Assembly: GCA_963969345.1 (NCBI GenBank)
Contig: OZ017769.1
Span: 8,807,725 to 8,871,724 of the forward strand
Direction of reading: 5' to 3'
Source of the DNA: Turbatrix aceti
Lineage: Eukaryota > Nematoda > Chromadorea > Rhabditida > Panagrolaimidae
DNA length: 64,000 bases
A program made the position numbers and the translations under genes. Positions within the stretch are counted from its first letter, which is position 1, and each line of letters begins with the position of its first letter. Shown here piece after piece: positions 1-64,000 of the stretch. Below the pieces are notes generated by a model. The model searched no databases and had not been told where the DNA came from. It worked only from the letters and a program-made list of their open reading frames with translations.

Positions 1-1156
1 TAGTCGTCATGTTGGCACCACCAGACGCAGCCGTCGATCCGACCGCGCTGGTCGTCGGCTTCTGGATGAAGATGAACCGCGGCTGGCTCGCCACGGTTTG
101 GGGAAAGACGGTGGACGTCGACGAGTTGGGAAAAATTACCTGCAACAATGACAATCACCGGGAGGGTAAGCGAGAGCAATTGGGCCCAGACCAACAACGC
201 CGACCGACTCGACAGACTGCGTCATGCTCGCTGTCGTGCGTGACAGCAGGGAAGCCATTGATTTTTTTGAGAAGTGTTCTATCAATTTTTTTGTTATGGA
301 GAAAAAAGGAGGAGCTTCGTTTGGCGTGATAACGGTTGCCCAAGTTTGTTTTTTATCGGGTCTATGAGTGATTTGTGGTCTTTAAACGAATTACGATAAA
401 ATTTTATCATTTTTATGCCAAATGAGGTCCCAGGAGGGAAAAAAGGTACAATTGACCTTTCAGATGAAAAAAACTACAAAAATCTCGACACACGCACCAA
501 TTACGCCCTCCCCCTTCCCCCGTCGAGACTCCTCACGCCAGCCAGTCGGCCGCCCTTCCGTAAAAGGGCCGTCAGTCGGCTGGTGGTGGTTAGGCTCGTC
601 TCCACCTCCCTCACTGACCATTACCCACCCGTAAAAGTCCCGCCTCCTCTTAGTTTTCAATAAAAGGCCCTTATTTGTGATAAAGTGGCTGAAACAACCG
701 GCGCTGAGGTGGCGGCAGCTTGGACGAGGTTGCCTGCCGTCTCCAGGAATATTTTTCGTCTCCAGAAACTTTTACGCGGGAAAAAATTTCGTATCATAAC
801 CGTGGTTTGAAATTTTGCTTTTTACAAGTAACGATACTTTTTGAACCGTTTTGGTGGTGTTTTCAGCGTTTTTAGGCCACATTTAACCAATTTTAGTAAT
901 TTGTAATAAAAACGAGAAAAGTCCAGCTGTCGGTCAGTCCTGACCACACAGCTGTCCCCACCCGTGAAAAAACCCCTACAAAAATTCAACTCACAATAGG
1001 TTTCTGCATTCCAGGAGACTGAAATTGCTGACCCATCGGAAGGCCGGTACCGGTAACGAGGTTGTTACGCGTAGAAGACGTAGACGGCTGCTGCTCGCCA
1101 CCATCGCCATCTCCCTTGGACGACATCATGGGCTTCTGACTGGTAGTCGCCGACAT
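1..1156 (-). CDS. S/T/Q-rich protein, N-terminal part (runs off left edge)
   Basis: Two coding exons on the minus strand: 995-1156 (ATG at 1156, 54 codons, ending in ATT before a GTGAGT donor) and 1-139 (after a TTGTTGCAG acceptor), both phase 0, separated by an 855-bp intron. The ATG lies about 12 bases after a good acceptor (TTCGTCTCAG), so a trans-splice or a 5'UTR intron is likely. The visible 100 residues are Ser, Thr, Gln and Gly rich with a segment rich in V/F/I and Gln, resembling low-complexity N-termini of nuclear regulatory proteins. No domain is reached before the window ends, so the family cannot be named. Exon structure is well supported; function is unknown. Confidence 0.6.
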
Positions 1157-3474
1157 CCGTGGTGGTCCTGAGACGAACATCAGTAATGATACAGAATCGA
1201 CGTGTGCCAGACAATCGACTTTACTCAATCCAGGAGATTCAATGGAGCACGCGACAAAAAAGTGACAAATCTCCTTTTTTTTCCCAGGCGATAGTGCACC
1301 GTCCCGTCGCGACACGGGTGTGGGTGTGCGCGCTGGTGCTGGTGATGATGATGGGTGATGATCACGAAGAAATCGGTCGGTTGACAAGAGAATACACGAG
1401 AGAGAGACCGTCGATTGTGGATTGTGAACGAACGGTAGTCGCCGGGTTAACCCCCCCTCCCGGGTCTCGTCTTGCGCGAAGACGAAAGGAAAGGGATAGA
1501 GAAGGCAGAAATCGCTCGGCTCGCAAAAAAAGATAAAAACCCACGACGATGATCAAAACCCATGTCCTGTGGTTGTTTCTCTTCTCGTGTGAGTGCGACA
1601 ACCAAACAGGCAATCATCAGGTATACGAGTGCGTGTGTGTGTATGTGCAAATCAACCGACGGAGGAGAAGAAGACAAGACAACCAACCCCCTCGGGCGGG
1701 AGGACGGAGCAAGCGAGCGCGTGCGCATCTTCCTTTCAGCAGGCGGGGCAACTGCGTCCCCGGATGCATGCCAATACGACCTGAGTTGAGTTTAATTCAG
1801 GAATCCAAGTTGAATTCAAGCTCTCACGCAAAAGTTATCCCTTCCTTCCCACCAAAGTCAAAAATCGTAAAGAAACATCATCATCGCGGTACACTACAAC
1901 ACAGAACGAACAAAAAAAAAGTAGCGGGGCTGGCTCAACGAGGCGCCACACCAACGCACAGAACTGGTTGAAGGGCGGAGTGGTGACGGTGACGCGGACG
2001 ACCGTCTAGACCCCTCATGTACATCAGCCCTCCTGCTAGTTGGTGGTGTGTGTCGCGAAGGAGGCACATTTATGAAAAAAAGGGGAGTGCTCGTTTGCGT
2101 GCATGGCTGTATTTTTTTTCCTACGAACAAGAACGACGAGACGCACGCTGCGTGATTAATGACTCGGACTGGACAGTCGCAACCGACTGTGCCGAGGATA
2201 GGGAGTGCGCGCGGGCGATCGGACACACACAGTGGCCCAGCATGGCTGTGCGTACGAAAACCGACGCACCCATCCTCGTGCTCAGCGTCCGCCCAATCGA
2301 TTCACCCGCCAATCGGCGTCTTGCAGGCGGCGCGTACGCACACCCGCCCTCATCCGTGGCGGAGCTCGGCTCGCTCGGAGAGAACGCGAGAGAGAGAGAG
2401 AGGGAGTCGAAAAATAAATGTGAATCGAGGGGACCCGAAATGAAATGAATTTTGTTCTCTTTCTCCTTTTCTCTCTGCACCTCTGGCGACTCTCTTTTCA
2501 TCTGCTATTTCGTTGGGGCTGTTGGGTGTGTGCATCACCGGAGGGGGGGTTTATCACCATCTATTCCATCACTACCTGCTGCTAGCTTGCTCCGTCGTTC
2601 ATTCACGCGACTGTGGCGACCGGACCGTGCGCAGGGGAGGAGAGGGGAGCAATCACGCGATGACGCGTGCGAAGGCAGCTGAAATGGGAGCTGGGGTAGG
2701 GCTCAAAAACGGCTGTAAACGACCGTAATTTTAAAAAAAACAGTTGCCAGCCGCAGCAGGGGACGGACTTTTGCGGGTGGGTCTACCGGAGTGACTGACC
2801 ACCGGACTGGTCACTCACTCATTCGTTCGTTTTCTTCGTTCCGGGAGAAAACCTTCAATTATAGCCACCGCCCAACGCCCAAAATCTCAAGAGTCAGCCC
2901 GGAGAACATCTCAGATCCCATGTCCAAGGTCTAGAGGCAAGACAGCCGATCGAAAAGACACCACCACACCAACAAAGCGAGCATTGGAAAAACGGAGGGT
3001 GGATTAGTCAGTCGACGAAAAAGAAAAAAAAATTAAACAAAGTTGTTTTTTTATTTACTTCATCAGCGTTCTTCTTCTCGCAAAGAAACATCACACGCAT
3101 CATGCATGTTATCAAGGCACTGCAAAACACAAAACAATAACTAATTAGTAAGCAAGAAGCGTGGACGCAGGTGAGCGCTGTTGTCCTCAATTACAAATCT
3201 CCGCCTCATCTTGACATCTGGTGTCCCTGGCAAAGTGTGTCCAATGCCAAGGATTGAAAAAATTTTTGATGCGAGTTATAAAATTTGCTGTGCTGGTTCT
3301 CAAGTTGTGCAATTATTTTCCACAATCCAATTTAGCGTTTGTTTCACACCTTATTATCACTGTTTTTTTGCTCGCGGCCACTTTTATTTTTATTTTTCAT
3401 CAAATCACGCGTAACGCGCGATTCGAAGTGTTTTTACGCATTTTACGAAATTCATCCACGTTTTTAACCCAGGT
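1157..3474. other. Intergenic region, divergent upstream DNA
   Basis: 2.3 kb between the divergent starts at 1156 (minus) and 3475 (plus). It is unusually GC-rich for non-coding DNA here, with CA/GT and GA microsatellites (GA run near 2388-2405) and many spurious overlapping frames on both strands. No credible exon was found. It probably holds promoters and 5'UTR of one or both flanking genes. Confidence 0.5.
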
Positions 3475-4032
3475 ATGGCGTTCAACCCGTACTCTCTGCT
3501 GGGCATCGAACCTGATGTCTCCGAAAAAGAGATCAAGAATGCCTACCGTCGAATGGCACTCAAATACCATCCTGACAAGTTTGAAGGCGACAAAAGCGTT
3601 GCGGAAAAGCAGTTTGACGAAATCAGGAAAGCGTACGAGTTTCTCAGCGACAAGGACAAGCGCGCCGAGTACGACAAAGAGCAACGCGGCGTGCGTGCCA
3701 AGCAGGAGGCAAAGGAGAAGAAGCTGAACGAGATGAACTCCCGTCGACGACGCTTCATGGAAGACCTCGACGCCGCCGAAGCGAAAATGGCGAATCCCCA
3801 ACCCTCGCACAAGCACAAGAAGGCGAAGAGGGGATACCACGCTGCGGATAACCTCGTCTTCATCGACAAGATCATCAGGAGCAAGAATGCCACTGACGCC
3901 GCTTCTGGGCACCATCACGGCAAGGATCACCAGAAGCACCACGATGGCCAGCAGCAGAGCGGTCACAGCCATCACCACCACCATCAACCACTCAACACAA
4001 TGGAAGACGACATCCTCAACGATCTCTTATAA
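3475..4032 (+). CDS. J-domain co-chaperone with His-rich C-terminus (DNAJC17-like N-terminus)
   Basis: Single-exon ORF of 185 aa. Residues about 4-69 form a J domain with the HPD motif at 32-34, the signature needed to stimulate Hsp70 ATPase. The J domain is followed by a basic coiled-coil-like helix (about 70-110, rich in K/E/R). The order J domain then charged helix resembles DNAJC17, but there is no RRM domain and the protein is much shorter. Residues about 145-173 are a histidine-rich tail with runs of His, then an acidic end. A 3' splice-like site (TTTTTAACCCAG) ends two bases before the ATG, fitting SL trans-splicing. Converges on OLA1. The J domain is certain; the subfamily is a guess. 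Confidence 0.85.
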
Positions 4033-4084
4033 ATATACTGGCATGATACGGTTGCCTTACTTGATTTTTGTTACGTACGTGATG

Positions 4085-4460
4085 TTTTTACTCGTATACG
4101 GTATTTTGATTATAAAAATGTTACTTTTCTGATTTTTCCGTTCGAGACACAAACAAAAACTGCAAAAGACAATCGACTAATATTACGATATTTTGAAGGT
4201 CCAAATGTTATGTTTTTTTATTTTGAAAAATCTTATTTATTTTAAAAAATCTTCCGTTTGAGATTGAAAAAAAAATTGTCCGGATTTACGGTATTTTGGC
4301 GACCAAAATGTTACGTTTAGAATTTTCTGTTCAAGACAACAACAAAAGAATCGTATAGATTTACGGTATTTTTACCATCAAAACATTACGATTCATATTT
4401 TTCTGTTTGAGACCACAATAAAAGCTACAAATTATTGTTATTTTTCAGTAAATATCCTTG
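4085..4460. repeat. Diverged tandem repeat, about four units of 75-100 bp
   Basis: Between the convergent DnaJ and OLA1 genes, the phrase TACGGTATTTT recurs near 4098, 4183, 4285 and 4362, each followed by an AAAATGTTACG-like phrase, an ATTTTTCTGTTCGAGAC-like phrase and a short A-rich piece. Units are degenerate. The rest of 4033-4989 shows no gene. Confidence 0.55.
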
Positions 4461-4989
4461 TTTTATAGTTTTAGGTTTAGGTATGCATTTAAAAACAGCT
4501 ATTTTTGGCGACTTGTATTGCTTCGTTCGTTACCTTTTATTTTATTTTTTTTCGGTTCGGTCAGGTGCTTGTGTGTGTGTGCGGGCGCGTGTCTCGTAGG
4601 CTTCTAAGAAGTTGATAAGTCGTCCTTGTGGGTTCAACCGAAAAAAACAAGCTTTCTTACGTCTTACGGATCCGCCCTAAAAAACCCCCCTGGCGGACAC
4701 ACACACCCTTTCCACTGTCACGTGAAAAAGCGTCTGCACAAGCCAAGCCGGTCATTCACGCACCCCGAATCTGTTCATCTGTTTACCGCAACTACAACAT
4801 AAGACTTAGAAATCAACAAAAACCAAAAAAAGGAAAGGAAAGCAGGTGTGCACAAACGCAAGGTAGGGCACGCAGCGCCCGGGAGGGCAAAAAACAGCAG
4901 GTAGACGACGCCGGAGATGACTTCTGCCGGGGCAGGTAGTAGGTGGTGGGTACGTCATCAACCGAGCCGGAACTATACAGGCCAATTAC

Positions 4990-6280
4990 TTACTTCTTCT
5001 TGCCCGCTGTCAGACCGGCACCTGCGTTGAATTTAAAGAAAATGACGTCTCCATCTTCGACAACGTAGTTACGGCCCTGCTGTCGGTACTTTCCAGCTGC
5101 CTTGACGGCGTTTTCGGTTTCGAGCTCGATGAGGTCGGCGACGTGCATGACTTCGGCCATGATGAAGCCCTTTTCAAAGTCTGTGTGAATGCGTCCCGCT
5201 GCCTGGGGGGCTTTTGTGCCTTGCTGGAATAAAAAAACAAAATTTATAAAAACTTCATTTTTCCACAATAAAAAACTATGTAAATAATTTTTTGCAAAAA
5301 AAAAGTTTAAAAAAAACCCTCACCTGAATAGTCCAGGCCTTGACCTCGTCCTTGCCGGCGGTGAAGAAGTACTCGAGCTGGAGCGCCTTGTAGCCCGTCT
5401 TGACGATCTTGTCGAGCGCGCTGGTCGTATTCGCGGTCTTGAGAAACTCAGCGCGTTCGTCGGCGTCCATTTCGAGGAGCTTGGTCTCAAAAGCCCCGCT
5501 GAAGGGAATGAGCACGGCTCCGGCATCGTTGGCGTCGATCCAGGCCTTGATCTTGGGCAGCCATTTGTTCTTCTTCCGGATGTAGTCGCTTTCCGTGAGG
5601 TTCACGAGGTAAACCAGGGGCTTGGCGGTGAGGAAGAGGTACTTGTTGAGTATTTCGACCTCCTTGTCGTTCCAGGACCCGTGGCGAACGGCCTTTCCGC
5701 TCTCCAGGAGCTCCTTCACCTTCAGCAGACAGTCGTACTCCGGCTTCTTCGTCTTGTCATTCGCGCGGACAGCGAGTTTCTCGACCTTGTCGATCGCGCC
5801 TTCCAGGGTATTGAGGTCCTTGAGACGGAGTTCAGTGCCGATGATCTCGAGATCCCGGATTGGGTCCACGTCGCCTTCGACGTGGGTGACATCGACGTCT
5901 TCAAAGGCCCGGCAGAGGTGGAAAAGAGCCTCACACGCGCTCACGTGGGAGAGGAAAGCGTTGCCCAGCCCCTGGCCCTCGGAAGCGCCCTTGACGAGGC
6001 CGGCGATGTCGACGACGTTCAGAAAAGCCGGGACCCTGCTGAGAGGCTTGTAATGGGTCACCAGCCAGTCAAAACGTTCGTCATTGACGGCGACACGGCT
6101 CTCGTTGGGGTCGATCGTGCAGAAAGGGAAGTTTTCAGCGTGCGCGGAACTTTCGGTGAGGACGTTGAAAAAAGTGGACTTGCCGACGTTCGGCAGACCA
6201 AGGATACCCATCTTGAGGTTGGTGCCGATGCGGCCCAGGATGGGAGGGCGCTTGGGTTCCTCGGCCTTCTTGGGGGGCAT
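4990..6280 (-). CDS. OLA1: Obg-like ATPase 1 (OLA1/YchF family)
   Basis: Two exons, 5324-6280 and 4990-5223, joined by a 100-nt intron in phase 0, give 396 aa, the same length as human OLA1. Walker A (GLPNVGKST) is at residues 28-36, the DIAG switch near 100, and the NLTE motif that gives this P-loop family its ATP preference near 230. The C-terminal TGS domain includes the conserved GTKAPQAAG segment, and the protein ends KKK. OLA1 is a cytosolic ATPase linked to ribosomes and stress responses. The ATG at 6280 was chosen because it gives the family N-terminus (MPPKK) and follows an acceptor (TTTTTTAG) by about 20 bases. It lies 288 bp downstream of SmB on the same strand, so a shared transcript is possible. 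Confidence 0.96.
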
Positions 6281-6568
6281 GGTGGACTGATTACGTGTCG
6301 TATACCTAAAAAATACGGGTTTTTCTGAAAAAAAAGAAAAAACGGGTAGGACGCGACTTTTTTTGTTGTCCTCGCACGTCGCGCGCAGCATTTGTGTAAA
6401 AAGTATACTTTTACGGCAAAAAAACCAGTTATCAACCCCAAATGCCTTCTGCGAGATCGTTTATATACGATAGAGGAGGGCCAACAAGGTACAAAGTTTC
6501 AGAAAAAAAGAGAAGAACAGCCAGCTTGAATAAAAACATTCAAAATGTGCGATGGACACATTTTTTGC

Positions 6569-7140
6569 TTAAAAAGGAGGACGAGCAGGGAATCCGGGCT
6601 GCATGATACCCATTCCGGGGCCTCCGACACCGCGGACGGCACCCTGAAGGCCGGGAGCCGGAACGCCGGGCGGAGCTGTGGGCGGCATCATCGGCATGCC
6701 ACGGGGCGCAGGCCTGGCCACACCGGGACCTCCGATGCCACCGACCTTGGCGAGTTTGATGTCGTCGTCCTTCTGTGGGGGACCGTCGACGGAGAGCGAG
6801 ATAATCCGGTCGCCGCGCAGCAAAACGAGGCCCAGCACACGTTTCTCCTCCATAGACCCTGTCTTCGGCTTCCCCGGCTTGGGCTTTATCGGACGCAGTT
6901 CTTCACAATCCGCAAGAATGATGTTCATGTGCTTGTCAAAGGCTGAAAAAAATACAACAAAAAAACCCGTCAAAGACATCCAAAACCCCCAACTCACCCT
7001 TGAAGTATCCAACAAACGTTCGGCTGTCCTGGACGATGGCTTTCATTCGAAAATTCAAATGAGCCATCATCTTGTTGTTCTTGCTGATCGTCTGGAAAAA
7101 AACAGGCATTTTACGTTGGTTCAAGCCAAAAACTCACCAT
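6569..7140 (-). CDS. SNRPB: Small nuclear ribonucleoprotein-associated protein B (SmB)
   Basis: Three exons: 7138-7140 (the ATG alone), 6998-7091 and 6569-6942, total 156 aa. The Sm fold is clear: the Sm1 segment with [16 protein letters not shown], then AFDKHMN, and the Sm2 segment [15 protein letters not shown] Gly/Pro/Met-rich tail follows ([14 protein letters not shown] and similar), as in SmB/SmN, but it is shorter than in vertebrates. SmB is a core protein of the U1, U2, U4 and U5 snRNPs. The first coding exon holds only the start codon, followed directly by GTGAGT. OLA1 follows 288 bp downstream and the solenoid-like gene ends 358 bp upstream, all on the minus strand. Confidence 0.95.
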
Positions 7141-7498
7141 TTTGTCTGATTTTGTGTGAAAGTAAGTACCAAGGAACTAAACAAAATTTCTGAAAAATGA
7201 AAAACGTTAAATTGTACATAAATTACAGTTCTGGCAAAAAAAGGGGCAAAACGCGGAAAAATTACACAACAAAACGCAGGCTAACGCAACGAAAAATAAA
7301 ACGCATCGCGTCCATTTTTTCTTGCAGGAACGCGAAAAGCGATGCGCGTTCAGGACGCTACGCCAAAATTTATGCGAACGTAAGCTCACGTTCAATTTTA
7401 CGATTTTCCCTACTTTTTGTGATTGCAACCAACAAAATGAACGTTCCACTTTATAAATCTTCATTTTAACCAAAAAATACAATAATAAATACAACCAG

Positions 7499-10400
7499 CT
7501 ACTCAAACTGAGCGTCGTCACACATCATCTGAATTTTCTCAAGCCTTTGCTTCGTGCTCGAAAAGAAGGATTCCGCGGATCTCGGGCACGGCACGACGAG
7601 GAGTCGTCCGATGAGCGCCGCACACTGGCTATCGGTCAGGAGCTTTTTCTTGAGCTGGATATCGATGAAACGCACGATGACGACGAACGGCGTGTTTGAG
7701 ATGGAAAACTTTTCGGAGAACGCCGAAACGAAGACCCTCGATGCCAAAATGGTGACGAGGCGGGAGAAGAAGTCGTAGGAATCGACGGAAGGGAATTCCT
7801 TGAACGCTTGCTCGAAAACCTCGGTCGCAAAGACTTTTTCGGTGGTTGCCGGGCGCCAGTCTCGTCTGCAGAAGGCCGAAAGGTAGTCCTCGGCTGTTGG
7901 GATTTTTAGGCCGGGGAAGAGAGAGGGGGTGGACTGTTTGACGGAATTCAGGAGATCCAGGTCTGAAAAAAAACATAAAAAACTGTCATTTTTTTCGTTC
8001 GCGAATGAACACATTTTTTTACGAATTGTGCAAAATTAAAAAAAAAATGTTCGTTTTATTCGTTGCAATTTTTTTCTTCGTTCGCGCACGAACACTAACA
8101 TTTTGTACGATAAATCAAACAAACGTGTACATTTTTGATCGTGGTCGCAAACGAACAGATTTTTTTTGTAAATCGTGCGAAATTTTTTTTTCGAGCAGAA
8201 AAAAAACGAATTTTTGTTCGTTTTATCTGTTCGGAAATTTTTTCCTTGTTCGCGAACGATTGCGAACAAATAAATATAAGAAAAATCTGTTAACGAAAGA
8301 AAACGAACAGGAAAAAATAAAATTCGTTCGAAAACGAACACGAACATTTTTGGACTGTTTATGAATTTCCAAAAAAAAAATTTTTGTTTGTTTTTAAAAT
8401 TTAAAAATCTGTTCACGAACGAAAACAAATTTTCGTTCAAACTCTGATGGAAAAACGAACCTTTTTGACCATCGGAGAAGATCAAAACGGTCAAAAGTGC
8501 CCGGGACCACAGAATCTCGTTATTCGGGAACTTGAAGCGCTGATCCAACCCGCTGATGGCGACTGATTCCTGGTTGGCTGCCACCAGGTCCCGGGCAAAG
8601 TCAGGGGTCATCCTGAGCCGGCAGACCGATTCCGGCATGGCAGTCAGAAGAATTTGTTGCCCAAGAAAATTTGCCACTTGCCGGGAAGAAGATCCAAGCG
8701 CCGATGGCAAGTTTTTCGAACAAATTCGCCGTCGGAAGATCGCAGATGTCCGAGATCGCGTGCAAAAATGATGCCAGCAAATCTGGCCTAAAAAATTCGT
8801 TCTAACTATTTTTTTCAGCCCAGATGAAAACCAACCTCAAAAGTCTCGCCGCGGGAGTTGATAGAAAAGTCTGGACTATAGTTCGCCGCGTTCCGACGTC
8901 CAGGATATCTTTTACGACGCCTAACGACTCAACAACGACCCCAGCGAGCTGTTCTGCGTCAGGAGCCTTGAGAGCGGTCTGGATGACGTCCAAAAACCTC
9001 AGCGAGTCCCTCGACTGTTCAGATAGCACGAAGAAGGCGACAATGAGGACTGACGAGGTTGAACGCTCCGAGCAGGCGTCGAAAAGGCTGTCAAGGACGC
9101 CGGAGAAGTCGCCGCTCGCCTGACCGATGGCCAGGAGAAGCAGAAGGTAGTTGTCGGCTCCTGGGCCGTTGCGGAGCATGTTGCCGAGTTTTGCAGACAG
9201 CGTGGAGCACAGGAAGGGGTTTTTGGAGACGCAAAACAGGCAGAGCTTCGCGAAACGACGGAATCCGGAGTCTGAAAAATGAAAAAAAAACGTAATTTGG
9301 GATTCAATTCGGAAAAAAATAGGCCAACTGTCATTTTTTTCTGTGCACATTTTGGAAGTGTTCGCAAACAAACATCGAATAAATAAGTTTATTTTTACTT
9401 GGGCAAAAAAATTTTTTTTTAATTTTAAAAAATTTAAAAAAAAAATTTTTAATCAAAAAAAATATTTTTACTACGATTTTGTCGTAAAAAAATGCATTTT
9501 GATTTTGTAGGATAGTGTTTGTTCATTTCATTCAGCGCAAAAAAAATATCGCAACCAGGGTATTTTTATTGTAAATAATTTTTTTTCAAAAAATATTAAA
9601 GTCAAAAAAAAATTTTTTCGTCATTTTTTGTCAAAAAAACAGCGATTTTAAAAAATCAGTTCGTTTTGCAAACAAACACAAAAATTCACCTATTTCATCC
9701 CAGTCCGACACTCACCTGTATTATCAGACACGTCCCGCAACCGACGAATCGCAGATTCCAGCCCAGACAGCGTCGACGGGAAACAGCTAGCCATTGTCGA
9801 GACGCCGAGTTTGTTGCCCAGAGGCAGGAGCAGCTTCTCAGCAGACGCCAATAGCCCCGGTCGAGCATCAAAAACCCGTTCAAACGCATCGCAGACGGAT
9901 ATCCGAAGCTCCGGAACCCGATCCAAAAATCGACGAAGCAGAAAAGCAGTAATCGAGTCGTCGTCATCGATTACAGGTGCCAGGAGAAAGACAATAGGCA
10001 GAAGAGCGGTCCGGGGAACTTCTCGGCAGAAGCGGTAGGCGATTGAAAAGCCATCGACCAGGTGACTGACTTCCTGGGCCCGGCTGGGAAAAAGTGCGTC
10101 GACGAGAAGTTTCCCGATCGATGGATGACATTCTCGAAGCACCTGCCAGCTGGTCGCGACACAGGAGCACGGAATTGTGTCTGGCTGGAGCGAAATTTTA
10201 GATAAATGGATGGGTGAGAAAAAATACACACATACCGTAAGAATCGATGCCCTGAGGAGTTGAGCGAGGAAAAAAACGTTCAAATCATCAAAAAAAGACG
10301 ATAATTCTGTAGATGTTGGGTCGCAGACCAGGGGATGAATACCGGGTCTTAGCCTGCTGCTGTGTAGGCTAAACGCTCGAAAAACAAGTGTCCAGATGCA

Positions 10401-10921
10401 GAGTTGAGCGTGGTGAGACTGATCCAGTCGCTAAAACCCCCAAAAAATAAAAATACGACCCTAAAAACAAAAAAACCCACGTCAACTATCACGTCCCGAT
10501 CCGCAGTGCTAAAATACCCAGCAGACAGCGAAGAAACACGCTTTGCAACACGCCACAACCATTTGCAAGCCTCGTTGTAGACGTCCGAGTTGCCGTGATC
10601 CGCAGCAAGCAGCGCGACGCTGTGAAGCAGGTCAACTGCCCTGAGCACATCGTCCAGACATTCCAGACCATCGGATATCGCCTGAATGCACTTTCCAGCC
10701 AGTACTGACAGCGATAACTGCAAACAGAATTTTTTTGTAGACAAAAAGAAATATAAAAACTGAAAAAAACAACTCACATTATTCAAGTTCAAAGACGACC
10801 CATAAAACCTCAACTCGGTTGAATTGACTAGTTCGGCATTCAGGTGACTAGAAATAGGCGTAGCAAAGAGAGTATCATTGATTCTGGAAGGAGAAAGACG
10901 GCAACATGGACCGAAGAGCAT
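7499..10921 (-). CDS. Large alpha-solenoid-like protein, unknown family; one apparent frameshift
   Basis: Seven exons: 10778-10921, 10481-10717, 10236-10430, 9716-10184, 8836-9271, 8461-8787, 7499-7962. Splice phases agree throughout except inside exon 6, where the frame must shift at a run of five T on the plus strand (8712-8716). Removing one base joins both good frames and gives about 756 aa; the exon lengths sum to 2272, one more than a multiple of three. The protein is almost entirely amphipathic Leu-rich helices without repeats I can align, like HEAT/ARM solenoids or Integrator-type subunits. I do not recognise the family. The start at 10921 is tentative: an acceptor-like CTCCTTCCAG lies just inside exon 1, so a further upstream exon is possible. 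Intron 6 (498 bp) carries GTTCGCGAAC repeats. Confidence 0.7.
7985..8460. repeat. GTTCGCGAAC-type palindromic repeat inside an intron
   Basis: Most of intron 6 of the solenoid-like gene consists of alternating GTTCG, CGAAC and A/T runs (CGTTCGCGAACGAACAC-like phrases on both strands). The same phrase set occurs in the hAT MITE at 13823-14161, in both flanks of the MFS intron (15838-15905, 16130-16165), at 17440-17487, 34566-34636 and 37930-38069, so this is probably a decayed member of that family. Confidence 0.5.
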
Positions 10922-11434
10922 GAGGACGAATTCAAAAATGTGTAGCAGAAATCTTTGAAGAATGTTTGCGCGCGCGTTTTTTGTTGGACATGGAACGCCA
11001 GGGAGCGAGAAACGCGTTTGAAGGAGTCGTAGGATTACTTCAACAGCTCTCGCGAGAGTTTCGATTTGTAGGTGCTCATACCACGCATATTTCTCTGGTG
11101 CCAGGCACGGATATGATCGTTCGGTTTTGACTATTCCGTTCGATTGGGGGTGGTAAGATGTGGTTACTTTGTGCTCGTATTTTTAAAAAAAAGTTCGGCT
11201 AACTGCCTCATTTGATGTCCTATTTATAACTCTGGTTGCGACTTCAGTGTTATCCTCGTACCCCACTCAAGTGTTCGCCGTACATCCAAGTCTTGATTAC
11301 GTTAACATGTTTATTACGCATCTTGAGGAAGGGAAGGAGAGGGCTCAATAGGAGGAGAGAGAGAAAAAGGTAGGACGGGGTGAATGGGCTGGTTTGGGGT
11401 TGGTTACATCGGCAGGAGTCGATTTCTAGGGTCA

Positions 11435-11612
11435 GCGGATGTTTTGACGATCGGGAGACAGACGACGTCTAATGTTAGCGGATGCTATGCATTGAAGGAA
11501 GTAGACGCCTGATGACGGCGGATGTTTTGACGATTGGGAGAGAGACGATGTCTAATGTTAGCGGATACTATGCGTTGAAGGAAGTAGACGGCGGATGTTT
11601 TGGCGATCGGAC
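11435..11612. repeat. 83-bp tandem repeat, 2.3 copies
   Basis: Units begin with GCGGATGTTTTGACGAT at 11435 and 11518 and again at 11591 (GCGGATGTTTTGGCGAT). The first spacing is 83 bp; the second is 73 bp because a ten-base piece is missing. It lies inside the retrotransposon patch. Confidence 0.85.
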
Positions 11613-12297
11613 ACTTCGTTGTTGAAAGGCTCGTTTAAAAGATGCTCAGGCAGGGTAATGTCTTCATAATTTAGCTAGTTTTGTGATGAATACTACAGGT
11701 GGTTCTGCCAAGCTTTTGCATTCATTCCGGCACATGGTGGGTCCACTTCGAGTATGACGATGTCCACATCGTTTTTGTTTCTAGCGGTTCCTGTCGGCTG
11801 AGTGTGTCTGGACGCTTATAATTGTATGCCTCCGTACCGCCACATCCGACCAATTTTCTGTGGGCCCGATCGAAACCATCGTCATTATCGGGTTGTCTCT
11901 GATCATCCTGGCTCTTCTGATCTCGATTGTCTGCCTCGTGCGTCGTCATGAATGCCGTTGCGGTCGTCCTCTCGCCACGGGGGGGGGGGGCAGTCTTTTC
12001 TCGATGCGGTTCCCCTCTCTGTTGTGGGGCCCTGCGTTTCTCCTTCAGCCAACCAAGATGCTGAATGATTTACAAATTGAGTCTATAATAGAAAATAACT
12101 GTTACAATTATTGTTTTATATAAAGTTTTCGATGCTCTACACGACTGTTCCCCCTCATTTAGCATCTCTACTGGGGTAGGGTTTTACCAAAAAAAATTTT
12201 TGTAAAAAGTTTTAAAATACAATTAATCATACAAATTAAAAAAAAATGTTTTAATGGGGGCTGGAAACAGTCGATTATTTTTCCCCGCGCCACGCTG

Positions 12298-12768
12298 TTA
12301 CCAGCGTGTGCGGAGTGGCAACACATGATCGTCTATGTGTTTTTTGATTTTGTCCAAGTGGACTGGAAACGGTGTTTTAGTTTTATCTACGTTTGCTAAA
12401 ATTGCTGTATTGTTTTTAACTTTTATCAGCTTAAACGGGCCCTCCCACTTGCTAGAAAATTTGTTCCTTGGAACTTCTGAAATTTTCCAGACCAGAATTC
12501 CTGGTTCTATCTCTTTTCTCCTGGCTCTGTTCTGGGTGTCGGTGATCGCTAACCGTGTTTGGGTATTGCGCTCAATGTTTTCGTACACCGATTCCCCAGT
12601 CTTTTTGATTCTATCGCTTTGCTCTACCATGTAGTTTGATACAGAATCGGCTACATGAGATGGTGGTAGGCTAAATGCCAGGTTAGTGGGAGTGCGCGCT
12701 TCCCTGCCATACATATATAATACATAAAACAGCAAAAGGAGTTTTCCTGGTTGTTTCATGTGCGGCAC
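12298..12768 (-). pseudogene. Pol C-terminal (integrase tail) fragment of LTR retrotransposon
   Basis: A 156-residue open frame. Its middle and end match the integrase tail of Ty3-type Pol proteins: a GREARTP segment, a long charged helix, and a chromodomain-like GPF motif (KWEGPFKLI). It lacks the catalytic DDE core. The first residues probably belong to the deleted integrase. It has no independent function. Confidence 0.65.
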
Positions 12769-12825
12769 AATTTAGAGCAAAAGTAATGAGTGCCAGAAAT
12801 TTACATATCCCTATCGTCGCCATTA

Positions 12826-13217
12826 TCATTGATATAATTGTGTAGGGTAGCTACATATGTTCGAAACCATATAACTTTGCAAGTTATAAAACTCCGCCAG
12901 GGAATTGAATTCTTTGACAAAATCTTGAAACGGGGTCCCTGCATGCGGACCTGTAAACTTAGGCATCTCCGCATAATTTGGGAGCTTGCGTGTCTGCGCC
13001 CTACTCATGTTGACGGGGGGTTGTGCTTTCCCAGCGCTGATGTTTTGGGTTTGTAGTCCACGGTCGAGGTTGAGTGTCCTGTGTCACTGTCCCCTGTGAC
13101 GTCGCTGTCAGAAGCGGAGGCAGTAGTGACCGGGGTTGTTTGTTGACGCTTGGCCTTTTGAACACGATACGGTGGTTGTTGTCGGTGCTGAGTTTTTGAT
13201 CGGGTAGCCGCTGGCAT
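12826..13217 (-). pseudogene. Gag-like fragment of LTR retrotransposon
   Basis: Two overlapping minus-strand frames: 13217-13005, a basic then Thr/Ser/Asp-rich N-terminus, and its continuation in another frame down to 12826 with a PKFTGP segment followed by FQDFVKEFNSLAEF, typical of the start of retrotransposon Gag. Broken by a frameshift and stops. Confidence 0.5.
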
Positions 13218-13822
13218 TGACAGTCCTAGACTAAGGCTCTTTCTTCTTTCTTTCTTTTTCTACATAGTTGTTCTATATCTAGAATTTCTTCTGTTTCGCC
13301 TCAGTTGTCGGGCAAAAGGTTCTAACGCTCAACAAAAATAATTACATCCCATGCAGGAGCTCGTCCCTGCATACTTGAACGACTAAAATAACAATTGCCA
13401 TCACAATGAGCACTGTCCCGCAAAAATAAAATAAATATCGGCAATATGGGGTATCTGCGTGAGGGTTATGGTTTGGACAAAAGAGGCTAACATTCAGTTC
13501 TGTGCGACTAATGAAATTGGACAACATGGTTGGTAGGACCTCCATCTATAACTCTGGTCGCGATTCCAGTGCTATTTATTTCTGTACCCCACTTGAGTGT
13601 TCGCCACGTATCCAGATCTTGATTACGATTATGCAAGGTAGGGAAGGAGAGGGCCAAATGGAGAGAGAGAGAAGAAGAGAGGGAGTCCCAGCCTCAGCCG
13701 GTCTTTGGCTGTGTGAGGCCCAGTCCAGACTGCCGCGACGTGTTTCCACGCCGCGATCGCTCGCCTAAGGCGGGGTTAGTTTTGATGGACTGGCTAAAGG
13801 GGTCTTTCACTGGGGTTACAAC

Positions 13823-14161
13823 CAGGGATGGGTGAACACTTGTTTTTTTTGTTAATGAATAAGCATGAATACAATCGAAAATGAAATCAAAAATTACTAT
13901 TACCTAGAACTTAAACTTGTTGGCAAAAACAAACATTAATTCGCTTAGCTTCTCATAACATGGACGGTTGTAATGTTGGCAGTCTCCGAGAAAAAGTGGA
14001 TCATTTTCTTTGTTCTTTCTGTTCGAAAAATTTAGCCGTGTTCATGAACAAACATGAACATAGCCGTTCATTTAATTTTTGTTCATGAACGAACATGAAC
14101 AGCAAATTTTGGATTCGTTCATGAACAAACACGAACGAACATGAACGTTCACCCATCCCTG
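13823..14161. mobile_element. hAT-type MITE, 339 bp, complete
   Basis: The element starts CAGGGATGGGTGAAC and ends with the exact inverse GTTCACCCATCCCTG. It is flanked on both sides by the 8-bp duplication GTTACAAC (13815-13822 and 14162-14169). An 8-bp target site duplication and CAGGG termini are the marks of the hAT superfamily. There is no transposase frame inside. The interior is AT-rich with several GTTCATGAAC palindromes. Confidence 0.88.
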
Positions 14162-14274
14162 GTTACAACGTCTACGTGAACATCATTTGTGCCTTAACGA
14201 GCCATTGAGTATCGGTGAAGTAAATAAGTAAATAAACATTTGGGGGGTTTGGAAGGGATCTGAGAGCTCGTCAG

Positions 14275-14400
14275 CAGGGACGAGTGAATACTCGTTTTTT
14301 TTGTTCATGAACAAACACGAACATTTTGTCAATTTTGTTCGCAAGGACGAACAAACGTAAATAAACACAATGAACACATTATAAAAGCAAAACTTCATTT
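14275..14400. mobile_element. Partial relative of the hAT-type MITE
   Basis: Begins CAGGGACGAGTGAA, a diverged version of the hAT terminus at 13823, followed by the same T-run and GTTCATGAAC phrases and by an AATCGAAAGTGAAATCAAA segment also present inside the complete copy. No matching right end or target duplication was found. From about 14460 to 15027 I see nothing but AT-rich DNA. Confidence 0.5.
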
Positions 14401-15027
14401 TAATCATTTATTTTTAACAGAACAATCGAAAGTGAAATCAAAGGCAACTATTATTTAGAACTTGCTCGTCAGGCAATCTATGCCATGCGGAGTGCGCCCA
14501 ACTTCACTCTTCTTCGCCAATGAGTCCATTCCGCATGCATTATCGATTTTGTGTATTGTGCGACAATTGTCGTTATGTTGTCTCTTTGGATTGTTGGGAT
14601 GTCAGGCAGAAAGTATTTATGAAACGTAGTAGAGTACTTTTTGTTGTTTTCTTTGTATAGACATAATTTCTTTTTAGTTTTGTAATAATTTAAAAAATCC
14701 TTTACATGGCAAAGAAAATTACAAAATAAAAGAAATAAATAAAAAACTTTGAGATCTAAAACGTAAAAAAAATGAACTCAATTTTTTTGCACTTTCGATG
14801 AAATTTTTCCTAGACGACGAATATTGATTTTTTTATGACTTTGGTAATGAACTTTTGTGACTGATTTGAAAAACAGGTAGGGTACTTGTTCGCCGTTTAG
14901 TTCGGGTTTTTCGACAATTCTGATATTTAGTTGCCTATTTTTGAGTTTACGATTTATAGTCCCTGGTTGCATTTATTCACCGGTGTACATATTTCAAAGA
15001 ACCACATTTACATTAGGTCAAATTATT

Positions 15028-16899
15028 TTAAGGAACCGACCCGTACTTCGCGGATCTCCCGGCATCAGCGCGCTTGACAATCAATATGCTGCTGCTGGTG
15101 ACCTTCCTGCAATTAGCTGCCACGGACTGACCCTTGGTCTCGGAGAAAGTGCGATAGATGTAAAAAGTGGCATACAGCTGAAGCACGATCATGGGAAGGT
15201 AGAACCCGGCACCCAGCAGGGGATCAAAAAATACGAACATGTAATTGGCGACCAGAGGCAGGACGTTTCTGGTCAGCAGAATCACCTGCATGAACGGTAG
15301 CTTGGCGTTGATGGGGACAATGTCCATCGCGACGACCATGAAAGCACTCGCCGCGCCGTTGACGTAGTTGAACCCGCAGCCGAGTGCGATGGCGACGCCC
15401 ACCAGTGAAGACAAATCGGTCGCGACGCCTCCGTTGAGGTCGACAATGAACTGCGCGACACAAAAGCAGATCGTGGTGCCTAGCATGCAGCCCAGGCCAA
15501 TGAGTGCGACGATTCTCCGACCGATGGCTTCGTAGACGACTGGAAGCAGAAAAGCGAAGGGAAGCGCGAAGAAGATGCTCACGCTGTACGCAGAAGTCGC
15601 AGCTGTGTTGCTCCAGCCGAAGCGGACCAGCAGGATGTTGTAGTTGTACGTCGAAATCGTGTAGTACCCGAAGTAGAAGGGCAGAAGCAAAACGAGAATC
15701 CTGAGGTAGCAGGCTCGAAGCTTGGGGTCCGAAAAGATGTGTAGGCAGGATACTTTTTTTGTTACGTCTACTTCTTCGTTGTATTCTGCGATTTTGGCTT
15801 CTGAAAAAAAAAGAAAAAAATGTTTTTTTTTTAGTTTTTTCGTTCGCGAACGAAGGCGAACATTTTTGAGCGTGTTCGCGAACAAGTTACGAACAGATTT
15901 TTTTTTGACAAAATTGTGTCTCTCCCCGAACGGTAAAATCAAAAATTTTTGTAAAAAAATTAAAATTAAAATTAAAGTAAAAAATTAATAAAATTTTTTA
16001 AAAAAATTAAAAAAAATTAAATTTTTATAAAACTAAAAAAAACTGGCTTTACGGTTTTTTACAAATTTTCGTGGTCAGTTATAATTTTTTGATCGGAAAA
16101 AAAATACTTTATTATTGCCTATCCAAAACTTAATTTTGTTCGCGAACAAATACGAACGTTTGTTTTTTCGAATAAAAAAATATAACCACTTACCAATGTC
16201 AGCATGTTTCCCGTGAAAACTGGTGATCGAATGAACAACATGCAGCCTGGGACGTCCCCTAGAATGCAGAAACTTTGGCGATTCCGGAAATCTGGGCGCA
16301 ATGATCAAAAATAGCGCTGCGATGACCGCAAAGAAGACAAAAGGATAGAAGAAGAGCTCTGGCGTGCCAAAAGTCTCGTTGACGAGAAGGTAGTTGCTGA
16401 GGACGCAGAGAATTGAGATAATCGCGGTGCTGCTCTCCATCGCGAAGGCACGGAGCTCGTTTGGCGCGCACTCTGATAGGTAGAGCTTGGTCACGCTCAC
16501 CCGAATGGAATCCGCGAAGCCGTGAAAAATCATAGCGACGAAGAGGAGTTCGAAGACGTTCAGCAGACGACTGGCAACCACCAGCCCGGAGGCAGTGATC
16601 GAGAGCAGGGGCTTGGCGTAGGCAGCTGCGATCCGGCGACCCCGACTGTCGATAATCGGCACCACAACGAACATCCCAACCATCGAAGCCACCAACGGAA
16701 TGTTCCAGAGGGTTGTAAAAATCGCCCGGACCGCAAAATCGCTGGGCTCGGTGCCGAACTGGTTCGTCATGCTCTCGTTGATGTACGCCATCATCGGCAC
16801 GGCCATTCGCTTCAGGGCATTTTCAAAAAGCTCGACAAAGCTCCCGAGGACGCCGTAGCAGAGCAGGGTCAGGAAGAGGGTCTTGCTGGGGGTCTTCAT
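15028..16899 (-). CDS. MFS transporter of the sugar-transporter (SLC2/GLUT-like) family
   Basis: Two exons, 16194-16899 and 15028-15800 (phase 1), give 492 aa with about 12 hydrophobic segments. GLUT-family landmarks are visible: DSRGRR in the loop after helix 2, PESPKFL after helix 6, GRR in the loop after helix 8, and ETKGQS near the C-terminus (the PETKG motif). It should be a plasma-membrane or organelle transporter for a sugar or similar solute; the substrate cannot be read from the sequence. The ATG at 16899 is the first in frame. The 393-bp intron holds GTTCGCGAAC repeat debris. Confidence 0.85.
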
Positions 16900-17634
16900 T
16901 GTCGACAAAGACCCGATTTGTGTGTTTCAGGGGGGTCCAGTTGATAACAGCTGTTTTTTGTGTCTGCACTTTTAGGCTCTTGAAGCCGGAAAGGTGGCCT
17001 TATCTGTTCTACATACCTTTATGAGGTGGTCCTCCAGACATGTCTGATAGCAAGGTCAAAAACATGCTAAGAATCAATTAACTTGAACATATTTTTTTGC
17101 AACAAGCCAAGACCAAAATATTTTTAGGGCCCAACTAAAATATTTTTTTCGTTTTGTTTTATGATTATTTTTTCTGAATAAAAAGTTGAAAATACGGAAA
17201 AAAACACATTTATTTAAAAAAATGTCTTCGAATTTTTTTCGGTTAGCCTAAAATTAGGAATGCCTGCCAGATTTTATATTTTTTGAGCCAAACTCTGTTT
17301 TTTTGTTTACAAACGAACACAGAGATTTTGAAAAATATGCTTCAGAAATATAACTGACGTAAAAATTTTTGTCACATTTTTGTTTCAAAATGTTTTCAAA
17401 ATTTAGCTTGTCCGCGAAACAAAAAGAAACAAATTTATTTAAAATAAAATTTGTTCATGAACAAATACGAACGTTCGCCCCTTCCTGACGTGCAAATTAT
17501 TACCTGACGATCATGCAAAAAACACCTGTAAAACAGAATGCGTGATCAGTTAGCTGTTTGTCCAAGTATCATTTTTACTCTCCACCGCCGCCGCGATTGC
17601 GGTTTGCCAAATCGAAAACAAAGAATCGCCTGCT
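16900..17634. repeat. Intergenic DNA with a decayed hAT-like end
   Basis: AT-rich spacer between the divergent MFS and PDZ genes. At 17440-17487 a GTTCATGAACAAATACGAACGTTCG phrase ends in CCTTCCTG, which looks like a degenerate right end of the hAT-type family at 13823. Nothing else was recognised. Confidence 0.35.
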
Positions 17635-18260
17635 ATGCAGAAATCGGACACCGACGACGATCCGGGCGCTGACGAGGGCGGAAACACACCGGAGAAGGAC
17701 GGAGCCTCCCAATCTCCGGTCTCTCCTTCGCCGGTGAAGTTGGACCGACGAGCGGAGCAGCCGCTGGACTTTCTCGCCAGTCTCCTTCGAAACCAAAAAG
17801 AGGGCTTTGACTACCTCTTCGTCGACCTCGAATACCGCAAAGGCTCCAAGCTAGGACTCGTCATCCGAAACTACGAATCCAAGGTCATGGTTTCCAGGCT
17901 GGAGAAGGACAGTCTTGGCTACGAGCTCTTAGGGGTGAGTGGAAGGCACTTTTTTGTGTGTAATAGAATGGTACAGTTCAGCCAGGTGATGCCATCCTCG
18001 CGATCGAAGGCAAGCCCACCAAGGACCGAGAACTCGCCAAATCCGAGATTCTCAAGTCGTTCGTCAAGCGACGAGCCGTCACACTCTTCGTCGAACGCCC
18101 GATATCGTCAGAAGCCAAGCTCTGGGCGAAGACGGCAATTCTCTCGTCTTCGACGAGGACTGCATCGACGGCGCCTCGGGAGAAGGTGAAATGGACGGAA
18201 AAATCGGCGGACCAAAGAAAAGCTGCTCGACGACGATTTTCTGCCGAAAAGGCGGATTGA
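17635..18260 (+). CDS. PDZ-domain protein
   Basis: Two exons, 17635-17934 and 17982-18260, phase 0 across a 47-nt intron, 192 aa. After an acidic, Ser/Pro-rich N-terminus (1-40), residues about 60-145 form a PDZ domain: the carboxylate-binding loop is KLGLVI (72-77), then a VSRLEKDS strand-helix and PGDAILAIEGKP, the usual GD-x-I-L-x-I-x-G element, followed by helix 2 and a final strand. The tail is basic. Single-PDZ proteins of this build are common in nematodes. The partner is unknown. The ATG follows a CGCCTGCT context with no clear acceptor. An AATAAA signal lies at 18291-18296. Confidence 0.85.
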
Positions 18261-18290
18261 CGATTGCGATTGATTCTGCACCGTAAAACA

Positions 18291-18296
18291 AATAAA
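18291..18296 (+). terminator. Polyadenylation signal of the PDZ gene
   Basis: AATAAA 31 bp after the stop codon, followed by T-rich DNA. Confidence 0.6.
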
Positions 18297-18667
18297 ACTT
18301 TTTTTTTCGCGACAGGAAAATATAAATGTTTTTTTGTTCGTTGCGGGATCCGTTTTATTGATGTATTTTCGTCGGGGGTGTAATAATGAGAGCACTTTTG
18401 CCTCGGCCGACAACAGCTCGACGGCGGCCATAATTATCATTTTTTTTCGAAAAATTGAGTGTTTTCTTTTTGTTGCAAGAGAAAATAAACATATATGTAT
18501 ACCGTATACGGTTTTCGCGGTACTGTATTTTTTTTCCATTTTTTTGATTTGACACTGTGTGAACTGAAATTTGAATGGCAAAACCGACTTATAATGGGAT
18601 TCAGAAAATCGCAGAGTTCATATCTGAGCAGCTTCGCGAGTCAGTTTAACCACGAGCGATCACAGCC

Positions 18668-20559
18668 ATGACCACCGAGGGGACGAAGGTTTGTTTAGTT
18701 TACCTTTACCTATAAAAACCTTTACCTATAAAAATTTAAAAATTTCAGGCATTGACGGTCGACAACGGTCCACCGGACATTGATGGCCTCGCGAAGGATC
18801 CCCGGATGATCGCCTTCCTGGAGCGGATTTACGTACACAAACTTCCATGGCCCTCGCAGCAGGCGAAGGAGCTCGGCGAGACGCAAATCATCAACTACAC
18901 CCGAGTGGTCGGAGACTTTCTCCATCCGCCTGACAACGCGGAGTACCGTATCCTCGGGGCGAGGATGAAAAGAACGCTCGGGGAGTGCGTCGAATACGAC
19001 ATTGCCCGGCTGCCGAAGAAGATGGCCCAGCTCCGAGGACCCGTGCCTGAGGTGCTCACTCGAGACTCTCGAGACTTTGTTTTGAGGCTGTGTACGTCAG
19101 ACGACGTCGTAGAGCAGAAGATCTTCAGCAATGGCTTCGTCGGACTGAAGAAGGCTATGAAGACCATCCCGGCGGCCCCAGTGAGGGCTCACTTCGCTAC
19201 TACCCTCGGAGCTGGGGCTTTTACGAAGATTTTTGCAAAGGAAAGCGATGAATACGACTCCAAAATCTTCTGTTTTCATTTTCTACAGCGTCCCCGGCCG
19301 TACTACATCATCGAGCGTGTCGGGCCGACTTTTGAGGAGCTTTTGAGAAACACGCCCTACGGATTCATCGATCTGGGCTCGGCAAGGCACCTCGCTATCG
19401 GGGCCATCCTGGCTCTCGAAGCACTGCACTCGCTTGAAATGGTCCATCGCTGCGTCGCTTCTTACACCTTTGCAGTCCGAACGGTGTCCGGAGGATTCCT
19501 AGGGGATGGAGAATTGTCCAAGTACGTCGTCATCCGGGATCTGACTTTCTCCTGTATCTACCGTAACGACCAGCCGCCAAAGAGGGTCACAAGCTTCGTG
19601 GGAACACTCAAGTATTCTTCACCGTCGGCGATGAAGTACTACTGCCAGACGCCGACTGATGACGTCGTTTCTGTTTTGTACCTCTTTGTCGAGCTCCTGC
19701 ACGGTCGATTGCCGTGGCGAGGCCTGACGGACCGGGAAAAGATTTGCAAGATGAAGGAAGAGTTTCCCGACAAGCTGCCGATCCTCGTCGATGACCGTAA
19801 TCCGGATTACCGTATACCAATTGACCTCCGCGATCTGAGCCTTATTTTCAATAGTCTCGACACGAGTGGACCGTATACCGGACGCATCAGGTATCAGTAC
19901 GCCTATGAAGTGTTGCATAGGATCGTCTACACCAATGGCATGCAATTTGCGCCTGAATTTGTCTTTCTGACAAAGTTGTCGGATATTACAAAACAGATGT
20001 CTAACATGTATAGGGAAAATGCGCCGGGTACGCCCAAGAAAAAGGTAAGTCCCCGTTTTTAAAACGGTCTCACAACGAAAAACTTCAAAATTTTTTTTAG
20101 AAGGATAACAAACGGACAAAGACGAGGGTCACTACCGAAAACGAAAACGAAGACGAAAATGAAGACAAAGACGACGACAAGGACGACGACAAGGATTCTA
20201 CAAAAACTGACCAGACGCAGCATGAAGCATCCAAAAAAAGAGCCATGCTTGAAAAAGAGCAGCCGGTCCCTAGCACCAGCAAGATGCAGAGTTCAGTTAC
20301 ATCTTCCAAGAAAATCAGAAATTCGAAGAAAGCAAAGAAGAAAACGACCGAAAAGACCAAAGAAAAAACGAAAGGCAGTGATGACGACTTCACGCAGATC
20401 GACAGCCCCGTGGCTAAGACTTTGGAGGAAGAAAATCAAACTCAAGCTCGAACTCCGAAAGCTGGTATGCCGTCGCCTGTCACCGCTGGAGTAACCGAAG
20501 TTCACGATCGTAAAGAACAAACAACAAAACCAAAAACAGATTCTCATGAAGAATCGTGA
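18668..20559 (+). CDS. Casein-kinase-1/TTBK-like pseudokinase with charged tail
   Basis: Three exons: 18668-18688 (7 codons), 18749-20044, 20101-20559, all phase 0, 591 aa. Residues about 120-410 follow the CK1/TTBK layout: glycine-rich-like LGAGAF, a YYIIERVGPTFEELL hinge, a LEALHSLEMVHR helix, a GTLKYSSPSAM activation-segment end, and a DVVSVLYLFVELLHGRLPW helix. Catalysis looks lost: the HRD Asp is Cys (residue 242) and DFG reads DLT (271-273). The N-terminal 110 residues are extra. The C-terminal 150 residues are lysine, glutamate and aspartate rich, probably disordered and nuclear. CK1-type kinases are greatly expanded in nematodes. AATAAA at 20585. Confidence 0.82.
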
Positions 20560-20808
20560 TTTTTTAAACCTTGTTTTACCTGGTAATAAATAATAATACA
20601 CTGTTTGAACAGACTCGACAAACCCTGACGGCTTCAAGAATCAAGATTCAAGATCAGAATGAATCTTGAATTTTTATAAACTGTTTTTCCCTGTAAAAAA
20701 TTTTCGTGCTAGGAACATCACATTTCGAGTTTTAGGTTTTCTTTGTTCTCTGCTTTTTTTTTCGTTGTTTTCAGCCTTTTGCCGATTTTATTAGACTTCC
20801 TACCGATC

Positions 20809-21936
20809 ATGAACGGGTTCAGATTTGCCGAGATGAACCTCCGGCATTCGGGAAACGCTAGAAATACGACGGATCTCGTGAATCGCGCTCTCCAGATGGG
20901 TTACGACACCGTCGTCATCAATGTCGACGTTCAGGATCCTTTTTGTGATCGCGTCACTCAGACTTTGCAGGTGAGTGGATTTTATGCCATTTTTTTGTGT
21001 CAAATGAAGTGTTTTTAGCTGGACGAAAGCGACGAAAATCCAGTGCCCCGAAAAAAAAAGAAGAAAGGCGCCCAAAACCCCGCATCTGCCGTAACTGCTC
21101 CCGAGGCAGAAGTTCAAGTCCTGCCCGACCCATTTCGCGTCGATGAGGCTTCACTCAACCAGCCTGCACTCGCGAGGCTCCGAACCGATGGTCGCCGGTT
21201 CCGGCAGTTCACAAGGCTCACGGCGACGCTGACGGGGAGCACGTCGTTTTACCGGCTGATTACACACCCCAAAGCGAAGGCCTACGACCTCCTCGCCGTC
21301 CGAATCACCGACGTCGACATGCTGACCACGCTGTCTCGCAAGGGCGAAGGCGTGGACATTATCACGTTCGACGCGGCATCGACTTCTGAAGCGCAGTGGC
21401 TGTTTTCCCGGAAACTCGTCCAGGCTATCATCGGCACCGGTATTGCCGTCGAATTGGCCTACGGGGGAGCGCTTCAGGCCAGGGAAGCCAGACAGAATGT
21501 ATGTTTTATATATTTTTTGATTTTGAATTGATGAATGTGGTTTTAGTTCCTGACAAACGCGAAACTGCTCATGAATGCGACAGGACGCGGGAAAAATGTC
21601 TTTCTCTCGAGCGGAGCGTCGTCCGTGATCTCAATGCGGGCCCCCTACGACGTGGCCAATCTTTCGACTCTTTTTGGCTACGCTCAGCATTTTGGAACGA
21701 GAACTGTTGGTTCCGTGCCGAAGGACGTGCTGCTCAGGAGCCAGGCGAGAAGGCTGACGATAAAGAGCGCGATCAGCGTCTCCGATCCGGGACACGTGCC
21801 GAGTCGGAACGATGATCCGCCTGCTGCGCTGGCGAAGCTGCTTCAGATTGAGGAGTTCAGGAAGCAGATGACTATCCGGGATCCCGCGGCGGTCGATGGC
21901 GGCGGCGGCGCGGTTGCGATGGATGTTTCATCGTAA
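20809..21936 (+). CDS. RPP30: Ribonuclease P/MRP protein subunit p30
   Basis: Three exons: 20809-20970, 21019-21498, 21547-21936, all phase 0 with two 48-nt introns, 343 aa. The N-terminus (FAEMNLRHSG) and a TIM-barrel-like order of strands and helices fit RPP30: the LLAVRITDVDMLTTLS segment, VDIITFDAAS, a GIAVELAYGGAL strand, a FLSSGASS strand, and a RAPYDVANLSTLFG helix. RPP30 binds the catalytic RNA of nuclear RNase P and MRP and helps process tRNA 5' ends. A lysine-rich linker lies at about 60-70. The next gene downstream encodes a mitochondrial RNase P subunit. An acceptor (TTGTTTTCAG) lies 35 bp before the ATG. Confidence 0.93.
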
Positions 21937-22433
21937 TTGATGCTTTTTTTTACTTTTCAAGTAGTAATTTGTTGATTTTTGATTTCTGATGGAAATGAAT
22001 GTTTTTTGAACGTTTTGTGAGTGTTTTTGAAGGTTTAAAACCAATTTTGTACTTTTTGGGGGGGTTTTTGTGGTTTAGGAACGTAGGCCAATCGTTGTAG
22101 ACAGAAAACAAGTTTTCACGATCAGTCGTAAAAAATATTGCATTGAACTTTTGTTTTTTCAACGATTTAGCGATTTTTGCGCCCTATTTTGCACTTTTAC
22201 GATTGTTTGTTTGCCCATACACAGTTCACGTGCGCGATAAGACACAGACTATTTATTTTTCATGGTCGGACAGATGATAGCGAAAAAAAACATCTACAAC
22301 ACTGCAGGCGGGCTCATTTGTACTTTAGACGACCATTTTTTTAATTACGATAGATAATAGTACAAAAAGGACCCATTTTACTGTGTTTTATGTTTTCTTC
22401 GTTCATTTAACCAATTTTTTTTTGTCTCAGAAG

Positions 22434-23991
22434 ATGATGAACGCCCGCTGGCTGTCTTCGTTCACGCGGATCCTTCTCTACCGCAACCTGCACACTGCTA
22501 CAGCCGGTGCTGCTAGTCAAACTGACCAACAGGTCGTCTGTCGGCATATTCGTCCGTCACCGCTTCTGCTTGACGGCCTGTCACCGGAGGATGCCGACAA
22601 CTTGTCCCACATCGTCGCTGAAGTCGACGTGCTCGCCGGGGTGTATACACGATTTCCCCAGTGTGAGCTGACCGATGACCACTGGCGATCTCTGCTCAAA
22701 TTTGACACTCGTCGGGCACGATTACAGTTTCTCAAGTTCCTGAGAACGAAGGAGGAGGCCAAGGAGAAGGATAGGATCCGGCAGATGAAGGCGAGGATGG
22801 CAAATCGTTTCGAAGGCTCCGGTGACGGTGAAAAAGTTTATTCTGGCTACAGTTTTCACGCAACGGTCATCGGTGGGTTTTTAACCGACAAAAATGTATT
22901 TTCGTGTCAAGACCAGGGTTTTTCTTTGGTTTTTTAGCCAAGTAAAAATGTTTTCGTGGCAGGACCAGGGTTTTTCTTTGGTTTTTTAGCTGCGTAAAAA
23001 AGTTTTCGTGTCAAGACCAAGGTTATTTTTTTCCAGACAAATGGCGAAACAAGATGAAGTCATCCCGCTTTATCCAGTCGGCTGTCGTCACCGATGATCT
23101 ACCAACAATCGCCGTCGACTGCCGCTTCCTCAAATATCTTTCCCCCAGGGCGCAGAGCCTCACCGCCATGCAACTGGCTTTCATGATCGCCGGCAACCAG
23201 AAGCGGGAGCAACCGTGGCCCATGCATTTTGTCAATTTCGACGTCGCCGAGCCGACGACTGCCGAGTTGAAGAAAAAGTTTGATTTACTGATTTTTTGAC
23301 TTTTTTTGAACCTTTGCAAGTTTTCAGGTACATCAAAACGGTTGACCACCCCGAACACGTCTCAGTGATGACGACCTGCCAGAACTACGTCGACGTCTTT
23401 GATCGCAGGAGGATAACCTACCTGAGTCCCGACGCAGACGAGGTGCTGACCTCTATCAAGCCAGACGACGTCCTCATCATCGGCGGAATCGTGGACCGAG
23501 TCGTCGAGCACAGAATCCCGAGATACGCATCGCTGGAAGCCGCTCAGGCAGACGGTGTCCGCGCTGCGCGATTGCCGCTGGACGAAAACATTGAGTGAGT
23601 TTAAACTGGCCCAAAATTTTTTGTTAACTGTCTATTTTTGAATTTCAGCTGGAAATCAGGCAACAAGTTCCTTACGCTGACGACTGTTACACAGATTCTC
23701 CAGAAGGCGTTTGAAAATGACGGAGACTGGAAATTCGCGGTTCAAAGGTCAGTCTGAGTTATGTTCTGTGAACTGGATTCAAGAAGCATGTTTTTCAGTT
23801 CGATTCCGCAACGCAATGTGAAATCAGCGAAAGAAAAAAATCAAATTGCCCGGCAAATGCACGCAAACTTCCGGGAATACGATAATCAGGTGCTGAAAGA
23901 CCTCGAAGCACAACTCGGACCGGATCATTCACCTGGAAACGTCATCCTGAAGTCTTTGCCTAAGAAAAAGGACTCTATGGGTTCTTTTTAA
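22434..23991 (+). CDS. TRMT10C: tRNA (m1G9/m1A9) methyltransferase TRMT10C-like, mitochondrial RNase P subunit 1
   Basis: Five exons: 22434-22872, 23037-23277, 23328-23594, 23649-23747, 23799-23991; the phases agree and give 412 aa, near the 403 aa of human TRMT10C. The N-terminus is basic and Ser/Arg/Thr-rich with a likely mitochondrial presequence (residues 1-30). The SPOUT methyltransferase core spans about 160-345: IAVDCRFLKYLSPR, FVNFD, VFDRRRITYLSPDA, and the knot segment VLIIGGIVDRV with ARLPLDENI. TRMT10C methylates position 9 of mitochondrial tRNAs and is the MRPP1 subunit of protein-only mitochondrial RNase P. The ATG follows TTTTGTCTCAG by three bases, a typical trans-splice context. 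Confidence 0.9.
22890..23036 (+). repeat. 52-bp tandem repeat carrying duplicated 3' splice-like sites
   Basis: Intron 1 of the TRMT10C-like gene consists of about 2.7 copies of a 52-bp unit: TTTTCGTG recurs near 22899, 22951 and 23003. The first two units end in TTTGGTTTTTTAGC, itself a good acceptor; the true acceptor (TTTTTTTTCCAG, 23036) ends the third, which has diverged. Confidence 0.8.
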
Positions 23992-24226
23992 CTGTATTTG
24001 AGATATTTTGGAACAAAAGGTGTTTTTTACCCGCTTGCGAGATTGAGAGTAAATTTACGGTTACATTGCAAAAAAAAATATGAAAAAACGGAAGAAAAGG
24101 AAAAAGAACCGTGAAATTTCAAATTCTTTTCTCGAAACGAAAGAATCTTATTTTCGCTTCGGGACTCGTGGATTTCAAATCTGGTGGATTTTGTTGAACG
24201 TATTTTTCATTCAGTTTTTCTTTGCG

Positions 24227-25735
24227 ATGCGATCGATCGTAATCTGTTCCGGCATGAAAAAGCTACACGACCGAATTCTCGACCGTATTTTTCTGATCTA
24301 CTTCGAAGCCTGGGACTTCTTCAGGCTTGGTTGCCTCGTTTTGTCGTCTCGGGAAGCCTCCGATAGGTTTTCCTCCTTTCTGCAGAATTGTATCTTCATC
24401 ATTGACGGTTTCAAACGCATCGAAATACGTCTTCAACCTACTGTTTGTTTTTGATAGAGGATTTTGAACACAGTGGATTTGTTTTTTTTTTCAGCCCCCG
24501 AATTTCATCTCCGTCGAAGCCATTGGCACCGATTGCTACCTGTTTTGTTCGAATTTGTGGCTTGCAAGTTTCATCCGACTGCTTGAAATCAACGAAGGCT
24601 ACGCTGACGATTTTGACAACGGATCTGGCGTCTGTGAGGCGATTTTGTCGTTTTTGGAGGTTGTCAGTGGGAAAAAACGTGAGTTTTTGACGAAATTCGA
24701 TTTTTAAAGGCAATTTTTTTAGGCCTGATAGAATTCAAATACTTTCTACTGAATTCGGATAACATTTTGTCTCCACAGTTGGTTCAGCTTTTCTGCGACC
24801 TGCCAGATGGCATGTCCTGCGTTACGGTGAACAGCGCGTTTTTGATGGCACTGCCTCAGCGCATGCCGAAGGTTCCCTACTTTTGCAAAGTTGTCATCGA
24901 GGACATCGATTTGGATGACGTTTTTTCGGTGAGTTACGATACCGTATATTCTGCCTGTACGGTATCCGTGCATTTTTAGGGTTACTTCGAAAACGCCAAA
25001 TTCGACACATCTGAACTCGTCCTCAAACAATCGCTTCGAGACAACTCGTCTGGCGTCGTCATCTCGCCGTATTTTGCCGCAAAAGTGACAAGATCGAGGC
25101 GGAATTCGGCGAGTGACATGGCTACTGCGTGGCTCGGGAGGCTGTGTGCCGGTGGAGTCGACGAGGCCCGGAGATTGGTTCCGTAAGTTTTTATCCTTCC
25201 CAGGTGCCCCATTTTTCAAAAAAGTTTTCAGATCGTCAATCAGTAGCCTAAAAATAGTAACCGTCACCATGAAATCCAACAAATTCGTCATGTTCGATGA
25301 TTTGCTGGTTTCCATTCATGAAACTTTTCCGACGGTACATACGATCACTATTTTGTTTGATGTCTACCTTCTGGTGAGTATTTAGTTTAAAACTGGACGA
25401 TAGCACTGAACTTCCTTTTTTTGACCCTTCCCCCCTTCCAGGCAATGTCAAACCACATCGACAAAGTCAAGTCGTATTACACACAGACAAAAAAGAGCAT
25501 CGCCTGCCTACCGGAAGCGGTTCGCGTCTCGGTGGGGTGCACGATAGAGGGCGGATGCACGAGCATCGAATCCTGGCACCAAGTTCGACAGGAAATCCTC
25601 AGCCTTGAATCGTCAACGTCCACAACACTACGGGTCATCGAAGATGAAAAAGACGTCCGCGTTGTGTACGGCAACAAGACGGTTTCTGAGACAAAGTTTG
25701 TCCAGTTTGAATTTCGTCTGGTGTCTTTTGACTGA
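24227..25735 (+). CDS. F-box-like protein of the local expanded family
   Basis: Six exons: 24227-24442, 24495-24678, 24723-24928, 24980-25182, 25232-25373, 25442-25735; the phases agree, 414 aa. Residues about 10-60 resemble an F-box (LHDRILDRIFLIYFEAWDFF, then LSSREASDRF), the Skp1-binding module of SCF ubiquitin ligases. The long remainder alternates short strands and helices without a named domain and ends in an FEFRL strand like the C-termini of the cluster at 55.9-63.4 kb. The ATG at 24227 is preceded by a TTTTTCATTCAG acceptor at 24213. The same frame is open further upstream from 24080 with a lysine-rich stretch, so the start is not certain. AATAAA at 25784. Confidence 0.68.
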
Positions 25736-26706
25736 AATGACTCGCGGTACTGGAGTTTGTGTATGTCACTTTCACAGAGAAAAAATAAATTATTACGCAT
25801 AAAAAATAGCCGCCGGTGATCTTTGCAAAACGCGTCCACATTGAATACCTACTCGCAACATTTGGTCGTTGCACGACAGGCGACAATTGACACGCAAAAC
25901 GTAATCTGATATGACACTCACCCCCGCGTGGATACGGTAAATCATAGTTATTGTACTTCAGAAACGATAGTTTTGATAGTAACGTTCAAATTTTGCTTTT
26001 CGTTTCAAGAAAAGAAGAGGATATTATATAATTCAGTAACGATAGCGCTGATACAGTAACGGTAGTAAGTTACGTTCAAATTTTAGTTTTCTTCTCAAGA
26101 AAACGCAAAATTTGATTCCCAAGTACCGTAACAATAGTACACTTTCATACGTTCCTAAAAAGAATTTTGTTTTTCGTCCCAAGAAAAAAACAAAACGAAA
26201 AGAAAGCACCGGCACGAGGGCAGTTTTCCTCGGTTTCTGCAGCCTGCTTGCACTCACCCCCTCTTCTTTGCACTCGAATTGAAGCGAACAGCGCCGGCTG
26301 TCGTAAGCAAGCAGCAGCTTGCTTGTAGCTTTCGGTTTGTCACGCACGCGGCTGTCGTCTGCGTCTCTGCCCTACACCACTTGCTTGGTTTGTTCAACGA
26401 TTTTTTCTTATTTTTTCTTATCAACACGTGCCCACTTTTGCTTATACCTTCTGTTTTGCACCTTGTCAGGGAAGTGGGGGAAGTATTTGGGGGAGGGGCG
26501 ATACATGCACTTTTTTATGGTAAATGGGTTTTACGATAGCCTTGGCGCTTGGCGTAGTATCGATTTTCCACTCATTTTTTTGTTCTCATTCCAGCATCGA
26601 ACCGCGTGCTTTTTTATTGTTTTTTTCTTCGTGTTTTTCTGGGCCTAAAGTAACTTTTTGAAGGTTTTGAATCGTTTTAGAGAGTGTCAAGTGAACCCCG
26701 AGCGAC
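25736..26706. other. Intergenic region upstream of SDHC
   Basis: No gene seen. 25930-26170 contains three loose repeats of a GTAACGATAG ... TTACGTTCAAATTTT ... TTTCAAGAAAA phrase. A TTTTAG acceptor near 26680 precedes the SDHC start by about 26 bp. Confidence 0.45.
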
Positions 26707-27243
26707 ATGGCCCCTGCACTGAGTGTTGCGCGTTCGACGATGGTGACTGCCCTCCGCGGCATGCGTATGTGTGCCATTCGTCGCGCTGCCGAGAAAACCC
26801 CGATCCAGAAGCACGGCTGGTCGTACCTCCTCCAGCAGGAAGCCTCCGGACGCCCGCTCTCGCCCCACATCAACATCTACAAACCCCAGCTGACGTGGAT
26901 GCTCTCGGGTCTCCACCGTATCTCCGGCTGCGTCATGGCCGGTGTCCTCCTCGTCGGTGGCGTTGGATTTGCGGTCCTCCCGATCAACTTCACCCAGCTC
27001 GTCGACTTTGTCCGTGGCCTCAACCTTCCCGTCGTCATCACGGCTCCCTTCAAGTTTGTCATCGCGTTCCCCATCATCTACCACACGCTCAATGGCATCC
27101 GCTTCATCGCTTTTGACCTCGCGAAGGGCACCGATATCGTCTCCGTCTATCGCTCGGGATACGGTGTCGCCGGAGCCGCTGCTGTCCTCGCTCTCTTGGT
27201 GGTTATCAATGCGATCCTCAACAAGAAGAATACCCAAAAGTAG
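26707..27243 (+). CDS. SDHC: Succinate dehydrogenase cytochrome b560 subunit, mitochondrial
   Basis: Intronless, 178 aa. A basic, Ser/Thr-rich mitochondrial presequence (1-30) is followed by the family signature RPLSPHINIYKPQLTWMLSGLHRISG: the heme/ubiquinone-binding SPH..IY segment and the H-R-x-S/T-G motif. Three hydrophobic helices follow, with the HTLNGIRF segment carrying the heme-ligand histidine. It anchors complex II in the inner mitochondrial membrane and forms the ubiquinone site. Very GC-rich codon use suggests high expression. The C. elegans orthologue is mev-1. Confidence 0.96.
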   Translation: MAPALSVARSTMVTALRGMRMCAIRRAAEKTPIQKHGWSYLLQQEASGRPLSPHINIYKPQLTWMLSGLHRISGCVMAGVLLVGGVGFAVLPINFTQLVDFVRGLNLPVVITAPFKFVIAFPIIYHTLNGIRFIAFDLAKGTDIVSVYRSGYGVAGAAAVLALLVVINAILNKKNTQK

Positions 27244-27353
27244 ACTGTTTTTTGATCTGAAAAAACAAACGATTACCAGCACAACGTAGGGTGGTGTACT
27301 ATCTCTTTTTATGGACGCGTTTTTTTTCAACAATGTGAGTTTTTTTTAAATTT

Positions 27354-27475
27354 GCCGTTTTTATGGCCTAAAAAATGTTTTTTCGCCTTTTTTATGGCCT
27401 AAAAATGATTTTTACCGTTTTTTATGGCCTAAAAATGATTTTTACCGTTTTTATGGCCTAAAAATGTGTTACCTA
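27354..27475. repeat. 30-bp tandem repeat, four units
   Basis: Units of TTTTTATGGCCTAAAAATG plus ATTTTTACCG begin near 27359, 27390, 27420 and 27449, with 29-31 bp spacing, about 110 bp after the SDHC stop. Confidence 0.8.
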
Positions 27476-27730
27476 AAATAAACATTCACCGGTCACCGGA
27501 AAACAGTGAATATTTGTTGACGTTGACTGTTTTCTGGTTCTGTTTTTTTTCTGGGTTTTATCGGCTGTTTTTGCAAAAAACGCAATGAGTGTTTTTATTT
27601 TCCCGGAGAAACTTGAATTAAGATGAGGGACTTTTTTTGGCCTAAAAACGTTGACGTCAGCGTTGTTATCTTTGGGGACTGTTCAATGTAATATCAGGTA
27701 CAAAAACACACGCGTGCACTTTTTTATGAC

Positions 27731-28831
27731 TCCATGCACGGTGCGGAGTGTTCCCAACACGAAAATTTTTAGCGATTTTGTAAAAGTGTTATGTATTCGT
27801 CGACAGTATTCGGGTATCCATATCATTTGCATTTTTTTGGCATTTTGCCATTGTGTCAAGCTAAGATCAAGCTTTTTATAGCACTTCGCACTTTATCGAT
27901 TGCTCGCAAATGAACTTCGCTGCAGGAGTCCAAAGATAGAAAATATCGAATTTTGCTTTAGGCCTCCTGCCTTCCCTGTACTAAAATTTGAAAATTTCGT
28001 CTCAGTCCTGTCTTGGCACTACCCAAAGCTTCAATTTAAGCCGGCATTTGTGATTCTTTATCTACAGGCCTTGACGGAGAGGGCAAATGAAATTTTGACT
28101 ATCTTGACTACGTCGCGGGTGCACCCGTTGTACGATGATTCCGCCCAAATCATGCTTTGTTTTACTAAATCCGACCTCCCGATGCCAAAGAAACACAAAA
28201 AAAGTAGCTATCACAATCTGCAAGCGATATGGACTACGTATAACAGTACTCTGAAACAGGGAACTATGCACGCGCGCGGTGTTCCCCTGGGCTTTTGACG
28301 GCCAAATAGCTTGTGTTTTGGAATGCTGCTACATTGCCCTATACCTAATTGCTTACTTTTTTTTTGTGTTTCTTTGGCATCAGGAGGTCGGATTTAGCAA
28401 AACAAAGCATGATTTGGGCAAAATCATCGTACAACAGGTGCACCCGCGACGTAGTCAAGATAGTCAAAATTTCATTTGCCCTCTCCGTCTAGGCCTGTAG
28501 ATAAAGAATCACAAATGCCGGCTTAAATTGAAGCTTTGGGTAGTGCCAAGACAGGACTGAGACGAAATTTTCAAATTTTAGTACAGGGAAGGCAGGAGGC
28601 CTAAAGCAAAATTCGATATTTTCTATCTTTGGACTCCTGCAGCGAAGTTCATTTGCGAGCAATCGATAAAGTGCGAAGTGCTATAAAAAGCTTGATCTTA
28701 GCTTGACACAATGGCAAAATGCCAAAAAAATGCAAATGATATGAATACCCGAAAACTGTCGACGAATACATAACACTTTTACAAAATCGCTAAAAATTTT
28801 CGTGTTGGGAACACTCCGCACCGTGTCCATG
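27731..28831. mobile_element. Long palindromic (foldback) element with 6-bp target duplication
   Basis: The element is 27737-28825. Its left arm (27737-28208) and right arm (28351-28825) are inverted copies differing at only a handful of bases; the outer 44 bp are identical. The loop is about 140 bp. Termini read CACGGTGCGGAGTGTTCC. TCCATG occurs directly outside both ends (27731-27736 and 28826-28831), which fixes the element as a transposed unit. It has no transposase. Long open frames inside (for example 27900-28298 plus) are shadows of the palindrome. Its superfamily is not clear. A transcript would form a hairpin of about 470 bp. Confidence 0.9.
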
Positions 28832-29248
28832 TAGGATGCGATAAGGAAGACAGTGGGAGCGCCCCAAGCGGGAAAGAAGTATATTAGTAGACTTTACACT
28901 TACCTGTCATGTGCGCGTGTCATACAGCAAAAAAAAAGATGACAGCGCGGGAAATGGGCGAACGAATGAATTTTATGGGTTTGACCGATTTTTTCAAGAT
29001 TATTTTTATCAAACAAACAAAATTTATTACATATTATTTTTTTCTTTTTTTACAAAAAAAAATTTAAAGTGAACATTTTTTCAGGTTCGGTGGATATTTT
29101 TTCCGATACAATACAATAATTTCTGTATGATCTAATATGTTTCGTCAGAATTTGTTGTTCTGATGATTTAGTTAGTAGCACACGGCGTCTATAAAAGTTT
29201 TTTGGAAATTGTTTCTTCGCAAGAATCACAGCACAGAGGGGGGGGGGA
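28832..29248. other. Intergenic spacer
   Basis: AT-rich DNA between the palindromic element and the 3' end of the SDR gene. No gene, repeat or RNA recognised. Confidence 0.4.
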
Positions 29249-31673
29249 CTAGGTGAGTTTGACGTGTTCGGGAACGCCGTGGTATCCGCATTTCTTGGGC
29301 AGGATGCCGCGTTCGATCATGCTGTATGCCATGTCGATGAGAGACGACTCGGGGTTACGGGCCTCGAAGCCGAGCAGGCTTTTGAGCTGAAAAACGAAAA
29401 TTGAGAATTTTATTTAAAAAAAACTAAATTAGGATTTTCATAAAAAAAAGAAAAATTTAGAAGTATAGAAAAAAAAGATTTTTTAAACTGAAAAATCTGA
29501 TTTCTAATACATGTTTTTTATGGGTTTGCAACAGAAAATTTTAGGATTTTAATGAAAAAACTGAAATTAGGATGTTCATTTTAAAAAAAATAAATTTTAT
29601 AATTTTTATTGAAAAAGCAGAAAATTTTAAATTTTTGTAAAAAAAAGCTCACAATTTTTTTCAAAAAAACTGAAATTTTTGAATTCATAAAAAAATGCAA
29701 AAATTAAGTTTCTTTTTTTATTTAAAACTAGAAATTTTTATTTTTATAAAACGAACCAAAGAAATGTAGAATTTTTATTGATAAAAAATGAAAATTAAGA
29801 ATTTCTGTAAGAAAAGAAAAAAATTCGATTTTTTATTTAGGAATTTAATTTCTTTATTCAAAACAAAATGTAGTGTTTTGTTTTTTAGTTTTTTTAACGG
29901 AATTATTGATAAAAAACTGAAAATTTAGAATTTTCGTAAAAAAAGCTAGAAATTGAAAAAAAAAACAGAAAAATTGGATTTTTCATTTTTTTGGATTTGC
30001 TTACCTTGGAATTGTCAAAAACGACCTTCCGATTAATCCGATCGAGCACGGCTTTCGTCTGAGGATCGACGAGGGCGTACAACTTGAGCAGGAACAGGGG
30101 GACCTGTATCTTGGGCAGCCAGTAGCCCTGCGAGCTGAACTCCTTGCCGAGGATCTTGGCGATGTCGCGGAACCAGAGCGACGGCTGGTACGTGAGCAGG
30201 ATGCGCTCGCCGTCCGAGTTCCTCGCGGTCATGGCCTCGACGTGGGCGCGGGCGACGTCACGGACGTCGACGAGCCCGAGCTGGAGCGCAGGGACGGCGG
30301 GCATCTCGTTGTTGAGGAAGCGCCGGACGATGGTGATGCTGCTGCCCTGCGTGTCCATGAGCAGCGGGCCGACGATGAGGGTCGGATTGATGCACGTCAG
30401 CGCGAAGCGGTTCTGGTCGGCGGGGATGGCGTCGACGAAGGCCCAGGCTGAGCGCTCGGCAGCGGCCTTGCTCCGCGAGTAGGGGAGAACCTTGGGGGAA
30501 GTCTCGACGGTCCAGTCCTCCTCGCTGAACGGGCGGTCTTCGTCGTCGTGGCCTTCTGAAATTTTTTTTGTATTTGACAAATCAATTTTTTTTTGAAAAA
30601 GTAAAACTTTTGACGCTCGAAAACATTTTTTTAAAAATTGAAAAAAAAATTGTATTTTTAAAAATGGAGGTTTAAAAAATTTGTTTTTCTAAATTATTTC
30701 GCTTCAAAAATGTAAAAAAGGAAATTTTAAAAATTAAAAAAGTATAAAAAATCGTAAAAATATTTTTTCTAAAAAAATGTGAAAAACGTTTATGTTCGAT
30801 TTTTTCTTTTAAATTCCGTTTTTTTGTTGGTTTTTTATCGTTTAGTTTTTATTTGACGGTTCAAATCTTTCAAGACAATTTTTTTTAATTTAATGTAAAT
30901 AATTTCAAATTTTTTTTCTAAAAAATAAAAAAAATCTTTTTTTAAACTTTTTTGCCAGAATTTTTTTTGAAAACCTGCAAACTCTACTTTTTTCCAAGAT
31001 TTCTATCGTAACAGAAAAATTCGACCTTCCAAGCCCCATAAATCTCCCCAAAAAAAATTCTTACCGTTAATAGCCACACAGGAGGACGTGAGAACAACCT
31101 TGACAACCGATGGCTCCTTTGCGCACGCACGCAGCACCGCCAGCGTCCCCTCGACGGCCGTGGTCACGACGGATTCATCGGCGACGATGGGGAAGGGCGA
31201 GGCGGTGTGGAGGACGTACTTGCAGCCGCTGACAGCCGGGGGCCAGGAGGCCTCGTGGGTGAGGTCGGCCTCGACGAGCTCCAGTCGTTCGTCGGCGTGG
31301 GGCAGGGCTCGGAGCGGGTCTGTCTTCTTTGGGTTCTGCAGGCTACGGACGGTGCCGCGGACGGAATATCCGGCGGCGAGGAGCTGGGCTACGCAGTGGG
31401 TTGCCAGGTAGCCCGAGGCTCCGGTGACGAGGACACCTGTAAAATGTTTTTTGTAGAAGGTGATTTATTTGTGAAATTTGGAAAACGGGTTTTTGCAAAA
31501 CAAAAAACTTTTTCAGGCGGAAAATAATTTCTAAAAGTCGACAAAAACAAAGTTGATCACTACAAAATGTGAATTTGTAGTCCACAACATTTTTTCTGGT
31601 CTCGCGCACCCACCCAATTTTTTTTATTTCCCGTAAACAAAAAAAACTCACGGATGTTGGCCAACGAAGACAT
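29249..31673 (-). CDS. Extended short-chain dehydrogenase/reductase (dihydroflavonol-4-reductase-like)
   Basis: Four exons: 31652-31673, 31065-31436, 30005-30555, 29249-29386; the phases agree, 360 aa. The Rossmann nucleotide-binding motif TGASGYLA (G13xxG16xxA19) starts at residue 12. VLTSS precedes the active site and YSRSK supplies the catalytic Tyr-x-x-x-Lys. The LTCINPTLIVGPLL segment is typical of the DFR/cinnamoyl-CoA-reductase/3-beta-HSD group of NAD(P)-dependent epimerase-like reductases. The substrate cannot be inferred. Introns 2 and 3 (509 and 618 bp) are built of alternating A- and T-runs. Exon codon use is strongly GC-rich. Confidence 0.9.
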
Positions 31674-33278
31674 AGTTGATGCGTGTTCTTCTCGAATTGT
31701 TCTGGTCTGACTGTGGTCGATCGATCAGGAATCCGGCAGGCGGAAATTGTTTCTAGATAACAAAGCGCACAAAAACTATGTCAGCGTTCTTCTTCTTCGT
31801 CGTCGTCAACTTCGTTGTCGCAGGCAGTTCACGACAAAAACACAAAGTGATCGATAAATCAAACGCAACAGGGCACAACACGTATATTTTATTCTTCAGA
31901 GGTGACCAGCGCAAAGAATTGTCTGTGCATGTAGGGGAGGAGATGAGAGGAACTCACCGGCTCAGCTTGGCGTCGTCGTCGACGACCTTCTTTTCTTCTT
32001 TTGCCTTTTATCACCTCCGGGCAGGGTAGCACAGGTTTTGTGCGATTTGTAGTACACGCACAAAAACAGGAATAAACTTGTCAAGGTGACACAATGGTCC
32101 AAAAAAAGTTGGTAAATGGCCATGGATAAGGAAAAACGCGCGCAGCGATCAAAGACCGGTAATTTTGAAGAGACTAAAAATCCACAATGGAAATCGCAAA
32201 AAATGTGATTTGAATGCCATTAGAAAACAATTTGAAAAAATGTCATGTAAAAAATGCGTTCCGAAAACAAAAGTAAAAAAATGGAAAAAATCTGGGGTTT
32301 TTTTTAACTAAAAACGTAAAAAAATGAAAAAAAAAGATTTTTTTCAAACACAGCGGAGCAAACAAAAAAAAGTAAATTGAAACCCTTATCCACCTTTTCC
32401 ACACCTTTTTCGTCAAAAAAGGTGATAAAATGCTCCGGAAAAATATAGAGAATTCACGGAAACGTAAAACACTTCCGCTAGGCAAAATTCGAAAGGCAAA
32501 CAAAAGTAAAAAAAGCAGATTAGCTTGTGGTTCCAGTACCAGCATTCTGATGCTGATGCAGGTGAAAAAAATAGTTTTTTAAACACAGCACTGTCCACGG
32601 CGTTCAGGTAGAAATGACAAGAGCCGAGTTAGGTCTCTTTTAAAAGACACGTTTTTTGCAGAACGGTTTAAAAAAGAACTCTAATGAGCCTAATGATTCT
32701 TCAGGTTGAGGACAAATGATGCGTCAAAAAAAACAAAAACAAAATAAATTTACCTAATTTGGGCAAAAGATTACAAAATTAATTTAAAAAAATATTCCAC
32801 TTGAGACCGTGAAGGGCTGACTGTTTTCCACTTGAGACCGTGAATAACTGACTATTTTCCACTTGAGACCATTAATGCAAAATTTTTTGATTTTCTTGTT
32901 TTTTTCTGTTTTCTTTTTTTTAATGAGTTAATTTGCATTTTGTTTTTTTTGAAGTAAATGAAGTTCATTTGTTGAACAAAAATAGTTTTATTTTGAATAT
33001 CCAAGTTTTTTATCGAATTTCATAATTTCCCACAAAATTTCATAATTTTGCTTTTTCTTGAAACAATGGATGTGTGTGTTGTTGTTATTTAGCATCGATC
33101 ACCAGTTCAGTTTCTCGACCCCCGCCCTCCACCCATCCTCGATCGATTTGTAAGCCAAGAGCAAAGAAATGGGCCGCCTCGAGACAGCTGGCTCCTCCGC
33201 CTCCGCTTTTACCGGGTCTTTTTGTCTTTTTTTCCCTCTGCCACGAACTCACCAAGCCAGCCAGATCACGGGAACTTC
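31674..33278. other. Intergenic region between divergent SDR and MARVEL genes
   Basis: No exon seen. AT-rich with long A-runs. It contains the 31-bp repeat at 32795-32880 and, nearer the MARVEL gene, a CT-rich stretch that may be 5'UTR. Confidence 0.4.
32795..32880. repeat. 31-bp tandem repeat, three units
   Basis: TTCCACTTGAGACC starts units at 32795, 32826 and 32857, with a fixed 31-bp period and few differences between units. Confidence 0.85.
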
Positions 33279-34239
33279 ATGTACGAAGAAACGACGTATA
33301 CGACATCTCGGACCGAATATCGGCCGTATGAGGTCCACGAGGTTTCGGGATGTGGCCCGAATCTCGATACCGGCTACCTGCAGACCCTTCCGGGCATGCT
33401 CAAGCTCGCACATATCGTAAGTTTTGTTTTTTTCCGGGGACTGTAAACAAAAACAAACAAAATTAGTTGTTTTTTTGTTCAGCTTCTGTGTTTCCTGACA
33501 TTTCTGTGCGTCATCGTGGGTGGTCCAGGCCACTTTAGCGGCGTCAGTTTTGCGACTTTTGTTACGGTATTTGGAATGAGCATTTCTTCTATTTTGCTCA
33601 TGCTTTACCTGTTTCACGTCGTTGACCAGTTTCAGCACCTGCCGATTATTGTTACGGTTCGTAGATTATTTTTGGGGGTTTCAAGGTGGAAATTACCGTT
33701 TTTTTTCAGGAAATGATCTACTGCTTCGCGTGGACCATCTTCTTCTTCATCACCGGCAGCGTGCTCGCTGTTGCGTCCGTTACGTTCAGTGGCGCCGCTT
33801 TTTGGGCTGTTGCTGCCGTGAGTTTTTAGTTTTTTTATCGTATTTTTTTTATAACGTATTTTCAATCGTTCATTTTTTAAACTTTTTTTTGCATTTTTTG
33901 AAGCAAACATTTTTCTTGCAACATTGTTTATCGCTTTTTTTAACAACAACGAACGTTGAAAAAATCCCACGCAACAAACAACAACTGACAAAAATATCAG
34001 TCGCTAAAGCGAAGAAGCGAATAAAAAAAGAAAAGAATAATGAATTTAGTTTTTTTGCAAAGTTATTTTATTGGTAAGAATTGATGATTTTGCAGTTTTT
34101 CTCTTTCTCCGCCATGTGTGCCTACGGCCTCGACTGCTACCTCAAGTTCCTGGCGTGGAAGGGCGATGAGGTGGCGCTGGGTGGCGGACCGGCCTATCGG
34201 CAGTCTACGACGGCGCGACAACCACCTCAAAACGTCTGA
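33279..34239 (+). CDS. MARVEL-domain tetraspan membrane protein (CKLF-like/CMTM type)
   Basis: Four exons: 33279-33416, 33483-33656, 33710-33817, 34096-34239, all phase 0, 187 aa. A Tyr/Thr-rich cytosolic N-terminus (1-40) is followed by four hydrophobic helices: LAHILLCFLTFLCVIVGG, FVTVFGMSISSILLMLYLF, MIYCFAWTIFFFITGSVLAV and AAFWAVAAFFSFSAMCAYG. It ends with a short polar tail. The spacing fits MARVEL proteins, which act in membrane apposition and vesicle traffic. The ATG follows CCAGATCACGGGAACTTC. The in-frame sequence upstream lacks an ATG. AATAAA at 34296. Confidence 0.82.
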
Positions 34240-34295
34240 TTGCCGATCATTGCCAAAACACATGAATTCAAATTGCTCAAATTTTTGTTCTGAAG

Positions 34296-34301
34296 AATAA
34301 A
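34296..34301 (+). terminator. Polyadenylation signal of the MARVEL gene
   Basis: AATAAA 57 bp after the stop codon. The following DNA to 34951 is AT-rich and shows only a GTTCG/CGAAC repeat scrap at 34566-34636. Confidence 0.55.
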
Positions 34302-34951
34302 AAAAGAAATTTTAAAACCTGTGTTCCACAGACTTTGACCGGATGCTTTTTTTTCGAGTTGGTTTTTTTTTAGAGAAAAACTTTGCTTCAAGACGTTGCA
34401 CACAAATGCTTATTTATTTATGGCGTGCAAAAAAACAAAATCAAAGACATGAAAAATATTTATCCTTTCGCATTCACGGATCAACTGACCAGGCTGCCAA
34501 GTTTCAAGAAAAATGATGACCAACTCAAATTTGAAATTATTTTATCTACTGGAAAAAAACTAAATATTTATTCCATGTTCGTTCGCAAACACGGTAAAAA
34601 ATGTTCGTGTTTGTTTGATTTCTCGAACATAATTTTACAGTCACGACAATGTCCACGTCTTCGAGCGACATTCTGGAGCGGAAAAGAAATCTGAAAAAAT
34701 TTTACAGATCCCTCAGACTTCCTGGAATCAGATACTGATTTTTCATTGCAAATTGATACTTGAATAAGTAAATTATATAATTTTTCTTATTTTTCAGTAA
34801 AAATTTTTTTTCTATTATTTTTCCGCCGAGAAAAATTTGCATAAAAATCTTGCTGTTGGTAAAAAATAATCTTGCAAGTTATGCATTGACTCAAATCCCG
34901 ACTGACATTGACTGATTGACTGACTGACTGACTTTTACTGATCCACGCACA

Positions 34952-36287
34952 ATGTCGTTCAACGGGTCTTCTTGGAGGCGAAGATCTTCTTCGAGGCGTA
35001 GTAGCCGTCGAAGCGATTCTCCGTGGCCCAGCGATGGCTCTTCTCGTCACCGGGACCGGGAATTCATAGACAGCTACTACAACTCGCCCTACGGCCGTGA
35101 GAGATCTCGGCGCAGTCGACGACGCAACCAGCCTTCGCTCCGGAGCTTAAACTACTCCGGCGACGATGAGGAAAGCTTCGATGGATCGTTTCCGGTGATC
35201 AGGACTTCGACGCCCAAAAGAAGCTTTAATAGGTCATTTCATGCGTCGCGAGGGGCCAGAGAGTGTTCGCCGATCACTCCTGTATGGATGCGGGATGAGG
35301 TAGAGACCAGTCGTCGTCTGGCGGAACCGAGAGCTTCTCCGAGGCTGAATCGGTCCGGCAGGGTTCCTGTGTCGGGGTTTAACCTGAGCGACGGGCCCTG
35401 CAGGGACGACGACAGCGACAGTGATGACGAAAGCCTGAAAAGTGCTTCTCGAAGTCCAATCAGAAAACCTCGTTCACCTGTATTCAAGGGACCAAATGTC
35501 GAATTTGTGCTCAGCACCACGGACAGCGATGAAGAAAGCTTTGATCTCGATCGGATCGCGAAGAGATCGATGGATTCTATTTTGCGCGACGCCGAAGGAC
35601 GACCGCGTCGAAAACCGGAGCCGGAGCGAGAGCCGGAGTCTGAACCAGAACCCTCCGTTGAGGATCTGGTCTTCAAGTTCGACGACGAAAACCAGGTGGG
35701 CGTTTCGGGCCCTTCCCATCAAAGCAGGTACGCCACACCAGGGAGGAAGATGGACCGTTCCTATCATGATCCGCGGAGCAGTTACTGGGACGGAACCTTC
35801 GCCACGCGTCCTAGTAGCCAACCCCCTACCCCTAGCCCCCCGCCCCCGCGAAAAAGAAGCCCGAATATGTTGGATCCTCCGGTGTGGAAGCGTAACGCGT
35901 CTCCTGGAAGAAGCTTTCACTGGAACAAGTGGGACCTCGTACCCGTCCCTAACTACTACGCCGATCACAACGCGCTTCATCGAAAGTATCCCGTGACCAT
36001 GAAGCAGAGGATTCTCGGACAGAAGAAAGACGTCCGAACTGCCAAAATGGACGAGTCCATTCAGCGAAGATTCTACAGACGACCCCTTCGATGCTCCACT
36101 CCGCGAGGCGTCGCTGAAGACTTTTCGGTGAGTTTGAAGCGGGAACAAAAAAATATTTATGCTTTTGATGGTTTTTCAGGGCGACGAGTGCCCAGCTATG
36201 CCCCGCGACTACTACAAGTGCAATCCCGTCGTAAAGAGAGAGCCACAGGGAGTTCTCGCCAGGCTCAAGAGAAGGCTGGATCGATAG
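34952..36287 (+). CDS. Arg/Ser-rich intrinsically disordered protein, unknown family
   Basis: Two exons, 34952-36127 and 36180-36287, phase 0, 427 aa. The N-terminus is a run of RS/RRSS dipeptides (residues 8-70), as in SR-type splicing factors, but no RRM is present. Acidic SDSDDES-like casein-kinase-2-type clusters recur (about 65, 150 and 190), followed by EPE repeats and a Pro-rich PTPSPPPPRKRSP stretch. The C-terminal 100 residues are better ordered, with Trp and Tyr (VWKRNASPGRSFHWNKWDLVPVPNYY is one continuous region) and may be the functional core. Clear GC-rich codon bias and a clean splice argue for a real gene. I recognise no orthologue. AATAAA at 36318. Confidence 0.75.
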
Positions 36288-36317
36288 CCGCTGCCAAAGA
36301 TTCTATCGAATGCGAAA

Positions 36318-36323
36318 AATAAA
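36318..36323 (+). terminator. Polyadenylation signal of the Arg/Ser-rich gene
   Basis: AATAAA 31 bp downstream of the stop codon. From here to the TATA box at 37149 there is AT-rich DNA with no gene. A short phrase (ACTTACGATACA...CTGAAGAT) is repeated at 36921 and 37036. Confidence 0.55.
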
Positions 36324-37148
36324 GTTGTGCCAAAACTTGCGAGATTTTTAGAGGAGCAGAGGTCTGACGGTTTCGAGGATGCCGATCGTGTTAGAGATGA
36401 AGTTGCATTCCACCTCTAAAAGTGACGGAAACCCGCGAGAAATAACAAAATAGAATTTTTTTTGCTTTTAAGCACAATTTTTAACAACCATCTGAAACTC
36501 TACACTTTTAGATTTCTGAAACGTTACGTTAACGCAAGATTCAGACTTACGTATTTTTTATTGAAGAAAAATAAAATAAACATGTTTTGGAAATCAGCAG
36601 GAAAAAGGCAAACATAAAACAACATGTTAAAATATTCTAGGATAGGATTTTCCTTGATCGGGCACGTTGTGAAAAATCTTAACAAAATTAGATAACAAAA
36701 AACAAAACAGATGAATTTTGTGCCGAAATTGTAGACACCTATGAGGAGGGTTTAAAATTAATTTTTTTTTATTTTTCAGAAGCCGTATTCTGGAGTTATG
36801 GTTTCTCAAACCTTTTGACGATGTTCTCAATTTAAAAAAGAAATGATATATACGGTGTTTTCGGTGGCTCTGAAGCCAATTGTTACGTTGTTAGACTTTG
36901 CTAGAGAGCCTTTGTATCACGACTTACGATACATACTCTGAAGATAGTAGTACAAAATTTAACTTTCTAGTAACGCCAACGCTAAATTCAGATTCACAGC
37001 GCTCGAACAATAGAAATTTCAGCCCTTGTCCTACGACTTACGATACACATCCTGAAGATTCTGCAAAATTTAATTTCCTAGTCCGCCAACAACCTACTTG
37101 ACATGCATTAAAAAATTTATATGCAGGATTTGCCGAGTTTTTGGGGGA

Positions 37149-37156
37149 TATAAATA
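37149..37156 (+). promoter_or_regulatory. TATA box of the small secreted peptide gene
   Basis: TATAAATA lies 50 bp upstream of the ATG at 37206. A short GC-richer leader (about 37175-37205) follows, which suits transcription start about 25-30 bp after the box. Confidence 0.6.
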
Positions 37157-37205
37157 CGAGCACAAAAGCTCGGAAGACAGTTCACTTGGAATCATCGGTT
37201 CTACA

Positions 37206-37385
37206 ATGAAGTTCTTCTTGGTTGTCTTCGTTCTCCTTGCTATTGTCGCCACTGCGACTGCATATCCCCTCGATGCAGACAGTTACTTGGACGCCTTTAA
37301 AAACCATGATAAATGGAATTTTGGATCTTCATGTGATAATCTTCCTTGCCGAGGTGGAAATTTCAGGCACCATTGGTTTGGATAA
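37206..37385 (+). CDS. Small secreted peptide precursor
   Basis: Single exon, 59 aa. Residues 1-19 are a textbook signal peptide (Lys then a run of F/L/V/A ending ATATA, likely cleavage before YPLDAD). The mature part of about 40 residues has two cysteines (SSCDNLPCRGG) that could form one disulfide, and ends in an aromatic HHWFG. A TATA box sits 50 bp upstream and AATAAA signals near 37492-37500 downstream. The compact TATA-signal peptide-polyA layout is that of an expressed secreted peptide such as an antimicrobial or neuropeptide-like product. The C-terminal FG could become an amidated Phe. No family was recognised. Confidence 0.65.
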   Translation: MKFFLVVFVLLAIVATATAYPLDADSYLDAFKNHDKWNFGSSCDNLPCRGGNFRHHWFG

Positions 37386-38181
37386 TTTGCTATGCCCCCC
37401 TTACGTGGGTCCTGATTAATCGCAATGCCAACACCCATGGATACCAGCTACTGATTTTTCCTGACTTCAAAAATTGACATGTTGGATGATGAAATAAATA
37501 AAATGCACGCAAAATTTTACAATGAGGGCAGGGCAAGCGTGGTTGAGGCCGATTTAGGGAAAGTACGCCAACCCCGATTCCAATGCCTTTGGAGTCGCTC
37601 CGCTCGGGCTTACCCCTCCATTTTTAACCAAAATTAAACCTAATGATGTCGGATACATTTTAGTAGCCGGCGGTTGAACGTCTGCGTACATATGCCATAA
37701 AACGCATGATTGTTTCTCTAACATTCGAACAAACAGAACAACGGACAGATTTTTCGCATATTTTACAAAATTTTGTTCAAACTGGGCATAAAAACGTAAA
37801 CTTCGGTACTACGCGTTCTTACGTTTTTGGTGACAGTTTTCCTACACTTTTTATTGCCGAATTGACACTATTTGCCATTTTTTTAAAAATAACATCAATT
37901 TCGGCACTGTCATGCTGATTTTACCTAAATTTTTGTTCGCTTTATCTGTTCGGAAAATTTACTTTTGTTCGCGAACGAACTCGAATAAAGCAAATCTGGA
38001 ACACAAACGCAAAAATTTGAAATTGTTCGCGAACAAACTCGAACGAACACGAACGTTCGCCAATCCCTGTGCACGGTTCTGCTCCTTTGTTTTTCAACAA
38101 CGACCGTAAAAATAATCATTCGGTTACTTTATAAGCTCTTTAAATAAACATTATTACAAAGTCGTTCCCCAGAAGGATCAC
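37386..38181. repeat. Intergenic region with a hAT-like right end
   Basis: 37930-38069 carries GTTCGCGAACGAAC phrases and ends in GTTCGCCAATCCCTG, close to the inverse terminus of the hAT MITE at 13823. No left end was found. 37524-37620 is a GC-rich block that does not look coding. No gene seen. Confidence 0.4.
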
Positions 38182-41100
38182 CTACAACCCTTTCTGCTGT
38201 GCGAGTTCGTTGAGGAACTTTCTGTGATTGTTCCTTGCATTCTCGCTTCGAGTCAGCGTGATGGCGTCAAAGTGTGCCAGGAGAGCCTCGTAATCGATGG
38301 CAGCGGTGGCCGGAGAACCCGTCGAAGAGGCGGTAAGTTGCCCGAACTTGGCGGGTCGAGGCACGGTGGTCAGGTAGGATACGAGTTGGACCCGGTGTTG
38401 GAGTGTCTGGAAGACGTCGGTCTGGGGCACCAGCATGAGTAGCGCCGAAAGCACGGTTGCGAGCGGGCGCTGGCTTTCCTCGAACAACAAATCCATTCTT
38501 ACGTCTGAAAATCGGTTTTTTTTTCTGTGGAAAAAAATTTTAGTGTAAAAAAAAAACTCACAAGCCAAAATTGGGGATTCAATGAGCTGGACGAGTCTGT
38601 CGATTTCGGCGAGCAGCTCGACGGACACGTTCACCTCGGCGAGACGGGGCACGAGTTCTGCGGCGTGGGTGTAGCTCTTGGAGAGCAGGCACAGTGCGAG
38701 TAGGCAGATGGGCTGGTGACTCCAGCAACGGTAGAGGCACTCGAAGAGGCTTACGCAATCCTGAAAAGTCACATTCGTAAAAAATGTAGCAAAAAATTAA
38801 ACAATGGCACATCAGAAAAATAAAAAATAGTATTATTTTTCGAAAAAAATGCCAAAAACTACGATTTTTCATACAAAAAAAATTTTACCAGCATTTTGGC
38901 AAAAAAATTGTTTTTCAGGATTTTTTAAACATTTCTTTTCTAAGTTTTTTAAAATTAAAATTAAATAGTTTTGCGTGAATTCGGGTTTTCAATTTTTACT
39001 ACTGCATTTTGTAAAAATTAGAAAAAAATTATTTGTTTAAAAAAATTACTAGCGAAGTAAAAATTCGAAACAAAATTCTTTAAGTAAAAAAATGAAAAAA
39101 AATTGACATTTAAAAAAAATTTTTATCATAAAAAAAACCAAAAAAAATTGTCGACAACGCCCAACTTTGAGCCATGTATTTAAAAATGCCAAAAAAAACA
39201 AACATTTGCGACAGGATCCTTGAGTTTCTGCCTGAGCTGGAACATCTCCGGGGCAGTGAGAAGAATCGCGTTGAGGATGCCGACCATGCGAGAGATGAAG
39301 TCATCCACCGACTGCTGGATAGCGCTGCTCGGTGCCCTCTTGAGCACCGGAGTCGACGACGTCGAAGCCGCCGCTCCAATCGAGTCAAAATCAGGTAGCA
39401 GGATCGCGAAGGCACGATAGACGTCCTGGGGGTCGAGCAGGAGGCAGAGCTGCCGGATAATCGACGTGCCACGGTTGACGACCAGATCCGGATCGCTCCG
39501 GAACTTCTGAACCACGCAGATGCCAAACTTGACGAGGTACGGTCGAACGGCCTGGAGCTCGTCGTTGACGGACTGGGGCAGGTTGAAGGAGGCGATGTCG
39601 ACGTCGTCCTGCTGCGTCTGACCGCAGATGTCCGTGATGAGGAGGATGTCGAGTTCGAGGACGTCGTCCGCCTGGTCGCAGAGGATGTCGATGAGACGGG
39701 GAAAAACGCGTTCGATGTATTTGTACATCTCTGCCGACTGATTTGCGTGCAGGTGACGGACCCACTTCAGACAGGCCTTTCGAGTCTCCCGTTTCTCGTT
39801 TCCAACGTGTTGCAAAATAACATCGACGACCGGACTCACCTCGATTTTTGTATTTCTCGTAACCAACAAAAAAAGTCGTTCATTGATTTCCTGTGCCTTG
39901 AGTCCTTCGTCGTGGAGCCAGGGAAGCACCGCAGTCAGCAGCGTCGAGATATTGGGCAGCAGAGCAGTGCCAAAGTCGACGAGCAACTGATTCATCCATT
40001 CGAGGGCCATCTTCCGGGCCACGGGGTTCGCGCCGGGAGAGACGTGGAGGTTGAGGATGTTGATGAGGCTGCCGAGGTCAATCTGCTCCTGTTCCTTCTT
40101 GGGCTGCAGCTTGTACCGTAGCTCGGTGATGACCGCGGTCGTGGTATCCCGGACCATTTGGGAGGGGTCGTCGAGGGCCTTGAAAATGCCATCCACGACT
40201 TCGGGAATGTAAGACGTCACCGAGAAGGATGGGACTTTGAGAATCGTGTGGAACTAAAAAAACAAAAATATTAAAACTTTAGGTAAAAAATTGCAAAAAC
40301 TCTCAAAAGCACATTTTTATATAAAAAAGAACGTAAACATGGGCACAAAACAAAAAAAATTATAAAATCATAATTTTAGGTAAAATAACATAAACTTTTC
40401 ACAAATCATAAAAACAAAATTTTGACAAGAAAAAAAACGTCAAAAAAAAATTTGATAAAAAAACGTTTTTTTGGAAAAATTTTTGGAAAACCTGTAAAAA
40501 GCTCCTAAAAAAGAACAACTTTAGGCCAAAAAGAACGTAAACCGTGGTCAAATACCAAAACAAATTTTGGATTACGTTGATTTATTTTTTTTCATAAAAA
40601 CTCACCCAGCTGATAATAAACCGCCGATTCGACGAGTTTACGGTGTGAATCCGTTCCCGAATCAGAAGCATAAGCTGATCGAGGTCAAAGTTCGCCGACC
40701 CAACGACGATCTCCTTCATCAGCCTGTCGAGCAGCTCTGCGCCATTCCGGACATTCTGATCCGTGTCAGAAGCAAGTTTCCAAAACTTGTCAAAAAGAAT
40801 GTCAAAGTGATCGAGCGCGGAACTCCTGCAGATCTTGACGATGTTGTAGAGCGATTCGCACGCGTAGTACCGCACACGCTGGTCGGCATCGTCGAAACAG
40901 GTCAGGACAGGTGTGATCAGCTTGCCGGAGTACGTCGGGGCTTTCTGGAGGAAAAAATGAGTTGGTGGAATGCAACTTATAATAGAAGGTAACTTACGTC
41001 CTTCCCGAGAGCGATAGCGACGGCAGCGAGCCCGATAAGCCCGCCGTTTCTGTTCTGGCTGTTGGGCGTGACGGCGAGGCCTTCGAGGACGTTGATGAGG

Positions 41101-41332
41101 CGTTCAAGCTCGACGGATTGGTCATTTTTCATGAGATCTCTCACCTGTCTAAAAGGGAAAAACCATCTTGCCACGTGGCGCTCGTTCACAGAAACAAAAA
41201 TATATAAAAACAAAAAAAGTCGACGACCCACTTTTCGATTTCCAAGGCCGCTGATTTTCGTTTTTCGTAGAGTTTGTCGGTGAGTGTCCGGATGACATTC
41301 TGCGACAACGGAGAGTACTGGCTATCTGCCAT
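38182..41332 (-). CDS. VAC14: VAC14 scaffold protein of the PIKfyve complex
   Basis: Six exons: 41232-41332, 40998-41148, 40606-40944, about 39204-40253, 38562-38760, 38182-38504; phases agree, 720 aa (human 782). It is a HEAT-repeat protein throughout. The N-terminus [27 protein letters not shown], the block [23 protein letters not shown] and the C-terminal block [18 protein letters not shown] are VAC14 signatures. VAC14 scaffolds the FAB1/PIKfyve kinase and FIG4 phosphatase on endolysosomal membranes and controls PI(3,5)P2. The donor of exon 4 is weak: GTCGCA (39212) or GTTTGT (39203) both keep frame. The C. elegans gene is vacl-14. Confidence 0.92.
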
Positions 41333-42078
41333 GTCGTTGGTAGTCTGCTTGTTTTTTGCCGGAGTAGCGAAGGCAAACGAGCAACAATGCACTCGCAGAG
41401 AAGCCTTGGAAACAAGAGCAACTGATAGCCGGGCAACGCGATGGACTACTACTACCTCTCGATGCAAACGTGGACCACGCTAGTTTTTTGAAAGCTCAAC
41501 GTGTTTGCTGTTACGCACGTTTTGCCAAATAAATGCCACAGGTGCAAATTTGTCGGCGATTCTGCGCGCTCAAAGGCACAAATGATTTTGTATATTTGGC
41601 TTGCGGAATCCCCGAAGCCATTCCAAAATTTCCAAAAGATCTGCATGTTACTGCAGACGAAACATACCTCCGAGGGTGCTATTACCAAACCTGAGAATGG
41701 CAATCAAACCGATTATAATGGACGATTTGATGCTTTTTATACGCTTTTTTGGGGTCATTGAATTAGCATCTTATTAGTTTCTGGAATATTCGGAAGATGG
41801 AAATGATTTTTTATGCATGCAAAGATACTCTCGACACGATTTTTTGTTACGACCGCGATTACGGTACTTCAAACGATCATTTGACCGTACCAAAAATTAA
41901 TCCGTTCGAGATAATGTCAAAAACATCTGTACCGTATCTATAATTCCGTTCGAGAAAAGCAAAAAACAGGATCGTATTCAGTGTTTACGATTCTCAAAAA
42001 AAAGTTACTTTTTCGTCGTTTTCGGTCATTTTTTTTCGCTTTTTTTCATTTTTATTTGCCCAAAAATAAAAAAAGTAA
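41333..42078. other. Intergenic region
   Basis: Between the VAC14 start and the 3' end of the MSP-domain gene. 41860-41990 contains loose TACGGTA and CCGTTCGAGA phrases like those at 4085-4460. No gene recognised. Confidence 0.4.
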
Positions 42079-43340
42079 TCAATCCATCGGTTGAGTTGGG
42101 TCGAGCTGATCTCTTTCGTCAGGATTCGAGTGAAGAGCGCGGTCGAGGATAATACAGTGATTCAGCGGCAGCGTGGTTCTATCGGCCGGAACCGGGTACC
42201 CGATGGCCTCAAAGGCATCCCGGATATTCTGAGGCACTTTGATGCCCTGGCAGTCGTCCATCTTACGCAACAAATTCGTCAGCGGTGAGGGTGCGTGATA
42301 TCTGAGAATTTTTTTTGTAATTTTTTATGGATGGTCTTGGACGGATTTTCTCTGTCACATACCGTATCGTAGAAACCAGTGGCTGAAGATTGGTATCGAA
42401 GAGCGCGTACTGCAAAGCGGCCTAAAATACGTATTTTTCTGTATTTTTCTGTTGTTGGTGTGTATTTTGCGTGATCTTTGCATTATTGCCTAACCTCCGA
42501 CAACCCGGCCCATTTGTTGCGCGAAATGACGCAGACCTTCTCAGGCACAAATTCAACGTCGAAGCGGGTCGAATGGGGCTCATCGCTATGGGCACGACGA
42601 GTTATCTGAAAAAAAAACTGTCTCTTTTTTTGTTGTTCGTCCCCCGGTTCCCGGTCGATTCATGGGCCTCGTTCGGCTCCCTTTTTCCTTACTCTCCCCC
42701 CAGAGAGAGACAAAACAGACCTTGATCGTCGTAATCGAGTTCCCGCTGATTCGCCCCGTCACGGGACGCACCACGTAATCGCCGGGAGCGGAGACTTTGA
42801 CCTAAACGACGTAACGTAAAAACCAAAAAACCTTTTACGATCGCGACCCTTCCCTTTTCCCCTGAAAAAAGTGAATCACGTGCCCGAAAAATGACTGGCG
42901 TAGGACTGTCGTTTATAACCCTGTGCTCGCGGACGATGGGGGTCGTCGAGTAGAAGAGATCGACTCGGAGAGGCTCTATTTTGATGTTCACGTCGTCCAG
43001 GATTCTAAAAAGACGGGTTTTGAGACTCATTGTCTCCGGAGAACATTGAAAAACATTTATAAACTTGAAAAGAGGTCGTTTTGAGTTCACTGTTGGGTAA
43101 TCAAGGATTTTGAGTGTTTTTTGGTGTTTTTTAGTGTTGTTTCCGTCAAAACAAGTCGCGCACATACCTGCAAATATCATTTCGATTGTCGATTCCTTTG
43201 TCAGCGAGATTGACCGGTTTGTTGCCCGAGACGTTGACCGACGACGCCTCAGCTTCCCGGCAGCCCCCTCCACCTGTCCGACGCTGTTTGGTCGTTGAAG
43301 AATCGCTCAACGGCGCTACTGCCGTGATTCCCTGTTGCAT
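42079..43340 (-). CDS. MSP-domain (major sperm protein/VAP-like) protein
   Basis: Six exons: 43168-43340, 42884-43004, 42721-42801, 42495-42605, 42363-42421, 42079-42301, giving 255 aa. Residues about 63-165 are an immunoglobulin-like MSP fold: IKIEPLRVDLF, HRVINDSPTPVIFRVKVSAP, YVVRPVTGRI, then RFDVEFVPE as the last strand. The extra N-terminal 60 residues are Ser/Thr/Gly-rich and the tail of about 90 is unrelated to cytoskeletal MSP, so it is an MSP-domain protein rather than sperm MSP itself; such domains bind FFAT-type motifs or self-assemble. The junction of exons 2 and 3 needs a GC-AG intron (donor CGG/GCACGT) to restore the uninterrupted MSP core. Confidence 0.8.
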
Positions 43341-43429
43341 GTCCGTTTGTCTTCTGCTGAATTTCCCTCTCCTGTGTCCCCCAAAATTCCATTATTCCAT
43401 CATTTTCGGCAGTTTATGCAAATCTGGAG

Positions 43430-43712
43430 GTGCGTTTGAGCGACAAAGTCCCATCCGAATCCATCCGAAGCGCACCAAGCTCAAAGACTGGAACGATATC
43501 CGCTCGCCGCCGCAAGCAGAAATACGCCAAATCGCTCGCGACGACCGACGACGACAACTGGGCAGTCCGACTGTCAGACTGGCGCCCACAGAGACTACGT
43601 GGAAGCCAAGCGACCGCTAGGACGACCACGCATGCGCTGGACCGACGACCTCGCCATTGCCTACAACGCTTCTACCAAGGACTTCGATTTCAGACGGATT
43701 GTTTTTCTTTGA
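43430..43712 (+). mobile_element. RTE-type LINE remnant, C-terminal end of the Pol protein
   Basis: In one frame, an S-L-A-T-T-DDDNW...LSDWRPQ segment matches the C-terminal tail of RTE/nematode LINE polymerases. After a frame change near 43585 the sequence continues KRPLGRPRMRWTDDLA and KDFDF to a stop at 43710. The frameshift and lack of the rest of the protein mark it as dead. The same GRP-x-x-RWTDD tail occurs at 57333-57488. Confidence 0.65.
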
Positions 43713-44984
43713 TGACCCCTCTTCGTACGACCCCACTGATTTGTATAATCCCGTGTGTACGAGTAAGAGATAACTTGAATTGATGCAAATCTGGAAAAAA
43801 CTCTTCGAAAAAACAAATATGTACAAAAACAACAGGATGGGTGATGAGAGAGACAAAAACAAATGAGAGAGAGAGACAAGATCCAGTCAACTTACGGAAG
43901 ACTTTTGTTACAGAAGAAGAAGAAGAAGAAGAAGAAGAAGACAAGAGGCGGATCCGGATGTGAAGATTTCTTTTCATCCATCATCCGCGATCGATCCGAA
44001 TAGTTAAGTTACGGTATTGTGCAGGGAATAACAACGATGATGCAACAAAAAAAATTAGGAGAAGAAAAAAAAGACTTTGTACGAGGAAACAAACGAACAA
44101 TAAAAAAATCATGCCAGAGAGAGAGAGCAGAGCGTTGAGTAATAATTTCAGTTCAAAAAAATAAATGATCGTAAAAAAAATCAGTCAGTCAAAAACAGAT
44201 CAAAATTACATATTTACCATTTAGGCTACCAGAAAAATGAGAAAAAACCGCAGGCATCCAAAAAGATAATAGTAATAAAAAAATTTTTTTTGGCGAGGTT
44301 TTAGGTATAAAAAATTGAACGTAAATGATTGTACTTGTCTTTTTTTTGTGAGGGATAATATTGGAGATCTCACAGGTAGAGCTGTGCGCAAGCGTGCGCG
44401 ATGCCGCTGCCGCTTTTGCTGCGCTGCGGATCCCGATGCCATCGGAAATCTACTACACATAATAAATCCTAACAACCTGCGTGTAAATTCAAATTCGAAA
44501 CAAAAAACAGAAAAATTCAGTTTTAAAGTTTTTTTTTCGTTTTCAATAATTTTAAAATTATCAACCATTAAATTCACAAAAAAAACCATCGAAAAACACA
44601 CACATTAGCAAGCTGTGCTCCACATAAAAAAATAGAGGGTACAAAGTTGGGGGAAGGGATCGAAAAAGTTAGGATAAAAAATTTATGAGATACGAGGGCA
44701 GAAATGCTCGTGTCGGTTTCTCGATGGCGTCTGTTGTGTTGTTGGTGGTGGTTATCATCATCATCGGGTGTTGTAGGTGGTGGTGGTGGTTGGTTGGTGG
44801 CTGTTATCTGTTATCTGCCTGTTAAGAAGGGTGGGAAGGATGAAAAAGACACGGAAGAAAGAAGAAAAAGAAGAAGTGTAGACAGCGAAGATGCAGAAGA
44901 AGTAGACGAAGACGTGGAGGATGGATGAGGAAGAGGAAGAAGAGGAGCCAACTATTATATAACATAATGCGAACGGTGATTTTC
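43713..44984. other. Intergenic DNA with (GAA)n microsatellite
   Basis: Contains a (GAA)n run at about 43912-43941 and GA-rich tracts near 44115. 44700-44940 is purine-rich next to the 3' end of the acidic protein gene and is probably its 3'UTR. No gene seen. Confidence 0.45.
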
Positions 44985-47092
44985 TCAGAGTTTGATACGT
45001 TTGGGTGATGTGACTACGCTGAGATTATAAATGTCATCTTGAGCAAATGGTAACGGACGTTTCTTTGGAGATCGCAGCACAAGCTGATGGGTTGAGGTCG
45101 TAGTCATCGTCAACGACGTACAGCCATCAAATTCGTCCTCTTCGACGACTGTATTCGTATCGAGATCGGTAATGGAACGCCGGTACGCCGCGAGCGTAAG
45201 ATGGGATTCCTCAAAGCCATGCAGCTTGCTGACTTTCACCGGTGAATGCTGAAAAAACAGGATTCAGTCAAAAAAGCACAAAAAAAACAATTTTAGGCCA
45301 CTTTTACAATTTCAAGGTCTCAAAACGAAAATTTTCAAACCAAAACTCCCGCAACGAAAATTCCAGACTTTCCAAAATCTCGCAACGAAAATTTTCAACA
45401 TCCCAAAATCTCGCAACGAAAATTTCGAACATTCCAAAAAAAAAATTTCTTTCTTATGTAAATCCCGCAACGAAAGTTTTGTTTCTCCCGTCTCCCGCAA
45501 CGAAAATCCCCAAACATACCATGTTAACTAGACTAGTAAAGCTGGCGCCATTCAGAAGAGATACTTCGTCATCGGCAGTGTCACAGAGGTCTCCCATCTT
45601 GTCACACTTGTCGAAGGCGTCATCCATGAAGGCGTCAGACGAGGGCACGGTAGACTCGACGTAGCCTCCGAGGGTCAGGGTCGACTGATGATGGTGCTGG
45701 TGGGAGGAAGGTACAACTGCAGAGCCATCAACTGTCGAGTCTGATCCGCTAGCGACCATGTAGGAGGGCGAGTGATGACCGGTATAGGATCCCGGATAGA
45801 AGAGATTCTCGTCGTGGGTGGCGAGGAGGGGGTCGGTAGCGTACGAGCACGATCGCGACGTCAGGGAGAGGAGAGAATACGCGTCATGGGTTTCTTCAGA
45901 GCCCCAGAGCGTGTCAATGTGGCCAGCACCACTGCCGCAGAGGGTCGACGCTGCCGGGAGAGGCGTCGGCTGGATGTTGTGTGGATGAGCGGAGAGAAGC
46001 TGCTGACCGTGGTGGTGTCCATTCTGATCGTTGCAGTAGTACAGCGTCGAATGCGATGATTCGTAGTGCGCAGCGTTGGATTCAGCCGCCTGGTGGCGAT
46101 CTGCGTGATCGTGGGCCGTGCTGGACAGGTCTTCGTCGTCCTCGTCATCGTCATCCTCTTCTTCGGAGGCTTCTTCTTCCTCTTCGTCATCCTCGAGTTC
46201 CTCGTCGTTGTCGTCATCGACCTCGCCGTGGCCGTGACCGTGGCCGGAGGGAGTCGACCGATCTTCATCCACTTCGTACGACGCTGACTGCTGTTCGAGT
46301 GATGAATCCATGCCATCGCTGGGATCTTCGCCAGATTCGTCTTCCATCCCCCGCATGTCCTCGTAGGGAAACTCGATGCCCTCTTCGATCAACGTCTGCG
46401 GCCGATCGCATTGAAGCATTTGGGCTACGAAGTTTTTGATCAGCAATCTGCAACGATAAAATCGTTTACATCGATAACGATCGTGTCAAGACAAAAAAAA
46501 GTAGACATCATGGGATCGTAAATAGTCTGTTTTCAGTTTTTAGATAGAAATAGAATTGAAAATAGATTTTCGTCATAGGACAAGGAAACCATTGATGAGA
46601 CAAAAAAAGACGTTTCGAGACCATAAATATTCATCTTTTAGTTTTAGGCCACGTGGAAATAGATTTTCGTCACAAGATCGTGTCAAAACGTCGTTTTATA
46701 ATATTCTTTGATGTTTGTTTGCATGCTTTTCAATTTCTGTCTTTCACCAAAGTGCCAATGTTTTTTTTAACACATTTAGTCGAACTGGGAACCATAAAAA
46801 GTGCGAAGTCGCCGTAAAAGCCCCAAAAATAGAGGTGTGAAGTCAAAAACAAACAAAAAATTCCTTTTCCTTTTAGGCCACCCAGAAGACAGACAACCAG
46901 ACAACGTCAGATGAGCAATAAATATAATAGTTGGGTGACTCATACTCACCTCTTCCGCATAGCCGCTCCTCCACAGGAGGCACGTTTCTTCTCCGACTTC
47001 TTCGAGCACTTCTGCATTGCCAGCGTGCACAGGTAGCTGAGAATATCATCCGTGACATACTTAGACTCATCTCCTGGCAGTCGGAACGGCAT
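44985..47092 (-). CDS. Acidic, His-rich protein with a short conserved-looking N-terminal module
   Basis: Three exons: 46950-47092, 45520-46447, 44985-45248; phases agree, 444 aa. Residues 1-70 look ordered: YVTDDILSYLCTLAMQ, a basic CSKKSEKKR-CGG stretch, and LLIKNFVAQML, loosely like the IER/SERTA-type short helical modules of transcription co-regulators, but I cannot name the family. Residues 90-160 are strongly acidic with a 20-residue D/E run and HGHGHG repeats, then Ser/His-rich disorder, and a C-terminal block with two SPKK/SPKR motifs (nuclear localisation or CDK-site-like). A nuclear regulator is a reasonable inference. Intron 2 holds a 31-bp tandem repeat. A 3.7-kb non-coding region lies upstream. 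Confidence 0.7.
45311..45512. repeat. 31-bp tandem repeat in an intron
   Basis: Intron 2 of the acidic protein gene repeats CTCGCAACGAAAATTTTC with GCAACGAAA at 45351, 45382, 45413, 45467 and 45498: 31-bp periods with one interrupted spacing. Confidence 0.8.
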
Positions 47093-50000
47093 CAAGTTGT
47101 GCGCGAAGAAGATACGAAGGGGTTGTGTATTGGGTCAGTTTGAGGGGGTTAATCTGAAATAATCAGAAAACATATGAATCATTCATTTCAATCAATTGAA
47201 GGAGGGGGGAAAAACGTGTTCACGTTATCTCTGTTTATATAGATTTCAGGCCTTCGTTCACCATGTGACACGCATCGCGACATACAGACAGACAACACGG
47301 AGATAGATCATGACATCATCATTGTTGTTTGTCTTCTTCTTTTTTTTTGATATATTCCGCGCGCGCGCAGGCAGGAAGGAGCAGGAGCAGGTCACCCCAT
47401 CATCATCCATCTATCTATCATGTGCCGAACCCCTGAGAGATCGATCTACGATCAACTAGCGGAAACAAACCACCGGCAAACCCGAATTTGGAGAGAGGGA
47501 GAGAAAAAAAGAGACCATTGCGGTCAATTGCTGCGCCCTCCCCCCCTTCCGCAGGCTTCGAAATGAGTGGTTTTTGATAAATGAAGCGAATCAGGGCGTA
47601 CACATCCATCCAAATCCAAATAAATCCAAATGAAGCGCACGCGCGCGTGTTCGTTCGTTTGTTTCAATGATCTGATCTGATCGCCTGTTCTTTGACCATT
47701 CATTCGCGCGCGAACCACACACCTGGCCACGCATACACATTTCAGGTGGATAGGCCTTGCAAATACATATGTATCTATCTGCCCGGGGGACTCCCCAAGA
47801 ACAAAAAAATTCTTGCGTCCAAGCAAACATGGAGCATAAAAAAAGAAGCATTAGAGAACTGTTGCAATTGTTGTGTTAGTCATCACATAACCATCGTTAC
47901 CCACTCTTTCTCCATTCCCTCACTGGTCAGTCAGCCCGGAGCCCCCGGGCCCCTGAGGCAACAAACAACCACCACCAGTCCCCACCTGGACCTGGACAAC
48001 TTGTACAAGTGTACATACCTTGCTCGCCTCGCCTCACCTTAATTCTTCACATTCGTTCTGTTCTGACCACACCAAATAATACATAGTAGCCCCCAGCACT
48101 TTTTGCTCCTGCTGGACACTTTTTTTTGGTGTCCAAGCTTAGCTGGGTGATTCTGGTTTCCGATCAAAATAAAAAAAAGGAAGAGAAGTTTCATGCACAA
48201 AAACAGCCCCGCAGAACGGAGCACTTTCCAAAAATAGAACGGAATAGACCTGGAGAGACCACAGCACATCACACCCCTCTCTTTTCCCATCTCTCGCCTT
48301 GGCGCGAGCTCGGCAAGCGTCCAAATCAGACAGTCGCTCCCACGCCCGCCCGGTAAAAGAAAAAAAGAAAAAGGAGCGCGCCGCCGATATATTACATAAA
48401 TTAGTAAGCGTTGCTATGCAGAGAGAAAGGAGAGAGGATATCCTCTGTTTTTTTTGTTTTATCGCTCGTCTGGCCTCAGGGCTGCCAGATATAGACAGCT
48501 TACGGTCAGTAAATGAGAAGAAATATATATCTAACTGACGATGCTGGTGGTCAAGCCAGAAAGCTTCCACCTAAGTGATAAGTAAGTCTCTTCTCCCTCC
48601 GTCAAAGGATGGAGTTGGTCAGCTAAGACGACGGGAATCCTCCTTTTCGAAGCGAGCTACGCAACCCGAAAAAAGCCTTGTTTTTGCTTTCCCCTGCGCA
48701 AGAAATTTAATTTTGAAATTCAGTTCCTCTTTCCTTTTTTTACCTTACATTATATTATCTCCCCTCCCCCCTCTTGTGCATTTTCACGATCTATTAGTAA
48801 TATCTCACCGCGAAGCCCCCTCCTCAAGACTCACTGACTTTTGAGATTTTAGGCCAACAATAAAATTTCATTTCATCTTCTTCTCAAAAAATTTTCTCTT
48901 CAAAACACACTCTTCTCCGTGTATTCTCGAATGTCATCGAAGGGCAAGCGAGGTGAGCGGAGACAAGTGTGAGCAGGAGGGGCGCGTGAATGGGTACGTG
49001 TATGTATGCGTGACGTCGTCGACGTATTACTTTTTTGCGTCCGTCTCGCAGGCTGTCACCCAAAGCCCCCCTCCATCTCCACGACCACAAAAACAGCGGG
49101 CCCCCTTTTCTTCTTCTTTCTCCCCTTTTCGCACCCAGCATCGTATCCATCCATCCATCTATCGTAAAAAAAAAGTGACCGAGCAGGAGGGGGCCCGGGA
49201 CGGGACGAACAACAAAGAAAGAAATAATGCGCGTTACGCACATCAATATGCATTACGACACTACAGTATGCTCCATCGCACAGCCCTGACACAGCCGCCC
49301 TAAATCCCAGTTCCCCTTTTTTATTTCACCCTGAGAGAACGAGCGGCGGCAGAGAAAAAGAAATGAGAATTTCCTGCATCGCTTGCTTGCCAGCGCGCGC
49401 ACAGTTGCGGGCCGGTCCCCGCAAAAAATTCAGCCCGCAGCGGGCGCCAGCCAGCCAAGCGAGCGAGCGAGCGAGCGAGCGAGGCGAGGCGACCAACTGG
49501 CCAACCCCTCTCCTCTCTCTCCAAAAGAAATATTCGCCAGCGCACCACCATCGTATGCGACGCGAACTGCTGACTGAGCCCGTGACGACGCGCTCGTCCG
49601 CTGTGGCGGAGCCTCCCATTTATTGATTCCCCGACGAAGGACGGACGACACACATCGCGTGTAACGCCTGCTAGGCGCGTCTGTCAGGACAAACGACCTC
49701 GACAACTTTAGACGACTGCATTCTCTCTTTTACATCTGCTGTTTTTCATAAAATTTGTTATGATCCTGTTCCCTCTCTCCCCTCCCTGTTCCCTGAATTT
49801 CTCTATCGTCGGTCGTCTCTTCAGATGTGAAAGAGGAGCCGCGCTTGGTCGAGCGAATGTGAATTTTGAAGAGAAGAGAAGATTGCTGCGCCCGTCGTCG
49901 TCGTCGGATGCAGCTGTGGCGCGTAAACAACTGCCAGGCAGGGGGCCAGCAGCCAAGCACAGCCACCGAGCGCGCAAAGTTGAGTCATCTCTCGTGTCGA

Positions 50001-50804
50001 GGGACGAGCAAACTGCTGGGCCCAGGGCTGCTCCTTCGGGCAACGAAAAATGAAATGAAAGGAGAGCAAAAGAGAGAAAACAACAGGGATGTTGAGTATT
50101 TTTGGCGGGGAGAAGAGAGGGGACACCACCAACCAACACCATGCTGCTACCAAATCACACATACGCTTTTTGCACCCCCTCTGCACTTTCCCACACAGCA
50201 ACATCATGACACGGCGGCGTCAGCGGCGGTGGCAACGTCGGTGGTGGTCTGGCTTTCTTTGATGACCATAACAAGTCTCCCAGTCGGTTTGGATCGCTTT
50301 TTGGCAGGCCACGTAATCATTCGTTCCCGAGTTCATCGAGTGCACAAACGACGGGGCTGTTTTTTTGCAGCTGTGCTCTACCGTACTCTCTCTTTCTCTC
50401 CATCTCCTCCCGTGAGAGTGAAGAAAGGCACCAACACGCGAGCGAGAGCATAAGCTGCCCTTTGGCGGGGTAAACACCTTTTTTTTGCTTTTCACGGTGA
50501 TGCCTTTTATGTGTTTCTAAATAAGGTAAAATGTGAGGTGAGAAAGAATTGTGCTTTCTCGTGTGGTGGTCGCCGGGGAAACGGCAACGGAGACGGCGCC
50601 GACTGCGTGAAGCATCGGTCAGCAACCTACCGTCGTTGTCTGGGGGCCGTGTGACGTTTTACAAAGAAGCCCCTCGTCGTCGAAAAAAAAAGATGAAGAA
50701 GAAGGAAGTCGTGAAGGGGGTTGGAGAAAACAGACATCGAATATAATAGACGCTAATTGAAGCTGCCTGCTTCTTTTTTCTGCCTGCTGCGCAGCCAGCT
50801 TACA
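47093..50804. other. Long upstream/intergenic region, GC-rich
   Basis: 3.7 kb between the start of the acidic protein gene (minus, 47092) and the 3' end of the PRPSAP gene. It is richer in GC than other spacers, with pyrimidine tracts, a (GCGA)n microsatellite at 49459-49492, and spurious frames on both strands. It resembles the 1157-3474 region. It likely holds the promoter and non-coding exons of the 47092 gene. No coding exon is supported. Confidence 0.45.
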
Positions 50805-53800
50805 TTAATCGTCTTCGAGGGCAATATCTTTGAACAGCCATCCCATGGATTCCTTGTTGTAGATGCGTCGAATCGCTTCAGCAAGGACAATTGAGATATC
50901 CACAGTCTTGATTTTATGACACCGAATTTTCTGCATATCGTGGGGCACTGTGTTTGTCACAATCACCTGCAAAACGAAGAAGAACAATGATCGACTCCTT
51001 TTCTTTCATCGCCGGAAGCCAGGGCACAAAAAATATTTTTTTGCAGTCTCAGGTGGTTCCAGCCCTCTGTACCCGACCCGCCGTCAGTCAAAGTGTGACG
51101 AAATCGCTTTTCAAAGTCACTCCTGCTCCTTCCGGTGATAAATTTCGAATATAACCAGAGGCCCTGCCTGCCTGGCTGGCTCCTAGGCCAGGATACAAAA
51201 GTTTATGACGTTTCTTCAACGACGCAGACCAAAAAAAGGCCATCAGAGGAGATTTGGATTGTCAGAGAGGGGGGGGGGATTTGGAGGGGAACATGCTGAG
51301 CAGTCCCATAAACGTGCCTCTCTCTATCTCTTTTTCCCCTTGTGGGGGTATCAGCCAGCTTCAAAAGTAGCTTCTGGTCTTTCAGATTTTTTTTGTATAG
51401 GCCAGATGACTCCAGCTGAAGGCAGACTACTTTGTCTTGACAAATGATCCGATATCAGTTGAAAAAATACATACTATTCTCGAAGCAGCTGGAGGCACAG
51501 ATTGAAAAAAAAATTTTACTTGCAAAGAGAGCTTTGAACTCAAATTATTCCCCAGTTCCCCAGAAACCGACAAAAAGCGGTATTTTGCATGCAAAAGTAC
51601 ATTTTTTAGCCTCTAATGATACGTGAGGCTTTGCTTTGCTTCAGACAGAAAAAAATTGTACACTACTGCGCCATTGAAACCCGGCTTGCATGCGCAGGCT
51701 ACTCATTAGGCTCCCTGGCGGTGTACTAATAATAATAATAATATGTAATCTCATAGTGCGCCACGAGATAGATAGAAATAGTAGGTACTGCTGGTCTCGT
51801 GACGCGTGAGTAATACACCCAAAGGAGGGAAGTGAGGGGGCTATAGTACGTTGTGATAAGAAAATCAAGCACCTAAACACTCCTTTCGTCTGTCTACCTG
51901 CGCCAGTGATAAAAAAATACCGTAACCCACCCCTTCCAATCAACAAAAATTAAATTAAGAACAAAAAAACAGACCTGATCAATGCAAGAATCTTCGAGAA
52001 GAGCAGGAGAATCACCGGAAAGCAAACCGTGGGTTGCGACAACGTAAATCTTGTACGCGCCCTTCTTCTTCAGGACATCGGCAGCAGCGACGAAGGAACC
52101 GGCTTCATCGATGATATCGTCGACGAGAATTGCAATTCGACCCCCGACGTCACCGACGACGGTGAGCGGCGGCTTCTCCTTCGCGACCTGCATCGGGTAG
52201 AGCTCGTAGGTCGTCGACGGAGCCCGACGGTCTCCGCTGGCGCCGAGCGCGGGGCTGGGAGCGCCTTCAGCCTTGGATTCGTCGTCTTCATCCTTCTGCT
52301 CCTCGCCGTGGATGACTGCGACGCCTACCCTCAGACGCTCCGCGAATGACGAGGCCTAAAAATAGTATATTTTAGGCAACATTTAAAATTCATCTTACGC
52401 TGCTAAAAAATGACGAAAGCAGATGCGAACACCTGTTGCAAGCAGCAAACAACAGACACGTCAGAAAACATTCAAAAAATGCAGTCAGGTGGTATTTAGG
52501 GGGAACAAATGCCAGAAATGCACGCCAGACATCAGAATCCCAGGGGAATTTTGTCCCGCAGAGAATTTGAACATTGTCGTAATTTTTGGGGGTTCAAAAG
52601 GGTCTTTAGGGAAAAAATACGATCAAAGTACGCGAAAAGTAAAAAAAAAATGTCGTAGGAATTTTATCTCGACTGGAATTTTGCTCTATAGTAAATTTTT
52701 GGGAAAACCTATCGTAAAATTATATTTAGAAGAGACAAATAACAAAAAAGCGCGCGAAAGTCAAAAACCCCCGTAAAAATTTTTCCCGGCGCGAAATTTT
52801 TTTAACCGTATATTTTGAGTTTCAAACGTCCAACCAACCTTGTTCATGACACCTGGGCTCTTCGCGACGATGACAGCGTTTTTGTAATCCGTAATGTTGC
52901 TTTTGATGTAATTCAAGAGGAATGAAGAAGCTCGGAGGTTGTCGACTGGGATGGAGAAGAATCCCTGGATTTCCTTCTTGAAGAGATCGAGACTCACGAG
53001 CCGACTCGCCCCCGCCCGGCAAATCATGTCCGCGACGAGTTTCATCGTAATCGCCGAGCGTCGCAGCATCCGGCACTGCTTGCTATACGGTAGGTATGGC
53101 ATGATTACGGTCACCGATTTGGCAGACGACGTCTTGCACGCGTAGATCATGATGAGGAGTTCGATGACGTCATTGTTGACATCCTTGGACGCGGATTGCA
53201 GGATAAACACGTGCTTGCTTCGTACACTCTGCAACAAACCATCATCGTCCAATGGTCATCGTCGTCAAAATTATTATAACGACCGGGTAAACAAAGCAAA
53301 CTTGTTGTAATCTACTCTACGCATCGTGCAAATATTGGTTGAACGTAATACGTAAAAAGCGGGGGGGGGGGGGACCAACGTAAACACGGCGAGTGCACCC
53401 TGAGGGCAGACGGGTGATTTTCAAAGAACAGAGCAGCGTTTATTCATGTGGAATCAAGATTTGAGTGCGGTTTGACGATAAATTAATTTTATTAGACTCT
53501 ACTTCGGTGATTAAAGTTCAGTTTGCAGTTTTTTTATTGCACAAAACTAATTACGATAAAAAATTGATTTCGACCAGTTTTTATGGAAAAAAATTGTCAC
53601 AACGCAAAAAAACGTAAAATCAATCGTAAACTTTTTCAAAAAACATATAACTTTTCAAAAAAAAACAGTGTAGAAGTAACATGTTTCAGGCCACTGACCA
53701 GTTTCTACGAAAAACCTCTAACAACTCAAAAAAAAATTCGTAAAATTTATCGTAAAAAACCTTACTTCTGACTTATCAAAAAACAGCGCAGGAGTAACAT

Positions 53801-54042
53801 TATTCACGTTATAAAAATACGATTACATTTCTATCGTAAAAGTAATATCTATTATATAAAAAAAGACAAACCTGACGAATTTCAACGGTAGTTTCACGAT
53901 TTGACTTGTTGTAGACAATCGCATCGCCCTGACGAACACCGAGAATCTTGGCAACTACCTGAGCAAGAGCGTTGTGTGATTGGCCGGCAAGCAGCACCAT
54001 GCCGCTGCTCTCGTCCGACGACATGTAGATGTTGTCGACCAT
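50805..54042 (-). CDS. PRPSAP: Phosphoribosyl pyrophosphate synthetase-associated protein
   Basis: Four exons: 53872-54042, 52839-53228, 51975-52355, 50805-50966, all phase 0, 367 aa (human PRPSAP2 is 369). The PRPP-synthetase fold is unmistakable: [77 protein letters not shown] and ATHGLLSGD. It is the associated (PAP39/41-type) paralogue rather than a catalytic PRPS because of the insert between IHGE and [11 protein letters not shown] (about 45 residues, acidic then Pro/Ala-rich) that interrupts the catalytic flag region. It regulates PRPP synthetase in nucleotide synthesis. Intron 3 is 1008 bp. A foldback element sits about 450 bp upstream. Confidence 0.93.
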
Positions 54043-54488
54043 CCTTTTTGCTATAAAAACGGTTTCCTTTGCAGGCCGAGTCACCAAATATCGACGTGAA
54101 ACAAGAAAAAGTCGCGTGACAATGGGCCAAGAACTAAGAAACAAACACAAGAAAAAATTGTTGGGGGAATTAATCCACCTGACTGCACTGCATCGCCCGC
54201 ACATTCGCGGCAAAAAATCGAAGAATCCGAAGCTCACAACGTGCGGATCAATTCGATAACATAAAACGCAAGGGGAGAGCAGGGAAGGCAACTGAAAAGT
54301 GCATTACACTGCTCAACCACTGCCGCGGATCGATGGATGCAACGAGATACAAAAAACAAAAAAATAAACATTGTTTGGGGGAGAAAAAAAGCGTCTGATA
54401 TCCATGAGGAGAGCGCAGCAGCCCCTCGCACGAGCTCGTCGCTCTTTGCCAAGTAAGACAGACGATTTGGTTCGCGAGTGGATCTTTG

Positions 54489-55140
54489 GTCGCCTAACAG
54501 AGATGGCAAAAAAGTGATCTGATGGGTTTGATCGCGTACTTTTCACAACCAATTGAAATGAAGTAATGCAAAGTTATAGTGCCAAGGGTAGTAATTACAT
54601 TTGAGATATTATAATTTGCTGAGCGCATTAATTGGCATAATGACGCGCGCCGTAATTAACGTTTTTTAAACTTTAAAAATTTTATTTCTCAAAAACTACT
54701 GCACTTTTAGAAACGGATGACATATCATTCGACTCAGTTTTTCATGGGCAATTTTATAAAAATATAAAAAGGAGGGGTCACGATTTAAAAAAGTGCCAAA
54801 CTAAAAATGTCAAAATGGCACTTTTTATTTCGGCATTATTTTAAATCGTGAACTATCCTTTTTATATTTTTATAAAATTTCCCATGAAAAACTGAGTCGA
54901 ATGATATGTCATCCGTTTCAAAAAGTGCAGTAGTTTTTGAGAAATAAAATTTTTAAAGTTTAAAAAACGTTAATTACGGCGCGCGTCATTATGCCAATTA
55001 ATGCGCTAAGCAAATTATAATATCTCAAATGTAATTATTACCCTTGGCACTATAACTTTGCATTACTTCATTTCAATTGGTTGTGAAAAGTACGCGATCA
55101 AACCCATCAGATCACTTTTTTGCCATCTCTGTCGCCTAAC
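54489..55140. mobile_element. Foldback (Mutator-like) element with 10-bp target duplication
   Basis: The element is 54499-55130 (632 bp). Two inverted arms of about 300 bp run from AGAGATGGC at the left end to GCCATCTCT at the right; they differ at only a few positions and leave a loop of about 40 bp near 54800-54836. The 10-mer GTCGCCTAAC flanks both ends (54489-54498 and 55131-55140). A 9-11-bp duplication with very long terminal inverted repeats fits Mutator-like elements. There is no coding capacity. Confidence 0.88.
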
Positions 55141-55933
55141 ATAAATATAAAGCAGGTAGCGAGCGCGCTCCAGGGTGGACATTGGAAGAACAATTCACCG
55201 TTGAAAAAAGGCAACATTTTTGTTCTTGTTGGATTCAAAACGCGATCATAGAAAGCATAAAATTATATCAAAAAACTAAAATTATGAGACTGAAAAATCT
55301 CCAGAAAGAAGAAGAAAAGGGAACGGAGAAAATAAGAGAAAAACAAACGTTCCACAACAACAAAAATTTTTTGCGGCAGAACTTGTGCGCGCAATGGATG
55401 TTTCTGCAACGAAAAGTTTTACCGTAGCCGAACTGTGATGGCAATTCTTATTATTTTTAAATTTTTTGCCAAACAACATGGATTTGGAAACTGTTGCTCA
55501 ATTTTTGATGTTTTAAAACGAATTTTCGAAAATCTCGCGATCGCAAAATTGCGAAGACTGAAAAGCTGCTTCAAGAAGTGCTTGATGATTGGGAAAAGAT
55601 TGTTGACAACACGTAAAAGCTTCCGGTTGACCTCTTATTTCATTTATTTCATTTTTTAATTTCTTTTTCGATTTTTTAAATGATGAAAAAATAAACAACC
55701 GCACAGCAAAAAATTAGAATGGAATTATAAAATTAACAGCAAAAACCGATTTTTGGAGAGGTTTCAAATTTCTTCGTCGAAACTTCAAACTGGCACGTTT
55801 ATACTCTGCTCAAAAATATGAATTCGTACCGACAGGAAGCCATCTTCTGATAAAGTCCAACAACATCATATTTATTATATCAGCTTCGATCTGTGGTATA
55901 TGTTTACAACAACGAGAAAAACGAGGCAACAGT
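55141..55933. other. Intergenic region
   Basis: AT-rich. The plus-strand frame 55182-55427 is Lys/Glu/Gln rich without any recognisable domain or splice context and is not called. From about 55869 the sequence belongs to the duplication described for the F-box-like genes. Confidence 0.35.
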
Positions 55934-57116
55934 TCATTCTTGAATTATCTGACCTTGCTCACGCTTAAGTTCAGATAATTCACTAGGGCAAATACATTCA
56001 AACCAAAAAGTGACGTTTTCTGTGACTTGGCGATTACGAATACCTCCATACTGATAAGTAAAATCTTTTTTTGGAAAATGATACAAGGGAGAGTCCAAAG
56101 AGGGAGTAAAAGGTCTGCTATAAGAACTAAGATTTATAGAAAAACTAACATGGACCTCAAAAAATTTAGGAAATTCTCCAAGTATTCCCTTGACAAAGTC
56201 GTAAACTTTCTTTGCGTTTTGAAAAAAAATTGCAGCAGTAGGATAACAATCAATGATAGGGACGACACCAGGAATTAAAATAACGTTTTCGACATTCGGA
56301 GAAAACGAAGTTAAAAAATTGTTCAGTTTCTTGAAGTCTTCATAAACGGCCGTGAAACTGAAGCTTTTCCATCTAAAGATAAAATACCGTACGTGTTGAA
56401 GTTGAGCTTTTGACGAGTTGAGCACATGGAGAAACGCATCTAATTGTACAGTTGACGGCTTATTAGTGATTAACCGCAATGAAGGAACATCGTCGTAAAA
56501 CTGAAAAAAAATACAATGTTGCAAACTTTTATAAATACAGTGAAATGAGATTTTTTCGAGAAACTAACTTACTTTGCGCAATATTATATGGCCCAGATTA
56601 ATTCTTTGAAAGCGGTGCAGTAGAGATTGAACATCGGCTATCGATAAAACGTCAATCGTCAACCATTGGGGAATTGGCATCAAATTTTTCACCTCTTCCA
56701 ACGAAAATTCATGTTTGTTCAGTTTTGACAAGTCTAATTCTATGAGACCTAAAATTAAATATTTATTATTGACTCTTTTAAATTGTGCAGAAAAAAGGCA
56801 ACTCACAGTTAGAACGGCAAACTTTTTCCAAAAAAACATGATCGCATGCTTCAAGACTTTGAATAAAAAGTTTTCGAACAAACGGGGCGATCCAGTGAGT
56901 GCGCATCGAGTGAACACAATACTTCCGGTCCTTTGAAAAAGTACCAAAGTCGCTTGCGTTTACAAGTATTACTTCACACTTTTTCATAAAATATCCAAAT
57001 GAGTGAGACATTTCACGGGAAGACAATGCCAATTTTTGCACATTGTCCATGGTATGATCTTTGGGTTCAAACTGGAGAAACAAATAAAAGTGATACTTTG
57101 AAGACAGGGGACGCAT
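55934..57116 (-). CDS. F-box-like family protein, tandem duplicate A
   Basis: Three exons: 56807-57116, 56573-56748, 55934-56500, phases agree, 350 aa. Residues 1-50 form the family's F-box-like start (MRPLSSKYHFYLFLQF, then LALSSREMSHSFGYFMKK), comparable with LSSREASDRF in the gene at 24227. Next come a WIAPFVRKL module, a short repeat around LPNVENVI-like strands, and the conserved C-terminal unit FPKKDF plus a TENVTFWFE strand. The layout (F-box-like head, then strand-helix repeats) is that of nematode substrate-adaptor expansions; ubiquitin-ligase function is inferred only from the weak F-box. It is intact. A near-identical copy lies at 58704-59869 on the same strand. Confidence 0.72.
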
Positions 57117-57332
57117 TTTTTGTTAGCCTGTACACAGCAGATTGTAGGTCACAACGAGTTGTTGAAGCTTTGGCCTCAAAATTTGACGATCCAAACAACC
57201 GAAGTCCAACACAACAAAACTGGAGAATGCTGCGCTATAGATGTACAACGCAGCATATTATATTGGTAAACGATAGGCGGAGACTTACTTTACTTTATTA
57301 CTCTTACTCGTGCATAATTACTCATTACAAAA

Positions 57333-57488
57333 TTAAAGTGACAGTGATGAGTATCGAGATTGCACGAAGAGGGCGTCGTCAATCGTAGCTACCTGCGTCA
57401 CGTCGTAGTCCTTAGCAGGAGCGTTCTGGAAGGCCGCAAAGTCGTCGGTCCATCGCCTTGGAGGGTGGCCTGGCGGACGCTTGTTCAT
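57333..57488 (-). mobile_element. RTE-type LINE remnant within duplication copy A
   Basis: An open minus-strand stretch of 51 residues with KRPPGHPPRRWTDD and AKDYD matches the polymerase C-terminal tail also seen at 43430-43712. It is absent from the corresponding place in copy B, so it marks an insertion into A or a loss from B. Confidence 0.6.
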
Positions 57489-58068
57489 AGGCGGGGAATA
57501 TGCTAGGTCAATGTCAATAAATGTGCTAGGTCATCTTTCTGAAAACTGCGGTGGCACAGAAGATTTTTCCGCGCAGATATGCTAGCTTTTGGGGTCAGGG
57601 CACTCTGTTTGCCTGCGCTGTGCCAAATAGATGGAGAAGATAGGCATTATAGTTTGTGATTCATTAGCACGTGCAAATGGCCTGAATTGTCTGTCATTCA
57701 TGGCAAAAGTAGATGAAAAATGCACAAAAACAATTAAAGTTCTTTTATATTGTTTTGTTTCCATGTTTCAAAATTTTGTAGTTTTAAATACTTTTCTGTT
57801 TTACAATTTGTTTCAAGTTTACGTGCATTTCCGTTGTTTTCTTTCTACGTTCCAAATTATGTTTATTATGATTTTTGGGTCTTGAAAAAAATACTTATGG
57901 ACTCGTTATAGCACTGAAGGGGTAACCGATGAAACTCAGTGTAAGGCACGCGAATAGGTACAACACAGCCGAGGGCAACGGGAGTCAAAAAATATGAAAA
58001 CGAGGTGGTTGCGCCGAATGCTGCGGAGCCATGCTGCGCGTGGGGTAGGATGGGGGTCTATGTCTGGT

Positions 58069-58560
58069 CTAGAGACGCTTGCGACTTCCGAAGATGGACT
58101 GCTTGAGGCGCTGTCCTAGGCCCGGACTGGGGGCAGCGTGCTTCCCGTTGTTGTGCAGAGCACGCCAGGGATCACTGCTGAGGCTGTTGGACTTCATCAG
58201 CGGATGGCTGCCCGAGGGTGGCTCAGGTAAACCCATCTTGTTGAGGGATGCGGTCGACGACGCAGCGGTCGGCGGCTTGCTCTGGTGACCGCCAATGCGT
58301 CGGATGAGCTGGCTCAGGCGCCCCGAACCCTTATGCGCGGGTGGGAGCTGATGACTCGCGATCGAGACGTTGTCGACTTCCGAACACCGCGAGAATCGAC
58401 GATGGTCGTCAATTCCACCACCGATGTTGTCGTAGAACCCATCGTCGCCGCGGGAGGAGATGGATTGCCGTCCGGTGAAGGAGCTCCTTCGCTGGGCTGG
58501 ATTCAGCGGTGGAGGGAAAACCGTTGTTTTCGTTAGAACTTCGGCCGAATAGTCTTCAAG
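58069..58560 (-). pseudogene. Orphan coding-quality frame without a start codon (captured last exon?)
   Basis: A minus-strand frame open for 163 residues to a TAG at 58069-58071, with no ATG near its beginning. Composition is clearly coding: GC-rich third positions and a Ser/Pro/Gly-rich sequence with basic motifs (QRRSSFTGRQSISSRGDDGF near the start, LSQLIRRIGG in the middle, LGQRLKQSIFGSRKRL at the end). It looks like the C-terminal exon of a larger signalling or cytoskeletal protein. It begins within about 20 bp of the border where duplication copy B (58580) starts and is unlike its AT-rich neighbours. I do not recognise the parent gene. It may be a transposed fragment or the last exon of a gene whose other exons I could not see. 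Confidence 0.6.
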
Positions 58561-58579
58561 TCAGTCTGACCAATCGACC

Positions 58580-60262
58580 ATATTTATTATATTAGCTGCG
58601 ATCTGTGGTATACGTTGTACGACAACGATAAAAACAAGGCAAATGTTGTCTATACAAATTTACTTTTCATGGGCTCATGGAAAAAACAATACAGGAAAAT
58701 AACTCAACGATCATAAAGTTCATGTCCAATTAAATCAGAAGAAAACAATTTAAACCTCAAAGTGACGTTTTCTGTGACTTGGCAAATATTACGATCCCAA
58801 ATAAATCCCCATTTACAAGTAAAATCTTTTTTTGGGAAATGAAACCAGGGAGAGTCCAAAGATGGTGTAAAAGGTCTATCAAACAAACAAGGCGGTATAA
58901 AAAAATGAATTTTGACTTTGATAAATTTAGGAAATCCTCCAAGTATACCCTTGACAAGGTCGTATCCTTTCTTCGCGCCTTGAAAAAAGTTTGCAGCAGT
59001 AGGATAACAATCCTCGTCAGGGAGGACAACAGGGGATAAAACAACGTTTTCGACATTTGGAGAAAACGAAGTTAAAAAATTGATCAGTTTCTTGAAGTCT
59101 TCATGAACGGCCGTGAAACCGTAGCTACTCCATTTAATGACAAGATGCCGTATGTGCTGAAGTTGAGCTTTTGACGAGTTGAGCACATGGAGAAACGCAT
59201 CTAATTGTACAGTTGACGGCTTAGTGATTAACCGCAATGTAGGAAGTTCGTCATTATACTGAAAAAAATTACAATGTCGCAAACTTTTTTTAAATGCAGT
59301 AAAATAAGATTTTTTTCAAGAAACTAACGATGTCCATATTTCCACGGCCAAGATAAATTCTTTGAAAGCGGTGCAGTTGTGACTGAACTTCGGCTACCGA
59401 TGAAATCTTTATTGTCAACCGGTGGGAAATTAACATCAAATTTTTCACCTCTTCCAACGAAAATTCAAGCTCGTTCAATTCTGTCACGTTTAATTTTATG
59501 AGACCTAAAATTAAATATTTATTTTTAACTGCTTCAAACTGTACAGGAAAAAGGCAACTCACAGTTAACACGGCAAACTTTTTTCAAAAAAACATAATCG
59601 CATGCTTCAAGACTTTGAATAAAAAGCATTCGAACAAACGGGGCGATCCAGTGAGTGCGCATCGAGTGAACACAATACTGCTGGTTCTTTGGAAAAGTAC
59701 CCAAGTCGCTTCCGTTTACAAGTGTTACTTCACGTTTTTTCATAAAAATACCAAATGAGTGAGACATTTCACGGGAAGACAATGCCAGTTTTTGCACATT
59801 GTCCATGGTATCTTTGGATTCATACTGGAGAAACAAATAAAAGTGATACTTTGAAGACAGGGGACGCATTTTTTGTTAGCCTGTACACAGCAGATTGTAG
59901 GTCACAACGAGTTGTTGAAGCTTTGGCCTCAAAACTGGACGATCCGAACAACCAAAGTCCAACACAACAAAACTGGAGAATGCTGCGCTATGCATATTAT
60001 GTTATGTTGGTAAATGTTGGTGGGGAGGCGGGGACTATGCTAATTGTAAGTCCATGCAAATGAATGTGCTAGGTCATCTTTCTGAAAACTGAAAACGGCA
60101 CAGAAAATTTTTCCGCGCAGATTGGGGTCAGGGCACTCTGTTCGCATGTGCGCTGTGCCGAATAGATGGAGGTTTGTGATTCAATAGCATGTGCAAATGT
60201 CCTGCATTGTCTGTCATTCATGGCAAAAGTCTATGAAAAATGCGCAAAAACAATTAAAATCT
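58580..60262. repeat. Segmental tandem duplication, copy B
   Basis: Direct-orientation copy of 55869-57740 with small indels and without the LINE debris. It includes the complete second F-box-like gene and the shared upstream phrases to about 60262. Confidence 0.85.
58704..59869 (-). CDS. F-box-like family protein, tandem duplicate B
   Basis: Three exons: 59563-59869, 59329-59504, 58704-59258, same phases as copy A, 345 aa. The F-box-like head, the HWIAPFVRML module, the SFSPNVENVV strand and the FPKKDF C-terminal unit are all conserved. The exon 2 donor has moved: copy A ends at ...ILRK, copy B reads on to ...NMDI before GTTAGT. The C-terminus is shorter and different (after FKLFSSDLIG). 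The frame is intact, so it is probably functional. Confidence 0.72.
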
Positions 60263-60798
60263 TACCTGGTTTTCGTATTTGACTATAGTGATGTTTGTTG
60301 CTCGAAACTCTTCGCAATCGTTGCCAAAATTTTATGTACAGCAGCTGAATGACATCTGTCGCATTTTTTGCGGTTTTTGGCATAATTACCTTGAGAACGC
60401 TTTGGGAGAGGGTTTTATTTTAATTTTTTGTGTAAAATTGTTTAACGCCCGTCAAGGTCGTTCGCTTTTAAGTGTGGCATTGCATCGTTTTCCATTGAAG
60501 CGCGGTTATCCTATAAATACGGCTGACACGGTTTATCGACCCATTGCTTTCAACGTTATTTTACTAACTTGCGAGAGTATACGAAGTGTGTTTAAACCAT
60601 CGTGTTAACCAACAAGCTTAAAAAACTTGTTGGTTAATGTTGGAAGCTTAAAAACGAATTTTGAAAACGTCGTGGTTCTCCGCGTTTTATGTATTAATCA
60701 ATTAAATATGATTTGAGTCGTACAACATTCGCTGTTTCAAACAATCATAAAGCAATTTTTTAGCCTTCTGTCAACATCTTTGTCAATTTAATCCAACA
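60263..60798. other. Intergenic region between divergent F-box-like genes
   Basis: Shared upstream region of the minus-strand copy B and the plus-strand gene at 60799. The plus-strand frame 60279-60608 starts at a non-ATG codon and shows no family similarity; not called. Confidence 0.35.
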
Positions 60799-62288
60799 AT
60801 GCGTTCCCTGTCTCGAGCGTATCATCATTTGTTGATTTCGGACACTTTTAAAAGTATAACCGATGTTCGCAGCTTGAATGAATTCCAAAAGCTAGTTTTG
60901 TGTTCTCCTGTATTGTCAGACGCGTTTCAAATTTTTATGAAACAAATCGAGGTAATCTTCAAATACGGAGGAATTCGTTTTCATCACTGCGTAAGTACAT
61001 TTTTATTTGATGTTTTTTCAGTAAACTCATTTTGTTCATTTTAGAATAGCTCGTTTGATATTAAAACTGCTTCTTGGATTACACCATTTGTTCAAATCCT
61101 CAATATCACGCATCTTTCAGAAACAAATGGCTTTGAGTTTTTTGAAGAAGTGTGTCGTTACAACAGTTAGTTTCAATTTTTTTTCTACAACGATTATTTT
61201 TATATAAAAACAATTTTTAGATCTTGCAAAACTAAACGTTTCACTACTGCACGAACCGAGCTTCTACGTCAATAGCGGTGCGTGTGTTTTACCTTTGATA
61301 GCTACGCGCTTTTTTTTTGACTTCGACAACGTGAAGCAACGGCATTGTCAAATTTTTATGATAATTTAAATTCATTCCGAATCTGGAGTCATGAATCTGA
61401 GAGATTCAATTTCAGAGTAAGGGTCAGTGCTACACAAAAAAACTTAGGATTTAAAAATGCCATTGCGTGAAGCTACATAATAACACTTCGTGAAAATAAA
61501 CAGTTTTTTATTTCAGTTAAAAAAGATGTGTTTAAGCATGAAATGATTAAAAAACTGATGAAAGTTCCTCGGCAATTGACAACAGACATTTTATCGGTAG
61601 GCAGAATTCAATACGATCTTTACCGTTTTAATAAAATTGTTCTGCGTGATTCACTTTTTGATACTGAAGAAGTAAGTTGTTTTAGTATTTTATAAAACCT
61701 GCATAAGATTAATTTTATATTTATTTGTTTTAGAAAGTCAACGAATTTCCAACATTGTGTTTAGTTGATAAACGTTTTTCTCACAATTACCCAAATGCTT
61801 TTGTTTGTGCCCTCGACTCATCAAAATCTCGTCTTCAACAAGTGCGGCATATTGTATTTCAATGGCAATGTAATGATTTTGCGATTCTTTTCAAAGACAT
61901 CGAAAAGTTGATAAAATTTCTGACCTCGTTTTCTAAAAACATCGAAAGCGTTACAATCAACGTCCAAGTTTCAACTTTCCCAGCTCTTCCAACTGCTGCA
62001 GATTTTTGGCGCTACGCAAAAGAAGAATATGATCGTTTTGTCGGCATACTTGGCAAATTTCCAGATTTTATCAAAGTTAAAATTAATTTTCAAGTAAAAT
62101 CTAATTTTAAGAAATTCAACGTTGATAAAAATTTGGATTCTCCTTACCTGCATCTACCAAAAAAAGATTTTATTATGAAGCCACAAAAATGGGGGCTATC
62201 GTGGCTTATCAATCGTCAAACCAAAGTGACAGATAACGTCCAATTTTTGTATCAAATTGTTATGATGTCCTCTTCGTTTCATTCATAA
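60799..62288 (+). CDS. F-box-like family protein, five-exon member
   Basis: Five exons: 60799-60990, 61045-61165, 61221-61277, 61517-61671, 61734-62288; phases agree, 359 aa. It aligns end to end with the two minus-strand copies: MRSLSRAYHHLL start, LVLCSPVLSDAFQIFM, TASWITPFVQIL, VPRQLTTDIL, LDSSKSRLQQVRHIVFQW, LTSFSKNIESV, LPKKDF and TDNVQFLYQ. It keeps introns after residue 64 and near residue 123 that the minus-strand copies lack. Orientation is opposite, so it and copy B are divergent. AT-rich codon use, like the rest of the cluster and unlike the housekeeping genes. Confidence 0.75.
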
Positions 62289-62727
62289 ATACGTGTTTTG
62301 TTCAACTTTAAATTTTTTCACTAAATTGCCTTCAAATTGTATTCCAGATCAGCGTATGTTGCATGTATTTATGATAAATTATCCTTGATATTCTAAAATA
62401 TCGAATACACATTTAATGTTTTATTGTACAGTATCACGTTTTCTTCATGATTGTGTGCCACACCAGATTGCATTTAACAGGAAAGCGCGTTTTTCCACGT
62501 TAATCGTTTTTCCATCGCATGTTATGTAAAAAATGCAATGCCGCAAGAATCTGGGCGGTATGCTTTACTTTTACTGATAACCTTTAACTAAATGCATATA
62601 TGTATTCCCGACTTCAAAGTCGCCTTGCTTTCTTGACAACGTTTTGACAACGTGAATTTGTTTATAATTGACTGTACATGTTTCACACATACACATAAAT
62701 ATGTAACATAACAAGGGAAAGGAGAGC
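62289..62727. other. Intergenic region
   Basis: AT-rich spacer between the convergent ends of the intact gene at 60799 and the decayed copy. Nothing recognised. Confidence 0.35.
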
Positions 62728-63435
62728 TCAAAAATTATATGTTAAAGATTGTAACTTCCAAGGGGGCATTGAAATTGGGGCAAAATAATGAACGTTGTCT
62801 GCGACTTTGATTTGACAATGAATGTTCACGGACTCTAACTTGTGCTGTGTACAAATGAAATCATGATTTGAGAAAAGATCATCTGGGCAGTTCAATAACT
62901 CATCAACATCAATATTATTATACAAGCAATTGCCGGGGAATTGACAATAAATTTTGTATTAAATCCAACGATGCCTCATCATCTGTCAGATGCGCTGCTA
63001 CGGTTAATTTTGTGAGACCTGAAAGATATTGTTTTTAATCAAAAATAACGTAAACAAAATGTAAAACTAACTTTTGCACTTCTGAACTTTTTCCAAAAAA
63101 AAGATATCACCGGACCCTCTAACACGCTGGACATTTAAGATTCGAATGAAAGGCACAATCCAGTGTTGGAATTTTGAATAGACGCAAAGTGCCCGATCCT
63201 AAATAGTAAAAAATGTTAACAGAAGCTTTAAAAAGGCACTTACATGGTAGTCAAGTTGAATTATGTTTGTGTCAAAAGTAACTTCGACGTTTTCCATAAA
63301 AATACAAAAAGAGTAAGACATTTCACGGGAAGCAAAAGCCAATTTTTTGAGACTTTCTATGGCAACATATTTGATTACACTATTAATAAGATCCGAAAAC
63401 AACAGCGAATGATACGTTAAAGATAGGGGACGCAT
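62728..63435 (-). pseudogene. Decayed F-box-like family member (internal deletion)
   Basis: Exon 1 (63244-63435, 64 codons) and exon 2 (63072-63198) match the plus-strand gene in length, phase and sequence (MRPLSLTYHSLL, LAFASREMSYSF, HWIVPFIRIL). Exon 3 starts at 63018 and reads as far as SIPRQLL, the place of VPRQLTT in the intact gene. It then jumps directly, in a shifted frame, to the C-terminal unit (DVDELLNCPDD...KVADNVHYF) ending near 62728. About 500 bp coding for the middle of the protein are missing and the frame is broken. Confidence 0.7.
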
Positions 63436-64000
63436 TTTTGTTTGCCTGTGCATAGCCAATTACGGTTTTTAGTTTGGGTTCCGGAGAATAAGGTAACAAC
63501 AAAATGTTGAAATTGGTCAAAACTTGGACTATCCAAAGTTGGTAAACTGCCAGAAAAGAGAAAGCTGGAGTGTAAAGGGGGTTAAGGGCGGGCCGATCAC
63601 CTGGGTTAGCTCATTGGAAACTCCACAGTGGTGCGGAAGACAGTGCAGCATTGGGTAGAGTCTGTATGACGATTCAAACACGACACACAACAGGCAACTT
63701 TCAAACATGGATGGCACATTACTAAATAAATATTGGTGCGTGCATGCCCGTGCGCTAACATAGTCAGCGCGCAATTTTTGATTTGCAACTGCGCTGGACA
63801 ACTGCTGCAAAGTTTTCATCTAAACTAGCACAGTTTATCGGTCCATCGACAATGCCGTAATTTATTATATTATACCATGGCGTTGAAAGCGCTTAAAAGC
63901 AACCCTGGTTTTTATCCCTTGATCAAAATGCAATTCATTGAACCTTTTGGTTGAGAAGCACTAAAAAGACCTTGAGCGTTTTTGAAGCCCCCCGCATCGC
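63436..64000. other. Right-edge non-coding region
   Basis: Upstream DNA of the decayed gene and unassigned sequence. The minus-strand frame 63529-63819 (96 aa) has an odd composition, no splice context and no recognisable domain; not called. Confidence 0.3.

Follow-up and report, generated by a model that had tools for sequence, protein, structure and literature searches.

Within the 64,000-nucleotide stretch of Turbatrix aceti DNA analyzed here (the window) lies a palindrome so nearly perfect that it raises two questions: what kind of sequence it is, and what has kept its two halves alike. We address these questions using the locus itself, its relatives elsewhere in the genome and the pattern of differences between their arms.

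The palindrome and its surroundings

The palindrome occupies positions 27737 to 28825 of the window (1089 bp). An inverted-repeat search found arms of 467 nt each that are 98% complementary, with 155 nt between them; an inverted repeat of this length and similarity is far beyond chance. An initial annotation of this DNA had already described an almost perfect palindrome of about 1.1 kb, its termini and the TCCATG at both ends, and the present analysis agrees on each point. Its arm length of about 470 bp was also correct, but the loop is 155 bp rather than the 140 bp given there. The features of the locus are as follows.

26695-27243, forward strand: succinate dehydrogenase cytochrome b-type ORF (PF01127)
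27731-27736, no strand: left target-site duplication, TCCATG, identical to 28826-28831
27737-28203, forward strand: left arm, 467 bp, tip CACGGTGCGG, 98% complementary to the right arm
27737-27806, forward strand: terminal and subterminal block, from the aligned arm starts of representatives
28204-28358, no strand: loop, 155 bp, with a small inverted repeat GGGAAC..GTTCCC
28359-28825, reverse strand: right arm, 467 bp, tip CCGCACCGTG, 98% complementary to the left arm
28826-28831, no strand: right target-site duplication, TCCATG, identical to 27731-27736
29903-30688 and 31003-31464, reverse strand: NAD-dependent epimerase-like ORFs (PF01370)

The duplication at this locus is 6 bp and no longer; a 7-bp comparison gives 6 mismatches. 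No gene is apparent inside the palindrome, which is without coding capacity. The longest stop-to-stop frame starting inside it has 138 amino acids and no Pfam match, and an Rfam search of positions 27000-29600 yielded nothing at the gathering threshold. Direct repeats of at least 20 bp inside the element are absent from the matches listed. The element sits between two convergent coding regions, the PF01127 ORF and the PF01370 ORFs, in a window whose GC content is 44.1%. Upstream of the element, positions 27358-27467 contain four spaced copies, about 30 bp apart, of a unit resembling TTTTTATGGCCTAAAAATG.

Copies, subfamilies and target duplications

We searched a genome of 59.9 Mb in 28 contigs, five of which are 11.4-12.7 Mb long. 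The whole element gave at least 119 matches, with 40 of 62 candidates scored, so all copy counts are lower bounds. The initial annotation had named the lack of any other copy among the grounds for rejecting its reading, and this is contradicted by the matches, in which the same unit recurs with unrelated flanks.

The copies fall into three subfamilies. Subfamily A has at least 11 near full-length places including that of the window, with 96-99% similarity between the window's copy and each of the other ten. A twelfth A copy (L028, C1:960531-962048) is split at its loop by an insert of about 0.4 kb, and an 8-bp overlap of the match coordinates suggests a duplication of that length. Subfamily B, with the tip CACGGTGAGAGCG, has at least seven places, in which most of the element is matched at 74-76%. 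Two of these places are halves of one 5.1-kb inverted duplication (L016 and L017, C6:9981426-9992720) that is 99.5% identical and carries one B copy per half; this is either a segmental palindrome or a question for the assembly. Subfamily C has the tip CACTACGCGTCA and a length of 1119-1121 bp, and occupies at least six near full-length places, including a palindrome nested in L039. Further C copies occur at C2:9668798, C1:943836, C4:10023037, C4:10030528 and elsewhere. Two pairs of copies look like parts of duplicated segments, because those in L009 and L011 have identical flanks and the two in L012 sit in a 2-kb direct repeat.

The palindromic layout is common to all three subfamilies. Mean arm identity is 76.6% between A and B, and 50.4% between A and C. 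Since unrelated DNA aligned with gaps reaches about 50% as well, the homology of A and C rests on the subterminal block (109 bp, 76%) and the loop. The block is shared by A, B and C, and within 27737-27806 the stretch from CGAAAATTTTT to about TTCGTCGACA is recognizable in all of them. The loop at our locus can be aligned with those of B and C copies (in an alignment of eight copies), and the loops align around GGGAAC..GTGTT.

An exact 6-bp duplication flanks 15 of the 23 copies examined (9/12 in A, 1/5 in B, 5/5 in C and 0/1 for a short relative). The duplicated sequences vary, as expected from the mobile element with 6-bp target duplications proposed in the initial annotation: TCCATG, TAGTGA, CCCATG, CCGGCT, CTATCA, CGAGTT, GGCACG, CATCGC, CGACCA, CTTTCG, ACATTT, CACTAC, GAGATA, AATTGG and TGGTTA. 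Symmetrized flanks exhibit a weak preference for A(CNNNNG)T. The copies lacking an exact duplication are L020 and L023 (A copies in which the left tip is damaged), the split copy L028, four B copies and the short relative L074, in which five of the six bases are alike. With its dispersed copies, fixed-length duplications and long inverted repeats that make up most of the element, the palindrome is a non-autonomous terminal-inverted-repeat DNA transposon of the foldback type.

Other palindromes came to light during the searches. Positions 54498-55131 of the window hold another element that is palindromic throughout (634 bp, 95% self-complementary), with the tips CAGAGATGGC and the 8-bp duplication TCGCCTAA, of which nine more near full-length places exist at 97-99%; we take it to be hAT-like. 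A palindrome with CACGATGG tips and the 5-bp duplication CGTCG is nested in an A-family copy (L013:5972-6920), and its 5-bp duplication would presumably suit a Transib-like element. Finally, a palindromic family represented by L088, L089 and L090 shares a 95-bp stretch with subfamily C. Of its three fetched pieces, two form palindromes over almost their whole length without reaching the tips, and the family has at least about 40 half-matches in some 20 places.

Likeness of the arms and its possible causes

The comparisons of arms were based on several sets. Twelve A and five B copies entered the permutation test and the first arm alignment, while 11 A, five B and five C copies were used for identities, fixed differences, approximately unbiased (AU) tests and G.U counts. 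One further arm tree contained A and B only. The split copy L028 was used only in the sets of 12 A copies, and L030, of which a single arm was aligned, was not counted. The sets leave out L017 (which duplicates L016 in inverted orientation), the C copies L086 and L082 (for which no tips were found), and truncated, rearranged or distant copies, namely those in L009, L011-L015, L029-L031, L035, L037, L038, L040-L044 and L074-L077 and the host copy in L039. The list of variable C sites was made without C_L087 and thus covers four C copies. Left and right arms were assigned by the orientation of the loop. The permutation test shuffled right arms among copies, on an alignment trimmed of 10 columns at the start, 4 at the end and all gapped columns.

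Arms of a single copy are 97.6-99.8% identical in A and 97.4-100% in C; the arms of C_L083 and C_L039 are 100% alike, and three A copies reach 99.8%. In subfamily B, the arms differ by 8-11.4% in four of five copies, and the fifth has matched arms. Had the two arms evolved independently since the common palindrome, the divergence between them would be expected to approach that between subfamilies, and A and B are only 76.6% identical. The likeness of arms within copies thus points to concerted change, at least in A.

Individual sites in subfamily A point the same way. Of the 22 informative columns among 12 copies, 7 show full symmetry between the arms. Discordant cells number 29 of 264, whereas permutation gave a mean of 95.2 and a minimum of 49, and none of 2000 permutations reached 29. 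Eight columns among 11 copies have a rarer base that occurs exactly twice, and in five of the eight it lies in both arms of one copy; about 0.006 such coincidences are expected by chance. Two of these five same-copy pairs carry the base usual in B, and could thus be old. A tree in which all left arms form one clade was rejected for A (p-AU 1.8e-11) and for A, B and C together (p-AU 1.3e-66). Loop flipping by recombination between arms could also break up a left-arm clade, without making the arms alike. Taken together, the site patterns and trees indicate that the A arms evolve in concert.

The other two subfamilies behave differently. For B, the left-arm clade was not rejected (p-AU 0.27), and the permutation test found no significant arm matching (158 of 245 cells, with a permuted mean of 168 and 105 of 2000 permutations as low). 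In C, none of 16 variable columns among four copies is arm-symmetric. The divergence and null test in B and the absence of symmetric columns in C imply that homogenization is episodic rather than constant.

Some differences between arms are clustered in tracts. In the A copy L020, the left and right arms each carry their own set of bases at six sites in columns 202-223, and arm differences near the loop are common to several A copies (columns 440 and 443). Two C copies have a four-site right-arm tract in common, and two other C copies are without it. Four B copies share 36 fixed arm differences, at which the A base is in the right arm 23 times, in the left arm 11 times and in neither arm twice. 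In B columns 62-125, all 15 fixed differences put the A base in the right arm. Windows spanning columns 61-140 show that arm to be 93-96% like A, compared with 71-84% for the left arm. There is no excess of A alleles on the right outside columns 62-125 (8 right, 11 left, 2 neither). The plain reading of this pattern is that a short tract from an A-like element was imported into the B right arm. In L036, the fifth B copy, both arms carry the left base at 34 of the 36 sites and the right base at one, and the remaining site is mixed. This copy may have undergone a later left-to-right conversion, or may preserve the state before the import.

We consider that these data are best explained as a whole by a foldback DNA transposon that is moved in trans and whose arms are kept alike by gene conversion, and we put the probability of this explanation at roughly 0.8. 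A putative cut-and-paste transposase would act in trans, recognize the CAC..GTG tips together with the shared subterminal block, and make the 6-bp target duplications. Two findings weigh against this reading: the searches with A and C ends met no partner bearing a transposase, so that mobilization in trans is an inference, and four of five B copies and three of 12 A copies lack an exact 6-bp duplication. The homogenizing step would be DNA gene conversion from arm to arm. It would probably accompany the formation of a hairpin or cruciform, or the repair of a break in one arm with the other as template, and occasional exchange between elements may also contribute. Conversion of this kind could keep a palindrome nearly perfect over long times. 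The initial annotation had offered recent insertion or ongoing gene conversion as reasons for the likeness of the arms. Both are compatible with A copies that are 96-99% like that of the window, and the second gains support from the homogenization seen in A and the tracts in A and B.

A bolder idea is that the palindrome is a maintained state, in which tracts seeded by hairpins would rewrite arms and import sequence from sister subfamilies, such that the ends bound by the transposase cannot drift apart. We regard this idea as rather doubtful on present data. If it is true, the family would be a natural recorder of conversion tracts within chromosomes, and its members self-correcting hairpins.

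Conversion would not be needed if the palindrome were rebuilt at each transposition, with one arm copied back through the loop by self-priming or template switching. Such rebuilding would account for the perfect or nearly perfect copies in C and A. However, it does not readily account for the 36 fixed arm differences shared by four B copies, among them L034 with its exact 6-bp duplication, nor for the arm differences common to several A copies and to two C copies, nor for the six unlike sites of L020. Unlike arms seem to have been inherited through transposition, so that one arm does not simply serve as the source of the whole palindrome each time. We therefore consider rebuilding improbable.

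Slightly less probable still is that selection for a paired RNA hairpin, as dsRNA and a source of small RNAs, matched the arms by compensatory changes. A predicted fold does pair nearly the whole arms and is very stable (-893.4 kcal/mol for the folded strand), and the convergent coding regions on both sides make read-through transcription conceivable. By contrast, arm differences that leave G.U pairs on the plus strand are about as frequent as those that leave A.C pairs (11 versus 15 in A, 58 versus 59 in B, 8 versus 7 in C), although the test has no power in the case of transcription from both strands. The lack of a G.U bias favors DNA gene conversion over selection on an RNA hairpin, and the tracts in L020 and the B right arms resemble copying, not site-by-site compensation. 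A dsRNA hairpin or siRNA, as envisaged in the initial annotation, may arise as a by-product.

Under the preferred reading, in which conversion keeps the arms alike, arm divergence is unsuitable for dating insertions of this type. Long palindromes are unstable, but near-perfect palindromic transposons are common in this genome, and A, B (77% identity) and the more distant C all retain the layout. Moreover, the exchange tracts are readable, one of them being like the sequence of another subfamily, so that conversion both from arm to arm and between elements can be measured from an assembly.

Candidate transposases and related elements

The initial annotation had envisaged other copies and an autonomous partner. 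Copies exist, 11 of them near full-length members of A, but no partner bearing a transposase was found. None was recognized among the at least 119 matches to the whole element, 41 matches to the 70-bp A end (40 of 40 candidates scored), 27 matches to the C end (26 of 26 scored), or the 21 and 29 matches to two tip patterns. Some single-ended matches (e.g. C5:7150372, C5:3840328, C1:806325 and C4:2851582) were read on one side only. Five larger structures (L012, L013, L041, L075 and L082) were rejected as partners, being nested insertions, duplicated segments or decayed copies; scans of selected ORFs saw no transposase in them.

The ends and duplications allow some superfamilies to be weighed. 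Transib elements make 5-bp target duplications and therefore do not match the 6 bp found here. A search with PF12940 (RAG1-like transposase) gave no match here, nor did it detect any of 14 controls. hAT elements usually end in CA..TG. The genome has 17 matches to the hAT dimer domain, and in 3.0-4.5 kb around three of these loci there is no CACGGTG..CACCGTG pair, although ends may lie outside the pieces. As partly described in PMC12730594, hAT6 is a hAT group with 6-bp duplications. Because this length and the CA..TG ends fit, a hAT6-like hAT transposase is our best guess for what moves the family, at somewhat less than even odds. Other groups that make 6-bp duplications fit less well, going by partial accounts of them. 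IS3EU and GingerRoot have TA..TA termini, or occasionally TG..CA in GingerRoot (PMC10045372, PMC12730594), compared with CA..TG here. Dada has no terminal inverted repeats and inserts in small-RNA genes (PMC3706591), in contrast to the 467-bp inverted repeats and 15 differing target sequences in our family. Outside the 6-bp groups, Mutator/Foldback elements of the Tm1 type make duplications of 8-10 bp (PMC3169594) rather than exactly 6 bp.

We also considered whether the ends derive from a Polinton/Maverick element. These elements make 6-bp target duplications and have long terminal inverted repeats, both of which are found here, but their tips are AG..CT rather than CA..TG. The genome contains two Polinton/Maverick-like loci encoding a PF03175 protein-primed polymerase (C2:10469303-10470826 and C5:9996111-9997112), and one of the genome's 70 rve integrase matches (C5:9981309) lies about 15 kb from the locus on C5. 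However, no element or end match is listed at either locus, six ORFs near them matched only the polymerase in Pfam, and when the fetched pieces were compared at high sensitivity, only two matches of 16-19 bp in the arms emerged, both at chance level (E 0.057). We rejected a Polinton parent for want of shared ends, the A-end search being genome-wide and the pieces stopping short of the integrase side on C5, and this origin seems very improbable. An assembly artefact, also raised in the initial annotation, is scarcely credible: long palindromes pose difficulties for assembly and polishing, and there is some small chance that polishing error made the closest arms more alike, but many copies have different flanks and 6-bp duplications of their own, and arm differences within copies range from 0 to 11.4% in a subfamily-specific manner.

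A search by words of open-licence literature, outside Repbase, found no description of this family. The palindromic repeats of C. elegans (Tc4 and the PAL families of Repbase) are likewise near-full palindromes, but their duplications differ from ours, that of Tc4 being TNA. It is well known that foldback elements with long arms occur, including in nematodes, Tm1 of root-knot nematodes being an example (PMC3169594). Tm1 Mutator/Foldback likewise has non-autonomous foldback members, one copy being 1080 bp long. Unlike our element, it has duplications of 8-10 bp, mostly 9 bp, different tips, and composite terminal inverted repeats with tandem 13-15 bp repeats, which are on average 93.15% alike within an element (PMC3169594). 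Galileo, a P superfamily element of Drosophila, also combines long inverted repeats with chimeric copies made by exchange between elements. The excerpted accounts give it 7-bp duplications (8 bp in three copies) with a GTATTAC consensus in D. willistoni (PMC4168063, PMC2775673), while the 6-bp duplications here have no strong consensus. With hAT6 our family has the 6-bp duplications in common (PMC12730594, in part), although no hAT transposase is linked to the ends here.

The Tetris element of Drosophila virilis is also non-autonomous, with inverted repeats, a non-coding middle and, in the portion of its description drawn on here, a transposase partner that was not found (PMC4079207). Its duplications are 8-10 bp and its arms contain TIR-220 repeats, as opposed to exactly 6 bp here. 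The TIR-220 repeats of one element group together in two of three complete Tetris elements, which was read as possible homogenization (PMC4079207). Homogenization of arms has thus been suggested before. What this analysis adds is the family itself, its combination of 6-bp duplications with CAC..GTG ends, and the evidence from sites, tracts and trees for conversion between arms.
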